This document shows positions 1 to 64,000 of a stretch of 64,000 nucleotides of DNA, piece by piece. Origin of the DNA: Acidobacteriota bacterium. Lineage in GTDB: Bacteria > Acidobacteriota > Terriglobia > Acidiferrales > UBA7541. The stretch's first letter is position 1. The number at the start of each line of letters is the position of its first letter. Position numbers and translations under genes: made by a program. The notes beneath the pieces were generated by a model, which worked only from the letters and a program-made list of their open reading frames with translations, searched no databases and was not told the origin of the DNA. The DNA lies in contig PLUM01000014.1 of NCBI GenBank assembly GCA_003165465.1, positions 63,999-127,998 of the forward strand, read 5' to 3'.

Positions 1-1
1 A

Positions 2-328
2 GCGCTGGATATTGCCGTGGACCTGCGGCTCGGATTGCCAACATTTGGAAAATATGCCAGCGTATTGCTCTCGGCCGAACTCCAGAATCAAATTTATATT
101 CCTCGGGGATTCGCGCATGGTTTCGTCGCCCTGTCCGACACCGTTCAATTTCTGTATAAGTGCAGCGACTTCTACGAGCCCGGCGATGAATACGGAATTA
201 TTTGGAACGATCCCGACCTCGCCATCTCCTGGGGCGTTAGCAGCCCACTCGTCTCCGAAAAAAACTTGAAGCTTTCCACGCTCGCGGCAATCCCCCGCGA
301 ATTCCTGCCGCGCGATTCGACAAAATGA
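2..328 (+). CDS. rfbC: dTDP-4-dehydrorhamnose 3,5-epimerase, C-terminal part
   Basis: The reading frame is open from base 2, so the gene begins before the window; about 108 C-terminal residues are present. The family epimerises dTDP-4-keto-6-deoxyglucose at C3 and C5, the third step to dTDP-L-rhamnose in the cytoplasm. The sequence shows the cupin-fold signatures of RmlC: VDLR followed by PTFGK, then QIYIPRGFAHGF and the FLYKCSDFY segment, and the NDPDLAI-W motif near the C-terminus. The stop codon overlaps the ATG of the broken rfbD gene (ATGA at 325-328), the usual rfbC-rfbD coupling. Confidence 0.93.
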   Translation, partial: ALDIAVDLRLGLPTFGKYASVLLSAELQNQIYIPRGFAHGFVALSDTVQFLYKCSDFYEPGDEYGIIWNDPDLAISWGVSSPLVSEKNLKLSTLAAIPREFLPRDSTK

Positions 329-901
329 AACCTGCCATCCTGCTGATCGGGACGAACGGGCAAGTCGGCCGGGAATTACATCGGATGTTGCCGCGCATCG
401 GCGAGGTAACGGCCTTGGACCGGGCAGGCCTCGATCTCACGCAGCCCGATGAGATTCGCCGCGCGATTCGCACATTCCATCCCGCCTATATCATAAATGC
501 CGCGGCCTACACGGCGGTGGACAAAGCCTAATCGGAAGAGGCTCTCGCGCGTGCCATTAACGCCGAAGCTCCGGCCGCGATGGCCGAGGAAGCCCGGAAG
601 ATCGGCGCATCGCTCATCCATTTCTCAACGGACTACGTTTTCGACGGTACACAAACCACGCCCTACGACGAAGACGATCCGGCGAATCCGCGGAACGTGT
701 ATGGGAGAACGAAACTTGCGGGCGAACGCGCGATCCAGGCGTCCGGCGCGCCGCGTCATTCCCATCGCTTCCGCTGAATATTCCACTCCGGCGCAACGCC
801 CCGCCTTTTCGGCCCTCTCGAATGCTCGCTTGGCTCGCACCTTTTTCCTGCAATTGCCGGACTGGCGAACACAGCTGCATTCACTCTTCACAAACCCATA
901 A
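325..901 (+). pseudogene. rfbD: dTDP-4-dehydrorhamnose reductase, broken by a stop codon and an internal deletion
   Basis: The N-terminal part has the Rossmann motif GTNGQVGRE and the RmlD motifs NAAAYTAVDKA, HFSTDYVFDG and NVYGRTKLAGE. A TAA at 529-531 follows VDKA, where homologues normally have E in DKAESEEA. The same frame resumes at once and stays open to 777. Near 745-757 the sequence jumps from the middle of the protein to its C-terminal end, IPIASAEYSTPAQRPAFS and LPDWRTQL, now in another frame, which runs to TAA at 899-901. About 100 codons of the substrate-binding region are missing. The family reduces dTDP-4-keto-L-rhamnose; this copy cannot make an active enzyme. Two independent lesions argue for real decay rather than a sequencing error. 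Confidence 0.88.
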
Positions 902-983
902 CCCGGAGCGCCCTGAAAATCGCACTCAAACACACCTACTGCGCTCGCGGCTACGCAGCGCACATCCAGCGCGTTCCCTTTAA

Positions 984-2342
984 TTAGGCGATGTTTTCAG
1001 CGGAGGGAAAGTTGCCAACGACGTACGTCAGGCGGCCGTCCTCGATTTGCGCGAAGGCCAGGCGCGCCCGCTCTGAACCCGGCCCGGTCACCTTCCACGA
1101 GCCGCCGGAACGTTCGATCCGCATGAGGCTTCGGTCGCGCCACCAGTGCGCCACTTCCCGCGGCAGGGGCTGCCAGAGATTTGCCTGTTTGCACAATTCA
1201 GAAATGTACTCCAGCAGATTTTCATACACGCGCCGCGCGCGGCGATCGATCACGTAATCCGGATGCACGATGAACGAGGCCATTCCGTGACTCGCGACAA
1301 TACCGCTTAATTCTTCCTTCCAAAGGTCGATCGAATACTGGCCCAGAATGTGAAACAGGGAATAGTCCTGCGTGGTGGTCAGAGGAAGCTCGACAAGATT
1401 TCCCGACAAATACGGCATGACGGTGCAACATCCGCCCTTTTGGGGCTCCAGGTGCGCCGCATTCGGAAACGACATGTCGTAGACAAACTGTAACGCCTCG
1501 CTCCACTCCGCGTTCCTGTACATCCCGCCCGCGCGAAACCCTTCCGAACCCCATTTCCTTCCATACTCGTTAATCCGATTCGCCCGCCGCCGGAACATCT
1601 CCCGGCTTTGAAACAAATGTCCATCGTGATTCAAATCGTGGACGTTCAATTCAAACCCGCGCGCGCGAATCCCGTCCAGAAACGCATCGGAAACCGCGTA
1701 GCGCTCCTCGGGAATCACCTGAAAAGATGCCCGTATTCCGTGACGCTCGTTCAAATCCATCAGCTCGCCGCAAAAATTTATCCCTTTCTCGTCTTCGACG
1801 TCATGGGTCATGAGGATGCAGCCCTGGTAATCGTCCGGCCAGAACCAGACGAAAGGGATTGGCCGGTTTCCATTCGCACGGATGGAGGCGGCCATCAACT
1901 CCCCGCACAAATTATCGATGGTCTTGTCCAGCGGCCAGGAGGGAAATTCCGCATTTTTTCTTCCCCGCAAATGAAATCGCTGAAAATATTTGCGCACTCC
2001 CACGGGAAGGAACGGCCGCGCCAGATAATAAATCTCTTTAATCAGATTTCTGGAGGTGGAAGGGGCGTCCTCACTGGCGACGTATTTTTCTTTCCGGAGG
2101 TTCTCCACGATTTCGTCCGCGTCAAAGGGTAGCATGACTTTCGTCCCTCGCTCCTTCACGAGAGGGAGGACATCGGACAGATCGCCATTTGGCAGTTGCG
2201 CAACTCGTCCCGCGCTGCGTCCAAAACAAGTAATCCGCTTCCCGAAGCGGAAGTACCCTGCATCCTGCCCAAGCTCCCCATCGACGCCAAACTTGGCGAA
2301 TTCTTCCGGGCACCGGTAGTAATCTTGGAACGTGGAAGTCAT
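984..2342 (-). CDS. polysaccharide deacetylase-like protein
   Basis: This is a 452-residue protein, last gene of the polysaccharide operon. The central region has a divergent NodB/CE4-type core: LMTHDVEDEKG (the metal-binding Asp of motif 1), a histidine-rich stretch ELNVHDLNHDGHLF resembling the H-x3-H motif, FRAGGMYRN resembling motif 3, and FIVHPDYV near the C-terminus. CE4 enzymes remove N- or O-acetyl groups from polysaccharides using a divalent metal. There is no clear signal peptide or membrane segment, so a cytoplasmic role on a precursor is possible. The first 150 residues have no motif I recognise. No good ribosome-binding site precedes the ATG at 2342. Confidence 0.7.
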   Translation of the reverse strand: MTSTFQDYYRCPEEFAKFGVDGELGQDAGYFRFGKRITCFGRSAGRVAQLPNGDLSDVLPLVKERGTKVMLPFDADEIVENLRKEKYVASEDAPSTSRNLIKEIYYLARPFLPVGVRKYFQRFHLRGRKNAEFPSWPLDKTIDNLCGELMAASIRANGNRPIPFVWFWPDDYQGCILMTHDVEDEKGINFCGELMDLNERHGIRASFQVIPEERYAVSDAFLDGIRARGFELNVHDLNHDGHLFQSREMFRRRANRINEYGRKWGSEGFRAGGMYRNAEWSEALQFVYDMSFPNAAHLEPQKGGCCTVMPYLSGNLVELPLTTTQDYSLFHILGQYSIDLWKEELSGIVASHGMASFIVHPDYVIDRRARRVYENLLEYISELCKQANLWQPLPREVAHWWRDRSLMRIERSGGSWKVTGPGSERARLAFAQIEDGRLTYVVGNFPSAENIA

Positions 2343-2467
2343 GTATTTTTAGCGAGACAACCCTCGCCAGTTCACTCCGTCCGACGAATTGCCGACAACG
2401 ACATTCTACACCGATGCATGGCCATTCCCGAGATGAGCACCCCACCCTATTGCCTGCCATGATAATG

Positions 2468-3529
2468 CTATCCAATATGCCTGTACAAGACTCTTCCGGC
2501 TGCGGACAAGATTCCATCCGGGAGGATGGAAAAGATCCGGCGCACCAAACGGGAATCTCCCCAGGCCTGCGCACTTCTCCCAGCGGCCTGAGGGTAGCGA
2601 TAATACGTCAACGTCCGCTTGCTCGTCCCAAACTTGTCCTTGAACGCGATCAGGCCCTCATTATTCATTTCGGACCGGCCAAAGTCGATGCGCTCGGCGC
2701 CCGCCGCCTTGCTTTCCTCGATAAGCTTCCAAAAAAGAAACGGCATCCCGCCAAGCTGGTGAAAGGCCCCGTCCGAGCATCCGTACTTGTAAATGACGGT
2801 GGTGCCGTGGCTCAACGTCAGCATCGCGGCAATGGGAACGCCATTTTTTCGGGCCAGCCGGATGTGCAGCCCATTGCCCATATTCCTGGCCAGGTTCCGG
2901 AACCAGTTTTTCGGCTGAGGCGGCAATTGATGGCGTCGCCTCGTCATCAGCAAAAGGCCGTAAAACGCGTCAATCAGTTCGTCGCCGCGGCCCGCTTCGC
3001 AGGAAACCTGTTCCTTTTCCGCGCGTCGGATTTTTCTCTGGATTGAATCCTTGTGCAGATTTTTGAAAAGTTGCTCCACGCCCGGCGCAAGATCGAGTTC
3101 GTGAAAACAAAACGATTCGTCCGGCTGAAATCTATTTCCCATTTCAACTTGCGCCAGCAAAGGCCTCATTTCCAGATACGCGCAATGTTGCCGGCCGCAT
3201 TCCTCGACCAGACGCCCCAATAACGACGCACGCTGCGCGGCATCGCCAAACAACGGGTCGCAATGGTCCGCAAATGGCAGGGAAACGAGACGCGTGCCTG
3301 TAAGCCAGCTCGCGATGCGGCACGCCACAATTCCATCCGCCAAGGCTTCCCCGGACGACGCGCTGGTCACCACAAATGGCTCATAGCCGTACGTTTGTTG
3401 CAATGCTTCGAGCCAACCCCGCTCATGAAATGCCGTGGCTTGCGGATGACGGGAAACCAGATCGTCCCAACGCGTATCGGTAAGTGGATCGATGATGTTC
3501 ACTGGTTCCGCAAGTCCTGCCGCACACAT
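2468..3529 (-). CDS. FemAB/GNAT-like acyltransferase of the polysaccharide cluster
   Basis: This 353-residue protein resembles the FemAB-like GNAT-fold proteins found in exopolysaccharide and exosortase loci. Features seen are an N-terminal PQATAFHERGWLEALQ segment typical of the first half-domain, a C-terminal GNAT-like region with GVPIAAMLTLSHGTTVIYKYG, and the end motif IDFGRSEMNNEGLIAFK, common in these proteins. Relatives transfer amino-acyl or acyl groups to cell-wall or polysaccharide substrates, but the donor and acceptor cannot be read here. It lies 124 bp downstream of gmhA and 125 bp upstream of the deacetylase-like gene, consistent with one transcript. Confidence 0.72.
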   Translation of the reverse strand: MCAAGLAEPVNIIDPLTDTRWDDLVSRHPQATAFHERGWLEALQQTYGYEPFVVTSASSGEALADGIVACRIASWLTGTRLVSLPFADHCDPLFGDAAQRASLLGRLVEECGRQHCAYLEMRPLLAQVEMGNRFQPDESFCFHELDLAPGVEQLFKNLHKDSIQRKIRRAEKEQVSCEAGRGDELIDAFYGLLLMTRRRHQLPPQPKNWFRNLARNMGNGLHIRLARKNGVPIAAMLTLSHGTTVIYKYGCSDGAFHQLGGMPFLFWKLIEESKAAGAERIDFGRSEMNNEGLIAFKDKFGTSKRTLTYYRYPQAAGRSAQAWGDSRLVRRIFSILPDGILSAAGRVLYRHIG

Positions 3530-3653
3530 TTCGTTTCCGGTTGCCGAGTCCGCGAGTTGTAATCGGCGGCCCTCCCGAATGGTCCGTTGCCTGAGATCCC
3601 TTTCGGCGCCGCACCCGCCGAAGATAGGGAACGGATCGTTTCCAATAAATTTT

Positions 3654-4262
3654 CTACTTCACTTCTCTGGAAGCGCCCGTTGCGGCAGCCGTCGCGGCCA
3701 TCGCTTGTTCGACCGCATCGCAGAGCGCGTGCCCCACCAGGATGTGGCACTCCTGAATGCGCGGCGTCTCGATCGATGGCACGGCGATCAGCACATCGAC
3801 AATCTCGCTCATGCGCCCGCCGGAAGCTCCCGTCAGCCCAATCGTATGAACGCCCATCGTTCGCGCCACGACAAGTGCTTCCACGACATTTTTGGCATTT
3901 CCGGACGTGCTGATTCCGAAGGCCACGTCGCCGGCAACGGCGAGCGCCTGAAGCTGCCGTGAAAATATGTGTTCGTAGCCGTAGTCATTGCCGATGGCCG
4001 TCACGGCGGAACTATTGGCATTCAGCGCCAGCGCCGGCAGCGGGCTGCGTTCGCGCAGATAGCGTCCGAGAAACTCCGCCGCAAGATGTTGCGCATCCGC
4101 CGCGCTGCCGCCATTTCCAAAAAAGATCGCCTTGCGTCCGCTGTGATACGCCGCAATCAGCGCCCCGGCCGCCCTGCTCATGGCCGGCAAACACGCCTCC
4201 ATCATCCGGCCGTGCACCGCGATGCTACCCTCGATGTTCTTCCGAAGAATGTCGTCCGTCAT
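3654..4262 (-). CDS. gmhA: D-sedoheptulose 7-phosphate isomerase
   Basis: This 202-residue SIS-domain protein converts sedoheptulose 7-phosphate to D-glycero-D-manno-heptose 7-phosphate, the first step of ADP- or GDP-heptose synthesis for LPS core or capsule. The diagnostic motifs are FFGNGGSAADAQHLAAEFLGR, the SSAVTAIGNDYGYE active-site loop, the phosphate-binding GISTSGNAKNV and the C-terminal QECHILVGHALCDAVEQ with its conserved Glu and His. Length matches the family (about 190-200). No hldE or gmhB is in the window, so the rest of the heptose pathway must be elsewhere. It is separated from the upstream aminotransferase by a 298-bp gap. Confidence 0.93.
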   Translation of the reverse strand: MTDDILRKNIEGSIAVHGRMMEACLPAMSRAAGALIAAYHSGRKAIFFGNGGSAADAQHLAAEFLGRYLRERSPLPALALNANSSAVTAIGNDYGYEHIFSRQLQALAVAGDVAFGISTSGNAKNVVEALVVARTMGVHTIGLTGASGGRMSEIVDVLIAVPSIETPRIQECHILVGHALCDAVEQAMAATAAATGASREVK

Positions 4263-4560
4263 GATTTCCCGCCGTTTTGATCGAAACCATTATACGGGTT
4301 CCGCTCCGCAAGATTCGTCTTACAATTTTTCACTTTGAATCCGCCAATGACGGGAAAGAAAAGAGGATCGTACGGGGATTTACGCAGTTCAATCCAGATT
4401 CGCATCTGGACAGGATGTGGGCTCGAAACCATCGTTTCGGTTGGCGTCATTTCACCGGCTAGCTTGATTGTCGCGTTCCCGAGAATGATACCAGGATACG
4501 AATATGGCTCGACCGCCCTTCTCCGCGCGGTCAAGCAAGACTTGCGCGGCCAGTCCGCTG
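4263..4560. other. 298-bp gap inside the polysaccharide operon
   Basis: Most genes in this operon overlap or lie about 125-175 bp apart, so this gap is larger than the rest. A minus-strand frame of 91 codons crosses it, but I see no conserved motif, no convincing ribosome-binding site and no likeness to its neighbours. It may hold an internal promoter or the remains of a lost gene. I see no clear terminator. Confidence 0.35.
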
Positions 4561-5775
4561 TTAACGCGCCATCTCAACGCTCAAGCAGCGCAGAATTTCC
4601 TGAACGACGCGGACCTGCTGCTCCGCCTGCAACGTCGGAAACATCGGAAGCGATACGATCTCCGACGCCACTTTTTCCGAGACCGGAAAATCGCCCTGCC
4701 GGTAGTTCAGATAGTCGTACGCCTTTTGCATGTGCAGCGGAATCGGGTAGTGGATTCCCGTGGCGATGCCCGCTTCCTTCAGCCGGTTGATCATCCCGTT
4801 GCGATCATGCGTGCGGATCACATACAGGTGGTACACGGCGCGCGACCAGGACGGCTCATGCGGGCGCACCACGCTGCTCTCCACGCCCTCCAGCAGCCGA
4901 TTGTACTCGCCGGCCCGCTCGCGCCGCGCGGCATTCCATTTCGCCAGGTGGGGCAGCTTCACGCTCAGGAGCCCGGCCTGTATGGCGTCCAGCCGACCGT
5001 TATAGCCCTCCATGTCATGGTAATACTTATGGGCCTGGCCATGATCGCGGAGAATCTTCACCTTTTCGGCCAGCTTCGCGTCGTTCGTCGTGACCGCGCC
5101 GGCTTCCCCGCACGCTCCCAGATTTTTCCCCGGATAGAAACTGAACGCGGCGGCGCGTCCCATTGTTCCGGCCTTCTTCCAGCAATCGTTCTTCCTTGAA
5201 AAATACTCGGCGCCGTGGGCCTGGCAGGCATCTTCAATCACAATCAGTCCGTATTTTTCGCCCAGCGCCAGGATCGCATCCATGTCCGCCATCTGCCCGT
5301 ACAGATGCACGGGAATGATGCCGCCCACGCGGCGTCCGCTCCGCCGGCTGACCAGCTTTCCGGCGGGGTCCGTCGTGCACTGCTTTTCCAGATATTCCTG
5401 GAGCCGCTCGGGGCTCATATTGTAGGTGCGCTCGTCGACATCGACGAATTCCGGATGCGCGCCGGCCTGCGAAATAGCTTCCGTCGTCGCGATAAATGTA
5501 TGCGGTACGGTCACGATCACATCACCCGGCTGAATTCCCGCCGCTATAATCGCAAATCGCAGCGCATCCGTGCCGCTGCTGACGGCCACGGAGTGGCTCG
5601 CCCCGCAGAACGCGGCAAACGCCTTTTCAAAATCCTCGACCATCGCGCCGCCGATGAATCCGGCCGTGCGCAAGGCCCGCTGAAATACTTCCGTCAATTC
5701 CCGCTCCATCTCGACGTGCGGGGTAACCAAATCCAGAAACGGAATCGCCTTGCCGTTGCCAGTTACTGTGCTCAC
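4561..5775 (-). CDS. DegT/DnrJ/EryC1/StrS sugar-nucleotide aminotransferase (WbpE-like)
   Basis: This 404-residue PLP-dependent aminotransferase acts on keto-sugars bound to a nucleotide. It shows the family landmarks: FLDLVTPH at the N-terminus, SSGTDAL (phosphate-binding loop), VTVPHTFIAT, VIEDACQAHGAEY, and the PLP lysine at about residue 217 in SFYPGKNLGACGEAGAV. The C-terminal YHLYVIRT and GIHYPIPLHMQ are also typical. Translation starts at a GTG overlapping the stop of the acyltransferase (GTGA at 5772-5775). With the WbpB-like oxidoreductase and WbpD-like acyltransferase just upstream, the likely job is amination of the 3-keto intermediate of a UDP-2,3-diamino-uronic acid. That substrate is inferred from the gene trio. 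Confidence 0.9.
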   Translation of the reverse strand: MSTVTGNGKAIPFLDLVTPHVEMERELTEVFQRALRTAGFIGGAMVEDFEKAFAAFCGASHSVAVSSGTDALRFAIIAAGIQPGDVIVTVPHTFIATTEAISQAGAHPEFVDVDERTYNMSPERLQEYLEKQCTTDPAGKLVSRRSGRRVGGIIPVHLYGQMADMDAILALGEKYGLIVIEDACQAHGAEYFSRKNDCWKKAGTMGRAAAFSFYPGKNLGACGEAGAVTTNDAKLAEKVKILRDHGQAHKYYHDMEGYNGRLDAIQAGLLSVKLPHLAKWNAARRERAGEYNRLLEGVESSVVRPHEPSWSRAVYHLYVIRTHDRNGMINRLKEAGIATGIHYPIPLHMQKAYDYLNYRQGDFPVSEKVASEIVSLPMFPTLQAEQQVRVVQEILRCLSVEMAR

Positions 5776-6266
5776 TTTATGGCCTCCACCGAGGATTCGA
5801 TCTTGCGAAATACCTTTGCGGGATTCCCGCCCACGATGCTGTTCGCGGGAACATCCTTGGTCACAACGCTGCCCGCGCCGACAATCGCTTGTTCTCCAAT
5901 CGTGACATTGGCGAGGATCGTGGCGCCCGTGCCGATCGATGCGCCCTTCCTGACAACCGTCCGCTCAACTTTCCAATTGGCTTCAGTCTGTAATTGCCCG
6001 TTTGCCGTGGCGCGCGGATAACTGTCGTTAATGAACATCACGCCGTGCCCGATGAAAACGTTGTCCTCGATCGTCACGCCCTCGCAAATAAACGTGTGGC
6101 TCGAAATTTTGCATTGCCGGCCCACCGACGCGTTCTTCTGAATTTCCACGAACGCCCCGATCTTCGTGTCGTCGCCGATTTCGCAGCCGTACAGGTTGAT
6201 GAACTTGGAAAGCTTCACGCCCTTGCCGAGCTTCACGTCCGGCGCAATGCTGCAGTATTCGTTCAC
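5772..6266 (-). CDS. left-handed beta-helix N-acyltransferase (WbpD-like)
   Basis: The protein has 164 residues and is made largely of hexapeptide repeats, as in trimeric left-handed beta-helix acyltransferases: IGDDTKIGAFVEIQ, VGRQCKISSHTF, VTIEDNVFIGHGVMFIND, VRKGASIGTGATILANVTIG and AIVGAGSVVTKDVPANSIVGGNPAK. The GHGVMFINDSYPRA segment carries the catalytic-type His and resembles WbpD, which acetylates the 3-amino group of a UDP-diaminouronate. The start is a GTG overlapping the upstream gene's TGA (GTGA at 6263-6266), and its own stop overlaps the next gene. All three genes are therefore translationally coupled. Confidence 0.88.
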   Translation of the reverse strand: MNEYCSIAPDVKLGKGVKLSKFINLYGCEIGDDTKIGAFVEIQKNASVGRQCKISSHTFICEGVTIEDNVFIGHGVMFINDSYPRATANGQLQTEANWKVERTVVRKGASIGTGATILANVTIGEQAIVGAGSVVTKDVPANSIVGGNPAKVFRKIESSVEAIK

Positions 6267-7303
6267 AGGCGCACCAGCTCCCCTCTCTTCTTGATGGACC
6301 GGTCGGCGGCTTCGAGCATGCGCACCACGCGCAGGCCGGCATGGCCATCGTTGAAAGGTGTCTTGTCGTTAAGAATGCAGTCGGCGAAATATTCCAGCTC
6401 CGCGTGCAGCGCTTCCACCTGTTCGAGCTGTGGCGCCCACATGTCCCCGGACCGGTAATTCACGAGCAGTTCGCGCACCTTGTCGCCGGACGTAATCTGC
6501 ACACCCTTATCGTACACGCGAATTTTCTCGTCCGCGACCAGGTCGTTCCAAACCAGCATCTTTTTCTGGCCGCCGATCATCGTCATGCGAATCTTGACGG
6601 GAGAAAGCCAGTTCACGTTGATGTGCGCGATGACGTTATTCGGAAAATAGATCGTCATAAACGCAACGTCCTCGACCCCATTCAGGTGGCATTCGCCCGT
6701 GGCCACAATCGCTTCAGGCTCGCCCTTGATCAGGTGATCCATGATCGAAAGATCGTGCGGAGCCAGATCCCAGATCACGCTCACATCGTGCTGGAAGAGG
6801 CCCAGATTCACTCGCAGCGAATCGTAGTAATACAAATCGCCCAGCGCGCCGCTCTCCGTCAGTTCGCGTATCTTGCGCACCGCGCCCGTGAACAGAAACG
6901 TGTGGTCCACCATGATTTTCAGGTTCTTGCGCGCCGCAAGCTCGATCAGTTCCTTGGCCTGCTCGGAGGTGGACGTAAACGGCTTCTCGACAAACACATG
7001 CTTGCCGTTTTCGAGGGCCGCCTTGGCCAGCTTATAGTGAGTCCAAACGGGAGTAACGACCGCGACGGCGTCAATCTTTGGCGATTTGAGAATTTCATCG
7101 GGATCGGTCGTCACTTCGAGCCCGGGATAGTTCTTCTTCGCTCGCGCCAGCGCGTTGGGATTCATGTCGCATATCATGTCCACGCGCGTGTGATCCACGG
7201 CAAAAAAATTCCGAACGACGTTTGGACCCCAATACCCGTAACCGATCACGCCGACTCGTATCATTTCCGTTTTTGCCCCATTGAAGTTGCCGTTTTGACT
7301 CAT
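6263..7303 (-). CDS. Gfo/Idh/MocA-family oxidoreductase (WbpB-like)
   Basis: This 346-residue NAD(P)-dependent sugar oxidoreductase has the N-terminal Rossmann motif VGVIGYGYWGPNVVRNF, the AVVTPVWTHY segment and the family lysine motif VEKPFTST. The C-terminal half contains DLAPHDLSIMDHL with the conserved active-site His. In the WbpB/WbpE/WbpD pathway this enzyme oxidises C3 of UDP-N-acetylglucosaminuronate before transamination and acetylation, and gene order here supports that role. The ATG at 7303 is preceded by GGGAG at a good distance. It could act on another sugar nucleotide; WbpA- and WbpI-type partners are not in the window. Confidence 0.88.
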   Translation of the reverse strand: MSQNGNFNGAKTEMIRVGVIGYGYWGPNVVRNFFAVDHTRVDMICDMNPNALARAKKNYPGLEVTTDPDEILKSPKIDAVAVVTPVWTHYKLAKAALENGKHVFVEKPFTSTSEQAKELIELAARKNLKIMVDHTFLFTGAVRKIRELTESGALGDLYYYDSLRVNLGLFQHDVSVIWDLAPHDLSIMDHLIKGEPEAIVATGECHLNGVEDVAFMTIYFPNNVIAHINVNWLSPVKIRMTMIGGQKKMLVWNDLVADEKIRVYDKGVQITSGDKVRELLVNYRSGDMWAPQLEQVEALHAELEYFADCILNDKTPFNDGHAGLRVVRMLEAADRSIKKRGELVRL

Positions 7304-7476
7304 CTAGTTCTCCCGACCGATTCCGACGGGCCGGCCTTCGGCTCCGCGGCGAATGGAATTTGCGTTCGACCCATTCCCGTTCTGCGGTTCGGGAGGGACC
7401 CAGAAACAATTGCTTTGAACCTGATTGCCGCTTGCCTGAAAACATTCACACCATCGAAAACCTTGTTCGCCGGTAT

Positions 7477-8058
7477 TTAGGCGCTGGCCGGCTCAAGCAC
7501 GGAAAAACTCCCGGTGGCATTCTTCGCCGGCGACCTCCGGGGCGATCCCACCGGAGATATCCTCGCAAGATCGATTTCGAGCGCCACGGACCGCCGTAGC
7601 AGTGTCACCGAAATAACAACTCGGTGGCTTCCCTTAAAGTTCGTTAGAATTCCTTCCATCCCCTCCAAAGCGTCATCCTTGATGCGAACCCGTTCGCCGA
7701 TCTCTACGTACGGCCACGGCTCGATATGGATTCCGGATCGGATTGCCGCTTGTATCGAGAGAATTTCCGCATCCTCGACCGCTATGGGGGTCTTGCCTTG
7801 CCCCACAACCGCGATGACCCCTGGAGTAACCAGGACGGGAAACCGATCATGGACATCAAAACGGCAGAAAACGTATCCGGGAAACAGAGGCAGCTCAACC
7901 ACCTTGTAGCGGTCCGACCATTTGCGCTTGGCCGTATAGGTCGGCAATAGCGTCTCCAAACCTTTGCCCTGTAGCAACCCCGCCGTGGTCGCTTCCCACC
8001 GGGACCGGGTCTGAAGTGCAAACCATCTATAGTCGTTACCTACCGTGATCTGGTTCAT
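7477..8058 (-). CDS. NusG-like transcription antiterminator (UpxY/LoaP type)
   Basis: The protein has about 193 residues. The N-terminal NGN domain reads YRWFALQTRSRWE, then LPLFPGYVFCRFD and VLVTPGVIAVVGQG. The C-terminal KOW domain reads VEIGERVRIKDDALEGMEGIL. It heads the minus-strand polysaccharide operon, the usual place for specialised NusG paralogues that let RNA polymerase read through long surface-polysaccharide operons. I chose the ATG at 8058, which gives a standard NGN start; a TTG 24 bp upstream is an alternative. The C-terminal tail after about residue 170 is not conserved-looking. Confidence 0.9.
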   Translation of the reverse strand: MNQITVGNDYRWFALQTRSRWEATTAGLLQGKGLETLLPTYTAKRKWSDRYKVVELPLFPGYVFCRFDVHDRFPVLVTPGVIAVVGQGKTPIAVEDAEILSIQAAIRSGIHIEPWPYVEIGERVRIKDDALEGMEGILTNFKGSHRVVISVTLLRRSVALEIDLARISPVGSPRRSPAKNATGSFSVLEPASA

Positions 8059-8479
8059 GGCAGTGGCGATTCGCTCTCCCAATCAGGCCCTGGCTTCAGT
8101 GGATCGACACATTGCCGCCATAAAATCTCAATGCCGACACCAAAGATTCATCCCCACAAGCGCAATCTGGCTTCCAAAGATGAAACGGACCTAATGAAAC
8201 GATCATGAATTAAAACTTAATTAAACTATTGATTCCAAGCAATATAGCAATAACCGTGGGATTATCGGGCAAATATTCATAAGCTCGAACCACCGGAATT
8301 TGAAGTTGTGAAGAAAAGTCTTTCCACAATATACCCAAAGGCTTCCAAGAAGGGCGGGCTCCCTGTCCACCAAGGAGCCGAGACCCTACCAATGGGAGTA
8401 GATTTAGTCTAACTCATTTGTAATGAATTATTTGCATATATTTTACGGCTCTTTCGGCTCAGAGCAGAAACTCGAATCT
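8059..8479 (-). promoter_or_regulatory. AT-rich leader and probable promoter region of the polysaccharide operon
   Basis: About 420 bp without a convincing gene lies between the NusG-like gene and the convergent end of the lipoprotein upstream. It is clearly more AT-rich than its surroundings, especially 8200-8290 and 8400-8450, as expected for a promoter and long 5' leader. Specialised NusG proteins usually act on a leader element, but I could not recognise an ops-type sequence. The exact promoter position is not readable with confidence. Confidence 0.4.
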
Positions 8480-9172
8480 CTAAGGTGTGGGAATCGTGGC
8501 GGAGGTCTGCGCGGAATAGGCGCTTTCCGCGCCGGTAGACGTTACCGAGGTCACCACATAATAATAGGTAAGTCCGCCCTGAACGCTAGTGTCGGAGTAG
8601 GAGTTCGCTGACACCATGGGGAAATCGATTTTCAGGAATGGCCCGCCAGAAATTTCGGAGCGGTAGACATTATAACCGGGCACTGTGGACGTGCTCGGAG
8701 TCCATTGCAGCGCCACGGAATGGGCAACTCCATGCACTGCCGAGCCGGATAGTGAAACCGTGGATGGCGAATTGGAAACATCGCTCGAAACGGATACATT
8801 CCCCGACAAAGTTCCAGCCGTTTGCGGCGAATAAATCACACTAAATGTGGACTGCTGTCCCGGCGCAATCACCAGAGGAATCGAAATGCCCGCGAGCGTG
8901 ACTCCGGAAGCCGTGGTGCTCACCGACGTAACCGTAAGATTCGATCCCCCGCCATTCGATATGGTGACCGATTGAGATACCGTGCTGTTCAGGGCTATGG
9001 CGCCAAAACCAATCGACGATGGCCCTACTGAAATCATCGCGGCGGACTGGCTTGATCCAGGCCTTGATGCGCTGGTTAGACCGATGCAGCCCAAACTAGG
9101 CAGAATAACCGAAAGCAGAAGGATCCAAATGCCAGCACGAATTGACTTCTTTCGCGTTGCACACATGTACAT
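8480..9172 (-). CDS. lipoprotein with choice-of-anchor-D and FN3-like domains
   Basis: The protein has about 230 residues from the ATG at 9172. It has a positively charged start (TRKKSIRAG), a hydrophobic core ILLLSVILPSLGC ending in a lipobox cysteine, then a beta-rich ASPM-SPD2-Hydin/choice-of-anchor-D domain (SVGPSSIGFGAIALNS onward, FSVIYSPQTAGTLSG) and a C-terminal fibronectin-III-like module (VALQWTPSTSTVPGYNVYRS, YYYVVTSV). It is probably a lipid-anchored surface or periplasmic protein; its ligand is unknown. The two C-terminal modules are clearly related to those of the larger protein encoded just upstream (9393-11474), indicating duplication. ATGs at 9166 and 9223 are alternative starts. 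Confidence 0.75.
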   Translation of the reverse strand: MYMCATRKKSIRAGIWILLLSVILPSLGCIGLTSASRPGSSQSAAMISVGPSSIGFGAIALNSTVSQSVTISNGGGSNLTVTSVSTTASGVTLAGISIPLVIAPGQQSTFSVIYSPQTAGTLSGNVSVSSDVSNSPSTVSLSGSAVHGVAHSVALQWTPSTSTVPGYNVYRSEISGGPFLKIDFPMVSANSYSDTSVQGGLTYYYVVTSVTSTGAESAYSAQTSATIPTP

Positions 9173-9392
9173 CGCACGTTTTCTCGCGCCGCGGAAACAT
9201 TCGCTCCTGCCTAAATTTTTCATTACGGCGATTGTGGGTTGTAGAGGGCGTGGAAAACTACTGTCCCAGCGTACACTTATGGTACAGGGGGGGGAACCTG
9301 CACCAGGCACACCCGTATTGTGGTAAAAAGCGGGTCGCTCCTCAGCTTGACGTACGGCCCGCTACATCCGATCCCCTTGTATGCCGCCCGGT

Positions 9393-11474
9393 CTAGGGAA
9401 TCGTTGCCGTCGCTTCCGTCGAGTAGGCGCTCTCCACCCCGCCCGAATCCACCGCCGTCGCCACGTAGTAGTACGTCGTGCCCGACACGACGGCCGTGTC
9501 CGTGTCCGATGTCGCCGCGATCAGCGTGGAATTCAATTTTGTGTATGGTCCACCGCTCACCGTGGAACGGTACGCATTGTAGCCGGACACAGTGGACGTG
9601 CTCGCGGACCAGGCCAGCGCAACGGAATGTGAAACCGGCTGCATGCCTGTTCCGGACAATGTAATGGTCGCCGGGGAACTGCCGGCGTTGCTGGATACCG
9701 TGATGCTGCCGGAAGAAGCTCCCGATGCCGACGGCGTGAACATAACATTTAGCGTTGCGGTTTGCCCGGGCGCCACAATCTGCCCGGACGGAACGCCGCT
9801 TGCCGTAAATCCCGCGCCGGAAACCGTGACGTTGGAAACCGTCACGTCCGAGTTTCCGGCGTTCGTAAAGATAACGGACAGCGTGCTGCTGCTGCCAATG
9901 TTCACACTCGAAAAGTTCAAACTGGTCTGGCTGGCATTGAGGATGTATGTGGCGGCATTCACCGTGAGTGTGGCTGCGTTGCTGGTGATATTGCCCGCGA
10001 TATTGGAAACGGTAACGGTAAATTGCGCGCCGCTGTTCGCCGTGGTTGTCGCGGGAGTTGTGTATGAGGACGAAGTAGCGCCATTAATCGCCGTGCCGTT
10101 CTGATTCCACTGATATTTCAGAGTCGCCGTACCCGTCGCCGCCACAGAGAATGTCGCCGTCTGCCCGGCGATTACCGTCGCGCTGGCCGGCTGCGTGGTG
10201 ATCGACGGCGGTGTATTAACCGTCAGCGTGACGGCATTGCTCGTCACGCTGCCCGCGTTTCCGGTAACAACCACGGTGAATTGCGCTGCGTTGTCCGACG
10301 CCACTGTCGCCGGCGTCGTATATGACGCCGCTGTGGCGCCACTGACGGCTGTCCCGTTCTTCTTCCACTGATACGTCAGCGTCCCCGTGCCCGAAGCCGT
10401 GATGCTGAACGTGGCGGTCTGTCCCACGGTTACGGTTTGGTTCGCGGGCTGCGCCGAAATCGTTGGCGGTACATTGACCGTCAGCGTGGCGGCGTTGCTC
10501 GTCACGCTGCCCGCGCTGTTCGTGACGGTCACGGTGAACTGCGATCCCCCGTCCGTTGCAACCGTTGCAGGCGTTGTGTACGACGCCAACGTGGCGCCGC
10601 CAATCGCCGCTCCATTTTTGTTCCATTGATACGCAAGGGTTGCCGTGCCCGTTGCCGCCACAGAGAATGTCGCCTTCTGCCCGGCGATTACCGTCGCGCT
10701 AGCCGGCTGCGTGGTGATCGACGGCGCCACGGCTGCCGCGGTCACCGTAAGAGTCGCGGCATGGCTCGTCAGATTCCCGTTGCTGTCGGTCACCACCACG
10801 GTAAATAGCGCGCCGTTATCCGCGCTCGTCGTCACGGGCGTCGTGTAGGACGCCACGGTTGCACCACTGATGGCCGTGCCGTTCTTCTTCCACTGATAGG
10901 TAAGAGTCCCGGTTCCCGACGCCGCAACCGCAAAGCTTGCGCTCTGTCCGGCGACGACACTCTCGCTCGCCGGCTGCGTTGCGATCATGATCGGCGCTAT
11001 CCCCGCTCCACTGAGAGAAATGGCCAGCGGAGAATTCGTCGCATTGCTGACGATCGAGATGTTTCCCGTGGCGCTCCCCGTGCTTGCCGGAGCGAATTGC
11101 ACCTGATAGGACTGGCTCTGCCCGGCGCCCATCGAGGTGGAAGCAATTCCTCCCGTGACGCTGAAACCCGCGCCGGTGATCGTGCCCGCCGAGATCGTCA
11201 CCGCCGCGCTGCCCGTATTGGTCAGCGTCAAGGTCTGCGAGCTGCTTGCGCCATCCACGATGTTTCCATAGGCGAGGCTTGTGGCGCTCGCCGCGAGTGT
11301 TCCTGACCCAGAGCCAGCCGAGGCCGTAGACGCCGTGCCTGCGGCCGTCAAGCCCGTACAGCCGGAAAGGGACAAGGCCGCGAAAATAGCCAAAATTGGA
11401 ATCAGTAACGTGCGCGAAGCGCGGCGCGCCGTCTTACGGTGCGAGTGAACGTGACAAGTTTGATGTGTTCTCAT
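9393..11474 (-). CDS. large lipoprotein with four tandem Ig-like domains
   Basis: The protein has about 693 residues from the ATG at 11474, chosen because it directly precedes a charged region and the hydrophobic stretch LLIPILAIFAALSLSGC with a lipobox cysteine. Then follow a choice-of-anchor-D domain, four tandem Ig-like repeats of about 85 residues each with the recurring pattern QPAS-V-AGQ-ATF and YQW-KNG-AI-GAT, a second choice-of-anchor-D domain (SQTSLNFSSVNIG) and an FN3-like C-terminus (VALAWSASTSTVSGYNAYRS). Proteins of this build are surface-exposed adhesion or carbohydrate-contact scaffolds; no catalytic motif is visible. It is a larger paralogue of 8480-9172. Confidence 0.78.
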   Translation of the reverse strand: MRTHQTCHVHSHRKTARRASRTLLIPILAIFAALSLSGCTGLTAAGTASTASAGSGSGTLAASATSLAYGNIVDGASSSQTLTLTNTGSAAVTISAGTITGAGFSVTGGIASTSMGAGQSQSYQVQFAPASTGSATGNISIVSNATNSPLAISLSGAGIAPIMIATQPASESVVAGQSASFAVAASGTGTLTYQWKKNGTAISGATVASYTTPVTTSADNGALFTVVVTDSNGNLTSHAATLTVTAAAVAPSITTQPASATVIAGQKATFSVAATGTATLAYQWNKNGAAIGGATLASYTTPATVATDGGSQFTVTVTNSAGSVTSNAATLTVNVPPTISAQPANQTVTVGQTATFSITASGTGTLTYQWKKNGTAVSGATAASYTTPATVASDNAAQFTVVVTGNAGSVTSNAVTLTVNTPPSITTQPASATVIAGQTATFSVAATGTATLKYQWNQNGTAINGATSSSYTTPATTTANSGAQFTVTVSNIAGNITSNAATLTVNAATYILNASQTSLNFSSVNIGSSSTLSVIFTNAGNSDVTVSNVTVSGAGFTASGVPSGQIVAPGQTATLNVMFTPSASGASSGSITVSSNAGSSPATITLSGTGMQPVSHSVALAWSASTSTVSGYNAYRSTVSGGPYTKLNSTLIAATSDTDTAVVSGTTYYYVATAVDSGGVESAYSTEATATIP
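9957..10988 (-). repeat. four in-gene tandem repeats encoding Ig-like domains
   Basis: Four consecutive units of roughly 250-265 bp each encode the Ig-like domains of the lipoprotein. Units 2 and 4 are nearly identical over QPASATVIAGQ and FSVAATGTATL; units 1 and 3 share GTGTLTYQWKKNGTA. The ABAB likeness suggests that a two-unit block was duplicated as a whole. The repeats are in frame and coding throughout. Confidence 0.8.
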
Positions 11475-11752
11475 ATCGAAATCCAGTCTAGAAATCAGGT
11501 GGGAAAAGCATCTACTGGTCGGGGGAACGAAACACGGACAGGCATCTTCGCTGGCCACGCGAACATCGCGGGCGATTAGAGAAAGCTCATGTACAGTCTG
11601 GCCTGACCCTTCGGCCATGCCTTATTTCGATAAGTTTATTCTCATGTGGAAAAACAGTGCGCGCGGAAAGAAGAGCGGAATGAAACGTTCTGAAAAACTA
11701 GAGGGTTTTCCGTAAATCAATTGCGGGGCTATCGGACAAATCTGAAACAGCA

Positions 11753-11849
11753 GAAAATCCCCGGGTCTGAATACCCGGGCTACAGCAGTCGCGCAGGTTT
11801 ACCGTTGCGCGGCGTGCTGTAGCCCGCCTCTTCAGAGAGGGGGGTTTTC
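11753..11849. repeat. palindromic intergenic element, family C (long copy)
   Basis: An imperfect inverted repeat of about 97 bp. The outer arms begin GAAAATCC and end GGTTTTC, and the inner arms read GGGCTACAGCA and TGCTGTAGCCC. It includes CTGTAGCCCGCCTCTTCAGA, which recurs with few changes at 35464-35493. It lies between the lipoprotein start and the permease stop, 22 bp beyond the stop, and could end the importer transcript. Confidence 0.7.
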
Positions 11850-11870
11850 CGCCAGCTTACGCAACGCGTC

Positions 11871-12638
11871 CTAACTGGTAGCGGCCGTGGCCATTCCCCA
11901 CTTCTGGCGGATCGAGGAATCGAGCTTGCGGAACAAGACGCCGTCAACAATGTATCCAAGCAGCGCGATCAGGACCATGACGGCGACAACCAGGTTGATA
12001 TCGTTCAAATCGCGGCCCGTCATCAAAAGCTGGCCGAGGCCCAAGGAAATGTAAATCATTTCGCCGGTGATCAGTGAGCGCCAGGCAAACGCCCAGCCCT
12101 GCCTCAGCCCATCGATCAGGTACGGCAGGCTCGCGGGCAGCAGCACGTGCCAGAACATCTGCGGCCCTTTTGCGCCCAGATTGCGCCCGGCCATGGACAA
12201 GATGCGCGGCACATTATCGAAGCCCGACTTGGTCGCCTGCGTCACGGCCAGCAGCGAGCCGGTAATGGTCACGAAAATAATCGCCGTCTCGCTCAAGCCA
12301 AACCAGAGCAGCGCGATGGGAACCCAGCAACTGCTCGGCAAACTTTGCAGGCTGAGGATCACGCGCCCCAGCGTGTCCTCCAGAAATTTATTCGACGCCA
12401 GCGCCATGCCCAGGAGAATACCGAGAACCACGGAGATGACATAGCCGATCACGACGCGCCGCAGGCTCACGCCGATGCCGATCAGGAGGCTGTGGTCCTT
12501 GAAGCCGTCGTACAAGGACTGCGCGACTCCCTGCGGCGTGGGAAAAAGATACGGCGGCCATATTTTCGCGAGCGCCAGCCCCTCCCAAACCACAAGCGCG
12601 CCGGCGGCAAACATAATTTGGTTAACGCTTTTCTTCAC
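11871..12638 (-). CDS. ABC transporter permease, SsuC/TauC type
   Basis: The protein has about 255 residues with around six hydrophobic segments. It carries the BPD-type permease signature region, LGAKGPQMFWHVLLPASLPYLIDGLRQGWAFAWRSLITGEMI, typical of SsuC/TauC/NrtB inner-membrane subunits. The N-terminus VVWEGLALAKIWPPYLFPTPQGV is also family-like. I favour the GTG at 12638, preceded by GGAG seven bases upstream and giving a normal SsuC N-terminus; an ATG at 12653 and one at 12614 are possible. It overlaps the ATPase gene, so the two are co-translated. Substrate is not readable. Confidence 0.85.
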   Translation of the reverse strand: MKKSVNQIMFAAGALVVWEGLALAKIWPPYLFPTPQGVAQSLYDGFKDHSLLIGIGVSLRRVVIGYVISVVLGILLGMALASNKFLEDTLGRVILSLQSLPSSCWVPIALLWFGLSETAIIFVTITGSLLAVTQATKSGFDNVPRILSMAGRNLGAKGPQMFWHVLLPASLPYLIDGLRQGWAFAWRSLITGEMIYISLGLGQLLMTGRDLNDINLVVAVMVLIALLGYIVDGVLFRKLDSSIRQKWGMATAATS

Positions 12639-13572
12639 GCGAATACTCCGCATTAAAGGAACGATCGATTTCCTCGCGCAGTTGGCCGAGAATTTCCTTG
12701 GACAGGTACGCCACGTCCGAATCTTCCACATGCCGCGGACGGTTAAGATGGATCCGAAACTGTTTCTTGATGCGCCCGGGCCGGAAACTCATCAGCAGCA
12801 CGCGGTCGCCAAGGCGCACGGCTTCGCGGACGTTGTGCGTGACGAACACGATGGTCGGCGCGGTTTCCTTCCAGATGCGCTCGAGTTCATCGTGCAGCAT
12901 GTCTCGCGTTTGCGCGTCGAGCGCCGCGAAAGGCTCGTCCATCAAAAGTATTTTGGGACGGAGCGCGAGCGACCGCGCCAGCGCCACGCGCTGCTTCATG
13001 CCGCCGGAGAGTTGATGAATGTAATGATCCTCGAAATGCGAAAGGTGAACCATGCGCAGGAACACACGCGCGCGATCCCGCCGCTCGTCCTTCGATACTC
13101 CCGCCATTTTTAATCCGAACTCCACGTTTTGCCGCACCGTGAGCCATGGAAACAGCCCCAGCTCCTGAAAGAGCAAAATTCGGTCCGTGCCCGGACCTTT
13201 TACAGGCGCGCCGTCCACCGTGATTTCTCCGGTGGTGGGGCGGTCCAGGCCGGCGATCAGGTGCAGGAGCGTGGATTTTCCGCAGCCAGACGGCCCGACG
13301 ATGCAGACGAATTCGCCCTGCTCGATTTCCAGATCGATGTTTTGCAGCGCGGGCGTGAACGAGCCGCGCGAGTTCGTGTAGCTGCGGAAGACGCCGCTCA
13401 GCGAGATGCTTTCTTTCCCTGTGGACTCGTCCGCGGGCCGCGGACCGGAATCGGCCGAGGCCATTAAGGCTGGTTTTGTCGACGCCATCGGTTCGTCCTC
13501 CACGATTTCCACGGGCGCAACACGCCCCCCGCCCATCGAGCGGTTAAACAGGTCTAGAACGTAGTTCGTCAT
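12622..13572 (-). CDS. ABC transporter ATPase, SsuB/TauB type
   Basis: This 316-residue ATPase powers the importer. Walker A is GPSGCGKST, the Q-loop LFQELGLFPWLTV, the signature LSGGMKQRVALARSL, Walker B ILLMDEPFAALDAQTR and the H-loop FVTHNVREAV, all intact. The segment LFPWLTVRQNVEFGLK is typical of nitrate/sulfonate/taurine importers. It has an unusual N-terminal extension of about 55 residues before the ATPase core, rich in Pro, Ala and Ser with no recognised motif. It overlaps the substrate-binding protein gene (ATGA at 13569-13572). Confidence 0.9.
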   Translation of the reverse strand: MTNYVLDLFNRSMGGGRVAPVEIVEDEPMASTKPALMASADSGPRPADESTGKESISLSGVFRSYTNSRGSFTPALQNIDLEIEQGEFVCIVGPSGCGKSTLLHLIAGLDRPTTGEITVDGAPVKGPGTDRILLFQELGLFPWLTVRQNVEFGLKMAGVSKDERRDRARVFLRMVHLSHFEDHYIHQLSGGMKQRVALARSLALRPKILLMDEPFAALDAQTRDMLHDELERIWKETAPTIVFVTHNVREAVRLGDRVLLMSFRPGRIKKQFRIHLNRPRHVEDSDVAYLSKEILGQLREEIDRSFNAEYSREEKR

Positions 13573-14639
13573 TGCACTGGCCTCGCCTTCTTTTCGCGAA
13601 GAATTTCATTGAGCAGCGTCAGGTCATACAGCCCGGAAAGATCCGGCTGCGTGCGTCCCAGAAAACCTTCGTCAAATGCCTGCTGGCTGGATTTCAGAAG
13701 CGACGAGCGGATCGGATCGTAGGTCACGGCCATGCGGGAAAACGCGTCGTTCAGGACTTCTGGCGCGAGCGGCTTGCCGGTTTCCTTTTGCAATTGCTGG
13801 TTCAGGAGCTGCTTGGCCTGCTCGGGATTCTTGTTGATCCAATCGGTAAGCTCCACATGGGCGCGGAGAAAGTTCTTCACCACATCGGGACGCTCCTTCA
13901 GAAACTTGGGGCGCACGATGAGGTTGGTGATGACGAACTCGCGGTTCGGCCACAGGTCGCGCTCATCGAGGAAAATCCGGCCGCCCGCTTCATGCACCAG
14001 CCGCGCCGCCCACGGCTCGGGCGCCCAGGCCGCGTCGAGTTGTCCCTTCAAAAATAGGGTGAACTGGTCGGCGTTTGTAATCGGAAGGACCTGAACGTCG
14101 CCGCCCTTTTCCCGCGCCTGGAGTCCGTTGGCGCGCAGCCAGGAGCGCATCGCCACGTCCTGCGAATTGCCCTGCTGCGGCGTGGCGACTTTCTTGCCGT
14201 GAAAATCCGAGGCCTTCTGAATCCCCGCACCTTGCCGCACGACGAGCGATGCTCCGCCGCTCGCGGCCCCGGCAATCACCCTGACCGCGGCGCCCTGCGA
14301 CCGCACGTAGCCCGTCACCGTGGGATTCGGGCCGACATACGCGAGATCGATGGCATTGGCAAACAGCGCCTCGATCGCGGATGGCCCGGCATTGAACGCT
14401 TTCCATTCGATCTGTACGCCCGGCCCGACAGCCTTCTCAAACTCGCCGCACGCGCGACCCACGAGCGCCTGCGCGTGCGTGATGTTCGTGAAATATCCCA
14501 CGCGCAGCACGACGGGTTTCTGCTGCGCGCCGGCGCTGAAAACGCAGAGTAACAAAAGGATGGCCGGCAGCATCGCCCGCAGCAGCGCTCTTCCGCGCTC
14601 GTTGCTCTCGTCCCACCGACTTTTAAAAATTTCCCTCAT
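13569..14639 (-). CDS. ABC transporter substrate-binding protein, SsuA/TauA/NMT1 type
   Basis: This 356-residue exported protein has an N-terminal signal (ALLRAMLPAILLLLCVFSAGAQQ) followed by the periplasmic-binding fold of the aliphatic sulfonate/taurine/nitrate group: VLRVGYFTNITHAQALVG, FNAGPSAIEALFANAIDLAYVGPNP, and the KVATPQQGNSQDVAMRSWL segment characteristic of SsuA. It starts the importer operon. Sulfonates, taurine, nitrate or thiamine precursors are all possible ligands; no desulfonating enzyme lies nearby to decide. Confidence 0.88.
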   Translation of the reverse strand: MREIFKSRWDESNERGRALLRAMLPAILLLLCVFSAGAQQKPVVLRVGYFTNITHAQALVGRACGEFEKAVGPGVQIEWKAFNAGPSAIEALFANAIDLAYVGPNPTVTGYVRSQGAAVRVIAGAASGGASLVVRQGAGIQKASDFHGKKVATPQQGNSQDVAMRSWLRANGLQAREKGGDVQVLPITNADQFTLFLKGQLDAAWAPEPWAARLVHEAGGRIFLDERDLWPNREFVITNLIVRPKFLKERPDVVKNFLRAHVELTDWINKNPEQAKQLLNQQLQKETGKPLAPEVLNDAFSRMAVTYDPIRSSLLKSSQQAFDEGFLGRTQPDLSGLYDLTLLNEILREKKARPVQ

Positions 14640-14687
14640 TGCGATTCGTCCGCCCCGTTTGCGCCGCGTATGCGGCTGAAATGCGCC

Positions 14688-14732
14688 CTAAAATAAAAAT
14701 CCCACCGCCAGTATTGCTCCGGCGGTGGGATT
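14688..14732 (-). terminator. rho-independent terminator
   Basis: A 12-bp perfect stem, AATCCCACCGCC with GGCGGTGGGATT (14699-14710 and 14721-14732), with an 10-base loop. On the minus strand it is followed by ATTTTTATTTTA. It would end transcripts coming from the tRNA-Cys side before the importer operon starts at 14639. Confidence 0.8.
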
Positions 14733-14940
14733 CTAGAATTGCCCGTTATGATTCTAGATTATTCAGACCCCAGCACCAGAAGACGCACACGTACAGCAGG
14801 TACAACAAAGGCAAGCCTGCTTGGTCTTCTGGACGTAGGATTTCACGAGATAAGCGTACTGAAACATGGCTTCGAAGTCAATCCGTCATTCGCCGCGCGT
14901 GTTGAGTTTCATTTCGAACATAGTGGTGGCGCGGAGTCTT
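14733..14940. other. stretch without a supported gene between a terminator and repeat A1
   Basis: Short plus-strand frames exist (up to about 67 codons), but none has a ribosome-binding site or a motif I recognise. A minus-strand transcript from tRNA-Cys to the terminator would cross this region. Confidence 0.4.
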
Positions 14941-15021
14941 AGTGGCACAGGCTTCAGCCTGTGTGCTTTTGATTTGAGGCAAGCTTAAGTCAAGAGAACA
15001 CAGGCTGAAGCCTGTGCCACT
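14941..15021. repeat. 81-bp palindromic element, family A (copy A1)
   Basis: Two exact 24-bp inverted arms at 14941-14964 and 14998-15021, each built on CACAGGCTTCAGCCTGTG, itself an interrupted palindrome, flank a 33-bp spacer beginning GCTTTTGATTTGAGGC. It has the same length, arms and, in the opposite orientation, spacer as the copy at 43064-43144. It lies 25 bp downstream of tRNA-Cys. Confidence 0.9.
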
Positions 15022-15045
15022 GAATTACCAGGAATGTGGAAAAAT

Positions 15046-15119
15046 TGGAGGCGCGGGGCGGGATCGAACCGCCGATAAAGGTTTTGCAGACCTTTGCCTT
15101 ACCACTTGGCGACCGCGCC
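15046..15119 (-). tRNA. tRNA-Cys (GCA)
   Basis: The minus strand folds as a tRNA: acceptor GGCGCGG/CCGCGCC, the D-arm with GCCAAGTGGTAAGGC, an anticodon arm AAGGTCTGCAAAACCTT with anticodon GCA, and a T-arm GGCGGTTCGATCCCGCC. The discriminator base is U73, an identity element of tRNA-Cys, and CCA is encoded at 15046-15048. Length is 74 nt with CCA and there is no long variable arm. Confidence 0.97.
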
Positions 15120-15182
15120 TCGGACGTAAAACAATTCTATCAGATGATCCGCTGTATCGTCTTTCCCTCGGCCTCTCGGATG

Positions 15183-15220
15183 AAAAAAAATCGAGGGAGG
15201 TGACCCTCCACCCCCCTCGA
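15183..15220 (-). terminator. rho-independent terminator of TonB receptor gene 1
   Basis: A hairpin TCGAGGG...CCCTCGA (15191-15197 with 15214-15220) extended by GG/CC pairs. On the minus strand it is followed by a run of eight T residues (15183-15190). It lies 32 bp beyond the stop of the receptor gene at 15253. Confidence 0.85.
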
Positions 15221-15252
15221 AGTTGCCGGATCGTCTTTCCCGGACGGATTAG

Positions 15253-18200
15253 TTAGAACGAGATCTTCAGTCCGATTTGGACTTCCCGAGCATCACCCGA
15301 ACCTACGACCGGGTTCCCGGCAACGACGTCGGGTGTTCCCAGCGCGCCGCCGAATACTGAACTGTTAACTGTCGTCGGTACCCCACCCACACTGATCGTC
15401 GTGGGATTTACCGCCGAGGGGTCGTTGTTTCCGCCGCTGGAGCCATTGGATGCACCGTATGGATTCTCTGGAATGGGGTGGTTGAAGATGTTGAATACCT
15501 CAAGCCTCAATTGGGCTGTAAACCGTTCCTTGAACGTGAAGTTCTTGAAAACGGAGAGGTCCAGGTTCCGGAAACCTGAGTCACGGAAAATGTTCCGGCC
15601 CATCGTACCAAATGTTCCCGCGACGGGAGGAGTCATAACCGAGTTGCCGTTTGCGTAGCAGCCACCTGCCGCAAGGGTAGAGGCGTCAGGAGCCTTGGCT
15701 ACGCAATTCGCGGCATAAGTGGCTGTTTGGGAGGCCGAAACCAACGAGGTCTGTTGAGACTGGCCGTCATACGTCGTGCAGTTAACGCCGGAAGTACCGC
15801 CCCCGGAGGGAAAGCCGTAGCAGTAGGGGACACCATTCGCGGTGCCCTTGAAGTCGGACGGGTTCCCGAAGAAATCCCATCGATCCGTGGAGTCGCCAGC
15901 GCCGCTGAAGTTGTTATTATAGTCGTTCACGAGCCAGGGCTGGGAACTCTGGAGGGTGACGATGCCGTTAACCTGCCATCCCTTAAACGCCTGAGCGAAA
16001 CCGTTGATTCCTGGAATGTTGTAAGTCCCGGTCAGTGTCAAACGGTGACGAACGTCAAAGTCGCTGTTTCCGTATTCTGCTCCTGGATTGACGGAATTCT
16101 GAGGAATGAGCCCGAAACGATTCAGGGAACCGTTGTCGAGGCCATGGGCATAAGTGTATCCGGCCGTGAAAGACACCCCGTGAGACATGCGCTTGGTCAG
16201 GGTCGCCTGCAGGCTGTTGTAGTTAGAATGCGTGTCGTTCGTCATCACGTTAATGTATTGAAAGTAGGGGAATTTGGAAGCGTAGGGACGAACGCAGGAA
16301 CCCGAACTAGGAGCGCACGCGTTGACATCGGCGAAACCAGTTAATCTTGAGCCGGTGTTGCCTACGTAACCAATCTCCAACGACATGTTGTTGCCGAAGG
16401 CGTGTGTGACGCCAAGGTTGTAATTCGTGACGTACGGCGTTTTGAGATTCGGGTCCACTCCCATGATGGAACACGGACCCGGGTTTGTCCCAACGCTATC
16501 CCCGCACTTAATTTGCGCGCTCTTCGGGAAGACCGTTGTTTGGGTTCCTGGCGTCACGGACGTAGCACACGTCGAGACGACAGCCGGATCCCAGCAGAGT
16601 TGGTTTGCGTTATAAGCGTAGGGAGCGACGGCGATTGAACCTGTACCGTTTACGACCGAGGCACCCGCAAAGAACGTGGCCGCCGTCGGGTCGCCAGCGA
16701 GGCTGACGCTCGAACTATTCTGGAATTGATTCTGGTTCATCCATTCGACGGAGGTGAAAGACGAATACATGACGCTGAAGCCGCCTCGGACCACGGTCGT
16801 CCCCTTGCCGTTCACGTCATACGCGAAACCTAAGCGGGGTGACAAGTTGCCTCGATTGGGATTCCACATGGTATTTTCGCCTGGCTGACCCTGCTGGACG
16901 AGCCCCGTTGCTGAGTTCGGGTCGAAGTTGCCCCAGAGGTTATTGGCCTCTTTAATCGGTGAAGCGTATTCGTAGCGCAAGCCCAAATTGAGCGTAAACT
17001 TCGGGGTCAGGCGCCAGTCATCCTGAACGAACCCTGCCATGTACGTATTGAGCATTCTGCGGGTGGGGTCGCCGACCAAGGCCTTTCCAGCTGCACCGGA
17101 TTTTGTTTTCATGTTTCCCGTAAAAAAGCCGGGGAGGCTAGCAAAATTTATCCGGCCCCGGCCATAATCCGGGATGTAGGAGTCGGCCTCGATGTTCGTA
17201 TACTCGCCGCCGAACTTCAGACTGTGTTTGCCCACCAGGTAAGAAAAACTGTCCTGAACGTCCCAGTAGGGGTTTGGGGCAATCGCCTGAGGTCGGTTGT
17301 GCCAGGTGCCATAAAGGGCAAAACCACCAATTTCGAGGGTGGGAAGTCCGGGTACGGTCAAGCCCGTGTTGACACCAGGAATTGAGGCACCGGCATCGGC
17401 GCTGGTCGTCAGGAAGGTCATGCGGTTGTAGCCGAACCGCACCTCATTCACCATATTGGAGTTAGGGGTGTAATCCCAGGTGCCGGAGGTGCTCCACGTG
17501 TAGATATCAAAACCGTTCGAGAAGAGCTGGTTGATAAAAGCGCGATCCTCACCATTCCCGATGTAGTTGCCGATGAGCAGCATTCCATTGAGGGTGTTCT
17601 TGTTGTTGATGTGATAGTCGATTTTTGCCAAGCCGTTGTGGCTATTATTAATATTCGGAATGGTGCTGACGTAGCCGGTATTGGTAAGGGAAGGGTCACT
17701 CGGGAAAAGGCCGCCCGTGCATGTAGCCGTTGCGGTAGGAGCCGCCCCGGTGACAGTGCAGCCTGCCACTGTCTCACTGACCACGCTAGGGATTCCGCCG
17801 CCGTTTACCACGGACGCGAGCGCGGCCGCGAAACTTGTCGCCGGAGTCGCTCCGACTGAAGACCCAGTCTGGGGAACGCCGCCGGTTGCGGCAAACGAAT
17901 TGCCGATCAAATCAGCCAAGGCCTCGTAGTTGCCAAAGAAGAAGAGTTTGTCCTTGATGATCGGGCCGCCCAAGGAAGCGCCATACTGCTTCAACTGCGT
18001 CGCCGGTTTGTCGCAACTCGTCACCGGGCAAACTCCGTCTGAAGCCGCGGGGTTGAAGTAGTTGCGGGCGTCCCAGTTGGAGCTGCGGTAGAAGCCGTAT
18101 GCCGTGCCGTGCAGGGAGTTCGTTCCGGACCGGATTCCGACGTTCACCACAGCGCCGGGATCCCATCCGTATTCGGCCTTGGGATTTTCCATCAGATTGA

Positions 18201-18903
18201 ATTCCTGAATGGAGTCGATCGGCAGGATCGTCGCGCCGTCCGTGATCGGACTGGGCATGCCTGCGATGGGCCGGGCGTCAAAGAAATTGTGGTTGATGAC
18301 GCCGTCGATCATCCAGACGGACTCATCGGGCCGGACGCCGTTGGTGCTCTGGGTCCAAGGCCCGCCACCGACCTGAGTCATGACGCCGGGGCGCAGACCC
18401 AAAAGATTTTGGTAGTTGCGGCCATTCAAGGGCATGTCGACGATGTCGGCGTTATCCAGCGTGCCGCCCAATGTCGCGTTCGTCGTTTCGACCAGGGGAA
18501 TGGCTTCGGTGACGGTTACCGTCTGAGTTTGTTCGCCGGGCTGAACGGTCAGGTCGACGCGTATTTCCTTGCCGACTTCGAGCACTATATTTTGCCGCTC
18601 GATTTTCTTAAAGCCTTTGGCTTCGGCGCGAACCACATAGCTGCCGGGCGTGAGGTTCGGGGCGTTGTACTCGCCGGCATCGTCCGTGGTCAGTGTGCGC
18701 GATACGCCGCGCGCCGTGTCCACGACGGTGACCGTGGCGCCGCCTACAACTCCGCCCGTCTGGTCCGTGACCGTCCCAAGAATACGGCCTGCATTGCCCT
18801 GAGAAAAGGCCGGAACGCAGATCATCAGCAATGCAAGCATGCCACATAGCAGCCGCGCCGCTCGTCCGCCCCAGGATTTCTTACTCGTCGTTAATGGAGT
18901 CAT
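15253..18903 (-). CDS. TonB-dependent receptor, Oar-like, with N-terminal regulatory-like domain (paralogue 1)
   Basis: The protein has 1216 residues and is an outer-membrane barrel. After a signal peptide (LLCGMLALLMICVPAFSQ) comes a carboxypeptidase-regulatory-like beta-sandwich, GRILGTVTDQTGGVVGGATV to VDLTVQPGEQTQTV, then a plug (LVETTNATLGGTL, DMPLNGRNYQNLLGLRPGV) and a long barrel ending in the aromatic C-terminus VQIGLKISF. Such receptors are thought to take up large glycans or peptides with TonB-ExbBD energy. I chose the ATG at 18903, preceded by GAGAGG six bases upstream; the paralogue has the same layout. It is monocistronic, with a long leader upstream and a terminator after the stop. 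Its substrate is not readable. Confidence 0.93.
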   Translation of the reverse strand: MTPLTTSKKSWGGRAARLLCGMLALLMICVPAFSQGNAGRILGTVTDQTGGVVGGATVTVVDTARGVSRTLTTDDAGEYNAPNLTPGSYVVRAEAKGFKKIERQNIVLEVGKEIRVDLTVQPGEQTQTVTVTEAIPLVETTNATLGGTLDNADIVDMPLNGRNYQNLLGLRPGVMTQVGGGPWTQSTNGVRPDESVWMIDGVINHNFFDARPIAGMPSPITDGATILPIDSIQEFNLMENPKAEYGWDPGAVVNVGIRSGTNSLHGTAYGFYRSSNWDARNYFNPAASDGVCPVTSCDKPATQLKQYGASLGGPIIKDKLFFFGNYEALADLIGNSFAATGGVPQTGSSVGATPATSFAAALASVVNGGGIPSVVSETVAGCTVTGAAPTATATCTGGLFPSDPSLTNTGYVSTIPNINNSHNGLAKIDYHINNKNTLNGMLLIGNYIGNGEDRAFINQLFSNGFDIYTWSTSGTWDYTPNSNMVNEVRFGYNRMTFLTTSADAGASIPGVNTGLTVPGLPTLEIGGFALYGTWHNRPQAIAPNPYWDVQDSFSYLVGKHSLKFGGEYTNIEADSYIPDYGRGRINFASLPGFFTGNMKTKSGAAGKALVGDPTRRMLNTYMAGFVQDDWRLTPKFTLNLGLRYEYASPIKEANNLWGNFDPNSATGLVQQGQPGENTMWNPNRGNLSPRLGFAYDVNGKGTTVVRGGFSVMYSSFTSVEWMNQNQFQNSSSVSLAGDPTAATFFAGASVVNGTGSIAVAPYAYNANQLCWDPAVVSTCATSVTPGTQTTVFPKSAQIKCGDSVGTNPGPCSIMGVDPNLKTPYVTNYNLGVTHAFGNNMSLEIGYVGNTGSRLTGFADVNACAPSSGSCVRPYASKFPYFQYINVMTNDTHSNYNSLQATLTKRMSHGVSFTAGYTYAHGLDNGSLNRFGLIPQNSVNPGAEYGNSDFDVRHRLTLTGTYNIPGINGFAQAFKGWQVNGIVTLQSSQPWLVNDYNNNFSGAGDSTDRWDFFGNPSDFKGTANGVPYCYGFPSGGGTSGVNCTTYDGQSQQTSLVSASQTATYAANCVAKAPDASTLAAGGCYANGNSVMTPPVAGTFGTMGRNIFRDSGFRNLDLSVFKNFTFKERFTAQLRLEVFNIFNHPIPENPYGASNGSSGGNNDPSAVNPTTISVGGVPTTVNSSVFGGALGTPDVVAGNPVVGSGDAREVQIGLKISF

Positions 18904-19250
18904 TCTGAACCTCTCGTTTAAAGGATTCACTTCTCAATCGGGACCCAACCCCACACACCCTAAATTCATTTCCAACGCGACATCGCGGCCGCCACACATT
19001 TGACACAAATACAACTAACTACATAGGCAATACAGCCATGTCGAACGCAACTCGAGTGGAAAGAGCAATGCCAGCGCGGCATTTTCTTTCCACCAAAATA
19101 GCAGCGCCAAAATCGAATGGCGCTCCAATGCGCGCAGCGCACGTTCGATCGAGCAATTTTCTATAGTTCAGTTAAGACGGATGTTTCGACTGCACCCAAC
19201 CCTATTAGATGGCGCGGAGGGCAATTCCACGGGGCCGGTCAAGTCAAGTG
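18904..19250 (-). promoter_or_regulatory. long leader and promoter region of TonB receptor gene 1
   Basis: About 350 bp with no gene. Two blocks are shared with the region upstream of the second receptor gene (23173-23613): a promoter-like block that reads CTTGACTTGA then CCCCGTGGAA on the minus strand (around 19226-19250), and a block around 19085-19125 that reads TTCGATTTT flanked by GC-rich bases. TTGACT would suit a -35 element, but a clear -10 element is not visible. The start-proximal GAGAGG is also shared. Confidence 0.5.
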
Positions 19251-19290
19251 TTATTTTTGATTTTTATTTTTTTTTGGGGGGGGAGAAGCG

Positions 19291-19373
19291 TGGTGGCGTG
19301 GGCTTCAAGCCTGTGTGGTTTTGATTTATGGCATGCGAAGGCCAAAAGAACACAGGCTGAAGCCTGTGCCACT
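19291..19373. repeat. palindromic element, family A (copy A2)
   Basis: The right arm (19350-19373) is identical to the right arm of A1. The left arm (19291-19316) has drifted, with CGTGGGCTTCAAGCCTGTGT. The spacer starts GGTTTTGATTTATGGC, like the spacers of A1 and of the 43064 copy. It lies between the two TonB receptor genes, just before a terminator. Confidence 0.85.
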
Positions 19374-19374
19374 A

Positions 19375-19430
19375 AAAACGAAAACGGGCGGGACAGCATT
19401 TTCGGCTGTCCCGCCCGTTTCTTGTTTTTC
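19375..19430. terminator. strong bidirectional rho-independent terminator of TonB receptor gene 2
   Basis: A perfect 16-bp stem (19382-19397 with 19405-19420; AAACGGGCGGGACAGC on the left) with a 7-base loop ATTTTCG. It is followed on the + strand by CTTGTTTTTC and on the minus strand by CGTTTTTAG. It sits 53 bp past the stop codon of the receptor gene at 19483. Confidence 0.92.
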
Positions 19431-19482
19431 TTTGTCAGCGGCCGGCGCTGGGAAACGTTCTTCCTCGCGGCGGCCAGTTGGG

Positions 19483-23103
<3,621 letters not shown>

Positions 23104-23172
23104 GCCACACAGCAGTTACGCCGTCCTCCCGCACCAAACACCCGATCCACTCTTCGAATCTAAAGAACTCAT
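23104..23172 (-). other. original 5' end of TonB receptor gene 2, with in-frame TAA
   Basis: From ATG 23172 the frame encodes MSSLDSKSGSGVWCGRTA, then TAA (23116-23118), then LLCG, joined in frame to the main open frame at 23103. The pattern lines up with MTPLTTSKKSWGGRAARLLCG of paralogue 1. GAGAGG lies six bases before the ATG in both genes, so this is the ancestral start. Confidence 0.75.
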
Positions 23173-23613
23173 TCCGCACCTCTCACTAATCAAGGATTTA
23201 CCTCTGAATCGGACAACAACCCCCTACCCTTTACAGCCACAACCGCTCGCACGCGAAAAACACAGCCGAGAACGTCCGGCCTGACGATACGAGCACTTAC
23301 GGAACTTTTCCAAGCCTGCCATTTGACTCTGGCAACACTGATAACGGGTCCTCGGAACATTTGCAGCAAAAACAGTGCGATAAAAACAGGCTAAAACTGC
23401 GAACAGCACTTCACTCGATCAATCCCAATTTGTTTGGCGGAAATTCCGTGTCAGGGGCATCCACTTTCGCCAAACAGCACCGCTAAAATCGAACGGGGCA
23501 AGGCAATTCCGCAGAAGCCTCTTTCACAATTTGGCTCAGATAAACCGATCCACAGCACCCCTACCAACCCAAATGATGCAAGATGTTAGTTCCACGGGGT
23601 TTATCAAGTCAAG
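23173..23613 (-). promoter_or_regulatory. long leader and promoter region of TonB receptor gene 2
   Basis: About 440 bp without a gene. It carries the same conserved blocks as the leader of paralogue 1: CTTGACTTGAT then ACCCCGTGGAA on the minus strand (about 23590-23614), and a block near 23455-23500 reading GTTCGATTTTAGCG. The two leaders differ in length by about 90 bp but keep the order of blocks. A copied promoter and 5' leader is the simplest explanation. Confidence 0.5.
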
Positions 23614-23720
23614 GGCTAATTGAGAATTTCAGCTTTTTCCACGGGTCGCGCGAGGCCAAATCTGGAGGGAGACGGAGCGATGAGTTTGTCACACAGAACG
23701 AAACTCTTGCTGTCTTACCC

Positions 23721-23907
23721 AGTCCCGCCAGGGGCGACAGAACGTAGCCCACCGCTTGATTGGTGGCCATGTGAAAAGACACAAAAAAATAAGCCCCGGA
23801 GGGGCGACACATGGCCACCATGTACCGCCCCTCCGGGGCTGTCCAAAATCGCGCCACATTTCCCCACCGTTTCCACCGTGGGCTACGTTAAACGTCCCTA
23901 CGGGACT
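23721..23907. repeat. nested palindromic element, family B (copy B1)
   Basis: About 187 bp of nested inverted repeats. The outer arms run AGTCCCGCCAGGGGCGAC and CGTCCCTACGGGACT; inside them are AACGTAGCCCACC and GGTGGGCTACGTT; in the centre are AGCCCCGGAGGGGCG and CGCCCCTCCGGGGCT around ACATGGCCACCATGT. The same architecture and near-equal length recur at 40378-40562. No open frame or transposase is associated. Confidence 0.88.
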
Positions 23908-23989
23908 TCGAGCAATCCAAGAGCGGGAAGCCACCATTTACGGGGGCGAAGTCTTTCATGGGAAATACTCCCAAGCCGGGTGCTTCGCT

Positions 23990-25381
23990 TCAGACGCGGG
24001 CGTGGGATAGCGGAAGCCGAACCTGGAAGCTTGAGCCGTGGCCGAGCGAGCTACGCACTTCGATGGTCCCGGAATGGACTTCGGCAATCCAGCGGCCGAT
24101 GGAAAGGCCCAGTCCCACGCCGCCCGATTCGCGGGTGCGCGCTTTATCGGCGCGATAGAAGCGCTCAAACACGTTTGGCAGGTCCGCTTCCGCGATGCCG
24201 ATTCCGGTATCGCGCACTTCGGCCACCGCGTGGCCGCCGTCCTGCCGCAGGGACACTTCGATTTGTCCATTGGCGGGCGTGTATTTCACGGCGTTATCGA
24301 TCAGGATCAGGAACAGGCGGCGCAACATTGTCGCATCTCCCTGAATCCACACGGCGTTATCGGGAATTTGCGAATGAAAAGCGATCTGCCGGGCTTCGGC
24401 CAGAGCGCTGCCCTGATGGCAGGCCTCGCGCAGAACGTCCGCGACGTTGGTGGCCGTAAAGTGGGGCGTTTGGCCGCCGCTATCGGCGCGCGCCAGAAAC
24501 ATTAACTGTTCAATTAACCCAGATGTTTTTTCGAGTTCGGCGAGAACTTCGGCGATCACCTCGCGATATTCGCCGGCGGAGCGCGCTTTTCTAAGGGACA
24601 GTTCCGCCCGGGTGCGCATCACCGCGATGGGCGTTCGCAGTTCGTGCGAGGCGTCGGCCGTGAATTGCGTGATGCGCTTGAACGCCGCGTCCAGACGCTC
24701 GAACATGCCGTTGAGCGTTTCCGAAAGGCGCTGCAACTCGTCGTCGCTGTTCGGCACCGCGAGGCGGCTCGACAGATTTTGCGCGCTGATCGTTTGCGCC
24801 GTCCGGGCGATCTGGTCCACGGGGGCCAGCGCCCGCGCGCTGATCCAATAGCCTCCGGCGGCGGCGAACAAAAGCAGCGTGGGAATCGAGATGACGAGCA
24901 GCAGTTCGAAACGGTCCAGGGCTTCGTAGAAATCGTCCATTTCAAATGCGGATTGAATGAGGTAGGACTGGCCTCCCTCCTCGACCCTCCGGCTCCATAC
25001 GCGCAAGGGAACGGGGTTCCCCAAAAAATCGACGGGCTTGGCGGGCGGGTTCGCCGGCCGGGGAACGGCGTAATCTCTCATGGCCGTGGAGCGATACAGC
25101 CAGTTGCCCTGCGCGTCCGACACCTGCAAGAGGGCGCCGCCGGCGCGCAGTTCGGTATGATCGCGAAGCTCTTCTTCCAAATCTTCCTCGCCGCCCGGGC
25201 GGACCACTTGGGCGATGAGCTGGCGTACGCCCTCGGCGCGGATTTTGAGTTCCTCGTCGACCGTTTGGCGAATGCTGTGGCGCATTTCGACGTAGGCGCT
25301 TACGCCAAACGCGGAGAGCACCACGGCGAAGACCACGAAATACCAGGCCGTCAGGCGGAGCCGAATGGGAAGCGTCCTCAT
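23990..25381 (-). CDS. sensor histidine kinase (CusS/heavy-metal-sensor type)
   Basis: This 463-residue inner-membrane kinase has a transmembrane segment at about residues 11-31, a periplasmic sensor to about 158, a second membrane segment (LLLVISIPTLLLFAAAGGYWI), a HAMP linker, a HisKA domain with the phosphorylated His at about 246 in DASHELRTPIAV, and HATPase with N-box LILIDNAVKYTP and G-boxes DTGIGI and GVGLGLSI. All catalytic motifs are intact. It overlaps its regulator by ATGA (25378-25381). The pair is divergent from the multiheme cytochrome gene. The signal sensed is unknown. Confidence 0.92.
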   Translation of the reverse strand: MRTLPIRLRLTAWYFVVFAVVLSAFGVSAYVEMRHSIRQTVDEELKIRAEGVRQLIAQVVRPGGEEDLEEELRDHTELRAGGALLQVSDAQGNWLYRSTAMRDYAVPRPANPPAKPVDFLGNPVPLRVWSRRVEEGGQSYLIQSAFEMDDFYEALDRFELLLVISIPTLLLFAAAGGYWISARALAPVDQIARTAQTISAQNLSSRLAVPNSDDELQRLSETLNGMFERLDAAFKRITQFTADASHELRTPIAVMRTRAELSLRKARSAGEYREVIAEVLAELEKTSGLIEQLMFLARADSGGQTPHFTATNVADVLREACHQGSALAEARQIAFHSQIPDNAVWIQGDATMLRRLFLILIDNAVKYTPANGQIEVSLRQDGGHAVAEVRDTGIGIAEADLPNVFERFYRADKARTRESGGVGLGLSIGRWIAEVHSGTIEVRSSLGHGSSFQVRLPLSHARV

Positions 25382-26061
25382 ACTGTTTTCGTCGTGTCCC
25401 GCAGGGTGTATCCCGTTCCGCGAACGGTCTGGATCAGCTTCACTTTGTGGTCCCGGTCCACTTTATTGCGCAGCAGGCTGATGAAGGCGTCCAGCGTATT
25501 TTCCTCGACGTCTTCCTGCGAATCCCACACCGAATGGACAATCGTGTTTCTGGGGACGACTCGACCGGCGCGGCGCATCAGGAATTCCAGGAGGCGGAAT
25601 TCGGTCCGGCTCAGGCTAATCTCCCGGCCGGCGCGCGTAACGTCGTGCGTGGCGGGATCCAAAATTAAATCCGCAACCTGCAGCAAAGCGGGGCGCGGGG
25701 CCGAGCCGCGCCGCGCGGCCGACCGCAGCCGCGCGAGAAATTCCTCGAACGAAAACGGCTTGGTCATGTAATCGTCCGCGCCGGTGTCGAGCCCTTTGAC
25801 GACGTCGGGGATGGTGTCCCGCGCGGTAAGAATCAGGATCGGCGTTTTATTTCCAGTTTTTCGCAGACGCCGCGCGACCTCGTAGCCGTCGATCCCCGGA
25901 ATCATCAGGTCCAGCACGATGGCGTCGTATTCGAGCGCCTGCGCCATTTCGAGCGCTTCGTGGCCGTCGAATGCCAGGCTGACGGAATGGTTTTCTTCCT
26001 CCAGCCCCTTCTTGAGCAACTCCGCCATTTTCTTCTCGTCTTCCACGATAAGGACGTGCAT
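25378..26061 (-). CDS. OmpR/PhoB-family response regulator
   Basis: The protein has about 227 residues. The receiver domain has the acidic pair VEDE, the phospho-Asp at about 51 in AIVLDLMIPGIDGYEV, Thr in ILTAR and Lys in MTKPFSFEEF. The C-terminal winged helix reads LSRTEFRLLEFLMRRAGRVV and ends VRGTGYTL, the hallmark of OmpR-type DNA-binding domains. I chose ATG 26061, placed ten bases after GGAG; the ATG at 26070 sits too close to it. The likely targets are its own promoter and the divergent cytochrome gene. Confidence 0.92.
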   Translation of the reverse strand: MHVLIVEDEKKMAELLKKGLEEENHSVSLAFDGHEALEMAQALEYDAIVLDLMIPGIDGYEVARRLRKTGNKTPILILTARDTIPDVVKGLDTGADDYMTKPFSFEEFLARLRSAARRGSAPRPALLQVADLILDPATHDVTRAGREISLSRTEFRLLEFLMRRAGRVVPRNTIVHSVWDSQEDVEENTLDAFISLLRNKVDRDHKVKLIQTVRGTGYTLRDTTKTV

Positions 26062-26085
26062 CGACGACATACTCCTATCAAAACA

Positions 26086-26109
26086 CTGCAACCTGAAAAT
26101 GCGCTGAAA
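26086..26109. promoter_or_regulatory. candidate operator for the response regulator
   Basis: Two direct copies of CTGAAA start at 26093 and 26104, exactly 11 bp apart. OmpR/PhoB regulators bind direct repeats with about this spacing. The site lies in the 157-bp region between the divergent regulator and cytochrome genes. A weaker CTGCAA at 26086 precedes it. The call rests on spacing and position only. Confidence 0.4.
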
Positions 26110-26218
26110 CAGCCTGTTTATCATTCTAGGCTCTTCGCGCCGTGCAGGGAAAGAGAAGCTCTGGTAACCTACTCCGCACGCGGATCCCCAAGGGTTCCAA
26201 CCGGAGAAACAAATCGAG

Positions 26219-27865
26219 ATGAAACCGTGGAAAACAGCGCTTTTTATTCTGGCAAGCGTTGCCTTTGTGACGATCGCTTATGCAATTTCCGTGATCCGGC
26301 GAGGATTCAGCGCGACGGATCAGCCTTCTGCCGTCGAGATGGTCCTGGCGCGGACCGTGCGGACCCTGGGTCTTCCGCGAACGGAACGGGATAAAGCGAA
26401 TCCATGGACCGCGACTCCCGCTCTGCTGGACGAGGCGCGGGAGAACTTCATGGACCATTGCGCGGGCTGCCACGGCAAGGATGGCGATGGGCGATCGGGG
26501 ATCGGCCAGAATCTTTATCCCAAGGCGCCGGATTTGCGCCGGCCCGAAACGCAAAAACTCACCGACGGCGAAATCCATTACACCATTCAGAACGGCGTGC
26601 GGCTCACGGGGATGCCGGCGTTCGGAAATCCGCACGGCGGTCAGGACGACAACAGCGCGTGGAAGCTGGTTCTCTTCGTTCGCTCCATCGGGCTGGCAAC
26701 GCCCCAGGAAAAAGCTGAACAAGTCGCAACAGCTGCCTCGGCGCACTACGTCGGCTCCGCCGCGTGTGAGAAATGCCACGGGGAAATTTACGAGCGCTGG
26801 AAAAAAACTCCCATGGCGAACGTCGTGCGCGATCCGCGCGAGCATCAGGACGCGATCATTCCCAATCTCGCTACAAATAATGTTAGCCCGAAGTTCACGA
26901 AGGACCAGGTTGCGTTCGTCTATGGCAGCATTTGGAAGCAGCGCTATTTCACGAAAATCGGCGACGACTATTTTCCCGAACCCGCGCAGTGGGACGTGAC
27001 CAACAAGGTTTGGAAGCCTTATTTTGTGCCCAAGGGTGGAGACTGGTGGGAACCGTTCTATCCCCCCGACAATAGGAAGCGGCCGACGGGGCCAACTTGC
27101 GACGGCTGCCACTCGGTGGATTACAACATTCAGACCAAGCAAGTGGCGGAATGGAATGTGGGCTGCGAGCGTTGCCACGGACCTGGGAGCGCTCATGTCG
27201 ATCACGCTACGCGCGAGAATATTCTGAATCCCGCGCGGATGGATTACGTCAGCGCCAGTGACACCTGCATCCAATGCCATTCGCAAGGGCGCCCGCTAAC
27301 CAATCCCATCGAAGGCAAATACTATGACTGGCCGGTCGGATATCGCGTGGGGTTGAATCTGCGGGATTACTGGCAGCTGGAAGATCACAAATTGGGTGAG
27401 CTGAGTTTTACGCATTTCCCCGAAGGCACGGCGCATAAGAACCGAATGCAGGGAAATGACTTCGCGCAGAGCGTGATGTACCGGCGCGGCGTCACCTGCT
27501 TCGATTGCCACGATGTGCATGGGACGGAGAACTACGCACAGCTTCGGAAACCAGTCGATAAAATTTGCCTGGATTGCCACGGACCCGGTTCTCGGAACGG
27601 GCCGCGCGAAGCAACTCTCGCGGAGCACACGCACCACAAGGGTGGCTCGACGGGCAGCGCCTGCGTCGCGTGCCACATGCCGAAGATCGAGGCGGAGATT
27701 CCCGGCATCTTCGTACGCGCGCACACGTTCGCGTTCCTCGCGCCGTCCATGACGGACAAATACAAAATTCCGAATCCCTGCACTTCCTGCCACATGGACA
27801 AGACCACCGCCTGGGCCACGGATGCGATGCGGCGCTGGACGGAACTTTCCCCATGGAGAGAATAA
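26219..27865 (+). CDS. nine-heme c-type cytochrome with fused N-terminal cytochrome c domain
   Basis: The protein has 548 residues. An uncleaved-looking membrane anchor (residues 6-24) is followed by a mono-heme cytochrome c domain with CAGCH at 81 and a likely Met ligand in GMPAF. A multiheme part follows with CXXCH sites at about 183, 294, 316, 350, 427, 450, 482 and 521, nine in all. The C-terminal part resembles cytochrome c554 and octaheme reductase-like proteins. It should work in the periplasm, anchored to the inner membrane, in electron transfer. No catalytic partner or NapC-type quinol oxidase is nearby. It is followed by an exported propeller protein and is divergent from a two-component system. 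Confidence 0.88.
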   Translation: MKPWKTALFILASVAFVTIAYAISVIRRGFSATDQPSAVEMVLARTVRTLGLPRTERDKANPWTATPALLDEARENFMDHCAGCHGKDGDGRSGIGQNLYPKAPDLRRPETQKLTDGEIHYTIQNGVRLTGMPAFGNPHGGQDDNSAWKLVLFVRSIGLATPQEKAEQVATAASAHYVGSAACEKCHGEIYERWKKTPMANVVRDPREHQDAIIPNLATNNVSPKFTKDQVAFVYGSIWKQRYFTKIGDDYFPEPAQWDVTNKVWKPYFVPKGGDWWEPFYPPDNRKRPTGPTCDGCHSVDYNIQTKQVAEWNVGCERCHGPGSAHVDHATRENILNPARMDYVSASDTCIQCHSQGRPLTNPIEGKYYDWPVGYRVGLNLRDYWQLEDHKLGELSFTHFPEGTAHKNRMQGNDFAQSVMYRRGVTCFDCHDVHGTENYAQLRKPVDKICLDCHGPGSRNGPREATLAEHTHHKGGSTGSACVACHMPKIEAEIPGIFVRAHTFAFLAPSMTDKYKIPNPCTSCHMDKTTAWATDAMRRWTELSPWRE

Positions 27866-27990
27866 GTGGAGGGAGTAACGGGATGATGCCTGTTTTTTCA
27901 GGCGGCCTTCCGGTTGGGAGATTAGGATTACCGGCATTAAAAATCTTTCGTTCGCGCAACACAATCACGCCAAGGCGTGGAGGAGATGTC

Positions 27991-29031
27991 ATGAAATTTG
28001 CCGTCACAGTACTGATTCTCGCAAGCGCTCTTGCGTTTAGCGGGCCGGCTGCCGCACAGGATTCGCCCGTATTGTCGCTCAAAAGCCAGATCGCGCTGCC
28101 GAACGTGAAAGGTCGCATCGATCATTTCAGCGTCGATGTGAAGGGACAGCGCCTGTTCATGGCCGGTGTGGGGAATCACACGCTCGAAGTGATTGATCTG
28201 CAGGCCGGCAAGCGCGTGCGGACGATTTCCGGATTGGCCGAGCCGCAGGGCGTGTACTACGACGCCGCCGCGAATCGCCTGTACGTCGCCTGCGGCCTCG
28301 ATGGCGTCACGAACATTTACGACGGGACGACCTTTCAACTTTTGGGAACGGTGAAGTTTCCGGACGACGCGGACAACATCCGCTATGATGCGCGCGCCAA
28401 GGGCGTGATCGTCGGCTACGCCGGAGCGAAGGAGTTGCGGAAGAGGACCGAGGGAACCGGAGGGCTCGGGTATATTGACGCCAGCGGGAAGAAAACCCGC
28501 GACATCGTCATCGATGCGCATCCGGAATCGTTTCGGCTCGAGGAACAGGGAACGCGTATTTTCGTGAACGTGCCGGACAAGAAAGAGATCGAAGTCATCG
28601 ACGATGTCAAGGGCGCGGTCATTGCACGCTGGCCCGTCACGGCAGCCGGCAATAATTTCCCGATGTCGCTGGACGAAGCCCATCACCGGCTGTTCGTCGG
28701 CACCTGGACGCCGCCGCGATTGCTCGTGTTCGATACGGAGGCGGGCAAGCAGGTCGCCGAATTGGTGTTTGGAGAGCCGGGCGTCGAGAAGGGAAACACG
28801 GACGACCTTTTCTACGATGCGGCCCGCGGCCGCGTCTACGTGCTCAATGGCTTGGGATCGATCGACGTTTTTTCGCAGAAAGATCCCGACCACTACGAGC
28901 GCATTGCCGGCATCTCGACGCCGAACGGCAGCAAAACCGGACTATTCGTGCCCGAGCTGGGGGAACTTTTTCTCGGTGTTCTCCAGCAGGGGGAAAAGGA
29001 CGCTGAAATTCGCGTGTACGAAGCGCACTAA
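27991..29031 (+). CDS. exported YncE-like beta-propeller protein
   Basis: The protein has 346 residues from ATG 27991, preceded by GGAGGAG. It has a signal peptide (MKFAVTVLILASALAFSGPAAAQ) and then repeated blade units such as LEVIDLQAGKRVRTISGL, VTNIYDGTTFQLLGTV, IEVIDDVKGAVIARWPV and LLVFDTEAGKQVAELVF, with YDAAANRLYVAC and YDAARGRVYVLN strands. Members of this family bind ligands or partner with periplasmic redox proteins. It lies 125 bp after the cytochrome gene and may share its transcript. The function is unknown. Confidence 0.83.
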   Translation: MKFAVTVLILASALAFSGPAAAQDSPVLSLKSQIALPNVKGRIDHFSVDVKGQRLFMAGVGNHTLEVIDLQAGKRVRTISGLAEPQGVYYDAAANRLYVACGLDGVTNIYDGTTFQLLGTVKFPDDADNIRYDARAKGVIVGYAGAKELRKRTEGTGGLGYIDASGKKTRDIVIDAHPESFRLEEQGTRIFVNVPDKKEIEVIDDVKGAVIARWPVTAAGNNFPMSLDEAHHRLFVGTWTPPRLLVFDTEAGKQVAELVFGEPGVEKGNTDDLFYDAARGRVYVLNGLGSIDVFSQKDPDHYERIAGISTPNGSKTGLFVPELGELFLGVLQQGEKDAEIRVYEAH

Positions 29032-29312
29032 GGCGTGGATGGCCCGCGCCCTGCCTGCCTTTTCGCATACTGGCCTGCAAGGCACGGGCGGCGAATGGCG
29101 GGGGTTTAAGGTTGGTAATTCGCGAAGCTTTGAACTGGCTCGCGCGTCTCACGCGGGGCGGAAATCAAAAGGACACAGGCGAAAACCTGATATAGTAAGA
29201 AGACCCCAAGGGCAAATGCTTGACAAACCAGCCGGATTCCGTTTATATGTCCGCGATGGTTCAAGCGCCATCGAATTCCTCGAAATGGCGGCAAATCGAA
29301 GGGAGAACGTGG

Positions 29313-29663
29313 ATGGCCTACGAAAAAGAAGACCAGGGCGACGAAAACGAGTTGGTGCATTTTGAGGAAGAAGAGATCGGCGGCGACCCGGAAGAAGTGA
29401 TCGAAGAGGAAATCGAAGAGGAACTGGTCATCGGCGAGCGCCCCGGGTTGGCGAGCGCTCCGCAACTTCCTATGGCGGCGTCGAAGTCGGTGGCGAAGAA
29501 GGCCAAGAAGAAGAAATCGAAGTTGAAGAAAAAAGCTCCAAAAAAGGTCCAAAAAAAGATTCACAAAAAGGTGAAAAACAAAGTGCAAAAAAAAGCCGCT
29601 CCGAAAAAAGTAGCCAAGAAGAAGGCAGCAAAAAAGGCAGTTAAGCGCGGCAAGAAGGGCTAA
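29313..29663 (+). CDS. small acidic/lysine-rich bipolar protein, histone-H1-like tail
   Basis: The protein has 116 residues from ATG 29313, with GGGAG seven bases upstream. The first half is strongly acidic (FEEEEIGGDPEEVIEEEIEE). The second half is a Lys/Ala/Pro tail with repeated KKA and KKV motifs (for example KKAKKKKSKLKKKAPKK), as in bacterial histone-H1-like and AlgP-like proteins. The tail could bind DNA or RNA and the acidic half could shield it. No fold is recognisable. A strong terminator follows 24 bp after the stop, so the gene is expressed as a short unit. The Lys tail is encoded by A-rich codons, unlike the GC-rich surroundings. Confidence 0.7.
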   Translation: MAYEKEDQGDENELVHFEEEEIGGDPEEVIEEEIEEELVIGERPGLASAPQLPMAASKSVAKKAKKKKSKLKKKAPKKVQKKIHKKVKNKVQKKAAPKKVAKKKAAKKAVKRGKKG

Positions 29664-29687
29664 CCGCCTTTCCAACGATTTCAACCG

Positions 29688-29723
29688 GGGCCTGGAGAGT
29701 CGATCTCCAGGCCCTTATCTTTT
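29688..29723 (+). terminator. rho-independent terminator
   Basis: A perfect 11-bp stem GGGCCTGGAGA / TCTCCAGGCCC (29688-29698 and 29704-29714) with loop GTCGA, followed by TTATCTTTT. It is positioned just after the lysine-rich protein gene. Confidence 0.9.
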
Positions 29724-29836
29724 GTGCGCTTCCCTCCTGGTTCAATCCGGTACAGATTCGTTTATTTTCCCATCGGGTAATCCGCGCTTCCCAAAGCGGA
29801 ACAATTTTCTTGCGGCTTTTGCCCTGGCTGACTAGC

Positions 29837-30706
29837 ATGGCGGTCATGAGGATTGCCGTCGAGCAGGTGCGCCGGATGCGTGGGGGCGCACAGGCCCAAT
29901 TAATGCGGTGCGACGATGAGGCGTACTACATCGTCAAGTTTCAAAATAATCCGCAACATTTAAGGATTCTGGCAAACGAAATGCTCGCTACACGGCTGGC
30001 GGCGCGGCTGGGATTGTGCGTGCCGCAAGTCGACGTGGTTGAGGTGCGCCCGGAAATCGTCGCCTACACCCCGGACCTCACGATTCAACTGGGGATTGGC
30101 CGAAAACCTTGCGCGGCGGGAAAACAATTCGGGTCGCAGTTCCCGGGACATCCGGCGCGGATGACGGTCCACGATTTTTTGCCCGACGAGCAGTTGTGCG
30201 CGGTCCGCAATCTCACGGATTTTCTGGGCGTTCTGGTTCTGGATAAATGGACGTGCAACACCAACGGCCGCCAGGCGATTTTTTTTCGGGAACCCGGCGG
30301 CGCGGCCGCGAGTGAAACGCTTTCCACGGCCACCGATGCGGAGCCCTATACGGCGTCCTATTCGACGATGATGATCGATTTCGGATTCTGCTTCAACGCC
30401 GGGGAGTGGGATTTTCCCGATGCGCCGCTGCGCGGGCTGTACAGCCGCCATCGCGTCTATCAAGACGTTACCGGAATGGAATCGTTCGAGCCGTGGCTGG
30501 ACCGCCTGGAAAACCAGATCACCGAGCGCGTGCTGGGCGAGGAAGCCGCGCAGATTCCGCCGGAGTGGTATGACGGCGACTGGAGCGCGCTCGAGCGGCT
30601 GCTGGAGCGTCTCCACAGCCGGCGCAAGCGCGTGCGCGAACTGATTCTCTCGGCCCGGGATTCGGGCCGCGAACCGTTTCCCAACTGGAAGGTGAGACAT
30701 GCCTGA
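29837..30706 (+). CDS. HipA-like kinase-fold protein
   Basis: The protein has about 289 residues from ATG 29837. Motifs match HipA-like kinases: YYIVKFQNNPQH with a nucleotide-contacting Lys, LANEMLATRLAARLG, the catalytic-loop-like VLDKWTCNTNGRQAIFF, and the metal-binding-like MMIDFGFCFNAGEWDF. It lacks the N-terminal domain and HipB partner of classical HipA toxins. The next gene, encoding a DUF3037 protein, overlaps it, a pairing also known from other genomes. HipA phosphorylates tRNA synthetase; here the substrate is unknown, and it may be a regulator rather than a toxin. Confidence 0.75.
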   Translation: MAVMRIAVEQVRRMRGGAQAQLMRCDDEAYYIVKFQNNPQHLRILANEMLATRLAARLGLCVPQVDVVEVRPEIVAYTPDLTIQLGIGRKPCAAGKQFGSQFPGHPARMTVHDFLPDEQLCAVRNLTDFLGVLVLDKWTCNTNGRQAIFFREPGGAAASETLSTATDAEPYTASYSTMMIDFGFCFNAGEWDFPDAPLRGLYSRHRVYQDVTGMESFEPWLDRLENQITERVLGEEAAQIPPEWYDGDWSALERLLERLHSRRKRVRELILSARDSGREPFPNWKVRHA

Positions 30707-31523
30707 CGAAACAACCTTAAACCCCTGCGCCTATCACGTGGTGCGCTACCAGCCGAATTTGATTCGCGACGAGTGGGTCAACATCGGCGTCCTGCTGCTG
30801 GATCCGGCCACGGGGCGCGTCCGCCAGCGCTGGCTCGACGAGCCCGCCGACCTCGTGCGCCTGCGGCGCATGCATCCGGCCGCGGACGAGGAGCTTCTCT
30901 TGCGGCTGCCCGCGGAATTCGAGCGGCAGTTTGCCGGCCGCGAAATGGACGCCGAAGCGATCCTCGAAAAATTCGACGATACGCTGTCCAACGCCGTGCA
31001 GCTCGCGCCGCGCAAAGGGCTGCTCTCGCGCGACCCGGAAGCGGAACTCGACCGCATCTTCCGCGAGCAGGTCGAGCCCCTGCGCGAGACGCGGCGCGGC
31101 GCGCCCGAAATCCGCACGCGCAGCGACCTGCGCGCGCGTGCCGCCGATTATTTCCGCACCGAAAAAATTCTGCGCCTCATGCACCGCTCCGTGCGCGTCG
31201 AGGAGTTCACGGTCCCGGGCGATCCCATGCGCATCGACTTTTCCTACCGCCGCAACGGCACGCGCGGTTTTGTCCATTCCGTGGCGCTCGGGCGCGATCC
31301 GGGGCAGGCGAAACTCCTGGCGTACACGGCGGGGGCGATTCGGGGGCGTATGGAACACTCGGAATTTATGGCTGTCACCGAACGCGAGCCCGCGCGCGGC
31401 AACGTACGCGACCAGTTCGTTTCCGGCATCCTCGCGGAGAACGATATTCGCGTGGTGCCGCTCGCCGAGCTGCGCAAGTGGGCCCACGATGTGGCGCCGG
31501 TGCTGCGGGCGGAGAGCGCGTGA
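30699..31523 (+). CDS. DUF3037 domain protein, partner of the HipA-like kinase
   Basis: This 274-residue protein begins with the DUF3037 hallmark YHVVRYQPNLIRDEWVNIGVLLLDP and continues with a conserved RWLDEPADLVRLRRM segment. The middle is rich in Glu and Arg and the C-terminal half is unassigned. The ATG lies inside the 3' end of the HipA-like gene (overlap 30699-30706), so the two are translated together. Function is unknown; the fixed pairing suggests that it is a modulator or target of the kinase. Confidence 0.8.
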   Translation: MPDETTLNPCAYHVVRYQPNLIRDEWVNIGVLLLDPATGRVRQRWLDEPADLVRLRRMHPAADEELLLRLPAEFERQFAGREMDAEAILEKFDDTLSNAVQLAPRKGLLSRDPEAELDRIFREQVEPLRETRRGAPEIRTRSDLRARAADYFRTEKILRLMHRSVRVEEFTVPGDPMRIDFSYRRNGTRGFVHSVALGRDPGQAKLLAYTAGAIRGRMEHSEFMAVTEREPARGNVRDQFVSGILAENDIRVVPLAELRKWAHDVAPVLRAESA

Positions 31524-31699
31524 TTCGTGAATCGTGATTCGTGATTCGTGTTTGGCGGGAATTTTGCGGAGGGCGGAAAAGTTGAGAGTCGAGAGTTAAA
31601 CTAGGACCGACCGGTGCGATGGGTTCGTTTTTAACTCTCAACTCTTAACTGTCAACTCTCGACTCTTCACGAATTACAAATCACGATTCACGAATCACG
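31521..31699. repeat. heptamer repeat array forming an inverted repeat (family E, copy E1)
   Basis: The left arm starts with heptamers GTGATTC, GTGAATC, GTGATTC, GTGATTC and continues with AGAGTCG-type units. The right arm reads AACTCTC, AACTCTT, AACTGTC, AACTCTC, GACTCTT, CACGAAT, TACAAAT, CACGATT, CACGAAT, CACG, all in 7-base register. The two arms are complementary and flank about 35 bp. The element lies between the DUF3037 stop and the E2 stop of two convergent genes. Confidence 0.85.
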
Positions 31700-31702
31700 T
31701 CC

Positions 31703-33067
31703 TTACAGAATGTCCTCGCTCCACGACTCCAGATACTCCTTCACCTTGCCGACAAACTGGTGGGCCACGGCGCCGTCCACGACGCGATGATCGTAGGAGA
31801 GCGTCAGGTAGACCATCGAGCGGATCGCGATGGCGTCGTCCACAACCATTGGGCGTTTCTGGATCGCGCCGATTCCGAGGATGGCCACGTTCGGCTGGTT
31901 GATGACCGGCAACCCCATCAGGCCACCGTAAATGCCCGGATTGGTGATCGCGAACGTGCTTTCCTGCACGTCCTCGGGCTTCAGCTTTTTCGCACGCGCT
32001 CGCTCCGCAAGGTCGTTGATGCCGCGCGCCAGGCCCAGAAAATTTTTCTCCTCGGCGTTCTTCAGCACGGGCACGATCAATCCCCAATCCAGAGCCACGG
32101 CGATGCCTACGTTGATTTCGTGGTGCAGCACCACCGTCGCTCCGTCGGCTGACGCGTTGACCGTCGGATACGCGCGCAACGCCTCGGTGCAGGCACGCAC
32201 GAAGAACGGCATGAACGTCAGCTTGGTGCCGTGCTTGGATTCGAACGCGGCCTTCGAACGCTCGCGAATCCTGACGATCTGCGTCATGTCCGCTTCGTCG
32301 ATCGAATACACATGGGGGGCAACGTGCTTCGAGGCCACCATGTGCTCGGCGATGCGCTGCCGCATCGCGCTCATCGGCTGGGCTTCATATTTGCCGAAAT
32401 AAATCCGCTCGCGTGGGACGGCATTTTCCAGCACGGGATGCGCCATGGCCCCGCCGCCCGCCGGTGGCGGCGCGGAAGGAACAGAGGGAGCGGCAATTGC
32501 CGCCGGGACGGTTGCCACTGGAGCGGGCGCGGTCGGAGCAGCGGCCTTTGCGCCGCCCGAGCCGAGCGCGCCCAGAATATCCTTCTTGCTGATGCGCCCG
32601 CCCGCGCCGCTTCCCTGCATCGCCGCGAGGTCCACGTTGTGTTCCTTGGCCATTTTTCTCACTAGCGGGGAGCTGCGAATTTTTTGGCCGTCGTCGCGCG
32701 CAGCGGGCGCAGCAGGCGCCGCGGGTGGCACGGGCTGACTGGCCGCGGCCGATGGCGCGGGCGCGGCAGGAGCAGCGGGCGCGGGGGAAACGACTGCGGC
32801 CTCGGCGGGAGCTGAAACCGCCGCCGTGTCGCCCGCGTCGATCACCGCAACCACCGTCTGAATGGGCACGGTCTGTCCCTCGGCGACCTTGATCTCCTTC
32901 AGGATGCCGGCCGAAGGCGCGGGAATCTCCGCATCCACCTTATCGGTCGAGATTTCGAACAGCGGCTCATCGCGTTCCACACGGTCACCCGTTTTCTTGA
33001 GCCACCGCGTGATCGTTCCTTCGAAAATGCTTTCCCCCATTTGGGGCATGATGACGTCGACAGCCAT
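31703..33067 (-). CDS. 2-oxoacid dehydrogenase E2, dihydrolipoyl acyltransferase
   Basis: The protein has 454 residues. The N-terminal lipoyl domain carries the lipoylated lysine at about 43 (EISTDKVDAEIPAPS). An Ala/Pro linker follows, then a peripheral-subunit-binding domain at about 131-170 (RSSPLVRKMAKEHNVDLAAMQGSG) and the trimer-forming catalytic domain ending in SYDHRVVDGAVAHQF with the catalytic His at about 427 and Asp at 431. It accepts the acyl group from E1 and passes it to CoA. The adjacent alpha/beta E1 genes suit pyruvate or branched-chain 2-oxoacids; the choice is not decided by sequence. AGAGG precedes the ATG. Confidence 0.93.
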   Translation of the reverse strand: MAVDVIMPQMGESIFEGTITRWLKKTGDRVERDEPLFEISTDKVDAEIPAPSAGILKEIKVAEGQTVPIQTVVAVIDAGDTAAVSAPAEAAVVSPAPAAPAAPAPSAAASQPVPPAAPAAPAARDDGQKIRSSPLVRKMAKEHNVDLAAMQGSGAGGRISKKDILGALGSGGAKAAAPTAPAPVATVPAAIAAPSVPSAPPPAGGGAMAHPVLENAVPRERIYFGKYEAQPMSAMRQRIAEHMVASKHVAPHVYSIDEADMTQIVRIRERSKAAFESKHGTKLTFMPFFVRACTEALRAYPTVNASADGATVVLHHEINVGIAVALDWGLIVPVLKNAEEKNFLGLARGINDLAERARAKKLKPEDVQESTFAITNPGIYGGLMGLPVINQPNVAILGIGAIQKRPMVVDDAIAIRSMVYLTLSYDHRVVDGAVAHQFVGKVKEYLESWSEDIL

Positions 33068-33106
33068 GTTTTTTCCTCTTTCCGTTATCTAGATAATTCC
33101 GTTTGC

Positions 33107-33270
33107 AGGTGACTGGTGACTGGTGATTAGTGACTGGTGAAGAGTCGAGAGTCGACAGTTCAGAGTTGAGAGTTAAAACCTCATCCATGACGCGGATTCG
33201 GGCCTGTTTAACTCTCGATTCTAAACTGTAAGCTTCCGACGATTCACCAGTCACTAGTCACTAGTCACCT
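33107..33270. repeat. heptamer repeat array forming an inverted repeat (family E, copy E2)
   Basis: The left arm contains GGTGACT, GGTGACT, GGTGATT, AGTGACT, GGTGAAG, AGTCGAG, AGTCGAC, AGTTCAG, AGTTGAG, AGTTAAA in 7-base register. The right arm is its complement, ending in CACTAGTCACTAGTCACC. The loop is about 30 bp. It sits between the E1 beta stop and the E2 start, within the operon. Confidence 0.85.
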
Positions 33271-33273
33271 CCC

Positions 33274-34251
33274 CTAGTACCTTGCCAGTTCCCGCGCCGC
33301 CCGGACCACCTTGGCGGCGTTGGGCATGAAATAATCCTCGAGCCCCGGCGCGTACGGCACCGGCGTGTCGAGCGAAGTCACGCGGCGGATCGGCCCGTCG
33401 AGATCCTCGAAAGCTTTCTCCGTGACGATGGCCGCGATTTCCCCGGCAATGCCTCCGGTGCGCGTGTCTTCGTGCACGACGAGAAGCTTGCTCGTCTTGC
33501 GCACCGACGCGAGAATCGTTTCGCTATCGAGCGGCAGAAGCGTGCGCAGGTCGATCACCTCGGCCTCGATGCCGTCTTTAGAAGAAAGCTCGGCGGCGGC
33601 TTCGAGCGAAACGTGCAGCATCGCCGCATAACTCACAATCGTCAGGTCGCGCCCCTCGCGCCGCACCGCCGCCTTGCCAATGGGCACTGTGTAATCCTCC
33701 GCCGGCAATTCTTCCTTGATCCGGCGGTAGAGATATTTGTGTTCGAAAAACAGCACCGGATTATTGTCGCGGATCGCCGACTTCAGGAGTCCCTTCGCGT
33801 CATGGGCCGTCGCCGGGCAGACCACCTTCAGGCCGGGCGTGTGCACGAAATACATTTCCGGATTCGCCGAATGGAACGGCCCGCCGTGCACGCCTCCGCC
33901 GCACGGGCCGCGCAAGACCATCGGCACGGGCGCGCCCCAGCGGTAGTGCGATTTCGCCGCGAAGCTCGTAATCATGTTGAAGGCGCACGCGATGAAGTCG
34001 ATGAATTGCATCTCGACCACCGGCCGCAGCCCCGCGTAGCTCATGCCGATCGCCGCGCCCACAATCGCGGACTCGCTGATGGGCGTGTCGATCACGCGCT
34101 CCCAGCCGAACCGCCCGAGGAGACCCTCGGAAACCTTGAACGCGCCGCCGTATACGCCCACGTCCTCGCCCAAGAGGACAACCGCCGGATCGCGGTCCAT
34201 TTCCTCGAACAGCGCCTGGCGGATCGCTTCGAGATACGTCGTTTCGGCCAC
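33274..34251 (-). CDS. 2-oxoacid dehydrogenase E1 component, beta subunit
   Basis: This 325-residue transketolase-like subunit opens with TTYLEAIRQALFEEMDRD and VVLLGEDVGVYGGAF and continues with RVIDTPISESAIVGAAIGMSYAGLRP, all characteristic of E1 beta. The TPP-contacting Glu lies in ISESA and the swivelling C-terminal domain has VIDLRTLLPLD. It forms an alpha2-beta2 enzyme with the adjacent alpha subunit. The gene lies 2 bp after the alpha stop codon. It is either the pyruvate or the branched-chain type. Confidence 0.93.
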   Translation of the reverse strand: MAETTYLEAIRQALFEEMDRDPAVVLLGEDVGVYGGAFKVSEGLLGRFGWERVIDTPISESAIVGAAIGMSYAGLRPVVEMQFIDFIACAFNMITSFAAKSHYRWGAPVPMVLRGPCGGGVHGGPFHSANPEMYFVHTPGLKVVCPATAHDAKGLLKSAIRDNNPVLFFEHKYLYRRIKEELPAEDYTVPIGKAAVRREGRDLTIVSYAAMLHVSLEAAAELSSKDGIEAEVIDLRTLLPLDSETILASVRKTSKLLVVHEDTRTGGIAGEIAAIVTEKAFEDLDGPIRRVTSLDTPVPYAPGLEDYFMPNAAKVVRAARELARY

Positions 34252-34253
34252 GG

Positions 34254-35438
34254 TCAGCGCCCCGCCTTCGTGCGAACTCTCTCGCGCGCCGGTTTCTTTC
34301 CTGATTTTGTTTTTGCCGCGGATCGCTTCACGCCATTTCTTCCATGCGACTCATTCAACAGCGCGGCCGGCCATTCGGGCTTCACGCTGGAGAGCGGTGG
34401 CAGCAGCTCTTCCTTCGGGCGCTTCCAATCCGCTTCAATCGTGTGGCAACCCTCGCAATAGACTCCCTCTTCGGCCGACTCGGGCGGAGGAAACGGCGAA
34501 TTTTCGGCGAACTCGACGTCGGCCTGAATTTCGCGGGCGATGCGCGCGTCGATTTCCTTTTTTATTTTCGCGTCCCAGAACTTTTTCCCGGTCAGAAGTT
34601 TTTCAAACCGGTCGAGAGGGTCGCGCTGTTTCCACGTTTCCAGCAGCTCCTTCGGCACGTATTCGGCGGCGTCATGCTGCGCGTGGCCGCGCATGCGCAT
34701 GGTTTTCGCTTCGATCAGCACCGGGCCGTTTCCGGCGCGGGCGTGCGCCGCGGCTTCGCGTGTCGCCAGCTCGACGGCCAGCACGTCGTTGCCATCCACG
34801 ATCGCGCTTTTGATGCCATAGGCCCTCGCGCGGTCCGCGAGATCCCCGAGCGCGGACTGTTTTCCCGCGGGCGTCGAGTACGCCCATTGATTATTTTCCA
34901 CGATCAGCACAAGCGGGGCTTTCTGCACCGCCGCGAGATTCAATCCCTCGTGAAACACTCCGGTGGACGCGCCACCGTCGCCGATCCACGTCATGGTCAC
35001 GATCTTTTGTCCCAGGTACCGCCCCGCCATCCCGATGCCGGCCATCACCGGAATCAGGTCGCCAAGAACGGACGTGGGTGAAATGACGTGCCGCACGTTC
35101 AGGTCGCCGAAATGGCTTGTGCCGTCCTTGCCGAGCGTGGGCGACGTATAGCGCGCCAAGTGCTGCGTCAGCACATCACGCGGCTTGAAACCCCTCACCA
35201 GGAGCGCGCCGATATTGCGGATCATCGGCGCGATCCAGTCGCCGGGAGCGAGCGCGTAGGCCGTGCCCACGGAAATCGCTTCCTGCCCCAGGCTCGGATA
35301 CAGGCCGCCGACAATCTTGTTCTGGCGGAACAGGCGCACCATCTGCTCTTCCAGCTCGCGATTGAGCCGCATGAAGTAATACAGCTCGAGATGTTGTTCG
35401 CGCGTGAGTGTGGAGTTCATGTTTTTCCGAGTTGCCAT
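34254..35438 (-). CDS. 2-oxoacid dehydrogenase E1 component, alpha subunit
   Basis: The protein has 394 residues. The TPP-binding motif runs from WIGDGGASTGVFHEGLNLAA to VENNQWAYSTP, and the phosphorylation-loop-like YGIKSAIVDGNDVLAV and TMRMRGHAQHD regions are present. It decarboxylates a 2-oxoacid together with the beta subunit. Compared with typical family members it has a C-terminal tail of about 70 residues: a Cys-rich piece (VYCEGCH) and then a basic Lys/Arg end (KRSAAKTKSGKKPARERV). The tail is atypical and may aid assembly with E2 or binding of something else. ATG 35438 or ATG 35420 could be the start. Confidence 0.92.
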   Translation of the reverse strand: MATRKNMNSTLTREQHLELYYFMRLNRELEEQMVRLFRQNKIVGGLYPSLGQEAISVGTAYALAPGDWIAPMIRNIGALLVRGFKPRDVLTQHLARYTSPTLGKDGTSHFGDLNVRHVISPTSVLGDLIPVMAGIGMAGRYLGQKIVTMTWIGDGGASTGVFHEGLNLAAVQKAPLVLIVENNQWAYSTPAGKQSALGDLADRARAYGIKSAIVDGNDVLAVELATREAAAHARAGNGPVLIEAKTMRMRGHAQHDAAEYVPKELLETWKQRDPLDRFEKLLTGKKFWDAKIKKEIDARIAREIQADVEFAENSPFPPPESAEEGVYCEGCHTIEADWKRPKEELLPPLSSVKPEWPAALLNESHGRNGVKRSAAKTKSGKKPARERVRTKAGR

Positions 35439-35463
35439 GCGCCAAATTCAATTCTGCAAGCAC

Positions 35464-35493
35464 TGTAGCTCGCCTCTTCAGAGGCGGGCTACA
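35464..35493. repeat. palindromic element, family C (short copy)
   Basis: A 30-bp palindrome: TGTAGCTCGCCTCTTCAGAG followed by GCGGGCTACA. It is nearly perfectly self-complementary and shares CGCCTCTTCAGA with 11753-11849. It lies between the E1 alpha start and the lipB stop. Confidence 0.85.
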
Positions 35494-35535
35494 ACACGCA
35501 GCCAACACGCGCCCAAGGATGAAAACGGCGGATTC

Positions 35536-36294
35536 CTATATTGCCAGGGTCGCCGCTTGCTCTTCGTGCGCGCGCAGCGCCGCTTCCAGATCGTCGCGGT
35601 CGCCTGCGCGCGGCGCGAGGCCGAATATTTCCGCCAGATGGGCCACGATGCGCGGCGCGACTTCCTTCATATCCACGCGCCGCCCCAATAATTTTTCCAG
35701 CGACGTCGTCCGTTTTCCAATGATCCCGCACGGCACGATCAGATCGAAATAGCTCAGGTCCGTCGAAACGTTGTACGCAAATCCATGCGAGGTCACCCAG
35801 CGGCTCAGGTGCACGCCAATCGCGGCAAGTTTTTCCTCGTCCTGAACTTCTTCGACATCCCCAACTTCCTTAATTTCCTTCTTCTCGACCCACACGCCCG
35901 ACCGCCCGCACACGCGCTTGGATGCCAGGCCGAACTCGGCGGTCGCGCGCATCATGCTTTCCTCCAGGCTGCGCACGTACCAGGCGACATCGCGGCGAAT
36001 TTCGGCAAGGCTCAAGATTGGATAGCCGACCAGTTGTCCCGGCCCGTGATAGGTGATGTCTCCGCCGCGGCTCGTTTCAAAAAAAGCAACGCCCATCCCG
36101 CGCAGCATGTCGTCGGTGACGCGCAGGTTGGAACGTTTTCCGCCGCGGCCGAGCGTGATCACATGCGGATGCTCGCACAGCAGGATCACATCGGAGACGG
36201 CGTCGGCCTTGCGCGCATCAGCCACGCGCCGTTGCAACTCCCACGCCGCGCCGTATTCCATAAGCCCGAGATCGACGACCAGCAACTCTTTCAT
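35536..36294 (-). CDS. lipB: octanoyl-[ACP]:protein N-octanoyltransferase
   Basis: The protein has 252 residues from ATG 36294. It moves octanoate from ACP to lipoyl-domain lysines, the first step of protein lipoylation. Motifs are LLCEHPHVITLGRGG, RGGDITYHGPGQLVGYPIL, the substrate-binding KLAAIGVHLSRWVTSHGFAYNV and the catalytic Cys in IVPCGIIGKRTTSL. Between GVWVE and KLAAIGV there is an acidic/basic insertion of about 18 residues (35833-35887) which the family normally lacks. It lies among the genes for the enzymes it serves. Neither lipA nor a ligase is in the window. Confidence 0.93.
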   Translation of the reverse strand: MKELLVVDLGLMEYGAAWELQRRVADARKADAVSDVILLCEHPHVITLGRGGKRSNLRVTDDMLRGMGVAFFETSRGGDITYHGPGQLVGYPILSLAEIRRDVAWYVRSLEESMMRATAEFGLASKRVCGRSGVWVEKKEIKEVGDVEEVQDEEKLAAIGVHLSRWVTSHGFAYNVSTDLSYFDLIVPCGIIGKRTTSLEKLLGRRVDMKEVAPRIVAHLAEIFGLAPRAGDRDDLEAALRAHEEQAATLAI

Positions 36295-36302
36295 GGCATC
36301 CA

Positions 36303-36335
36303 AACTCTCAACTCTTAACTGTGGACTCTCAACTT
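36303..36335. repeat. short heptamer repeat array (family E, copy E3)
   Basis: About five heptamers of the form AACTCTC, AACTCTT, AACTGTG, GACTCTC, AACTTTT. The array lies between lipB and the DinB-like gene and overlaps the last bases of the latter, including its stop codon. Confidence 0.75.
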
Positions 36336-36841
36336 TTCTTCGACGCAACAATCCGCTCGATCTGGCTCAAGTGATTGAGATCGTGCCCCGCCATCATGCA
36401 AGAAATATGCTCGATCGTTTCGACACCCCGCTCGGCGTGCATGCCGTGGTGCTTCCACTGTTCGGGCGTGAGTATTTTCAGCAGCGCGAGGTTGCCTTCC
36501 CGCACCGCGCGGAATTGTTCCAGCGATTTGCGCGCGTCCCGCTTCTCGTAGTGGCCCGCTGCGGCCCACGCATCCTGGTCAAACGCCTGGATCGGCGTTC
36601 CCGGCCCGCCCAGAATCTGCCGCATCCGCCAGCCCGTGACAATTTCGCAATCCGCGAGATGCGCGAGAATTTCTCCTACGGACCATTTTCCAGGCGCGGG
36701 CCGCTTGCGCAACTTCGCGGCGGACGTGCGCTGGACGAGACGCGCAATTTTCGCGGCCGTGGCCGCCTGCACCTTCAGCGGATCTTTCCCGCCAAGCTGC
36801 GCCAGAATTCGCTGGATATATTCCTGCGGCGTTTCCTGCAT
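36329..36841 (-). CDS. DinB-family protein
   Basis: The protein has 170 residues from ATG 36841, chosen because GGAG lies eight bases upstream. It shows the DinB/YfiT-like four-helix pattern: PGKWSVGEILAHLADCEIVTGWRM, with a metal-binding-type His, and a C-terminal TIEHISCMMAGHDLNHLSQIERI with further His residues. Members include metal-dependent thiol-S-transferases and uncharacterised stress proteins. It sits between lipB and lpdA and may share their transcript; a role in lipoate or thiol metabolism would fit but is inference. The repeat array E3 overlaps its stop codon. Confidence 0.82.
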   Translation of the reverse strand: MQETPQEYIQRILAQLGGKDPLKVQAATAAKIARLVQRTSAAKLRKRPAPGKWSVGEILAHLADCEIVTGWRMRQILGGPGTPIQAFDQDAWAAAGHYEKRDARKSLEQFRAVREGNLALLKILTPEQWKHHGMHAERGVETIEHISCMMAGHDLNHLSQIERIVASKKS

Positions 36842-36910
36842 GATTGCGTCTCCTATCTCGCGCATCCGCTCAGCCAACGCTTCTCGACTTCCCGCGTTAA
36901 ATGCGTGCGC

Positions 36911-36960
36911 TTAACTCTGAACTCTAAACTCTGAACTCTAAACTCTCGACTCTCAACTGC
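36911..36960. repeat. perfect heptamer repeat array (family E, copy E4)
   Basis: About seven consecutive units in one register: AACTCTG, AACTCTA, AACTCTG, AACTCTA, AACTCTC, GACTCTC, AACTGC. It fills the gap between lpdA and the DinB-like gene and ends 3 bp before the lpdA stop. Unlike E1 and E2 it is a single-direction array. Confidence 0.85.
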
Positions 36961-36962
36961 TT

Positions 36963-38360
36963 TTATGCATTGATCGCCAGCCCGCGCACGGCCGCGACCG
37001 CGTCGGACATCGCTTCCCAGACCGTCGGATGCGCGTGCACGGTGGACATCAGATCGTCCACGGTGGCTTCGAGCTGCAGCGCGGCGACGGATTCGGCGAT
37101 AATTTCCGTCGCGAGCACTCCAATGATGTGCACGCCAAGAAGCTCGCCGGTCTTTTCGTCGGCCACGACTTTAATAAAACCTTCGTGGTGACCGAGAATC
37201 GTGGCCTTGCTGTTTCCGAGGAACGGAAATTTTCCGGTTTTCACCGTGTAGCCCTCTTCGCGCGCCGCGCGCTCGGTCAAGCCGATGGACGCAACCTGCG
37301 GCTCGCAGTAGGTCGCGTTGGGGATGCGCGTCTTTTCGATCGGCGGCATCTGCTTCCCGGTGATTTTCGCGACGCACGTGATGCCTTCCATGGACGCGGC
37401 GTGCGCGAGTTGCGGCATTCCGGCGACGATGTCGCCGATCGCATAGACGCGCGGCTCGGCCGTTTCCATGTACGGCCCGGTGTGAACGAATCCGCGCTCG
37501 AGTTTCGCCTTCGATTTGTCGAGGCCGAGGTTCGCGGTTTTCGGCACGCGCCCCACCGCCATCAGCACGCGCTCGGCGGAGATCGTCTGCGTTTTCCCGG
37601 CCTTGTCCGTGAACGCGACGGTCGCGCCTTGCGCATCCTTCTTCACGGATTCGACCTTGGCTTCGGTGAAAATCTGGATACCCTTCTTCTTCAGCGATTT
37701 TTCCAGCTCCGCCGAAATCTCTTCGTCCTCGATGGGCGTCACGCGCGGCAGCATTTCCAGCACCGTCACCTGCGTCCCAAACGAATTAAAAGCCGACGCG
37801 AACTCGACGCCCACGGCTCCCGCGCCGACGATCACCAGCGACTTGGGCACGGCGGGCAGATTCAAAATTTCGATATTGCTGAGGATCGTTTCTCCGTCGA
37901 TGTCCATCCCCGGAAGAGACCGCGCGGCGGATCCGGTCGCGAACAGGATGTGCGTGGCTTCGATCTCCGTGGTCTTGCCGTCCTTCTCGACGCTCACGCG
38001 CCCCGGCCCGGCCCACCGGCCCCAGCCCTGGATGAGGTCCACTTTGTTTTTGCGGAACAGAAACTCGATGCCCTTGGCGTGCTTCGTGACGATCTTCTCC
38101 TTGCGCGCGAGAACCGCCGGCCAGTTCAGCGAAAATTCCTTCACGTCGATGCCGAACTCCTTGGCATTCTTGAACGTGTCGTAGATTTCCGCGTGATGCA
38201 GTAGAACTTTCGTGGGGATGCAGCCGACGTGCAGGCAGGTGCCGCCCAGGAACCCGTCTTTTTCGATGACGACAGTTTTCAGTCCCCACTGGGAAGCGCG
38301 GACCGCGGTATTGTAGCCCCCCGGACCACTGCCGATGATTGCGAGATCGTATTTGGCCAA
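36963..38360 (-). CDS. lpdA: dihydrolipoyl dehydrogenase (E3)
   Basis: The protein has 465 residues. It reoxidises dihydrolipoamide on E2 with FAD and NAD. Motifs are the FAD-binding YDLAIIGSGPGGYNTAV, the redox-active GGTCLHVGCIPTKVLL, the second dinucleotide fold LVIVGAGAVGVEFASAF, VYAIGDIVAGMPQLAHAA, and the interface motif AHPTVWEAM with its catalytic His. I placed the start at TTG 38360: GGAGG precedes it closely and it begins right at the FAD-binding strand; upstream codons do not look like family sequence. It is the first gene of the 2-oxoacid dehydrogenase cluster. Confidence 0.94.
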   Translation of the reverse strand: MAKYDLAIIGSGPGGYNTAVRASQWGLKTVVIEKDGFLGGTCLHVGCIPTKVLLHHAEIYDTFKNAKEFGIDVKEFSLNWPAVLARKEKIVTKHAKGIEFLFRKNKVDLIQGWGRWAGPGRVSVEKDGKTTEIEATHILFATGSAARSLPGMDIDGETILSNIEILNLPAVPKSLVIVGAGAVGVEFASAFNSFGTQVTVLEMLPRVTPIEDEEISAELEKSLKKKGIQIFTEAKVESVKKDAQGATVAFTDKAGKTQTISAERVLMAVGRVPKTANLGLDKSKAKLERGFVHTGPYMETAEPRVYAIGDIVAGMPQLAHAASMEGITCVAKITGKQMPPIEKTRIPNATYCEPQVASIGLTERAAREEGYTVKTGKFPFLGNSKATILGHHEGFIKVVADEKTGELLGVHIIGVLATEIIAESVAALQLEATVDDLMSTVHAHPTVWEAMSDAVAAVRGLAINA

Positions 38361-38594
38361 GTGCCCTCCAAGGCGGGCGGGAGCGCCGCTCAAGATGCTG
38401 GAATCGCGCGCGGGCCATGCTGGCAACCCGCGCAAATAACGAGGAAATACAGCCGGCGTCCGCCCTTTCGCGCGGCTTGCCCCAATGGAAACGGGGCTTG
38501 TGCGAGAATTGCGCGACTCATTCTAACAGCCGCTCGGACGGGTCGCAACACGCGGGGTTTTCATGGAAGGATTCGTCCCGAGAAACGATCTTTT
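38361..38594. other. gap upstream of lpdA with probable promoter
   Basis: About 230 bp with no supported gene. The lpdA promoter probably lies here because no gene is co-oriented within it. No clear -35/-10 pair is readable. Confidence 0.35.
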
Positions 38595-38700
38595 AGTAGC
38601 GCAGGATTCAGCCGTGCCGTAAAGTCCGCGAAATCAATGCGGCTTTCGCCGCTGGCTCTTTCGGAATTGAGTTGCCACACAGGCTGAAGCCTGTGCTACT
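38595..38700. repeat. palindromic element, family A long variant (copy A3)
   Basis: About 106 bp. Outer ends are AGTAGCGCAGGATTCAGCCG and ACACAGGCTGAAGCCTGTG plus CTACT. The inner hairpin is ATGCGGCTTTCGCCGCTGGC. Read on the minus strand it matches 45625-45732 along its entire length. It lies between lpdA and the MmgE/PrpD gene. Confidence 0.85.
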
Positions 38701-38714
38701 GAAAGCCGCAATTC

Positions 38715-40253
38715 CTAAAATGTGAACAGCGGGCGAAGGTCGCGCACGTCACGAACTTCTTCGAGTGCGTTTACGCGCTGAATGAGGGCCGCGGTCCGCT
38801 CGGAGCCCAGGACCGGGGTCATCAGGTCGCGCACCTTGATGTTCAGGCCTTCTGTGCTGAGCGGGTTTTCCTTCGTGCCGGGAGGGAAGCGTGTGAAGTG
38901 GCTCACGGTTCGTCCATCCTTGAGCGTTACTTCCACCAGGGCGCTGCGTGGCGCCGCCGGGTCCATCAGCTTTTTGTCGGCCACGAGTTGCACGCGCTCC
39001 TTCACGGCGCGGATTTGCGGGTCTGCCATGCGCGCGTACGAATGGCTGTCAGCGAACGAGACGCCGCCATCGATGAGCGCCAGCGCAATGATGTACTGGC
39101 AGTTCACGTCCGGCATCGAGCTGTTGTCGACGATCCCCGCGCCGTCCGCCGGTAGCCGGACGACGATGCGTTCCACGTTGTCCGCGCGCAGGCCGTATTC
39201 GCGGCGCAGGCTGAGGAATGCGTCCGCGGCGGACTGTATGGGATAGCCAACGGAATACGTCTTGATGGACGTCTCCGCAATCCAAAAGCGGTTTCCAAGG
39301 GCCGCCACAAGCTCTTCCGGATGCGGCTGCGAGGAGAGCGCCTCGAGAACATTGTGCTCGCAATCGAACACGTCGCGGACGCCGGAAAATCCCGCTTGGA
39401 CCATAGTGGCGGCCGTCACGCCATTGCGCGCGCCCATCCCGGAAAAGTCGAACGCTTTTTCCACGTGCTCGGTATCCTGGGTCCAGCTCCACAGGCCGGA
39501 CACCTGCTGCGACGCATACGAGAGCGCATAGCGCATCCCCGTTTCGTCCAAGTGAGCCAGGGACGCCGCCGCGCCCACGGCCGAGAATGTCGAGCCGATA
39601 CCCTCCGCACTGCGGTGCGTGCCGCGTACATGCTCCGGCCCCAGCGCCATGAGAAAACGGCAGCAGACGTCATAGCCCAGCACCACCGCGCGCAACAGGT
39701 CCATTCCCGAGCGGCCTTCGCGCTCGGCCATGGCCAGCGCGGCGGGCACGGACGAAGATCCGGGATGCGCGTGCGTGGCCAGCTCAACGTCGTCCGTTTC
39801 GTCTCCGTGCGCGCACATGGCGTTGGCCAGCGCGGCGTTGATCGCGGAAGTCTTGATGTTCGTGCCGATGACCGAAGACTCCGGCGTGCCGCCCTGTGCG
39901 CGCACGTAGGCGATGGCCATTTCTCCGGCCTTCAGGCGCGATCCGGAAACCATCGCGCCCAGCGTGTCCAGAATGTGGTGTTTGCCTTCCAGGGCGATGT
40001 TTGCCGGAAGCGCGCGGTCGCGCGCTTCGACCATATAACGCGCGAGTTGGCCGGTGAGATCGCTCGCCGCCTTAGCCGCCGCTTTCGGAGATTCCTGGCG
40101 GCGGGGAAGCGCCGGGATCGCGAGCGGCGCGTTTGGTATTGCCGCGGCCGCGAACAATCCGCCCGCGCCCTGCAATATCCGCCGCCGCGTCAGCCCCGCC
40201 GGGATCGAGCCGTCACTTTCCAAAAAAGGCTTGCCGCCGCGATTGTTTTTCAC
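38715..40253 (-). CDS. MmgE/PrpD-family protein with a Tat signal
   Basis: The protein has 512 residues. It begins at a GTG with GGAGG upstream and has a twin-arginine signal (LTRRRILQGAGGLFAAAAIPNAP). The mature part is MmgE/PrpD-like: HHILDTLGAMVSGSRL, MCAHGDETDDVE, HPGSSSVPAALAMAE, VVLGYDVCCR, GVTAATMVQAGFSGVRDV and IKTYSVGYPIQSAADA. Family members such as 2-methylcitrate dehydratase, cis-aconitate decarboxylase and iminodisuccinate epimerase are normally cytoplasmic, so an exported relative is unusual. The reaction cannot be told from sequence. Genes for an MFS transporter and an exported amidohydrolase lie just upstream. Confidence 0.86.
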   Translation of the reverse strand: MKNNRGGKPFLESDGSIPAGLTRRRILQGAGGLFAAAAIPNAPLAIPALPRRQESPKAAAKAASDLTGQLARYMVEARDRALPANIALEGKHHILDTLGAMVSGSRLKAGEMAIAYVRAQGGTPESSVIGTNIKTSAINAALANAMCAHGDETDDVELATHAHPGSSSVPAALAMAEREGRSGMDLLRAVVLGYDVCCRFLMALGPEHVRGTHRSAEGIGSTFSAVGAAASLAHLDETGMRYALSYASQQVSGLWSWTQDTEHVEKAFDFSGMGARNGVTAATMVQAGFSGVRDVFDCEHNVLEALSSQPHPEELVAALGNRFWIAETSIKTYSVGYPIQSAADAFLSLRREYGLRADNVERIVVRLPADGAGIVDNSSMPDVNCQYIIALALIDGGVSFADSHSYARMADPQIRAVKERVQLVADKKLMDPAAPRSALVEVTLKDGRTVSHFTRFPPGTKENPLSTEGLNIKVRDLMTPVLGSERTAALIQRVNALEEVRDVRDLRPLFTF

Positions 40254-40377
40254 AACACCCTCCTCAGCGAAACCTAATTTCCATGTTCCTTACCCAACAG
40301 CCACAAACCTGGAGCCTGTTCCACCGAACATTTCGACCATCGTTCTTATCCGGCGACTTGTCGCTGTTTTGCCCAAA

Positions 40378-40562
40378 GTCCCGGAGGGACGAAACAACGT
40401 AGCCCACCGTGGAAACGGTGGGCTACGGAGCACAATATTTTGTAGCCCCGTAGGGGCGGCACACGGTTGAACCTGTGCTGCCCCTACGGGGCTTGTCTCT
40501 TTGCCATCCCGCGTACCCACCGTTTCCACGGTAGGCTACGTTGTTTCGTCCCTGACGGGACT
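40378..40562. repeat. nested palindromic element, family B (copy B2)
   Basis: About 185 bp with the architecture of 23721-23907: outer arms AGTCCCGGAGGGACGAAAC and GTTTCGTCCCTGACGGGACT; next AACGTAGCCCACCG and CGGTAGGCTACGTT; centre TAGCCCCGTAGGGGCGGC and TGCCCCTACGGGGCT. It also has a further hairpin CCCACCGTGGAAACGGTGGG. It lies between the MFS transporter and MmgE/PrpD genes. Confidence 0.9.
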
Positions 40563-40615
40563 GGCCAAGGTGTGAAGAACGATTCCTCGTTTTGTAGGAC
40601 AAACTCTTAACCCGG

Positions 40616-41926
40616 TCAGGCGGGCAAATGTTGGCCCTTGGTTTCTTCGCCGAAGGGAACAAGCGCGAGCCCGACCACGAACGCCAGCGCAATCATGGCC
40701 ACGGGAATTCCGAACGTCTGAAAATGGCGGATGCCCGCACCCACCAGAAACGTGAAACCCGCGGCGAAGAATCGTCCGACGTTGGTAATGAACGCGAACG
40801 CGCTCGCGCGGCATTCCGTTCCGTACTGCTCCGGCAGCCAGAACGAATACACGATGAAATTCGCGCCCCCCAGGCCCAGCAGCGCGGAGCACACCAGAAA
40901 CCAGGCGATGGCGTTGGTCTGCATGTAAAAAACGTGTGCGAACGCCAACCAGATCGCGAACATCATCACCACATAGAAAATCGCGAGCGTCGCGCGCCGC
41001 CCCAGCCAGTCCGCCAGGTACGGCACGATCAATGCGCCGAGAACCGTCGTGACTCCCAAGAGGGCCGTGGAGTAAGACGCGAGGCGCGCGCTTTCCGCGG
41101 CGCTCCGCCCGGCCCGTTGCGCGATGTACGTCATGGCCGTCGGCGAGTACACGGAGCCCGCCCACAATCCGGCGAGCGATACGATCAGAAAAAGACAATT
41201 CACAATCGTCCTGCGGCGGTACTGCGGCGAAAAAAGTTTCAGGAACGCGCGGTGCATCGCCCACGTTCCGCCGAGTTCCTGCACCTTGTTTTCCCAGCGC
41301 GCGGGTTCCTGCACGTTATTGCGAATCAGGCCGATCAGCAGCGCCGGCACGCCGCCCAGCGCGAACATGGCTCTCCATCCGTAATGGCTGCCAATGAAAA
41401 TATTCGCGATGCCCGCGAGAAAAAATCCGATGTAGTAGCCCGTGTGCATCAGCGCCGCGCCCATCGTGCGCCGCTCCTCGGGCCAGTCCTCGGCCACAAG
41501 CGATGCGCCAATCGACCACTCTCCGCCGATGCCCACTCCGGCCATGAAGCGAAACACTGCCAAACTCCAGATGCCCGTGGCAAACGCGGCCAGCAGCGTG
41601 AACAGCGAAAAACAAAAAATGCTGAACATCATCGTTCGCACGCGCCCGAAGCGGTCCGCGATGGGTCCCCAGACGAGCGCCGTGCCGTAACCCAGCAAAA
41701 ACAGGGTAAAGAAGATGCCTCCGTAGTAGCCGACGTTCGCGGCGGTGGCCGGAATTCCGGAGCGAGGCAGGAGTTCGGTCAGCGCCGGAACCAGCACCAG
41801 CGAATAGATGAACGAATCCATTCCGTCCATGCTCCAGCCGCCCCAGGCCGCCCAGAAGCTGCGAACCTGGTTGGGCGTGAGCTTGGGTTTGGCGCTTGCC
41901 GCTCCCGGAGTTTCAGCCGTGATCAC
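40616..41926 (-). CDS. MFS transporter, AAHS/sugar-porter-like
   Basis: This 436-residue transporter has about twelve hydrophobic segments. It shows the MFS loop motif GPIADRFGRVRTMMF after helix 2 and a related motif, DWLGRRATLAIF, in the second half, plus GVGIGGEWSIGASLVAEDWPEERR, typical of proton-symporters for organic acids and sialic-acid-like sugars. It starts at a GTG overlapping the amidohydrolase stop (GTGA, 41923-41926), so the two are co-translated. The cargo could be the substrate or product of the coupled amidohydrolase or of the MmgE/PrpD protein. Confidence 0.9.
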   Translation of the reverse strand: MITAETPGAASAKPKLTPNQVRSFWAAWGGWSMDGMDSFIYSLVLVPALTELLPRSGIPATAANVGYYGGIFFTLFLLGYGTALVWGPIADRFGRVRTMMFSIFCFSLFTLLAAFATGIWSLAVFRFMAGVGIGGEWSIGASLVAEDWPEERRTMGAALMHTGYYIGFFLAGIANIFIGSHYGWRAMFALGGVPALLIGLIRNNVQEPARWENKVQELGGTWAMHRAFLKLFSPQYRRRTIVNCLFLIVSLAGLWAGSVYSPTAMTYIAQRAGRSAAESARLASYSTALLGVTTVLGALIVPYLADWLGRRATLAIFYVVMMFAIWLAFAHVFYMQTNAIAWFLVCSALLGLGGANFIVYSFWLPEQYGTECRASAFAFITNVGRFFAAGFTFLVGAGIRHFQTFGIPVAMIALAFVVGLALVPFGEETKGQHLPA

Positions 41927-42972
41927 GCGAGTCCGAGCACATACGCGGCGTTGCGGTCCAGAATTTTTTCCGCGTCCTCGCGTTTCAGGCCGGAGTCGCT
42001 GATGTATTGAATGGCGCGGTTGTACAGCTCGCCGGGTTCGTACGGATAATCCGAGCCGAGGCAAATGCGGTCCGCGCCCATCGAGTCGACCGCCGCTCGC
42101 AGCGCCGGCGGATGTCCGTGGCCCACGCTGCAATACCACATGCGCTTCGCGGTAATCGTCGGCAGCTCCGGCAGCGGATGCTCCCACTTGGAAATATTGT
42201 CGAGCCGCTGAAACACCATCGGGATCATTCCGCCGAGATGCGAATTGACGATCTTCAGTTTTGGATATTTCTGTGGAATGCCCGCTTCGATCAGATGCAT
42301 GATCGAAACGGTGTCTTCCATCGGCGCGCCAATCGCCCAGCGCAGGTTGTAGGGAATCACGAAGGGAGATTCGAGGCCGTTTCCGGAGGGATGAATGTAC
42401 AGCACGGAAGCGCGCCGGTTCAGCTCTTCGTAAAACGGAGCGAACATGGGATCGGCGACGGAGCGATTGCCGATGAACGTGGTGATCGTCGCGCCCAAGA
42501 ATTTCAGTTGATCGAGCGCGCGCTCCAGTTCCTTGAGCGCTTCGTCCACGTGAGGCAGGGGCACGGCGGCGAAGGCCTTGAATTTTTTCGGCCAGCGGCT
42601 CACGGCTTCCGCGTACAAGTCGTTGGCCATGCGCGCGGCGTTCACGGCGTGTTCCTTGTTTTCGAAGTGCGGCGCCTGCGGGCAAATGTCGAGTATCTGC
42701 ATCTCGACGCCGTTGGCTTTCATCAGGGCGAAACGCTTTTCGATTTCCGCATCGCCCATTCCCGCGCCCTTGTTGCGCTGCGTGCCGGTGTCCACATTTC
42801 CGTAGCTCTGGCACAGGTCAAGATAGTCGGTGGTCCACAGATGCGCGTGGATATCAATGCGCATTCCCTTCTTCGCTTGAGCAACGACGCCCGCTCCCGT
42901 CAACAGCCCGGCCGCCGCCAACGAACCCGCGCGCAGTACTTCCCGGCGCGTGAAACCGCATCCGCATCCCAT
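41923..42972 (-). CDS. amidohydrolase-2 family protein (ACMSD-like) with a Tat signal
   Basis: The protein has 349 residues from ATG 42972, preceded by GGGAGG seven bases upstream. It has a Tat-type signal, TRREVLRAGSLAAAGLLTG, then a TIM-barrel amidohydrolase: the metal motif RIDIHAHLW, the LYIHPSGNG segment with another His, IVNSHLGGMIP and the C-terminal LGSDYPYEP with the catalytic-type Asp. The PF04909 group includes decarboxylases of aromatic acids (ACMSD, 6-methylsalicylate, gamma-resorcylate types). The exported location is unusual and, with the coupled transporter, suggests processing of a compound outside the cytoplasm. Confidence 0.86.
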   Translation of the reverse strand: MGCGCGFTRREVLRAGSLAAAGLLTGAGVVAQAKKGMRIDIHAHLWTTDYLDLCQSYGNVDTGTQRNKGAGMGDAEIEKRFALMKANGVEMQILDICPQAPHFENKEHAVNAARMANDLYAEAVSRWPKKFKAFAAVPLPHVDEALKELERALDQLKFLGATITTFIGNRSVADPMFAPFYEELNRRASVLYIHPSGNGLESPFVIPYNLRWAIGAPMEDTVSIMHLIEAGIPQKYPKLKIVNSHLGGMIPMVFQRLDNISKWEHPLPELPTITAKRMWYCSVGHGHPPALRAAVDSMGADRICLGSDYPYEPGELYNRAIQYISDSGLKREDAEKILDRNAAYVLGLA

Positions 42973-43063
42973 GATTGAATTGCCTCCCGTAAGGCGTCGC
43001 GGTTCAGCGCCGCTCGACGCGCAAAACACCCAATACGACGGACATTGTACGACGAAAAGTTTG

Positions 43064-43144
43064 AGTAGCACAGGCTTCAGCCTGTGTTCTTTTGACTTTA
43101 GCTAGCCACAAATCAAAACCACACAGGCTGAAGCCTGTGCTACT
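43064..43144. repeat. 81-bp palindromic element, family A (copy A4)
   Basis: Exact 24-bp inverted arms at 43064-43087 and 43121-43144 carry CACAGGCTTCAGCCTGTG flanked by AGTAG and CTACT ends. The 33-bp spacer is the reverse complement of the A1 spacer with few changes. It lies between the amidohydrolase start and the DUF1572 gene. Confidence 0.9.
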
Positions 43145-43209
43145 GAAAAGCGCCCGTTCCGCTCTTGTAATGATTGTGAAGTGTTTTGGAAAATGAAGCC
43201 GAACCGCGA

Positions 43210-43758
43210 TCAGCGCTGCGACGTTTTTCCCGACGCGATGCTGGCATTGTATTCCGCCGATTTGCCGCGCGGAACGGTCAACGCCGTCCAGTTTTTCGCC
43301 GCGAAATACTTCGCGAGATAGACGATTTGCCCCACGTGGTAGGCCAGATGCCCCACCTGGCGATGAATGGCCTGCATTGCGGAATGCGCCTCGCCCCGTA
43401 TATAAACGGTGCGCGCGAGATCGGCGTCGGCGAGCGGCGCAAGCGCATCAAACACAACCTGCCAGCCCGCTTCCCACAGCGCCAGAATTTCGGCGCGCGT
43501 TTTCGGCGGCGCTTCAAATTCCGAATCGCGATTGCGGTTGGGTTTTTCGCCGTCCGTCGTAAGAAAATCCGTCCAGCGCGAGCGCATCCCGCCCGCCATG
43601 TGTTTCACGATGATGGCGATGGAATTGGACTCGGCATCCAGCGTCGCAAACAGCGCCTCGTCCGGAGCCTGCGCCATCGCGCGCTCTCCCAATCCCTTGT
43701 AAAAGTGGAAAAGATCGATCGAATCTTTCAAGCACGATGTAGTGACTTCGAGAGCCAT
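43210..43758 (-). CDS. DUF1572 protein, DinB superfamily
   Basis: This 182-residue protein has the pattern of the DUF1572 branch of DinB/YfiT-like four-helix proteins: an N-terminal helix with FHFYKGLGERAMAQAPDEALF, NSIAIIVKHMAGGMRSRWTDFL with a metal-type His, and QAIHRQVGHLAYHVGQIVYLAKYF with two more His residues. A metal-dependent transferase role is possible by family but unproven. It is a single gene between an A element and the GMC oxidoreductase gene. Confidence 0.82.
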   Translation of the reverse strand: MALEVTTSCLKDSIDLFHFYKGLGERAMAQAPDEALFATLDAESNSIAIIVKHMAGGMRSRWTDFLTTDGEKPNRNRDSEFEAPPKTRAEILALWEAGWQVVFDALAPLADADLARTVYIRGEAHSAMQAIHRQVGHLAYHVGQIVYLAKYFAAKNWTALTVPRGKSAEYNASIASGKTSQR

Positions 43759-43789
43759 ACCTGGATTTTGCCGACGCCACTATGGAAAA

Positions 43790-45568
43790 TCAAGCGAGCA
43801 TGCCCGGCTTCTTCAAGTACCGGTCTACGATGGCGTCGGCAGTGCGGTAGGTGAAGGCCAGAATCGTCGGAGTGGGATTTGCCGAGCCTTGATTCGGGAA
43901 GGTGGAACCGCCGAGGACAAACAGATTCGGCATGTTCCAGTGCTGCATGTACGGGTTCACGACGCCGTGCTCGGGCGATGCGGACATGACGGTGCCGCCC
44001 TGCACGTGCGTCGATTGATAGCGCCGCACATCGTAGTGGTCGTAGCCCGCGAACGAGTTGATTTCCTTCGCGCCCATGGCCAGCGCGATTTCCCTGGCCT
44101 TGGCGGTCATGAATTCGGCGGTCTTGCGTTCGTTGTCGTTCCAGTCGATCGTCAGGCGCAGCAGCGGATCGCCCGCATAATCCTTGTACGTCGGATCGAG
44201 ATCGAAAAAATTCGTCTTGTAGGGAACGTGTTCGCCGGAGAAGGTGATGGCGTCGCTCCGGTCATAGGCCGCGACCGCCGCTTTCTTCCACTCCGCGCCC
44301 CAACGCGCCTTCACCGACGGCGGCACCGCGCCAAAGCCCGAAATCGGCTGCGCGCCATATGCGCTGGCCGAGAACGTGCCGCCGCGCAGGAACGGCAGAT
44401 TCGAATGGTCGAACACATCGCCGTCGAAATCCGCGATGCGCATCCCCACCGCGCCGCCGCCCATGAACCGGTTCAGCGGCTTGTCGAAAAACGCCACGGC
44501 TCCGGCAAATAGAACCTGGTGGGTCAGGTTGCGCCCGAGCGTGCCTTTTCCTGTGGCCGCGTCATACCGTTCGCCGATGCCGGAAAGCATGAGCAGGCGG
44601 TTGTTGTTCAGCGTCCACGAGCCGAGGATCACGAGGCCCGCGGGTTGGAAGAATTCCTCACCGCTGGCATCGACGTACGTGACGCCCTTCGCGCTTCTGT
44701 TCATTCCTGTGGTGTCATGCCCCGTTTTGTCATGAATGATCCGGCGCACGGTCGCGTGCGTTCGAATCTGGACGCGGCTGATCTGCTCGACGAGCGGCAG
44801 CAGCGTGTTGGTGGGCTGCGCCTTCGCGCCGATCATGCAGCCGTAGCGCGAGCAAAAGCCGCAATACTGGCAGGCGGGGCGCGAAATGCCGTCCGGGTTG
44901 GTCGATGGAACGCTGTTCATCGCGGCGGGATCGCGGAACGGGTGGTAGCCCAGCGATTTCGTGGCTTCCCCAAACATCGCCGAAAAACGCGGTGTCTTGA
45001 GCGGCGGGTTGGGATACTCGGCGCTGTACCAGCCGGAGAAAATGTTGCCGCCTTCGATTTTTTGGCCGCGCAGGTTGCCCACTTTGCCCGAGACGCTCAG
45101 CAACTGTTCGGCGCGCGTGTAGTACGGCTCGATCTCGTCGTACGTGACGCCCCAATCCTGAAACGCGTGGTTTTCCGGCAGGCGCTTTGCGCCGTAGCGT
45201 TCGACCGTCTTCGAATACAGTTCCAGGCAATCCGGCTGGTAACGCGGGCACTGCGCGGTCCAGTGCTCGCCCGCGCCGCCAATGCCCTCGCCGGGCAGGA
45301 AGCAGGCCAGCTGGCGGATGGGCTGCGCGCGCTCGTCCGGATTGCGCCGCAGCGTCACGGTCTCGCGCGAGGTGTCCTGCATCATACGCAGGCGTATGAA
45401 ATAGTCGAGCTCGTCCATGTCGCTCGCGTAGTCCTCGGTCTTGCGCATCCCGCCGCGCTCCAGCACCACGATGTTCAGGGACGTGCGCTTGCCCAGCTCC
45501 TTGGCCATCAGCAGGCCGGTCCAGCCTCCGCCGATGATGACGATGTCCGCCGCGGGAAGTGTTTTCAC
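43790..45568 (-). CDS. GMC-family oxidoreductase
   Basis: The protein has 592 residues from a GTG with AGGA upstream. FAD-binding motif IVIIGGGWTGLLMAKEL and GEGIGGAGEHWTAQ match the GMC group (gluconate 2-dehydrogenase and sugar/alcohol dehydrogenases). The C-terminal active-site region has STHVQGGTVMSASPEHGVVN with catalytic-type His and Asn, and LFVLGGSTFPNQGSANPTPTI. A Cys cluster, ACQYCGFCSRYGCMIG, is present as in gluconate-dehydrogenase-like members. No signal peptide is visible. The small gluconate-dehydrogenase-type subunit 3 and cytochrome partner usually next to it are missing. Confidence 0.88.
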   Translation of the reverse strand: MKTLPAADIVIIGGGWTGLLMAKELGKRTSLNIVVLERGGMRKTEDYASDMDELDYFIRLRMMQDTSRETVTLRRNPDERAQPIRQLACFLPGEGIGGAGEHWTAQCPRYQPDCLELYSKTVERYGAKRLPENHAFQDWGVTYDEIEPYYTRAEQLLSVSGKVGNLRGQKIEGGNIFSGWYSAEYPNPPLKTPRFSAMFGEATKSLGYHPFRDPAAMNSVPSTNPDGISRPACQYCGFCSRYGCMIGAKAQPTNTLLPLVEQISRVQIRTHATVRRIIHDKTGHDTTGMNRSAKGVTYVDASGEEFFQPAGLVILGSWTLNNNRLLMLSGIGERYDAATGKGTLGRNLTHQVLFAGAVAFFDKPLNRFMGGGAVGMRIADFDGDVFDHSNLPFLRGGTFSASAYGAQPISGFGAVPPSVKARWGAEWKKAAVAAYDRSDAITFSGEHVPYKTNFFDLDPTYKDYAGDPLLRLTIDWNDNERKTAEFMTAKAREIALAMGAKEINSFAGYDHYDVRRYQSTHVQGGTVMSASPEHGVVNPYMQHWNMPNLFVLGGSTFPNQGSANPTPTILAFTYRTADAIVDRYLKKPGMLA

Positions 45569-45624
45569 CAGGATTCCTTTTCGAGCGATGAATTTCGCCG
45601 CATGACCGCGAGTCTAGCATAACC

Positions 45625-45732
45625 AGTAGCACTGGCTTCAAAGCCTGTGTGGCAACTCGACTTCAAAAGAGCCAGCGGCTAAAGCCGCATTGATATTGCA
45701 CACTTTACGGCACGGCTGAAGCCGTGCCCTAC
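45625..45732. repeat. palindromic element, family A long variant (copy A5)
   Basis: About 108 bp: starts AGTAGCACTGGCTTCAAAGC, continues with GAGCCAGCGGCTAAAGCCGC and ends ACGGCACGGCTGAAGCCGTG. It is the opposite-orientation match of 38595-38700. It lies between the GMC oxidoreductase start and the HAD stop. Confidence 0.85.
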
Positions 45733-45748
45733 AAAGATTTGGCCGTTG

Positions 45749-45776
45749 CCACACAGGCTCTTCAGCCTGCGTTCCC
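45749..45776. repeat. family A half-element remnant
   Basis: CCACACAGGCTCTTCAGCCT followed by GCGTT resembles the right half of a family A arm next to the long copy at 45625-45732. No matching left arm is nearby. Confidence 0.5.
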
Positions 45777-45885
45777 TTGATTTTAATTTTTCCCGGGTGC
45801 CCTCGCATTCTGTGCGAAGGGTGGGTCCGCCGCGCACAAGCAACGATCGCTCTTCCCCGGAAGCAGGTGCTGTGAACAATCGAAA

Positions 45886-46524
45886 TCAAAAACTCTTCAA
45901 TAGGGCGGGCAGTTCGCGAATCGTTTCGATTAGGGCGTCGGGTGACGCGGCGCGCAGACGCTCCGGGACCGGCGAACCTCCGAGGACTCCGATGGCGCGC
46001 ACGCCGGCGCGATGCGCCATTTCGATATCTTCCGGGGCGTCGCCGATATACACGCAGGCGTGGGGCTGGGCGCGAAGCTTGCCGAGCGCCATGCGCAGGG
46101 GCGCGGGATGCGGCTTGCGGCGCGGAGCGTCTTCATTGCAAATTTTGGCGAGGAACATTTCCGAGACGTTATGCTCACGCAGTTGTCTTCGCACGCGCGT
46201 GCGGCTTCCGCTGGACACCAACGCCAGATGGAAACGCCGGTCGAGCGTTTCCAACACGCGCCGCGCACCGGGCTGCATCTTCGGCTGCTGTTTGCGGTAC
46301 GAAAGTCTCCACAGACGGTCCGCCTCTTCCCATTTCGCGCGAGGCAGGCGCGCGGCGCGGTACACATGATGCCAGTTCGGCGAATAGTGGCGCTTCAACT
46401 CGGCGATGCTCCAGGGCATTCCCAGAGCGCCGAACATGTCCATATAGGCGTTGGCGTCGGCCTCGAAGGAATCGAGCAGCGTCCCGTCCCAGTCGAAGAG
46501 TACGTATTCAATGGCAGCTATCAT
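45886..46524 (-). CDS. HAD-family phosphatase (phosphoglycolate-phosphatase-like)
   Basis: The protein has 212 residues from ATG 46524. The HAD motifs are in order: FDWDGTLLDS (nucleophile and acid Asp), LALVSSGSRTRV with the Ser of motif II, the Lys of motif III in RRKPHPAPL, and VYIGDAPEDIEMAHRAGV for motif IV. The cap inserted after motif I puts it in the Gph/beta-PGM subfamily. The usual substrate, 2-phosphoglycolate, is possible but other small phosphates fit. Upstream codons lie in a repeat element (46552-46708), so ATG 46524 is more likely than the earlier ones. Confidence 0.87.
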   Translation of the reverse strand: MIAAIEYVLFDWDGTLLDSFEADANAYMDMFGALGMPWSIAELKRHYSPNWHHVYRAARLPRAKWEEADRLWRLSYRKQQPKMQPGARRVLETLDRRFHLALVSSGSRTRVRRQLREHNVSEMFLAKICNEDAPRRKPHPAPLRMALGKLRAQPHACVYIGDAPEDIEMAHRAGVRAIGVLGGSPVPERLRAASPDALIETIRELPALLKSF

Positions 46525-46551
46525 ATTGTTGGCACGAGTTTTAGCATGCGC

Positions 46552-46708
46552 AGGCATCAAAGGTTGCGGAAAAAGTCTCCCAGACCTTTTGTCATTCCGA
46601 GCGAAGCGAGGAATCTCTCTTCGATCTAAGCCCAAGAAAAGAAAGGGAGATTCCTCGCTTCGCTCGGAATGACAAAATTACGGACCTTTTCCGCAACCTG
46701 TGATGCCT
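46552..46708. repeat. long inverted repeat, family D
   Basis: About 157 bp. The outer arms read GGTTGCGGAAAA and TTTTCCGCAACC, extended by GGCATCA and TGATGCC. The inner arms are TTTGTCATTCCGAGCGAAGC and GCTTCGCTCGGAATGACAAA, continued by GAGGAATCTC and GAGATTCCTC. The motif CATTCCGAGCGAAGCGAGGA is a widespread dispersed repeat in Acidobacteriota and some other soil phyla. It lies upstream of the HAD gene. Confidence 0.88.
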
Positions 46709-47019
46709 ACGCCACTACAACATATACCAAACCACTACCGATTGGCATGAAAAGCGAGTAAAACAGAATAGAGACTTTTTTTGCAAGCACCCCTCGGCAA
46801 ACATGGCAAACCGCCCCAAAACAAACACAAGAAAACACCTATGTAGCTCAGCGTACTAAGTTACATCTACAGTATTAGTTTCGATTAGAAACATATGACA
46901 TATATCTGATAGATTGTGAGAATTAATAAGGTGCGCATCCTGAACTCCGCGGCGCGCTTTCTCGTTCGCCCGTTGACGTCCTGCGGAATTATCCTTGCCC
47001 GGGGAAAGAGGAATGGATC
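46709..47019. other. AT-rich gap before the sensor kinase pair
   Basis: About 310 bp with no supported gene. The part from 46840 to 46935 is markedly AT-rich (for example ATATGACATATATCTGATAG) and is a good place for the kinase promoter. No operator was recognised. Confidence 0.4.
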
Positions 47020-49245
47020 ATGACGCGTGACACGAACAAATCGGAACGCGCCGAGGAGTTGCTGCGCGAGAGCGAGGCGCGTTTGAAACGCGCCGAGAAA
47101 CTGGCGCGCATGGGCCATTATTCTTTCGAAGCAGATCATGGCAATGCGATTTGGTCCGACGGTCTGAAGGATCTCTGGGGTTTCGATCGCGATTCCAATC
47201 CTACCTGGGACGACTTGATGGCCCGCATTCATCCGGACGACCGGGAACGCATCCTAGCGGAATACAACCGGCGGGTAAAGGAAAGACAGGGTTTCGAATT
47301 CGAATACCGGATCGAGCGGCCCGACGGTTCGGAATCGATCGTACATTCCCTGGGTGAAGCCACCATCGATCCTGCCACCGGAAGGCTGCGCTATTTCGGC
47401 ACGATGGTGGATATCACCGCGCGCGAGACAGCGGAAGCGGCGGTGCGCAAAAGCGAGGTCCGGCTGCAACGCGTGATCAATGCCACGAACGACGGAGTCT
47501 GGGACTGGAACAAGATTACGAAAAAGTCTTGTCGTTCACCTCGGTGGAAGGAAATTTTCGGCTATCTCGACCACGAACTGTCCGATGAGGAAGACGTTTT
47601 CTTTAGCCGCGTACATCCGGACGACTTACTCATGCACAAGAATGCTCTGGCTCTTCACATGGAAACCGGCGCCCCTTTGTCGAGCGAGATCCGCATCCGG
47701 CACAAGGATGGCAGCTACCACTGGGCGTTGATCCGCGGCGAGTCTGTGCGGGACGCGCAAGGAGTTGTCATAGGCATGTCCGGAACAACGACCGACATCA
47801 CCGAGCGCAAGCTGGCGGTTGAGGCGATCCAACACGAGCGCAACCGTCTGCGGCAGATTCTCGATTCGCAATTCGCATTCGTTGCCGTGCTCACTCTTGA
47901 CGGCGTGATCGTCGAGATTAATCAGATGCCGCTCACGCTCATGGGGCTTTCGCGCGGGGACGTGTTGGGCCGCATCCTCTTGGAAATTGCTTGGCTCGAT
48001 CCTAGCGCCGTGCCAAAAGTGCAAGCGGCCCTGGCAGCAGCGGCACGTGGCGAGACCCTACGCGATGAGATCATCGCCCTTTTCCCCGGGGTAGGACGCC
48101 GCAACGTGGAGGTTATTTGGTCTCCCATGCGGGACGCGGCAGGCAAAGTGACCAACGTCGTTGGCTTCGGTGTGGACATCACCGAGCGCGTGCAAATGGA
48201 GCAAGCATTGCGCTCCAGCGAAGAGTTGTTTCGAACGCTGGCAAAGATCGCTCCGGTGGGCATTTTTCGAACCGATTCCGCCGGCAACTGCATCTATGTG
48301 AATGAGCATTATTGCGAAATCTCCGGACTCACTCAGCAAGAGTCCCTGGGAAATGGCTGGACGGCAAGCTTGCACCCGGGCGACCGGGATCGCATTTTCA
48401 AACAATGGATACAGACAGTGAAAAACAGGGAACCGCTTGTTTCGGAAATGCGCCTGCTGCGCCCCGATGGCCAGTTGGTCTGGGTTGTGACCGAGGCGCG
48501 GGCGGAAACCGATCTCAAGGGAAAAGTGCTCGGTTACGTGGGCACGGTAACGGACATCACCGCGCGCAAGCTGGCGGAATTGCGCATCGCGGCCTCTCTG
48601 CAGGAGAAAGACACGCTGCTGCGCGAGGTGCATCATCGCGTCAAGAACAACCTCCAGATCATCTCCAGCCTGCTCTATTTCCAGGCCAAGAAAGCCCGGA
48701 CCACGCATGAGATGCAAGGGCTGCGCGAGGGGGAAGACCGGCTGCGCGCCATGATCCTGGTTCACGAGCAACTGTATCGCTCGGAAGATCTCCACTCCAT
48801 TAAACTGGGCGAATACGTCGGGGCGCTTGCCAGACAATTACAGCGTTCCTTCAGCGATGTTTCCAATAATATTCGCATTGGCATCGAGGCGGATGAGGTT
48901 ACAGTGGCGGCGGAAACCGCCCTGCCGTGCGGAATGATCATCACCGAACTTGTGACCAACGCCATCAAATATGCCTATCCCGGCGGCAAAGGCGGTCATG
49001 TGCGCGTCCGAATTGCCAAGGAAGACGCGGGCTTTACACTATCCGTTACGGACTCGGGCGTCGGAATGCCTGAGGGCTTCAACCTGGCACTGACCGAAAC
49101 GTTCGGGTTGAAACTCGTGCAGAACCTGGCCGAACAGCTGAATGCAACGCTCACCCTCGTGCCGGGCAAAGGAACGGCTATTTCTCTTCATGTACCGCAA
49201 TCACCCGTGTTGGGGGACGATATAAAGATGACGATACAAAGATAG
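47020..49245 (+). CDS. multi-PAS sensor histidine kinase, HisKA_2/HWE-like
   Basis: The protein has 741 residues with GAGGA before the ATG. There are four PAS domains, at about 25-140, 145-265, 270-390 and 400-520, each with a PAC-like end (DITAR, DITER). The dimerisation box HHRVKNNLQ (His 538/539) belongs to the HisKA_2 type, followed by a HATPase with MIITELVTNAIKYAYPGG and DSGVGMPEG. No membrane segment or receiver domain is present, so it is soluble with an unknown signal. The next gene, 40 bp on, encodes a hybrid kinase whose receivers could be its partners. Confidence 0.9.
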   Translation: MTRDTNKSERAEELLRESEARLKRAEKLARMGHYSFEADHGNAIWSDGLKDLWGFDRDSNPTWDDLMARIHPDDRERILAEYNRRVKERQGFEFEYRIERPDGSESIVHSLGEATIDPATGRLRYFGTMVDITARETAEAAVRKSEVRLQRVINATNDGVWDWNKITKKSCRSPRWKEIFGYLDHELSDEEDVFFSRVHPDDLLMHKNALALHMETGAPLSSEIRIRHKDGSYHWALIRGESVRDAQGVVIGMSGTTTDITERKLAVEAIQHERNRLRQILDSQFAFVAVLTLDGVIVEINQMPLTLMGLSRGDVLGRILLEIAWLDPSAVPKVQAALAAAARGETLRDEIIALFPGVGRRNVEVIWSPMRDAAGKVTNVVGFGVDITERVQMEQALRSSEELFRTLAKIAPVGIFRTDSAGNCIYVNEHYCEISGLTQQESLGNGWTASLHPGDRDRIFKQWIQTVKNREPLVSEMRLLRPDGQLVWVVTEARAETDLKGKVLGYVGTVTDITARKLAELRIAASLQEKDTLLREVHHRVKNNLQIISSLLYFQAKKARTTHEMQGLREGEDRLRAMILVHEQLYRSEDLHSIKLGEYVGALARQLQRSFSDVSNNIRIGIEADEVTVAAETALPCGMIITELVTNAIKYAYPGGKGGHVRVRIAKEDAGFTLSVTDSGVGMPEGFNLALTETFGLKLVQNLAEQLNATLTLVPGKGTAISLHVPQSPVLGDDIKMTIQR

Positions 49246-49285
49246 GGTTGCAATCATCCCCAGTCGATATGGAAAAATAAGGACA

Positions 49286-51787
49286 ATGACAGCGACATTA
49301 CAAGCACCCCCTTCCCAATCCGAGCACTTGACCACCACGGCGAAAACTCGTGTTTTCGTCGTGGAAGACGAAGCCCTGATCGCCATGCAACTCAGCGACT
49401 GCCTGAAGCAGATGGGCTATGAAATCTGCGGCCGGGCGACCACCGGCGAAAAGGCGCTGGTGGAAATTTCCCGGACGCTTCCCGATCTGATTCTCATGGA
49501 CATTCGCCTGGGCGGCAAGCTGAGCGGAATCGAGACGTCCCTCCAACTGCGGCGGTTCATGGATGCGCCGGTCGTCTTCCTGAGCGCCTTTTCGGATGAG
49601 CGGTTAATTCGGGAAGCCATTGGCAGCGAGCCATTCGGATATCTGGTCAAGCCCTTCGAAGCGAGCGAACTGCACGCCACACTTCAGGCGGCGCTGCATA
49701 AACACCGGGCGGAACAAATCCTGCGGGCGGACAAAAACCGCCTGGAGGAGGCCATCCAGGAACGCACGGCGGAATTGCGGCGAAGCGAGGCGGAACTCCG
49801 CGAATTGAATGCATCCCTCGAACAAATCGTTGCCGAGCGCACCGGCGAACTGCACAAGAGCGAGGAGCAGCTTAAATATGCGCTTGGCGCCACGAGCGAC
49901 GGCCTTTGGGATTGGGATCTGAAGACTGGAAACGTGTATTACAGTCCTCAGTGGGTTCGCCTGCTGGGCTATTCGCCCGAGGAGGTGCCGCAGAGGATTG
50001 AATTTTACTTGACCGTCGTGCATCCCGATGACCTGTCTCCACTCATGCAAGTGATGGAGGATCACCTGGCGGGACGCGTGTCGGTCAAGGAGATCGATAT
50101 CCGCCTGCGGACAAAATCCGGCGATTACCTCTGGGTTCGCGACCGAGGCAGCGTGGTGGCCACGGACGAAAACGGCAAGGCATCGCGCATGGTGGGCACG
50201 ATCACGGACATTACCGAGCGCAAGCAGGCCGAGGAGGCGCTGCATGCGAGGGAGCGGCAAAACGCCGCCCTGCTGAACGCCATTCCCGACTTGATGTTTC
50301 GCATTAACCGCGCGGGCATTTTTCTGGATTACTGGGCGCAATCGGCGAGCGACCTGTTCGTGCCACCCGATAAAATCATTGGCGGAAATATACGGGAACT
50401 CATGCCGCCAGGCAATGCCGAACTTGCCCTGGAGCATATCCACGCCACATTGGAAACCGGCGAAGTGGAGGTATTCGAATTCTCCCTGACCGTGCCGCGC
50501 GGTCCACGCCAGTACGAAGCGCGCATGGCCCCGAGCGGCGCGGATGAAGTTGTGAGCATCGTGCGCGACATCACCGAGCGCAAGGCCGCCGAGGAAAAAC
50601 TGAGCGAGTCCAACCGGCAACTGACCACCGCCCTGGACCAACTCAAGCAGGCGCAGTCCGAGATGATCGAACACGAGCGGCTGCGCACGCTCGGACAGAT
50701 GGCCGCCGGGATCGCGCACAATTTTAATAATGCGCTCTCGCCCATCGTCGGCCTCTGTGAATTGATGCTGGACCAGCCAGAGATGCGGCAAGACCAGCAG
50801 AAAGTAACTCAATATCTGCAAATGATTCTGCAGAGCGCGAACGACGCCGCCGGCGTCGTTCGCCACTTGCGGGAGTTATACCGGCGGCCCGAAAAATACC
50901 AAACGCTGCAAGCCGTCAACCTCAGCCACGTCGTGGAGCAGGTGGTGGCGATGACCGAGCCGCGCTGGAAACAACAGACCCAGTCCGCCGGAAAACCCGT
51001 GGAGATCGAAATGGACCTCGCGGATGTTCCGGCAATCGCCGGCAACGAAGGCGAGTTGCGCGAAGTCCTCACCAACCTGATCTTCAACGCGATCGAATCC
51101 ATGCCGCAGGGCGGGACGATTCACCTGAGCACCCGCCAACAGGAACAAAGCGTCGTGCTGAAAATCAGGGACACGGGTATCGGGATGACGGACGATGTGC
51201 GGCAGCATTGCTTCGATGCGTTCTTCACCACCAAGAACACGCAAGGCACGGGCCTGGGGCTGGCCACGGTGATGTCCATTGTCCGGCAACACGAGGGAAC
51301 CATTGACCTGCAAACCGCGCCGAACCAGGGCGCTACGTTCACGATCCTCCTGCCGATTCGAACCGCGCTGGCCGCGCCGGAGCGCGCCTCCACCCTGAAG
51401 GATTCCGGCAAACGCGGGCGGATTCTGATTGTGGAAGACGAGCCTGCGATACGCACAATCTATGCGAACTATCTGACGCAGCAAGGCCACACGGTCGTGA
51501 CCGCTGCCAACGGCCGAGCCGGGCTGGAAGCGTTTTGTATCGGCGAGTTTGACATAGTGATCTCCGACATGGCCATGCCCGAGATGAACGGAGAGCAACT
51601 GGCCATGGAGATTCATAGGCTGGCATCGCGGACGCCGGTGATTTTGCTGACCGGCTTCGGCGACATCATGAATGCGCGCGGGGAGCGGCCTGCGGGCATT
51701 ACCGCCGTGATCGCCAAGCCGGTGAATTTGAAAGACCTGAGGACCGTGGTTCTGAACGCGCTGGCGCTGCGGGATAGAAAAGAATAA
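49286..51787 (+). CDS. hybrid sensor kinase REC-PAS-PAS-HisKA-HATPase-REC
   Basis: The protein has 833 residues. The first receiver has phospho-Asp at about 72 (LILMDIRLGG). Then come a coiled coil (145-195), two PAS domains (195-315, 325-435), a HisKA-type His at about 478 in GIAHNFNNALSPIVG, HATPase with NLIFNAIESMPQGG and DTGIGMTDD, and a C-terminal receiver with Asp at about 761 (DIVISDMAMPEMNG). The order with receivers at both ends is unusual: the N-terminal receiver may take a phosphate from the kinase upstream and adjust this kinase. There is no DNA-binding output domain. Confidence 0.92.
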   Translation: MTATLQAPPSQSEHLTTTAKTRVFVVEDEALIAMQLSDCLKQMGYEICGRATTGEKALVEISRTLPDLILMDIRLGGKLSGIETSLQLRRFMDAPVVFLSAFSDERLIREAIGSEPFGYLVKPFEASELHATLQAALHKHRAEQILRADKNRLEEAIQERTAELRRSEAELRELNASLEQIVAERTGELHKSEEQLKYALGATSDGLWDWDLKTGNVYYSPQWVRLLGYSPEEVPQRIEFYLTVVHPDDLSPLMQVMEDHLAGRVSVKEIDIRLRTKSGDYLWVRDRGSVVATDENGKASRMVGTITDITERKQAEEALHARERQNAALLNAIPDLMFRINRAGIFLDYWAQSASDLFVPPDKIIGGNIRELMPPGNAELALEHIHATLETGEVEVFEFSLTVPRGPRQYEARMAPSGADEVVSIVRDITERKAAEEKLSESNRQLTTALDQLKQAQSEMIEHERLRTLGQMAAGIAHNFNNALSPIVGLCELMLDQPEMRQDQQKVTQYLQMILQSANDAAGVVRHLRELYRRPEKYQTLQAVNLSHVVEQVVAMTEPRWKQQTQSAGKPVEIEMDLADVPAIAGNEGELREVLTNLIFNAIESMPQGGTIHLSTRQQEQSVVLKIRDTGIGMTDDVRQHCFDAFFTTKNTQGTGLGLATVMSIVRQHEGTIDLQTAPNQGATFTILLPIRTALAAPERASTLKDSGKRGRILIVEDEPAIRTIYANYLTQQGHTVVTAANGRAGLEAFCIGEFDIVISDMAMPEMNGEQLAMEIHRLASRTPVILLTGFGDIMNARGERPAGITAVIAKPVNLKDLRTVVLNALALRDRKE

Positions 51788-51838
51788 ACCGGAATTTCGA
51801 ACGGCGTTCCGCGCGCGGAGGCGGAACCGCCGCTTTTC

Positions 51839-51853
51839 AGTAGCACAGGCTTC
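51839..51853. repeat. family A half-element remnant
   Basis: AGTAGCACAGGCTTC, matching the beginning of a family A left arm and then breaking off. It lies just before the propeller protein gene. Confidence 0.5.
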
Positions 51854-51964
51854 CCGGAAACGCATATGGGTTAGAAGGTTTACTGGAAAGCGCCTCGGGT
51901 GTATAAGAATGCACGTCTGGATGGTCCAAACAAAAATCCCAACGAATTATCAGGGGGAGATGCA

Positions 51965-53224
51965 ATGAGTAAGGACAGAAGCGTAATGGCATTTGGCCTG
52001 GCGCTGGGCCTGTGTCTGCTGGTCGTGTTTGGCGCGCGCGGCGTGCAGTCGCAAAATGCGCCAAAGTTCAAGGTCGATGCGGACTGGCCAAAACCCTTGC
52101 CGAACAAATGGAAGATGGGCGGCGTCACGGGGCTGGCCGTGGACAAGGACGACAACGTATGGGTGCACGACCGTCCCAACGATTTGACGGATATCGAGCT
52201 GGAGGCGGAACTGACGCCGGCCATCGCCGATTGCTGCGTGCGTCCTCCGTCGATGATCCACATCGACAAGAATGGCGAAGTGATTGGCTCGATCAACCCG
52301 CCGCAAGGGCATGGCATGGCGGTGGACAGCAAAGGGTTCATCTATCTTGGCAACGTCGTCGACGGCAAGGGCAACGTCCGCAAATACGATCCGAAGACGG
52401 GCGCGTTTATCGCCGAGTTGCCGCGCACTCCGGAAATGCCGCCGAGCGGCGGTGGCGGCGATGCCGCTCCGACGGGACCGCCCGCTCCGGGCCATGGCAG
52501 CAACGGGCCAGTGTTTGGCTTTCTGCCCGCCGGTCGTCCTCCAGTCGATGCGGCTACGCGCGCGGCTCGCGCCGAGGCCACTGCCGCTTTCCGCTTAAAA
52601 TATCCTCCGACAACGCCCATGATCGTGGGCGGAATCGAAGAGGTTCGTCTGGATGAAGGGGCTCATGAGCTTTATGCGGCTGACAATTATCTGGGCGGGC
52701 GCGTAATGGTGTTTGACCTGGACACGTTCCAATTCAAGCGCGGCTGGGGCGCCTATGGGCACAAGCTGTCCGAAATCACAACCGATGACAAGGACCGAGC
52801 CTATGTTCCCAATGGACCGATGCCCAAGGAGTTCCGGGGCCACCTCACGTTGAATGTCTCCCACGACGACTTGGTGTATGCGGCTGACCGCATGGCGAAC
52901 CGCATCCACGTCACCACCAAGGATGGCAAGTTCGTGAAGGAATTCATCATGGCGCCGTGGACGGGCGTGGGCGGCTCGACGGGCGGCGTGATGTTTTCGC
53001 CGGACAAAGAACAGCGCTTTTTGTACATTTCCGATCTCACGAACAATCACATCTGGTTCCTGAACCGCGAGGATGGCAAGGTTGTGAGCACGCTTGGCAG
53101 CATGGGACAAAATGCCGGGCAATTCTACGGGCTGCACATGATCGCCGTGGACTCGAAGGGAACCATCTACACGGGTGAAGTATTCGGCGGCGAGCGCGTG
53201 CAGAGGTTCGTGCAGGTCAAGTAA
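51965..53224 (+). CDS. exported beta-propeller (NHL-like) protein
   Basis: The protein has about 419 residues from ATG 51965, with GGGGGAG upstream. A signal peptide (FGLALGLCLLVVFGARGVQSQ) precedes a repeat-rich fold: VTGLAVDKDDNVWVHDRP, GHGMAVDSKGFIYLGN, VFDLDTFQFKRGWGAYG, FLYISDLTNNHIWFLNRE and MIAVDSKGTIYTGEVFGGERVQRFV, typical of six-bladed NHL/SMP-30-type propellers. A Pro/Gly-rich insert at about residues 160-205 separates the early blades. It ends in the conserved VQRFV signature. Secreted or periplasmic; a lactonase or scaffold role is possible, but no metal ligands are certain. Confidence 0.8.
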   Translation: MSKDRSVMAFGLALGLCLLVVFGARGVQSQNAPKFKVDADWPKPLPNKWKMGGVTGLAVDKDDNVWVHDRPNDLTDIELEAELTPAIADCCVRPPSMIHIDKNGEVIGSINPPQGHGMAVDSKGFIYLGNVVDGKGNVRKYDPKTGAFIAELPRTPEMPPSGGGGDAAPTGPPAPGHGSNGPVFGFLPAGRPPVDAATRAARAEATAAFRLKYPPTTPMIVGGIEEVRLDEGAHELYAADNYLGGRVMVFDLDTFQFKRGWGAYGHKLSEITTDDKDRAYVPNGPMPKEFRGHLTLNVSHDDLVYAADRMANRIHVTTKDGKFVKEFIMAPWTGVGGSTGGVMFSPDKEQRFLYISDLTNNHIWFLNREDGKVVSTLGSMGQNAGQFYGLHMIAVDSKGTIYTGEVFGGERVQRFVQVK

Positions 53225-53259
53225 GGCGCGCAGCCGGCATATGCACAATATGAGCCGTG

Positions 53260-53330
53260 GTAGCGCGGGCTTCAGCCTGCGGGGTTTTATCCGTCCAAGA
53301 ACCAACCCCGCAGGCTGAAGACCGCGCTAC
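53260..53330. repeat. palindromic element, GC-variant of family A (copy A6)
   Basis: Left arm GTAGCGCGGGCTTCAGCCTG plus CGGGGTT, right arm AACCCCGCAGGCTGAAGACC plus GCGCTAC; spacer about 17 bp. The core GGCTTCAGCC is shared with the other A elements while the flanks differ. Confidence 0.8.
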
Positions 53331-53386
53331 TAATCCGTGCTTCTCACAACAAGTTCACAATCGCTGCAGCGAAACAGACACTTTTC

Positions 53387-53468
53387 AGTGGCACAGGCTT
53401 CAGCCTGTGTGGGTTTGAATTTTGCGCTCGCTAGATTCAAAAGAACCCAGACTGAAGCCTGTGCCACT
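53387..53468. repeat. palindromic element, family A (copy A7)
   Basis: 82 bp. The left arm is identical to that of A1 (AGTGGCACAGGCTTCAGCCT and onward). The right arm ends CTGAAGCCTGTGCCACT with one small change. The spacer has GGGTTTGAATTTTGCG and ATTCAAAAGAA, related to but more diverged than the A1 spacer. Confidence 0.87.
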
Positions 53469-53709
53469 AAAACCAACCCGGCGTTTGCCTTGCACGTCCC
53501 CCCGCCGCACAGATTACTACATAAGAAATATATTTCCGGTGACTGCAATCAACGAATCGCCACCTAAGGGTCCCGGAATCTGGGATCATCCATACAAGCC
53601 ATAAATTGCCGGATGCCCGGACGAAAACGTGGATCGAGCCGCAAACGGCCGGGCGCGGAGTGCGGGAAGCACACCGCAAATCCTTCGGAGCAAGAGGCGG
53701 CCCGAGGCT

Positions 53710-54039
53710 ATGCCCAGAATAGACAGGCGCGCGCATCAACGCTTTCTAGCCAAGCCCGAAGATCGCGTCCTTTACGATGAACGGTCCGTGCCTGTCCGGG
53801 ACGTAAGCCTGGGCGGCATTTTTATTCTCGACCCGGACCCCCTTCCGGTCGGATCGGAAGTTGCCTTCACGCTGCGAATCGGACGCCTGAATCTCGACCT
53901 CGATGGAATTGTCCGGCACTCGACGGATCAAATCGGCATGGGAATTCAATTTACGAACGTTTCCGCGCTGCCCATGCGGCGGTTGACCATACACATCGCC
54001 AGCCTGCTTTCGGCGCCGAGCGAAATGGAAACGGCATAA
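53710..54039 (+). CDS. PilZ-domain protein
   Basis: The protein has 109 residues from ATG 53710. It is a single PilZ domain with the c-di-GMP-binding pattern: an RRAHQR box at the N-terminus and DVSLGGIF about 30 residues later, followed by LRIGRLNLDLDGIVRHS and MGIQFTNVS. It probably binds cyclic di-GMP and passes the signal to another protein, for example for motility or polysaccharide synthesis. A frame opening at 53629 offers a longer start, but the added residues are basic and not family-like. Confidence 0.83.
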   Translation: MPRIDRRAHQRFLAKPEDRVLYDERSVPVRDVSLGGIFILDPDPLPVGSEVAFTLRIGRLNLDLDGIVRHSTDQIGMGIQFTNVSALPMRRLTIHIASLLSAPSEMETA

Positions 54040-54062
54040 GCACGGAGGCCAGCCACTCCCGT

Positions 54063-54101
54063 CCCGGCTCTCGATCCCGGCTCTCGATCCCGGCTCTCGA
54101 T
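54063..54101. repeat. three tandem copies of a 13-bp unit
   Basis: The unit CCCGGCTCTCGAT occurs three times without change, 24 bp after the PilZ stop. It does not overlap a supported gene. Confidence 0.9.
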
Positions 54102-54220
54102 CCTTTACAAAAGTTGGCGGGACACGTAAAGTTTGACGGTCGTCTTTTGCTCTCCGATAGGCGCGAGACCGTGCGCAAAGCGGAGTTTTGCACCGAGACA
54201 TACACAGGCCACCTGAAATA

Positions 54221-55651
54221 ATGGCGTCTCCCTTTCAAAAATCCACGTCGATCTCGATTCTGGTTGCCACGGCATTCTTCATGGAAAATCTGGATGGCAC
54301 CGTGATCGCCACGGCGCTGCCTCAAATGGGGAAAACGTTCCATGTCAGCCCGGTCGATTTGAATATCGGAATGACGGCGTATATGTTGATGCTGGCCGTT
54401 TTTATTCCGATCAGCGGGTGGGTGGCGGACCGGATCGGGGCGCGTTCGGTTTTCGTTTCGGCCATCGCGATTTTTACCATGTCTTCCGTTCTTTGCGGGC
54501 TGAGCAACGGGTTGATGGCCTTTACCGCCGCGCGCATCATTCAGGGCATTGGCGGCGCGATGATGGTTCCCGTCGGGCGGCTCGTGGTGTTGCGCACGAC
54601 GGAAAAACATAATCTGATGGAGGCCATCGCCTACATTACCTGGCCGGCGCTGGTTGCGCCCGTTGTGGGGCCTCCCGTCGGCGGCTACATCACCACGTAT
54701 TTTTCGTGGCACTGGATTTTCTATCTCAACGTGCCGCTCGGGATTGTTGGGCTGGTGCTATCCATTCTGTGGATTCCAAATTTGCGGGAAGACAAGGTGA
54801 CGCCGTTCGACTGGATCGGGTTTGTGCTGAGCAGTACGGCGTGCGTGACGTTCATGTACGGCATGGAACTCGTGGGCCGCGAAAGCGCCACGTGGGGGCC
54901 GGCCACGGCCTTCCTGATTGTCGGATGCGTGCTGGGCGTGCTGGCCGTGCTGCATTTCCGGCGCACGGCTACGCCGCTCCTGAGCCTCGCCCTGCTCAAG
55001 ATCAAAACGTTCGCGATTACCGTCGAGGGGGGATCTATTTTCCGGATTGCGATCAGCGTGTCGCCCTTCCTTCTGCCGCTGATGTTTCAGGTGGGCTTTG
55101 GGCTGAATGCGTTTCAATCGGGCATGCTGATGCTGGGCTTGTTCGCGGGAAATTTGAGCATGAAACCCGCCACCACCTGGGTTCTCCGGCGTTTCGGATT
55201 CCGCTCCGTGCTGATTACCAATGGAGTTCTGACGGCGGGCTGGATGCTGGGTTGCGCGCTACTGTTTTCTCACACGCCGAGGACCGTGATTCTCGCGGTG
55301 CTCTTCGTGAACGGGCTGTGCCGCTCGATGCAGTTCACGTGCCTGTCAACGCTGGCCTTCGCGGATATTCCGAAACCCGACCTCAGTTCGGCGACCAGTT
55401 TTTTCAGCATGATTACGCAAATGTCGATGGGCATGGGCGTGGCGGTCGGCGCCATCCTGCTTAGAGTGGCTGGATTGCTGGACGGCAATGCGCACGGAAA
55501 TCCGACGACGAAGGAATTTCACATCGCGTTTGTAATGGTTGCCGCGCTGACGCTGCTTGCGACCATCGACTGCTTCACCCTGGATCGAAATGCGGGCGCG
55601 GCGATCAGCCAGCCCCGCCTCGCGCCGGAAGAAACATCCGCCAGCACATAA
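54221..55651 (+). CDS. DHA2-type MFS transporter (EmrB/QacA-like)
   Basis: The protein has about 476 residues from ATG 54221. The N-terminus ISILVATAFFMENLDGTVIATALPQMGKTF holds the DHA2 helix-1 motif (LDGTVIATALP), followed by PISGWVADRIGARSVFVSA, RIIQGIGGAMMVPVGRL and the antiporter motif C region ALVAPVVGPPVGGYIT. Such proteins export drugs, dyes or organic anions using proton exchange. Helix count looks like 13-14. No adaptor (EmrA) or outer-membrane partner is adjacent. No good ribosome-binding site is seen at this ATG; an alternative TTG lies at 54188. Confidence 0.9.
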   Translation: MASPFQKSTSISILVATAFFMENLDGTVIATALPQMGKTFHVSPVDLNIGMTAYMLMLAVFIPISGWVADRIGARSVFVSAIAIFTMSSVLCGLSNGLMAFTAARIIQGIGGAMMVPVGRLVVLRTTEKHNLMEAIAYITWPALVAPVVGPPVGGYITTYFSWHWIFYLNVPLGIVGLVLSILWIPNLREDKVTPFDWIGFVLSSTACVTFMYGMELVGRESATWGPATAFLIVGCVLGVLAVLHFRRTATPLLSLALLKIKTFAITVEGGSIFRIAISVSPFLLPLMFQVGFGLNAFQSGMLMLGLFAGNLSMKPATTWVLRRFGFRSVLITNGVLTAGWMLGCALLFSHTPRTVILAVLFVNGLCRSMQFTCLSTLAFADIPKPDLSSATSFFSMITQMSMGMGVAVGAILLRVAGLLDGNAHGNPTTKEFHIAFVMVAALTLLATIDCFTLDRNAGAAISQPRLAPEETSAST

Positions 55652-55690
55652 ATCAAAAACCCCACCCTTGCGAAAACCGCAAGGATGGGG
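55652..55690 (-). terminator. rho-independent terminator of the pnt operon
   Basis: A stem CCCCACCCTTGCG / CGCAAGGATGGGG (55660-55672 and 55678-55690, one mismatch) with loop AAAAC; on the minus strand it is followed by TTTTTGATT. It lies 64 bp past the pntB stop and may also limit read-through from the MFS gene on the other strand. Confidence 0.85.
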
Positions 55691-55754
55691 CACCCAAATC
55701 TTAAAACCAAATTCAAACGTAATCCCTGCAGCCTAAAACCTGCTGCCTGCATTT

Positions 55755-57155
55755 CTATCCGTGACTGCCGCCTCCGGAAAGTTCGCGGATGATGGAACCT
55801 ACGAAACTTTTTGCGTCGCCGAAAAGCATGAGGGTTTTGTCGAGATAGTAGAGCGGGTTATCGATTCCGGCGAAACCGGCGGCCATGCTGCGCTTGATGA
55901 CCATTACGGTGTGCGCCTTGTCCACGTCGAGAATCGGCATGCCGAAGATGGGGCTTGTCGAGTCGGTGCGCGCGGCGGGATTCGTGACGTCGTTGGCGCC
56001 GATGATCAGGGCCACGTCGGTCTGCGGAAATTCGCCGTTGATTTCTTCCATGTCGAGCAGCTTGTCGTAGGGAATGTCGGCTTCGGCGAGCAGCACATTC
56101 ATGTGTCCGGGCATGCGGCCCGCGACCGGGTGAATGGCGAACTTCACGTCGATGCCGCGCTTGGTGAGATTGTCGTACAATTCGCGGACCTTGTGCTGCG
56201 CCTGCGCCACGGCCATGCCGTAGCCCGGCACGATGACCACTTTGCTGGCGACCGCGAGAATTTCAGCCGCCTCTTCGGGCGTGGCGCTGCGAACGGGCCG
56301 CGTTTCCTTGCCGGCCTTCGCGGTCGTCTGCTCCTGGCCGAACCCGCCAAAGAGCACGTTGGAGAACGAGCGGTTCATGGCCTTGGACATGTTGACAGAG
56401 AGAATCAAGCCGGAAGCTCCGTCGAGGGCGCCCGCCACGATCAGCAGCTTGCTATTGAGCACAAAGCCCATCGCCGCGGCCGAAAGCCCGGCGTACGCGT
56501 TGAGCAGGGAAATCACCGTGGGCATGTCCGCGCCGCCGATGGGGATAATCATCAGCACGCCAAACAGCAAGGGGATGGCGAGGACCAGCGGAAACAGGTA
56601 CATGCGATCCGGATGAATCACCAGAACGACGGCCAGTCCAATGGCGACGAGCATCAGGCCGAGGTTGACGAGGTTCTGGCCCTTGAAGGTGATGGGGCGC
56701 TGCGGCAGGATTTCCTGCAGCTTTCCGGCGGCCATCAGGCTGCCCGTAAACGTGAGCGAGCCGAGAATCACTTCCATGGACAGAACAGCCATCATGAACT
56801 TGGGCACGGCCGGCGCGCGCAGATAGAATTCCGCCGTGCCGACGAGCGTGACGCAGCACGCTCCAAAGGCGTGGCTGAGCGCCGTCCGCTGGGGGACGGC
56901 CGTCATCTGCACCTTGCCGAGGGGAACGCCAATGATGGTGCCCAGCACGAGGGCAATGGCAACCCACTTGTAGTCCACGATGCTGCTGTTGAGGAGCGTG
57001 CCCACAATCGCGAGAAGCATGCCGAGTTCGCCCGCCCAGACGCCGTGACGCGCCGTCGTCGGTGAACTCATCCACTTGAGGGACATCACGAACAGGACCG
57101 TGGCGATGAGATACGTCAGTTCGATAATCGTGTCGGTTGTCAGAAATGGAGTCAT
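55755..57155 (-). CDS. pntB: NAD(P) transhydrogenase, subunit beta
   Basis: This 466-residue protein is the membrane-plus-NADP-binding subunit. Several hydrophobic helices at the N-terminus are followed by the dIII NADP domain: KVVIVPGYGMAVAQAQHKVREL, the substrate-binding VKFAIHPVAGRMPGHMNVLLAEADIPY, the ADVALIIGANDVTNPAA region and the conserved KRSMAAGFAGIDNPLYY at the end. With PntAA and PntAB it couples proton flow to hydride transfer from NADH to NADP+. Its ATG overlaps the upstream gene (57152-57155), so all three subunits are made from one transcript. Confidence 0.95.
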   Translation of the reverse strand: MTPFLTTDTIIELTYLIATVLFVMSLKWMSSPTTARHGVWAGELGMLLAIVGTLLNSSIVDYKWVAIALVLGTIIGVPLGKVQMTAVPQRTALSHAFGACCVTLVGTAEFYLRAPAVPKFMMAVLSMEVILGSLTFTGSLMAAGKLQEILPQRPITFKGQNLVNLGLMLVAIGLAVVLVIHPDRMYLFPLVLAIPLLFGVLMIIPIGGADMPTVISLLNAYAGLSAAAMGFVLNSKLLIVAGALDGASGLILSVNMSKAMNRSFSNVLFGGFGQEQTTAKAGKETRPVRSATPEEAAEILAVASKVVIVPGYGMAVAQAQHKVRELYDNLTKRGIDVKFAIHPVAGRMPGHMNVLLAEADIPYDKLLDMEEINGEFPQTDVALIIGANDVTNPAARTDSTSPIFGMPILDVDKAHTVMVIKRSMAAGFAGIDNPLYYLDKTLMLFGDAKSFVGSIIRELSGGGSHG

Positions 57156-57448
57156 GGTTTCGGGCTGCGGCTCGCTTTAAACATTTTCAACATTCGATCG
57201 GTGATGAAGAAACCGCCGACGACGTTGCTGGTCGCGGCGACAATGGCAATGGTGCCAAGGACGGTGGACAGCGTGGTCTTGTGTTGTCCGGCGAGGAGAA
57301 TCGCTCCGACCACGGCAATAGCATCGAGCGCGTTCGTCAGCGACATGAGCGGCGTGTGCAGGAGCGGGGACACGCGGCGAATCACTTCCAGGCCGACGAA
57401 AGCGGCGAGCAAGAATACGTAGGTGCTTGTAAACAGGTCCATTTTCAT
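57152..57448 (-). CDS. pntAB: NAD(P) transhydrogenase, small membrane subunit
   Basis: This 98-residue membrane protein has three hydrophobic helices, TYVFLLAAFVGLEVIRRVSPLLHTPLMSLTNALDAIAVVGAI, containing the HTPLMS-NA motif of the alpha-subunit membrane part. It is a separate gene here rather than fused to the NAD-binding part, as in Rhodospirillum-type three-subunit enzymes. It lies 2 bp from the pntAA stop and overlaps pntB by ATGA. Confidence 0.93.
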   Translation of the reverse strand: MKMDLFTSTYVFLLAAFVGLEVIRRVSPLLHTPLMSLTNALDAIAVVGAILLAGQHKTTLSTVLGTIAIVAATSNVVGGFFITDRMLKMFKASRSPKP

Positions 57449-57450
57449 CG

Positions 57451-58635
57451 CTAGACTGTCTCCTTCGGGTTGGCCGCAAGGGCCGGGAGCGCGAAAAATT
57501 CGCGTACCCGCGGGTTGACCACTTCTCCCCCCTGCGTCAGCAGGGTGCTTTTGATGATGTCGTCGTCGAGATTGAGCTGAAGCTTTCCGTCCTTCACCAG
57601 CAACTGTAGAAACGCCGCGACATTGCGCGCATACATTTGGCTGGCGTTATGCGGCACGGTGGATGCGAAGTTGTAATAGCCGATGATCGTGACGCCGTGG
57701 GCGACGATTTTCTCGCCGGCCCTGGACAGCTCGCAGTTTCCTCCGCGCTCGGCAGCCAGATCGACAATCACCGACCCCGGCGCCATGCCCTTGATCATTT
57801 CCTCGGTCACCAGCACGGGAGATTTTTTGCCCGGAACGACCGCAGCCGTAATGACCACGTCGCTTTCGGCGATCACCTTGCCCAGCAATTCGCGCTGGCG
57901 GCGGTAGAACTCCTCATCCTGCGCCTTCGCGTAACCTCCGGCGTCCTGCGCGTCCTTGACTTCAAGCGGAAGCTCGACGAAGCGTGCACCGAGGCTCTGG
58001 ACCTGCTCCTTGGACGCGGGACGCAGATCGTAGGCCGATACGACGGCTCCCAGCCTGCGCGCCGTGGCGATGGCTTGCAGCCCAGCCACGCCCGCGCCAA
58101 TCACGAGGACACGCGCCGGAGTAATCGTGCCAGCGGCGGTGGTGAGCATGGGGAAAATTTTCGGAAGCGTGTCGGCCGCGATCAGCACGGCCTTGTAGCC
58201 GCACATGGTGCCCATCGAGGACAGGGCGTCCATGCTTTGCGCGCGCGTGGTTCGCGGCATGAGTTCCACCGAAAACGAAGTGACGCCCGCCGCGGCGATT
58301 TCTTGGATTGTTTCGAGCGATCCCATGGGGCGCAGAAAACCGATCAGGACCTGGCCCGGGCGAAGCAGCGGCAAATCGGCGCGGCCCGTCTGGTCATTCG
58401 AGCCGTAACAAAGCATCTGGACGATAATGTCCGCCGCGGCAAATACCTGCGCGCGATCCGCGACGATCTTCGCGCCCTTGGCCGCGTAGTCGGCGTCGGG
58501 AAAACCCGCCGGCGCGCCCGCGCCGGCTTCGACGATCACTTCCATTCCCGCCTTCGCAAGATTGGCAATGACAGCGGGCACGAGCGCCACGCGCCTCTCT
58601 CCCGGATACGTTTCTCGCGGAACACCGACAATCAT
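57451..58635 (-). CDS. pntAA: NAD(P) transhydrogenase, NAD-binding alpha subunit
   Basis: This 394-residue soluble dI subunit belongs to the AlaDH/PNT fold: IVGVPRETYPGERRVALVPAV at the N-terminus, GFLRPMGSLETI, the NAD-binding VLVIGAGVAGLQAIATARRLGAVVSAYDLRP and VVITAAVVPGKKSPVLV, with PGSVIVDLAAERGGNCELS. GGAGG precedes the ATG at a good distance. It binds NADH and hands the hydride to the NADP site in PntB. It is first in the pntAA-pntAB-pntB operon. Confidence 0.95.
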   Translation of the reverse strand: MIVGVPRETYPGERRVALVPAVIANLAKAGMEVIVEAGAGAPAGFPDADYAAKGAKIVADRAQVFAAADIIVQMLCYGSNDQTGRADLPLLRPGQVLIGFLRPMGSLETIQEIAAAGVTSFSVELMPRTTRAQSMDALSSMGTMCGYKAVLIAADTLPKIFPMLTTAAGTITPARVLVIGAGVAGLQAIATARRLGAVVSAYDLRPASKEQVQSLGARFVELPLEVKDAQDAGGYAKAQDEEFYRRQRELLGKVIAESDVVITAAVVPGKKSPVLVTEEMIKGMAPGSVIVDLAAERGGNCELSRAGEKIVAHGVTIIGYYNFASTVPHNASQMYARNVAAFLQLLVKDGKLQLNLDDDIIKSTLLTQGGEVVNPRVREFFALPALAANPKETV

Positions 58636-59449
58636 TACACTTCCTCCTTCAGGCCCAAACCGCGCGGCACACTCGCGGCATCCCTAATCCCAAACAACCA
58701 AACCAACGAGTCCAAGGTCGAGAGTTTTCTTCGTGAGAGCCACGCCAGGTAAGAATCGCTTCCATGTGGCGGCCTGCGCAGGCCGTGAACCACGGGCGCC
58801 GGGCGCTATCGCGACACAACCAATCACTTTGCTTGCACCGGAACCACACATTGAAGCACCAATTTTACATGCAAATTTGCGAAAGTCCAATCGAACCATT
58901 AAAAGAAAACGGGCGCGTTTCCAACGGGAAAACTTAAATCGGTGTTTCGCTACCCAGCCTTCCGCAGGCCGATCAGGGCAGTCATGAAATTCAAACAGCG
59001 TGGAATATCATGCGCGAATAGGCGCCGGCGAAAAATAGAACTTGCGCCCGAAACGAACAAGGCTGGTGGGGACAATTCGGGGCGCATCCTCATGGACCAT
59101 AAGAGCTGTGCAAAAATTACATATGCCAGATGTCATTCTCGCAACGCATTGAATATCGCGTATCTATTTCCTCAGAAACGATTTAGAAGTTTTTCCCCGG
59201 AGTGGCATAAATCGTGCATTTCTGCAGTGTGCAGGGCGATTTTATTTGCAAATGCTGGGAAATCATATCTGAATGGAGCAGATGCCTACGTCAGAAGGTT
59301 TTTTTTCAATTTCGCAATGTCAATGAAATTGGAAAAAGAAAGCGCTGAGGTGGCCTATGAACGCAGCTACTACCGCGAGACGCGCAATGCGCAAGAGGAG
59401 TCTGTACTCCCTCAATTCCTTCCCTTCGCACATAAATTACTCGGATAAT
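58636..59449. other. long divergent control region between the pnt operon and the Crp/Fnr gene
   Basis: About 800 bp between divergent genes. Frames cross it but none has a ribosome-binding site and motif together. It is AT-rich at 58840-58940 and 59100-59330, as expected for two divergent promoters. It has two perfect 10-bp palindromes, GCAAATTTGC at 58871-58880 and ATTTGCAAAT at 59244-59253, which could be half of an operator, but no standard FNR or CRP box is visible. Confidence 0.4.
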
Positions 59450-60100
59450 ATGAAGAAGGACTATGCGTTTGATGCGCAAGATTTTTTCCGGACGGCGGAC
59501 ATTACAAAAACAATTCGGAGAGTTCAGCCCAAAGAAACACTTTTTTATCAGGGAGATGTTTGTAAGGACGTGCTTTACCTTCAGGAAGGGGAGGTGAAGC
59601 TGTCCGTAGTCTCCTACACGGGCAAGGAGGCCGTAGTCGCGATTTTGAAGGCAGGGGACTTCATCGGTGAAGGGGTCTTGGCGGGACAGTCCGAGTACGG
59701 GGAGACTGCTTCAGCACTCACGTGTGCCACGCTGATCGTAATTGACCGAAAGGAAATGCTGCAGACGCTGCGTGAGGAAGATGCCTTTTCAGATCACTTC
59801 ATCGCGTACATGCTGGAACGCAACAATCGCATAAAGAAAGATTTGATCGATCAGCTTCTTAATTGCAGCGAAAAACGTCTGGCGCGAATCCTCCTGTTAC
59901 TTGCCGGACACGGCGGCATGGCCAAATCCCAATACGCCCTTCTCAATGTGTCTCAAGAGACCCTGGCAGGGATGGTTGGCACCACGCGATCGCGCGTCAA
60001 TTTCTTTATGAACAAGTTTAAGAAGTTGGGGTTCATCCATTACGACGATGGACTCCAGGTGAACGGTTCCCTTCTCAGTGTTGTCACGCATGACCGATAG
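59450..60100 (+). CDS. Crp/Fnr-family transcription regulator
   Basis: The protein has about 216 residues from ATG 59450. Its N-terminus, DYAFDAQDFFRTA, matches the usual start of acidobacterial Crp/Fnr proteins. The cyclic-nucleotide-binding-type domain reads TLFYQGDVCKDVLYLQEGEVKLSVVSYTGKEAVVAILKAGDFIGEGVLAG, followed by the dimer helix and a helix-turn-helix with VSQETLAGMVGTTRSRVNFFMNKFKKLGFI. There is no cysteine set for an Fe-S cluster, so it is not an oxygen-sensing FNR. Its effector is unknown. A start at 59357 with GAGGTGG is an alternative. Confidence 0.88.
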   Translation: MKKDYAFDAQDFFRTADITKTIRRVQPKETLFYQGDVCKDVLYLQEGEVKLSVVSYTGKEAVVAILKAGDFIGEGVLAGQSEYGETASALTCATLIVIDRKEMLQTLREEDAFSDHFIAYMLERNNRIKKDLIDQLLNCSEKRLARILLLLAGHGGMAKSQYALLNVSQETLAGMVGTTRSRVNFFMNKFKKLGFIHYDDGLQVNGSLLSVVTHDR

Positions 60101-60254
60101 TTCGGGCCCCTCGGAGCGATCTTACGAAACCGACTAATTACCTGGAAGCATGACATTGATCCAATTGCCTTTCTCGATGGGAGCAACTCGGCACGTGTAG
60201 CAGGCTTGGATTCCAGACCGTCCTGTTTCGGGGAGAATCGGTTCCCAGCGCGAT

Positions 60255-61508
60255 TTATTCTCGCGATCCCCCGGCGGAGTTAACTGCTTCCGGCAATTCC
60301 GTAAGTGCCATCTTGCTGGTCCGAATGCTCCCGAAAACCAGAATGAGATTTGTCAGCAGGACCACGGCAAGAGACATGGGCGCAAGAAACGCCATGGACA
60401 GACCCCGAACTTCAATGACTTCGATCGCCAGCACAATGGTGATCAGTCCGCGCGGCAGCATCCAGAGTATTTTTTCGCGATCAGAATTTTTGAGGTCGCG
60501 CCATGTCCAGCGGCTGAACTGAATGGAAACCCAACGTGCAAGGAATATGACCGCCGTTACGCCCATCAGCAACGGCCAGATGGGGCGAAGCCCGGATAGT
60601 TCAACGACGACACCGATCAGCACGAAGAAAAACGTGCGGACCAGAAAGGAAAGCTCCGCGTGGAAATTTAAGATCTGCTCGTGCGCTCCGGCTCCGCCTT
60701 GTGAAAATTGAAATAGGGTGGGAACAACAGATCGGCGTCCGCCGGAGACGTTGGAGAGCGTCAGTCCAAACCCCAGCACGGCCAGCAATCCGCTCCCGCC
60801 GAGACTCTCCGTTCCCGCATAAAGCAGCAGCACCATGGAAAAGGTGAGCACTTGCCAGAATTGCTGCTCGGAAAGATAGGGGAGTAAGCGCGACCAGGCC
60901 AGTCCGATCAGAAACGAAACGCCCAGGGAAATCACCACTTGCGAGAAAAAGCCCGTCAAGAAGTCGCCGACTACAGAACCGCCCACTCGATGCGTTCCCA
61001 GCAAAAATCCAACGGTGAGCACCCCTAAAATGTCCCCGAGGGTGGATTCCAGCAACAAGATAATCTTGACGGCCTTTTCCGCTTTCCACTGCTGAAGAAC
61101 AGGAAGAACGATCGTGCTGCTTGTGCAACCGACCACCGCTCCGGCCAGCAAGCCATCCTGCCGGCTGATGTGAAGGCTGGCGGAGGCAATCCAGCCGGCC
61201 GAAAAAGTCGTGAGAGCATAGACCAGGACGCCGAACAACAAGCCTCCCGGAAAGTGGCTGATGGTTTCGCGGATCTTTAGGTCCAGCCCGCCCTCAAACA
61301 AAATCAAGATCAATGCCATCGTGCCAAATGCGTGGGTGACGTCCCTGAATTGATCCGCGCGCGCCCATCCCAGAACTGGGCCGATCACCACACCCGTTGC
61401 CATGAGAACCACCACGTCCGGAATTAGCGTCCACCGGAAGAGCCGGTTGGCCGCGAATGCCAGGACCAGCAATCCGCCCAGCAGCCCGAACAGGTAGGTT
61501 AGGTTCAT
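60255..61508 (-). CDS. CPA2-family cation:proton antiporter
   Basis: The protein has about 417 residues from ATG 61508, with 11-13 hydrophobic segments. The Na+/H+ exchanger fold is recognised by VVVLMATGVVIGPVLGW, LILILFEGGLDLKIRE, AGAVVGCTSSTIVLPVL, and LLLESTLGDILGVLTVGFL with the acidic pair region where ion-binding Asp lies (ESTLGDILGV). There are no C-terminal TrkA-N or RCK domains, unlike KefB/KefC. Ion specificity (Na+, K+) is not readable. It may help adjust pH together with the transhydrogenase, but that is only a guess from proximity. Confidence 0.85.
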   Translation of the reverse strand: MNLTYLFGLLGGLLVLAFAANRLFRWTLIPDVVVLMATGVVIGPVLGWARADQFRDVTHAFGTMALILILFEGGLDLKIRETISHFPGGLLFGVLVYALTTFSAGWIASASLHISRQDGLLAGAVVGCTSSTIVLPVLQQWKAEKAVKIILLLESTLGDILGVLTVGFLLGTHRVGGSVVGDFLTGFFSQVVISLGVSFLIGLAWSRLLPYLSEQQFWQVLTFSMVLLLYAGTESLGGSGLLAVLGFGLTLSNVSGGRRSVVPTLFQFSQGGAGAHEQILNFHAELSFLVRTFFFVLIGVVVELSGLRPIWPLLMGVTAVIFLARWVSIQFSRWTWRDLKNSDREKILWMLPRGLITIVLAIEVIEVRGLSMAFLAPMSLAVVLLTNLILVFGSIRTSKMALTELPEAVNSAGGSRE

Positions 61509-61614
61509 CTCCGAATACACTACACTATGCTCAGGAATCAAAAACCAAATTCCATTTGTCCGTGGGTTTTCCGGTACAATTCAAAATCGGCGCGCGGAAA
61601 GCAGGTGCTGCAAG

Positions 61615-62082
61615 TTGAACAATGCTTTCATGCAGGAAGCGATTCAGCGGGCGGTGGAGAACGTCCGCACGGGGCGAGGCGGACCTTTCGGCGCGATCGT
61701 CGTAAAGGATGGCCGCGTCATCGCCACTGGCACAAATTTAGTCACCTCCACAAACGATCCCACGGCGCATGCGGAAGTGACCGCGATCCGCGAAGCCTGC
61801 CGCGCGCTTGGCGCTTTTCAGCTGGCCGGCTGCGAAATCTATACGAGTTGCGAGCCTTGTCCCATGTGCCTCGGCGCGATCTATTGGGCGCGGCCGGACC
61901 GTGTCTATTTTGCGGCCACCGCGAGCGATGCTTCCGAGGCCGGATTTGACGATTCCTTCATCTACGAGGAATTGAAGCACCCGCACCGCGAGCGTAAGAT
62001 TCCGTTTGAACCCATGATGCGGGAAGCGGGCCTTGAGCCGTTTCGCGAATGGAAGCAAAAAAACGACCGCATCCGTTACTGA
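61615..62082 (+). CDS. guaD: guanine deaminase (CDA-fold, GuaD type)
   Basis: This 155-residue protein of the cytidine-deaminase fold converts guanine to xanthine and ammonia. The motifs GGPFGAIVVKDGRVIATGTN, NDPTAHAEVTAIREACR (zinc His and catalytic Glu) and SCEPCPMCLGAIYWARPDRVYF (two zinc Cys) and the C-terminal GFDDSFIYEEL match the Bacillus-type GuaD closely, more than TadA. The TTG at 61615 gives an N-terminus like that of GuaD; ATG 61630 would remove five residues. It lies 69 bp before a xanthine-dehydrogenase-like gene, supporting purine catabolism. Confidence 0.9.
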   Translation: MNNAFMQEAIQRAVENVRTGRGGPFGAIVVKDGRVIATGTNLVTSTNDPTAHAEVTAIREACRALGAFQLAGCEIYTSCEPCPMCLGAIYWARPDRVYFAATASDASEAGFDDSFIYEELKHPHRERKIPFEPMMREAGLEPFREWKQKNDRIRY

Positions 62083-62151
62083 AAATGGGAAAGCGCTGGA
62101 CGGTCTGACGTTTTCCTTCAAGGGTTCGGAAAACTTGTAGCGCGGCAAAAT

Positions 62152-64000
62152 ATGGAAGAAAAATACTTCGGACATTCCGTCATTCGCAAAGAGGGCCGGG
62201 ACAAAGTCCTGGGCCGCGCGCGGTACGTGGATGACCTCTCCGCTCCGGAAATGATCCACGGCGTGACCGTGCGCAGCAGCGTGGCGCGCGGGCGCATCCT
62301 CGGCATCCGTTTCGGCGAAGGCATTCCGTGGGGCGAATTCGCGGTGGTCACCGCCGCCGACATTCCCGGCAAAAACGAAATCGCGTTGATCGAGCACGAT
62401 CAGCCCTGCCTCGCCTCCGAATTCATCAACCACCAGGCGGAAGCCGTCGTTCTGCTCGCGCATCGGGACCGATATTTGCTGGAAGAGGCGCGGCGCGCGG
62501 TGCACATCGACGTGGAGCCGCTGCCCGCGATTTTTTCGATCGAGGATTCGCTCGCGAAACGCGCCGTTATTTTTGGCGAGGACAACATTTTCAAATCCTA
62601 CCGCATGGAAAAGGGCGGCGTGGACGCGGCCATGGCGCAGGCGGACGTGATCGTCGAGAGCGAATACAGGACCGGGGCGCAGGAACAGCTCTACATCGAG
62701 AATCAGGGCATGATCGCGGTGGCCAATCCCGAGGAGGGCGTAACCGTCTGGGGCTCGCTGCAATGCCCCTACTACGTGCACAAGGCGCTGGTTGCGGTGT
62801 TCGGTTTCCCTCCGGAAAAAATTCGCGTGATTCAAGCCGAGACGGGCGGCGGCTTCGGCGGCAAGGAAGAATATCCGTCGATCATCGCGGCGCATGCGGC
62901 GCTGCTCTCGTGGAAGGCCGGAAGGCCCGTGAAAATTGTGTACGACCGCGCGGAAGACATGGTGGCGACCACCAAGCGCCATCCCTCGCGCACGCGGCAC
63001 CGCACGGGCGTCACGCGCGACGGCAAACTGGTCGCGATGGACATCGATTTCACGATTGACGGCGGCGCGTACGCGACGCTTTCCTCCGTGGTGCTCTCGC
63101 GCGGGACGATTCACGCGGCGGGGCCTTACTTCTGCCCCAACGTGCGCGTGCATTCGCGGGCCGTGGCAACGAACGCTCCGCCGCACGGCGCGTTTCGCGG
63201 CTTTGGCGCGCCGCAAAGTATTTTCGCGCTGGAGCGACACCTCGACGAGGTGGCGCGCGCCGTAAATCTGACGCCGGAAGAATTCCGGCGGCGAAATTTT
63301 ATTCACGCGGGCCAGACAACCGCCACCGGGCAGGTGATTCACGAGGACGTAAATCTCGGCGCACTCGTCGACCGCGCCTTCCGCGAAAGCGATTACCACG
63401 CCAAGCGCGAGCGCTTTGCGCGGGAAAATCCCGGCGCGACCGTCAAGCGCGGCATCGGCTTCGCTTCCTTCATGCACGGAGCGGGATTTACCGGGTCGGG
63501 CGAAGATTACCTGGCGTCGGTCGTTGAGCTGGAAGCGACAGAGGAAGGAATCGTTCGCGTGCTCGCGGCCAGCGCCGAAATCGGACAAGGCTCGAACACA
63601 ATTTTCTCGCAAATTGCGGCGGACGCGCTCGGCATCGGCTACGACCGCATCGAAATCGCGCAGCCCGATACCAGCGCGGTGCCCAACAGCGGCCCCACGG
63701 TGGCTTCGCGCACGTCGATGGTGGTTGGCAACCTGGTGGAAACCGCCGCGCACAGTTTGAAACGCCAACTGGTGGAAAGCGGCCTGCTGTGCGACGCATG
63801 CACCGAGGTTGAATTTGTGCGCGCCTGCCGGCGCTACATCGAAACGCGCGGGCCGCTCCGCTCGCGCAGCCAGTACCAGGCTCCTCCCGGCCTGCACTGG
63901 AACGATGCGACCTACAGCGGCGACGCGTACGGAGCCTACGCGTGGGCCGTTTATGTTGCCGAGGTCGCTGTGGATACCGTTACGTTCGAGGCGCGCGTCA
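62152..64000 (+). CDS. xanthine dehydrogenase-family molybdopterin-binding subunit, N-terminal part
   Basis: The frame is open from ATG 62152 to the end, giving 616 residues. Family signatures are FGHSVIRKEGRDKVLGRARYVDDL at the start, VVTAADIPGKNEIALIEHDQPCLA, the HQAEAVVLLAHRD segment, EQLYIENQGMIAV, the Mo-site glycine loop ETGGGFGGKEEYPS, PPHGAFRGFGAPQ and, further on, the ASAEIGQGSNTIFSQIAADALGI region. The family hydroxylates purines or aldehydes using molybdopterin. The preceding guanine deaminase suggests xanthine as substrate. The FAD and iron-sulfur subunits are not in the window. A long antisense frame overlaps it but is not a gene. Confidence 0.92.
   Translation, partial: MEEKYFGHSVIRKEGRDKVLGRARYVDDLSAPEMIHGVTVRSSVARGRILGIRFGEGIPWGEFAVVTAADIPGKNEIALIEHDQPCLASEFINHQAEAVVLLAHRDRYLLEEARRAVHIDVEPLPAIFSIEDSLAKRAVIFGEDNIFKSYRMEKGGVDAAMAQADVIVESEYRTGAQEQLYIENQGMIAVANPEEGVTVWGSLQCPYYVHKALVAVFGFPPEKIRVIQAETGGGFGGKEEYPSIIAAHAALLSWKAGRPVKIVYDRAEDMVATTKRHPSRTRHRTGVTRDGKLVAMDIDFTIDGGAYATLSSVVLSRGTIHAAGPYFCPNVRVHSRAVATNAPPHGAFRGFGAPQSIFALERHLDEVARAVNLTPEEFRRRNFIHAGQTTATGQVIHEDVNLGALVDRAFRESDYHAKRERFARENPGATVKRGIGFASFMHGAGFTGSGEDYLASVVELEATEEGIVRVLAASAEIGQGSNTIFSQIAADALGIGYDRIEIAQPDTSAVPNSGPTVASRTSMVVGNLVETAAHSLKRQLVESGLLCDACTEVEFVRACRRYIETRGPLRSRSQYQAPPGLHWNDATYSGDAYGAYAWAVYVAEVAVDTVTFEARV

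Follow-up and report, generated by a model that had tools for sequence, protein, structure and literature searches.

A premature stop codon at the start of an acidobacterial TonB-type receptor gene, probably a recent nonsense mutation

Does a stop codon lying 18 codons into the homologous start of an otherwise open receptor gene reflect gene decay, a control device or a flaw in the assembled sequence? The question is raised by a gene on the minus strand (19483..23172) of the window, i.e., the whole stretch of 64,000 nt analysed here, which lies on contig 90 of an Acidobacteriota genome assembled from metagenomic data (121 contigs, ~89% complete, 6.86% estimated contamination). In Pfam searches the product matched PF13620 (CarboxypepD_reg, E 3.8e-21) and the barrel family PF25183 (OMP_b-brl_4, E 1.2e-166); a match to PF00593 was weak and fell below its cut-off. 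By its reading frame and Pfam content the gene is thus classified as a TonB-type receptor of the CarboxypepD_reg (Oar-like) kind, with a predicted N-terminal PF13620 domain and an outer-membrane barrel. It is one of about 30 related receptors in the window's own genome.

The interrupted reading frame

On the minus strand, the start region reads ...AGTGAGAGGTGCGGA, followed by ATG (23172), 17 more sense codons, TAA (23118-23116) and CTG CTG TGT GGC ATG (23103). The codons from ATG 23172 are ATG AGT TCT TTA GAT TCG AAG AGT GGA TCG GGT GTT TGG TGC GGG AGG ACG GCG TAA, and translation across the premature stop gives MSSLDSKSGSGVWCGRTA*LLCGMLALLLLCLPVYSQ. The 18-codon 5' piece, MSSLDSKSGSGVWCGRTA, together with the TAA that ends it, occupies positions 23116..23172; the TAA itself (23116..23118) is codon 19 from ATG 23172. 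The ribosome-binding site of the homologous start, GAGAGG (23179..23184, minus strand), is common to paralogue 1, an intact copy (15253..18903, minus strand) that aligns with 58% identity and was used for comparison. The start of paralogue 1 has this same GAGAGG, then MTPLTTSKKSWGGRAARLLCGMLALLMICVPAFSQ; over the premature stop it aligns as RAARLLCGMLALL against RTA*LLCGMLALL of the window gene. The TAA falls where the charged part of the signal peptide gives way to the hydrophobic one. Because homologues align on both sides of it, with start, ribosome-binding site and signal-peptide residues all matching, the premature stop is more than the chance edge of an open reading frame.

From the fallback ATG at 23103, the frame is open for 1206 codons down to the TAA at 19483 (19483..23103, minus strand), with no second stop or frameshift. 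The signal peptide starting at this ATG would have about 13 residues before the likely cleavage site, and no K or R. The initial annotation had described the TAA 18 codons into the homologous start, the GAGAGG common to both paralogues, the intact remainder and the uncharged fallback signal peptide, and all four descriptions are confirmed by the sequences.

The surroundings of the gene deserve brief mention. Upstream of the receptor, a strong hairpin of 20 pairs with a T run behind it (23793-23839, minus strand) resembles a terminator placed after the two-component genes (23990-26124). A tRNA-Cys (gca) gene lies a short way downstream of paralogue 1 (15046-15119, minus strand); two more of this type were called at other sites of the genome. 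Farther along the window, two matches to the Acido-Lenti-1 RNA (RF01687) are found on opposite strands, approximately 100 bases apart (40377-40422, minus; 40516-40562, plus). In several receptors of the subfamily, a short palindromic motif, GGAC(N)GGAGGTCC, closely precedes the ATG and is centred on the Shine-Dalgarno (SD) sequence (L007:4178-4190, L009:5102-5113, L010:1409-1421, L017:1406-1418). This palindrome occurs four times in the window's own genome, once before a receptor, and is absent from the window gene and from paralogue 1.

The stop position in homologues and the age of the change

Of the relatives found in other species, the nearest, L009 (a gene that also appears as L037, record PMOP01000273.1), is 75% identical to the window gene, and the two form sister branches in the tree (support 1.0). 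At its start, a ribosome-binding site precedes ATG and MNGFSSIHKATWVDRYGKAFQLLGGVFALLLLCLPAYSQ, and CAA (Gln) stands where the window has TAA. The corresponding codon is CAA in paralogue L002, CAG in L157, CGG (Arg) in paralogue 1 and other sense codons elsewhere; no other homologue read has a stop at this position. Likewise, when 89 N-terminal regions from the fetched loci were compared by eye (a non-exhaustive set extracted by motif, which missed locus L035, with one comparison genome per species), only the window had a stop between the start and the end of the signal peptide. Being absent from all other homologues read, the premature TAA is not a conserved control element, and a conserved upstream reading frame or regulatory leader peptide was rejected as a candidate on this basis. 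A recent nonsense pseudogene would have its stop where the nearest relative has a sense codon, and this stop would not be conserved among homologues; both features are seen here. Since the sister gene has CAA at the homologous codon, one change would explain the lesion: the simplest history is most likely a C-to-T transition converting a Gln codon, CAA, to TAA at codon 19, with CAA as the presumed ancestral codon.

The body of the gene shows no clear loss of constraint. Its dN/dS relative to L009 is 0.148 (0.09-0.23 in intact pairs), a value set largely by evolution that preceded the lesion, dS for this pair being near saturation. In a relative-rate test, the window branch was slightly longer, with chi-square below 3.9 for eight of the nine outgroups. 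These results are not decisive, and loss of constraint was set aside as a dating signal. A random substitution in the body would make a stop in approximately 2.65% of cases; after 100 neutral substitutions the chance of finding no second stop would be only 7%. Thus, either the lesion arose only recently, as a neutral clock would have it, or the gene remains in use. Altogether, ordinary constraint and the lack of a second lesion in the body fit a recent event, and the statement in the initial annotation that the lesion is recent or tolerated is supported, a single transition relative to the sister gene being enough to account for the stop.

Restart, assembly and switching as alternatives

If tolerated, the lesion might be bypassed by a restart of translation at CTG 23115 or ATG 23103, either after termination at the TAA or by way of the SD-like GGGAGG within the 18-codon piece (23125..23130, minus strand). 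The product would be a receptor made at a low level with a short, uncharged signal peptide. GGGAGG, a possible candidate restart signal, lies 9 nt upstream of CTG 23115, which itself adjoins the TAA. Its predicted pairing with the anti-SD sequence (assumed, not taken from this genome) is -10.3 kcal/mol, as strong as that of GAGAGG at the normal start (-9.5 kcal/mol), and the receptor body needed for such a product is intact. Termination-reinitiation near a stop codon is known in bacteria and established in E. coli, where SD motifs often help (PMC6728339). Among 23 homologues, the pairing at that place is strongest in the window gene. However, SD-like AGG/GGG codons occur at the same place in three others that lack any stop, and since their pairing is comparable (-8.6 to -9.3 kcal/mol), the motif may simply reflect Arg/Gly codons. 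Also against a restart, CTG serves poorly as a start codon; the predicted SD pairing at ATG 23103 is close to nil (-1.8 kcal/mol, with the same assumed anti-SD); and the signal peptides starting from CTG 23115 or ATG 23103 would be 17 or 13 residues long, with no basic residue in either. We consider a tolerated lesion of this sort unlikely. The more elaborate idea, that the early nonsense change created an 18-codon leader whose termination feeds the CTG/ATG restart so that the receptor, intact in other respects, is produced at a low and tunable level, seems to us very unlikely.

Alternatively, the TAA could be a base-calling error or a minority variant in the metagenome assembly, most cells having a sense codon. 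The number of contigs (121) and the estimated contamination (6.86%) leave room for such an error or strain mixture, as does the single base that separates TAA from the CAA of the sister gene. Isolated substitution errors are nevertheless uncommon in assembled consensus sequences, and no homopolymer is present here; we hold this explanation to be quite improbable.

The initial annotation had further suggested that the lesion could act as an on/off or readthrough control. The layout, an 18-codon reading frame with a good ribosome-binding site before a long intact frame, would suit a switch, but these 18 codons are the homologous signal-peptide start and their stop is conserved in no homologue read. 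Readthrough is unlikely because none of the 38 typed tRNAs of this ~89% complete genome has a stop anticodon (TTA, CTA or TCA) and because the receptor's own terminator, at 19483, is TAA too; suppressor-tRNA readthrough was rejected for these reasons. Two weak matches in the Rfam tRNA search were not called by ARAGORN. Phase variation was likewise discarded: no tandem repeat lies close to the premature TAA, and the sole inverted repeat, an imperfect one of 16 nt (81%) whose arms, 232 nt apart, bracket the start region (23066-23081 and 23314-23329), has a perfectly matching core of about 9 nt, such as is expected by chance in a 500-base stretch. As the segment between the arms is, in addition, collinear with homologues, there is no sign of inversion. 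A riboswitch or known RNA leader was also considered, and none was found near the site by Rfam. With the stop unique to this gene among the homologues read and broken receptors common in relatives (see below), the suggestion is not sustained: there is no positive evidence for a programmed on/off or readthrough switch, and we judge control of the receptor by readthrough, suppression, phase variation or a leader peptide to be extremely unlikely.

Probable gene decay and comparison with known systems

Judging from the frames read, receptor genes with lesions are a common finding in related genomes, and the lesions lie at varied places along the gene. In three draft genomes, in which misassembly may account for some of the splits, relatives have their coding sequence divided between frames near residue 934 (G065 C371), 770-800 (G065 C243), 522-546 (G065 C17), 501-542 (G065 C10) and 391-437 (G064 C154); G065 C84 has an internal TAA, and one TGA is reported in G066 C551. 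Locus L035 (G065:C294, minus strand) starts with MKSVTLKVDRAGKVINLLGTAVGVFLFSL; its reading then slips out of frame and meets a stop where the signal peptide ends, shortly upstream of an intact body frame of 1186 codons that begins around base 1485 of the minus strand. This is an independent signal-peptide frameshift in the same receptor family; hence, an early lesion combined with an intact body is not unique to the window.

What is directly seen is the TAA, the homologous start, the CAA in the sister gene and the intact body. On these grounds, we favour a recent nonsense mutation that has probably produced a nascent null allele, or pseudogene, of one of the approximately 30 receptor paralogues, with the attendant loss of expression and function. 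Ribosomes starting at the normal ATG 23172 would stop after 18 residues, and the downstream ATG 23103 would offer no SD sequence and an export signal of about 13 residues lacking any basic residue; because of this early stop and poor fallback start, the strain would be expected to make little or no exported receptor. Two observations count against a null allele. The fully intact body may be compatible with tolerated low expression by restart, and decay is not rampant in the window's own genome, since none of its other surveyed receptors has an internal lesion, their frames being open. Even so, ordinary gene decay is the most likely account.

The locus would thus exemplify gene decay in progress within a large acidobacterial receptor family. 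Our literature search found no paper covering Acidobacteria together with both pseudogene and TonB-dependent receptor; TonB receptors, but not pseudogenes, are mentioned in a paper on Solibacter paralogues, and a Helicobacter paper that came up had no bearing on the case. An automated annotation would be likely to report an intact receptor of 1206 residues beginning at ATG 23103 despite the broken real start region. Unless restart were demonstrated, the case would have little wider importance.

In domain order (PF13620 and PF25183), length and signal-peptide layout, the window gene resembles the CarboxypepD_reg TonB-type (Oar-like) receptors of Acidobacteriota, from which it differs by the TAA interrupting its start region. 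With termination-reinitiation (translational coupling), it shares possible restarts 0-12 nt after the stop and an SD-like motif upstream of the stop; in contrast to that system, the well-equipped restart codon here is CTG, nothing is conserved and the arrangement would originate from one point change. A nonsense pseudogene in a lineage-expanded receptor family likewise combines a single stop relative to an intact sister, an intact remainder, many paralogues and broken members in relatives, but the window lesion lies so close to the start that the entire mature protein would be preserved by a restart downstream of it.

Follow-up and report, generated by a model that had tools for sequence, protein, structure and literature searches.

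A HipA_2-family kinase with asparagine at the catalytic position and its DUF3037 partner: a probable pseudokinase in an inherited acidobacterial gene pair

The overlapping gene pair and its products

The window, a stretch of 64,000 nucleotides from an Acidobacteriota bacterium, carries a gene for a HipA_2-family kinase-fold protein that overlaps the gene for a DUF3037 protein on the same strand (Table 1), as an earlier note made from the sequence alone had described. Both products match their Pfam families. The kinase matches HipA_2 (E 1.2e-11, 44.8 bits, cut-off 27) over positions 5-96 only of the 240 in the profile, and residues 12-125 of the partner match DUF3037 (E 3.3e-15, 56.8 bits, cut-off 22.6); an NCBIfam search of the pair gave nothing useful. 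The kinase frame is also open from an in-frame ATG at 29837, an alternative start, but ATG 29846 is better supported because the N-termini of relatives align there. The -8 overlap geometry is found in 6 of the 78 relatives having a DUF3037 match, and a spacing of +3 in 31. Each family has a single match in the window's genome, which comprises 121 contigs (89% complete, 6.9% contamination; the window lies on contig C90).

Table 1. Features of the locus, in positions of the window
Feature	Position	Strand	Basis
Terminator-like hairpin between Lys-rich gene and pair	29687..29715	+	12-pair stem, then T-rich tail
HipA_2-family kinase-fold protein, 286 aa	29846..30706	+	ORF, stop 30704-30706; Pfam PF20613
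Codon of K31 (VKF; presumed ATP-binding Lys, strand beta3)	29936..29938	+	Invariant, 61 aligned sequences incl. window
Codon AAC of N140, catalytic-Asp position (CNT-N-GRQ vs NxD-R)	30263..30265	+	Alignment
Codons of R142-Q143, shortened loop	30269..30274	+	Invariant in 61 sequences, Asp- and Asn-types included
Codon of D178, DFG-like motif Asp (IDFG), kept	30377..30379	+	Invariant in 61 sequences
Kinase-stop/DUF3037-start overlap, 8 nt, ATGCCTGA	30699..30706	+	Sequence
DUF3037 protein, 274 aa, two domains	30699..31523	+	ORF; Pfam PF11236
DUF3037 C-terminal half (residues 140-273), predicted PD-(D/E)XK-nuclease-like fold without E-x-K	31116..31517	+	Predicted structure and alignment

In the window's family the flanking genes are housekeeping genes. 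After the pair, on the other strand, lie genes for 2-oxoacid dehydrogenase E2, E1-beta and E1-alpha and a lipoyl transferase gene, and a table of neighbours at 52 loci (window included) counts LysM/transglycosylase genes at 25, E2 at 16, EF-G-like genes at 11 and a Cys/Met PLP enzyme at 10. Upstream, the Lys-rich protein encoded at 29313-29663 has no Pfam match, and the hairpin that separates it from the pair is a consensus match only: the region has 1 such match, fewer than the mean of 2.9 obtained from shuffles. No RT was found among the seven window neighbours scanned. Across 21 pairs for each gene, taken from seven genomes, dN/dS is 0.06-0.16 for the kinase and 0.08-0.25 for the DUF3037 gene, and both genes are under purifying selection. 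These ratios, together with conservation throughout the class, make the pair more than a chance arrangement and bear out its earlier description as a conserved two-gene module.

The AF2 model of the kinase (mean pLDDT 90.2, pTM 0.88) has a kinase fold over residues 1-285. Its neighbours in the PDB include CtkA (Z 14.8), PI4KII (14.3), CotH (12.3) and Fam20 (12.0), with Z values of 10.7-12.7 to HipA chains (12.7 for Shewanella HipA) and 10.2-12.1 to HipT chains; in all listed HipA chains but one, the structural match starts at HipA residue 139 or later. As far as the Pfam matches and the modelled fold reach, the locus has neither a HipB nor a HipA N-terminal domain, as had been noted before, and a classical HipAB system was dropped, the only Pfam matches being to HipA_2/HipA_C and DUF3037. 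No PDB entry fell below E 0.09 in a sequence search with the kinase profile, where HipA appeared at E 1, and a search with four canonical kinases gave no matches. The phages collection held no kinase match and the plasmids collection five weak ones, and the most similar kinases among named relatives come from Acidobacteria and Terriglobia MAGs.

The DUF3037 protein is modelled as two domains (mean pLDDT 91.9, pTM 0.58). The structural search of this partner, which the earlier note had proposed, places its C-terminal half close to PD-(D/E)XK-type proteins: the neighbours are Can2 (Z 10.5), VC1899 (9.9), PspGI (9.5), Cdn1 (9.2) and Card1 (9.0), and the matches cover residues 133-274. Foldseek with the same model returned nothing under E 0.001 (best 1.3e-3), no PDB sequence fell below E 0.07 when searched with the DUF3037 profile, and Pfam gave no HTH match at E<=0.1. 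In the alignment, D180 is present in 58 of 58 sequences, while position 193, where Glu would be expected, is His or Gln in all 58 and position 195, where Lys would be expected, is hydrophobic. A lysine in the next helix, K205, is found in 57 of 58, so that a migrated lysine is possible. Judged from the model, the C-terminal half is likely a nuclease-like fold that serves as a nucleic-acid- or protein-docking domain.

The active site of the kinase

Canonical HipA_2 kinases carry the motif D-x-[WFL]-x-x-N-x-D...N-[LI]-L, and the window lineage reads D-K-W-T-C-N-T-N-G-R-Q. Profile-profile alignment (hhalign) places N140 on the catalytic Asp. In the tree alignment, every one of the 8 canonical HipA_2 rows has Asp in column 140, though not all of them are DUF3037-paired (at least one, L144, is without an annotated DUF3037 neighbour), and Asn occupies the position in 29 of 30 aligned relatives. 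The earlier note had passed over this substitution. The canonical loop also contains an Asn, presumably metal-binding, that has no counterpart in the window kinase; hhalign sets A144 against it and Q143 one residue before, a placement that adjoins an alignment gap and is uncertain. Replacement of this Asn by Q143 was considered and dropped, because the profile alignment puts A144 there. With K31 (which from family knowledge we take to be the ATP lysine) and D178 kept, and with N140 and a shortened loop that lacks the metal-binding Asn, binding of nucleotide without efficient phosphotransfer is likely. Read from the sequence, the window kinase would thus have lost phosphotransfer, with the proviso that an Asp-to-Asn change can leave residual activity.

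The co-occurrence analysis across genomes, also proposed earlier, covered 153 distinct kinases, a non-random sample from a profile search in which the best match per locus was kept; duplicates (judged by the final 120 residues) and any match scoring below 100 bits were dropped. Under a rule that itself requires RQ after position 141, the motif is readable in 151 of these kinases, 96 of them Asn-type and 55 Asp-type. Every Asn-type kinase has an adjacent DUF3037 gene (96 with, 0 without), whereas the Asp-types divide into 39 without and 16 with the partner; one of the two unreadable kinases is paired and the other unpaired. In all but one of the 113 paired loci (112) the DUF3037 frame starts at most 200 bp downstream of the kinase frame; in the exception it is 960 bp away. 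Sequencing error at N140 was dismissed, since Asn recurs in 96 of 151 kinases. Residue 140 is the one column that cleanly splits Asn-types from solo Asp-types (residue 186 does so partly), which indicates a specific change in place of decay; with the dN/dS values, it also led us to drop pseudogene decay as an explanation. The protein has a kinase fold, has lost an essential catalytic residue and is maintained by selection, features that mark it as a probable pseudokinase.

The link between the Asn and the partner is total in these counts and not significant once relatedness is counted. On a quick IQ-TREE phylogeny, built with column 140 removed and containing many weak forks, the Asn/Asp state changes 9 times, with at least 5 changes forced by starred branches, and partner presence changes 8 times; residue 140 has therefore changed repeatedly. 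Of 5 independent pairs, 2 or 3 show the partner changing in the same direction and 0 in the opposite one, and the others show no difference in partner (median p 0.25). Pairing does not depend on Asn, because Asp is kept in 16 of the 112 readable paired kinases and in 6 of 22 IMG/VR contigs. The Asp-types have the same shortened loop without the canonical Asn, which leaves their own activity uncertain.

Two alternatives turn on the residues around N140. In the first, the N140 proteins would still be enzymes, performing slow phosphorylation or another nucleotidyl transfer (such as the AMPylation known for SelO-type kinases), and DUF3037 would be their activator or their substrate. This would agree with the strong purifying selection, with the clean change of column 140 alone while the other invariant active-site positions stay, and with the invariance of R142 and Q143 in Asp- and Asn-types alike. 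We nevertheless consider it unlikely: an Asp-to-Asn change at the catalytic position usually disables kinases, positive evidence for other chemistry was not found, and a HipA(D309Q) mutant was solved with ADP, according to its PDB title, which fits binding without catalysis. The second alternative arises because Gly follows the Asn in all 96 Asn-types and Asn-Gly, the fastest-deamidating dipeptide, is prone to this reaction. The Asn could then be a pro-form, with N140-G141 deamidating to Asp, slowly on its own or aided by the partner, and the kinase acting as a timer instead of being dead. The Asp-types have Gly at residue 141 in only 30 of 55 cases (Ala 13, Ser 10, Thr 2), yet Gly may have been ancestral in the branches that gained Asn, as these counts ignore relatedness, and nothing else points to deamidation; we give the idea very little credence.

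Inheritance and the packaging cluster of relatives

Among the window's relatives the kinase is present in 48 of 61 genomes (the window's included). It also occurs in 243 of 299 class genomes (203 of the 239 better ones) and in 19 of 149 phylum genomes; the 19 comprise the genome of the window, 14 others from its class and 4 from other classes, of which 3 are weak matches. DUF3037 was found in 45 of the 61 relatives with the window protein as query and in 185 of the 299 class genomes with the Pfam model. In one family, f7, the class search found, among the matches listed, the kinase in 65 genomes and any DUF3037 in 18.

In family f11 (Acidobacteriaceae and kin, by named loci) the pair sits inside a phage-type packaging cluster, in the order TerL, kinase, DUF3037, portal and head genes with a head-tail adaptor (TerL, phrog_2, 4.6e-27; portal, PF04860, 8.9e-56; adaptor, phrog_442). 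The order TerL-kinase-DUF3037-portal is seen in 17 of 20 hand-picked f11 stretches; a further one (L299), retrieved around the portal, reveals that side alone, and in two the phage genes are absent (L292, L293). The pair also lies within the cluster in three genomes of the window's own family, f1 (G014, G025 and G006, with the portal side only seen in G006). In the kinase sample, TerL and/or portal stand beside 34 of 96 Asn-types and 3 of 16 Asp-types with DUF3037, and beside none of the 39 solo kinases or the 2 unreadable ones, counts that are lower bounds because many flanks extend only 0.5-1.5 kb. Among 23 matching IMG/VR contigs, all 22 with an uncut kinase have TerL-kinase-DUF3037-portal, 16 with Asn and 6 with Asp. 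Two other labels in the cluster, 'protease-like' (c13) and 'MCP' (major capsid), are guesses, and neither protein has a PHROGs or Pfam family match under E 0.001. A fixed chromosomal site beside pyrRBC-like genes, as in G405 (CP085323.1), where the pyr names are our own assignment from the sequence, was dropped after such genes were not found in the 20 f11 stretches (about 20 kb each, matches under 30% of query length uncounted).

The distances between these proteins were compared with those of RpoB, which we picked out by a GRHGNKG motif that we take to mark it, in hand-picked genomes. The correlation is 0.949 for the kinase (n 22; 0.907 in f11 alone, n 19), 0.947 for DUF3037 (n 22; 0.944 in f11), 0.863 for TerL (n 21; 0.752), 0.879 for the portal (n 23; 0.844) and 0.579 for the MCP-like protein (0.890), with 0 of 2000 permutations matching the observed r in each of the five cases. 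Two more cluster proteins gave r 0.771 (f11 0.584) and 0.865 (f11 0.614), matched by at most 16 of 2000 permutations. The packaging cluster has therefore been inherited largely with the host in the 23 genomes tested, and the pair itself is widespread in the acidobacterial class and vertically inherited in the genomes tested.

For the window, the phage link is one of ancestry only, since neither terminase nor portal was found in its genome (89% complete); the portal occurs in 5 of the 61 relatives. The pair might on these grounds be a phage passenger, or 'moron', left in its hosts by chance and without host function, as the TerL-kinase-DUF3037-portal order of the phage-like contigs would allow. 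Against a passenger stand the dN/dS of about 0.1 in the window's genus, where the portal was not found in 6 genomes, the presence of the kinase in 39 of 41 f7 genomes with no TerL or portal within about 1.5 kb of the sampled copies, and distances that track host RpoB; we regard a passenger without host function as highly improbable.

Like gene transfer agents and domesticated prophages, it is a short terminase-portal-head cluster, and in the tested f11 genomes it follows host RpoB. The comparison is limited by the failure to find terminase or portal in the genome of the window, and any particle production or DNA transfer by the cluster is putative. We know of no such kinase pair in known gene transfer agents. 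For Acidobacteriaceae KBS 146, the available text of one study tabulates a portal gene and no prophage, capsid or terminase (PMC5900883), which would fit a domesticated or remnant cluster, and that of another suggests defective-prophage regions in Acidobacteriaceae, naming gene transfer agents as a general outcome (PMC12142844). The portions of the literature searched, including those of PMC5900883, PMC12142844 and PMC11924767, did not describe a gene transfer agent in Acidobacteria. A tentative and rather doubtful extension is that Acidobacteria carry an ancient and so far unrecognised packaging cluster of this type, in which terminase and portal genes flank a regulatory pseudokinase and its partner, that the repeated change from Asp to Asn, seen only next to the partner, marks where a defence-type kinase came to control DNA packaging, and that the window's lineage keeps the controller only. 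If so, a GTA-like element may be present in a major soil phylum.

Relation to defence modules and a proposed regulatory role

The pairing of HipA_2 with DUF3037 is already known, as PDC-M66, as DS-6/HipAD and as the effector of Retron-Sda1, so that the term 'uncharacterised' applied to the module earlier does not hold: published defence and toxicity data exist for the family. This prior description of the pairing had been missed. The PADLOC models PDC-M66A and PDC-M66B match the two window proteins with 27.5 and 28.3 bits. According to the available text on Retron-Sda1, its HipA/DUF3037 pair protects even when the RT is absent, defence is lost once HipA is deleted, and deletion of DUF3037 is toxic (PMC12548924). 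DS-6, renamed HipAD, defends against phage, and the available text reports that mutation of a predicted catalytic residue, not specified in it, abolishes defence in DS-6A, and that AlphaFold3 predicted kinase-DUF3037 and DUF3037-DNA contacts (PMC13092281). The main texts of both articles make no mention of 'acidobacteri-', terminase or pseudokinase (PMC12548924; PMC13092281).

The window pair has the gene order of HipAD and PDC-M66, a HipA_2-type kinase gene followed by a DUF3037 gene. Its lineage differs from these systems in the Asn at the catalytic Asp, in a host-tracking distribution, widespread in its class, in place of a patchy, mobile or defence-island pattern, and perhaps in its partners: the DUF3037 partner in DS-6B has DUF1829, and 0 of 58 partners in the window lineage match that domain at E<=0.05, a threshold that a divergent copy could escape. 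Retron-Sda1 comprises the same two families, there toxic, defensive and accompanied by a retron RT, whereas the window kinase is probably inactive. With HipAB and HipBST the window kinase has the kinase fold in common, and it differs from them in having DUF3037 as its partner, no match to the HipA N-terminal domain and a replaced catalytic Asp.

An ordinary HipAD/PDC-M66 toxin-antitoxin defence, in which phage infection would lead the kinase to halt the cell, with DUF3037 as its restraint, draws on the shared families, their shared order and the PADLOC matches, on the requirement for HipA and the toxicity of DUF3037 deletion in Retron-Sda1 (PMC12548924) and on the need for the predicted catalytic residue in DS-6 (PMC13092281), each as given in the available texts. 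Against this, the catalytic Asp is Asn in the window kinase, the kinase occurs in 243 of 299 class genomes and tracks RpoB where tested, unlike the usually patchy distribution of defence systems, and housekeeping genes flank the pair in the window's family. In addition, all 39 readable solo kinases keep the Asp and persist without an adjacent DUF3037 gene, and several genomes have strong PDC-M66A matches besides the core kinase. We find the toxin or defence role floated in the earlier note unsupported for the window's lineage, and consider an ordinary HipAD/PDC-M66 system decidedly unlikely.

The retained fold, K31 and D178, the replaced Asp, the constant partnering of Asn-types and the stability of solo Asp-types argue against an active toxin kept in check by DUF3037 and in favour of a pseudokinase that binds nucleotide and acts through its partner; the packaging-cluster context suggests that in relatives it controls DNA packaging or particle production. 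A regulatory role is the best reading, and the pair is probably a tamed regulator, not a toxin. Our preferred explanation, held with slightly better than even confidence, is that the pair belongs to an inherited HipA_2-DUF3037 branch in which the kinase became a probable pseudokinase and nucleotide-dependent partner of DUF3037, the two forming a putative ATP-binding complex that was co-opted beside a domesticated phage packaging module and would regulate it in relatives.

In mechanistic terms, a vertically inherited acidobacterial branch would have turned its kinase into a pseudokinase, a HipA-fold protein that binds nucleotide without efficient phosphotransfer. This protein would act as the nucleotide-dependent partner of the DUF3037 protein from the overlapping gene, whose nuclease-like C-terminal half may dock nucleic acid or protein. 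We infer complex formation, the regulatory role and its target. In relatives with the cluster, the pair might govern packaging or the output of particles, or might disarm a related invader; standing alone in the window's genus, it may be a retained part of this phage association or its host-side source.

Recent work has established HipA-DUF3037 modules as toxin pairs that protect against phage. If this reading is true, a sister lineage, widespread in one class, whose kinase is probably dead and which is linked to a phage-derived packaging cluster would be an example of the taming of a toxin pair, and it cautions against annotating every HipA-DUF3037 pair as defence. Its naturally occurring Asp and Asn kinases, some with the partner and some without, offer a route to the function of DUF3037. 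Among pseudokinases, HER3 and FAM20A are alike in keeping the fold under selection after loss of a catalytic residue, and the window protein, like them, may act through partner binding; it differs in being bacterial and HipA-like, with a DUF3037 partner and a putative regulatory action. Fam20A is itself among the structural neighbours of the kinase model.

Residue 140 of the kinases

The HipA_2-family kinase carries Asn at the catalytic-Asp position (N140), followed by Gly, and this Asn-Gly step at 140-141 is present in 96 of 96 Asn-type kinases, those with Asn in column 140. Asn-Gly dipeptides are prone to deamidation, the product being Asp. Asp-type kinases lacking an adjacent DUF3037 gene (solo kinases) occur at loci L028 (= L108), L256, L258, L259 and L274, some on long branches, and are candidates for still-active kinases. 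Some of the genomes with these solo kinases (G004, G019, G465) hold an Asn-type kinase-DUF3037 pair besides.

Neighbourhood in the window

The protein encoded directly upstream of the pair combines an acidic N-terminus with a histone-H1-like Lys/Ala-rich tail and has no Pfam match. A simple rule based on composition identifies basic ORFs preceding the kinase gene at 36 of the 77 loci examined, the window included. The gene for the small protein may belong to the conserved neighbourhood. The repeat following DUF3037, which recurs at 33162, 36303 and 36913-36953, looks like a dispersed intergenic repeat; AACTCTCAACTCT occurs 11 times in the window at 1 mismatch, against 0.02 expected.

Features in the window and at compared loci
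Feature	Location	Strand	Remarks
Multihaem c-type cytochrome-like protein gene	26219-27865	+	Cytochrom_c3_2, Paired_CXXCH_1 and other matches
Small Lys/Ala-rich protein gene	29313-29663	+	Directly upstream of kinase pair
N140-G141 codons of window kinase	30263-30268	+	Asn-Gly step
Intergenic inverted repeat	31519-31699		Just 3′ of DUF3037; units GATTCACGAATCACG and AACTCTCAACTCT
Phage packaging cluster including kinase pair	L134:1797-16073; L276-L278		Acidobacteriaceae ZG23-2 (CP085323.1)
XRE-family regulator and canonical HipA kinase-DUF3037 pair	L143:1739-4715		Deinococcus aetherius plasmid

Pairs in other genomes

The ZG23-2 packaging cluster is a candidate gene-transfer-agent-like element; a large pectate-lyase-like gene lies upstream of its terminase gene (TerL). 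On the Deinococcus aetherius plasmid, the XRE-family regulator gene stands immediately 5′ of the canonical pair, possibly forming a three-gene version of it.
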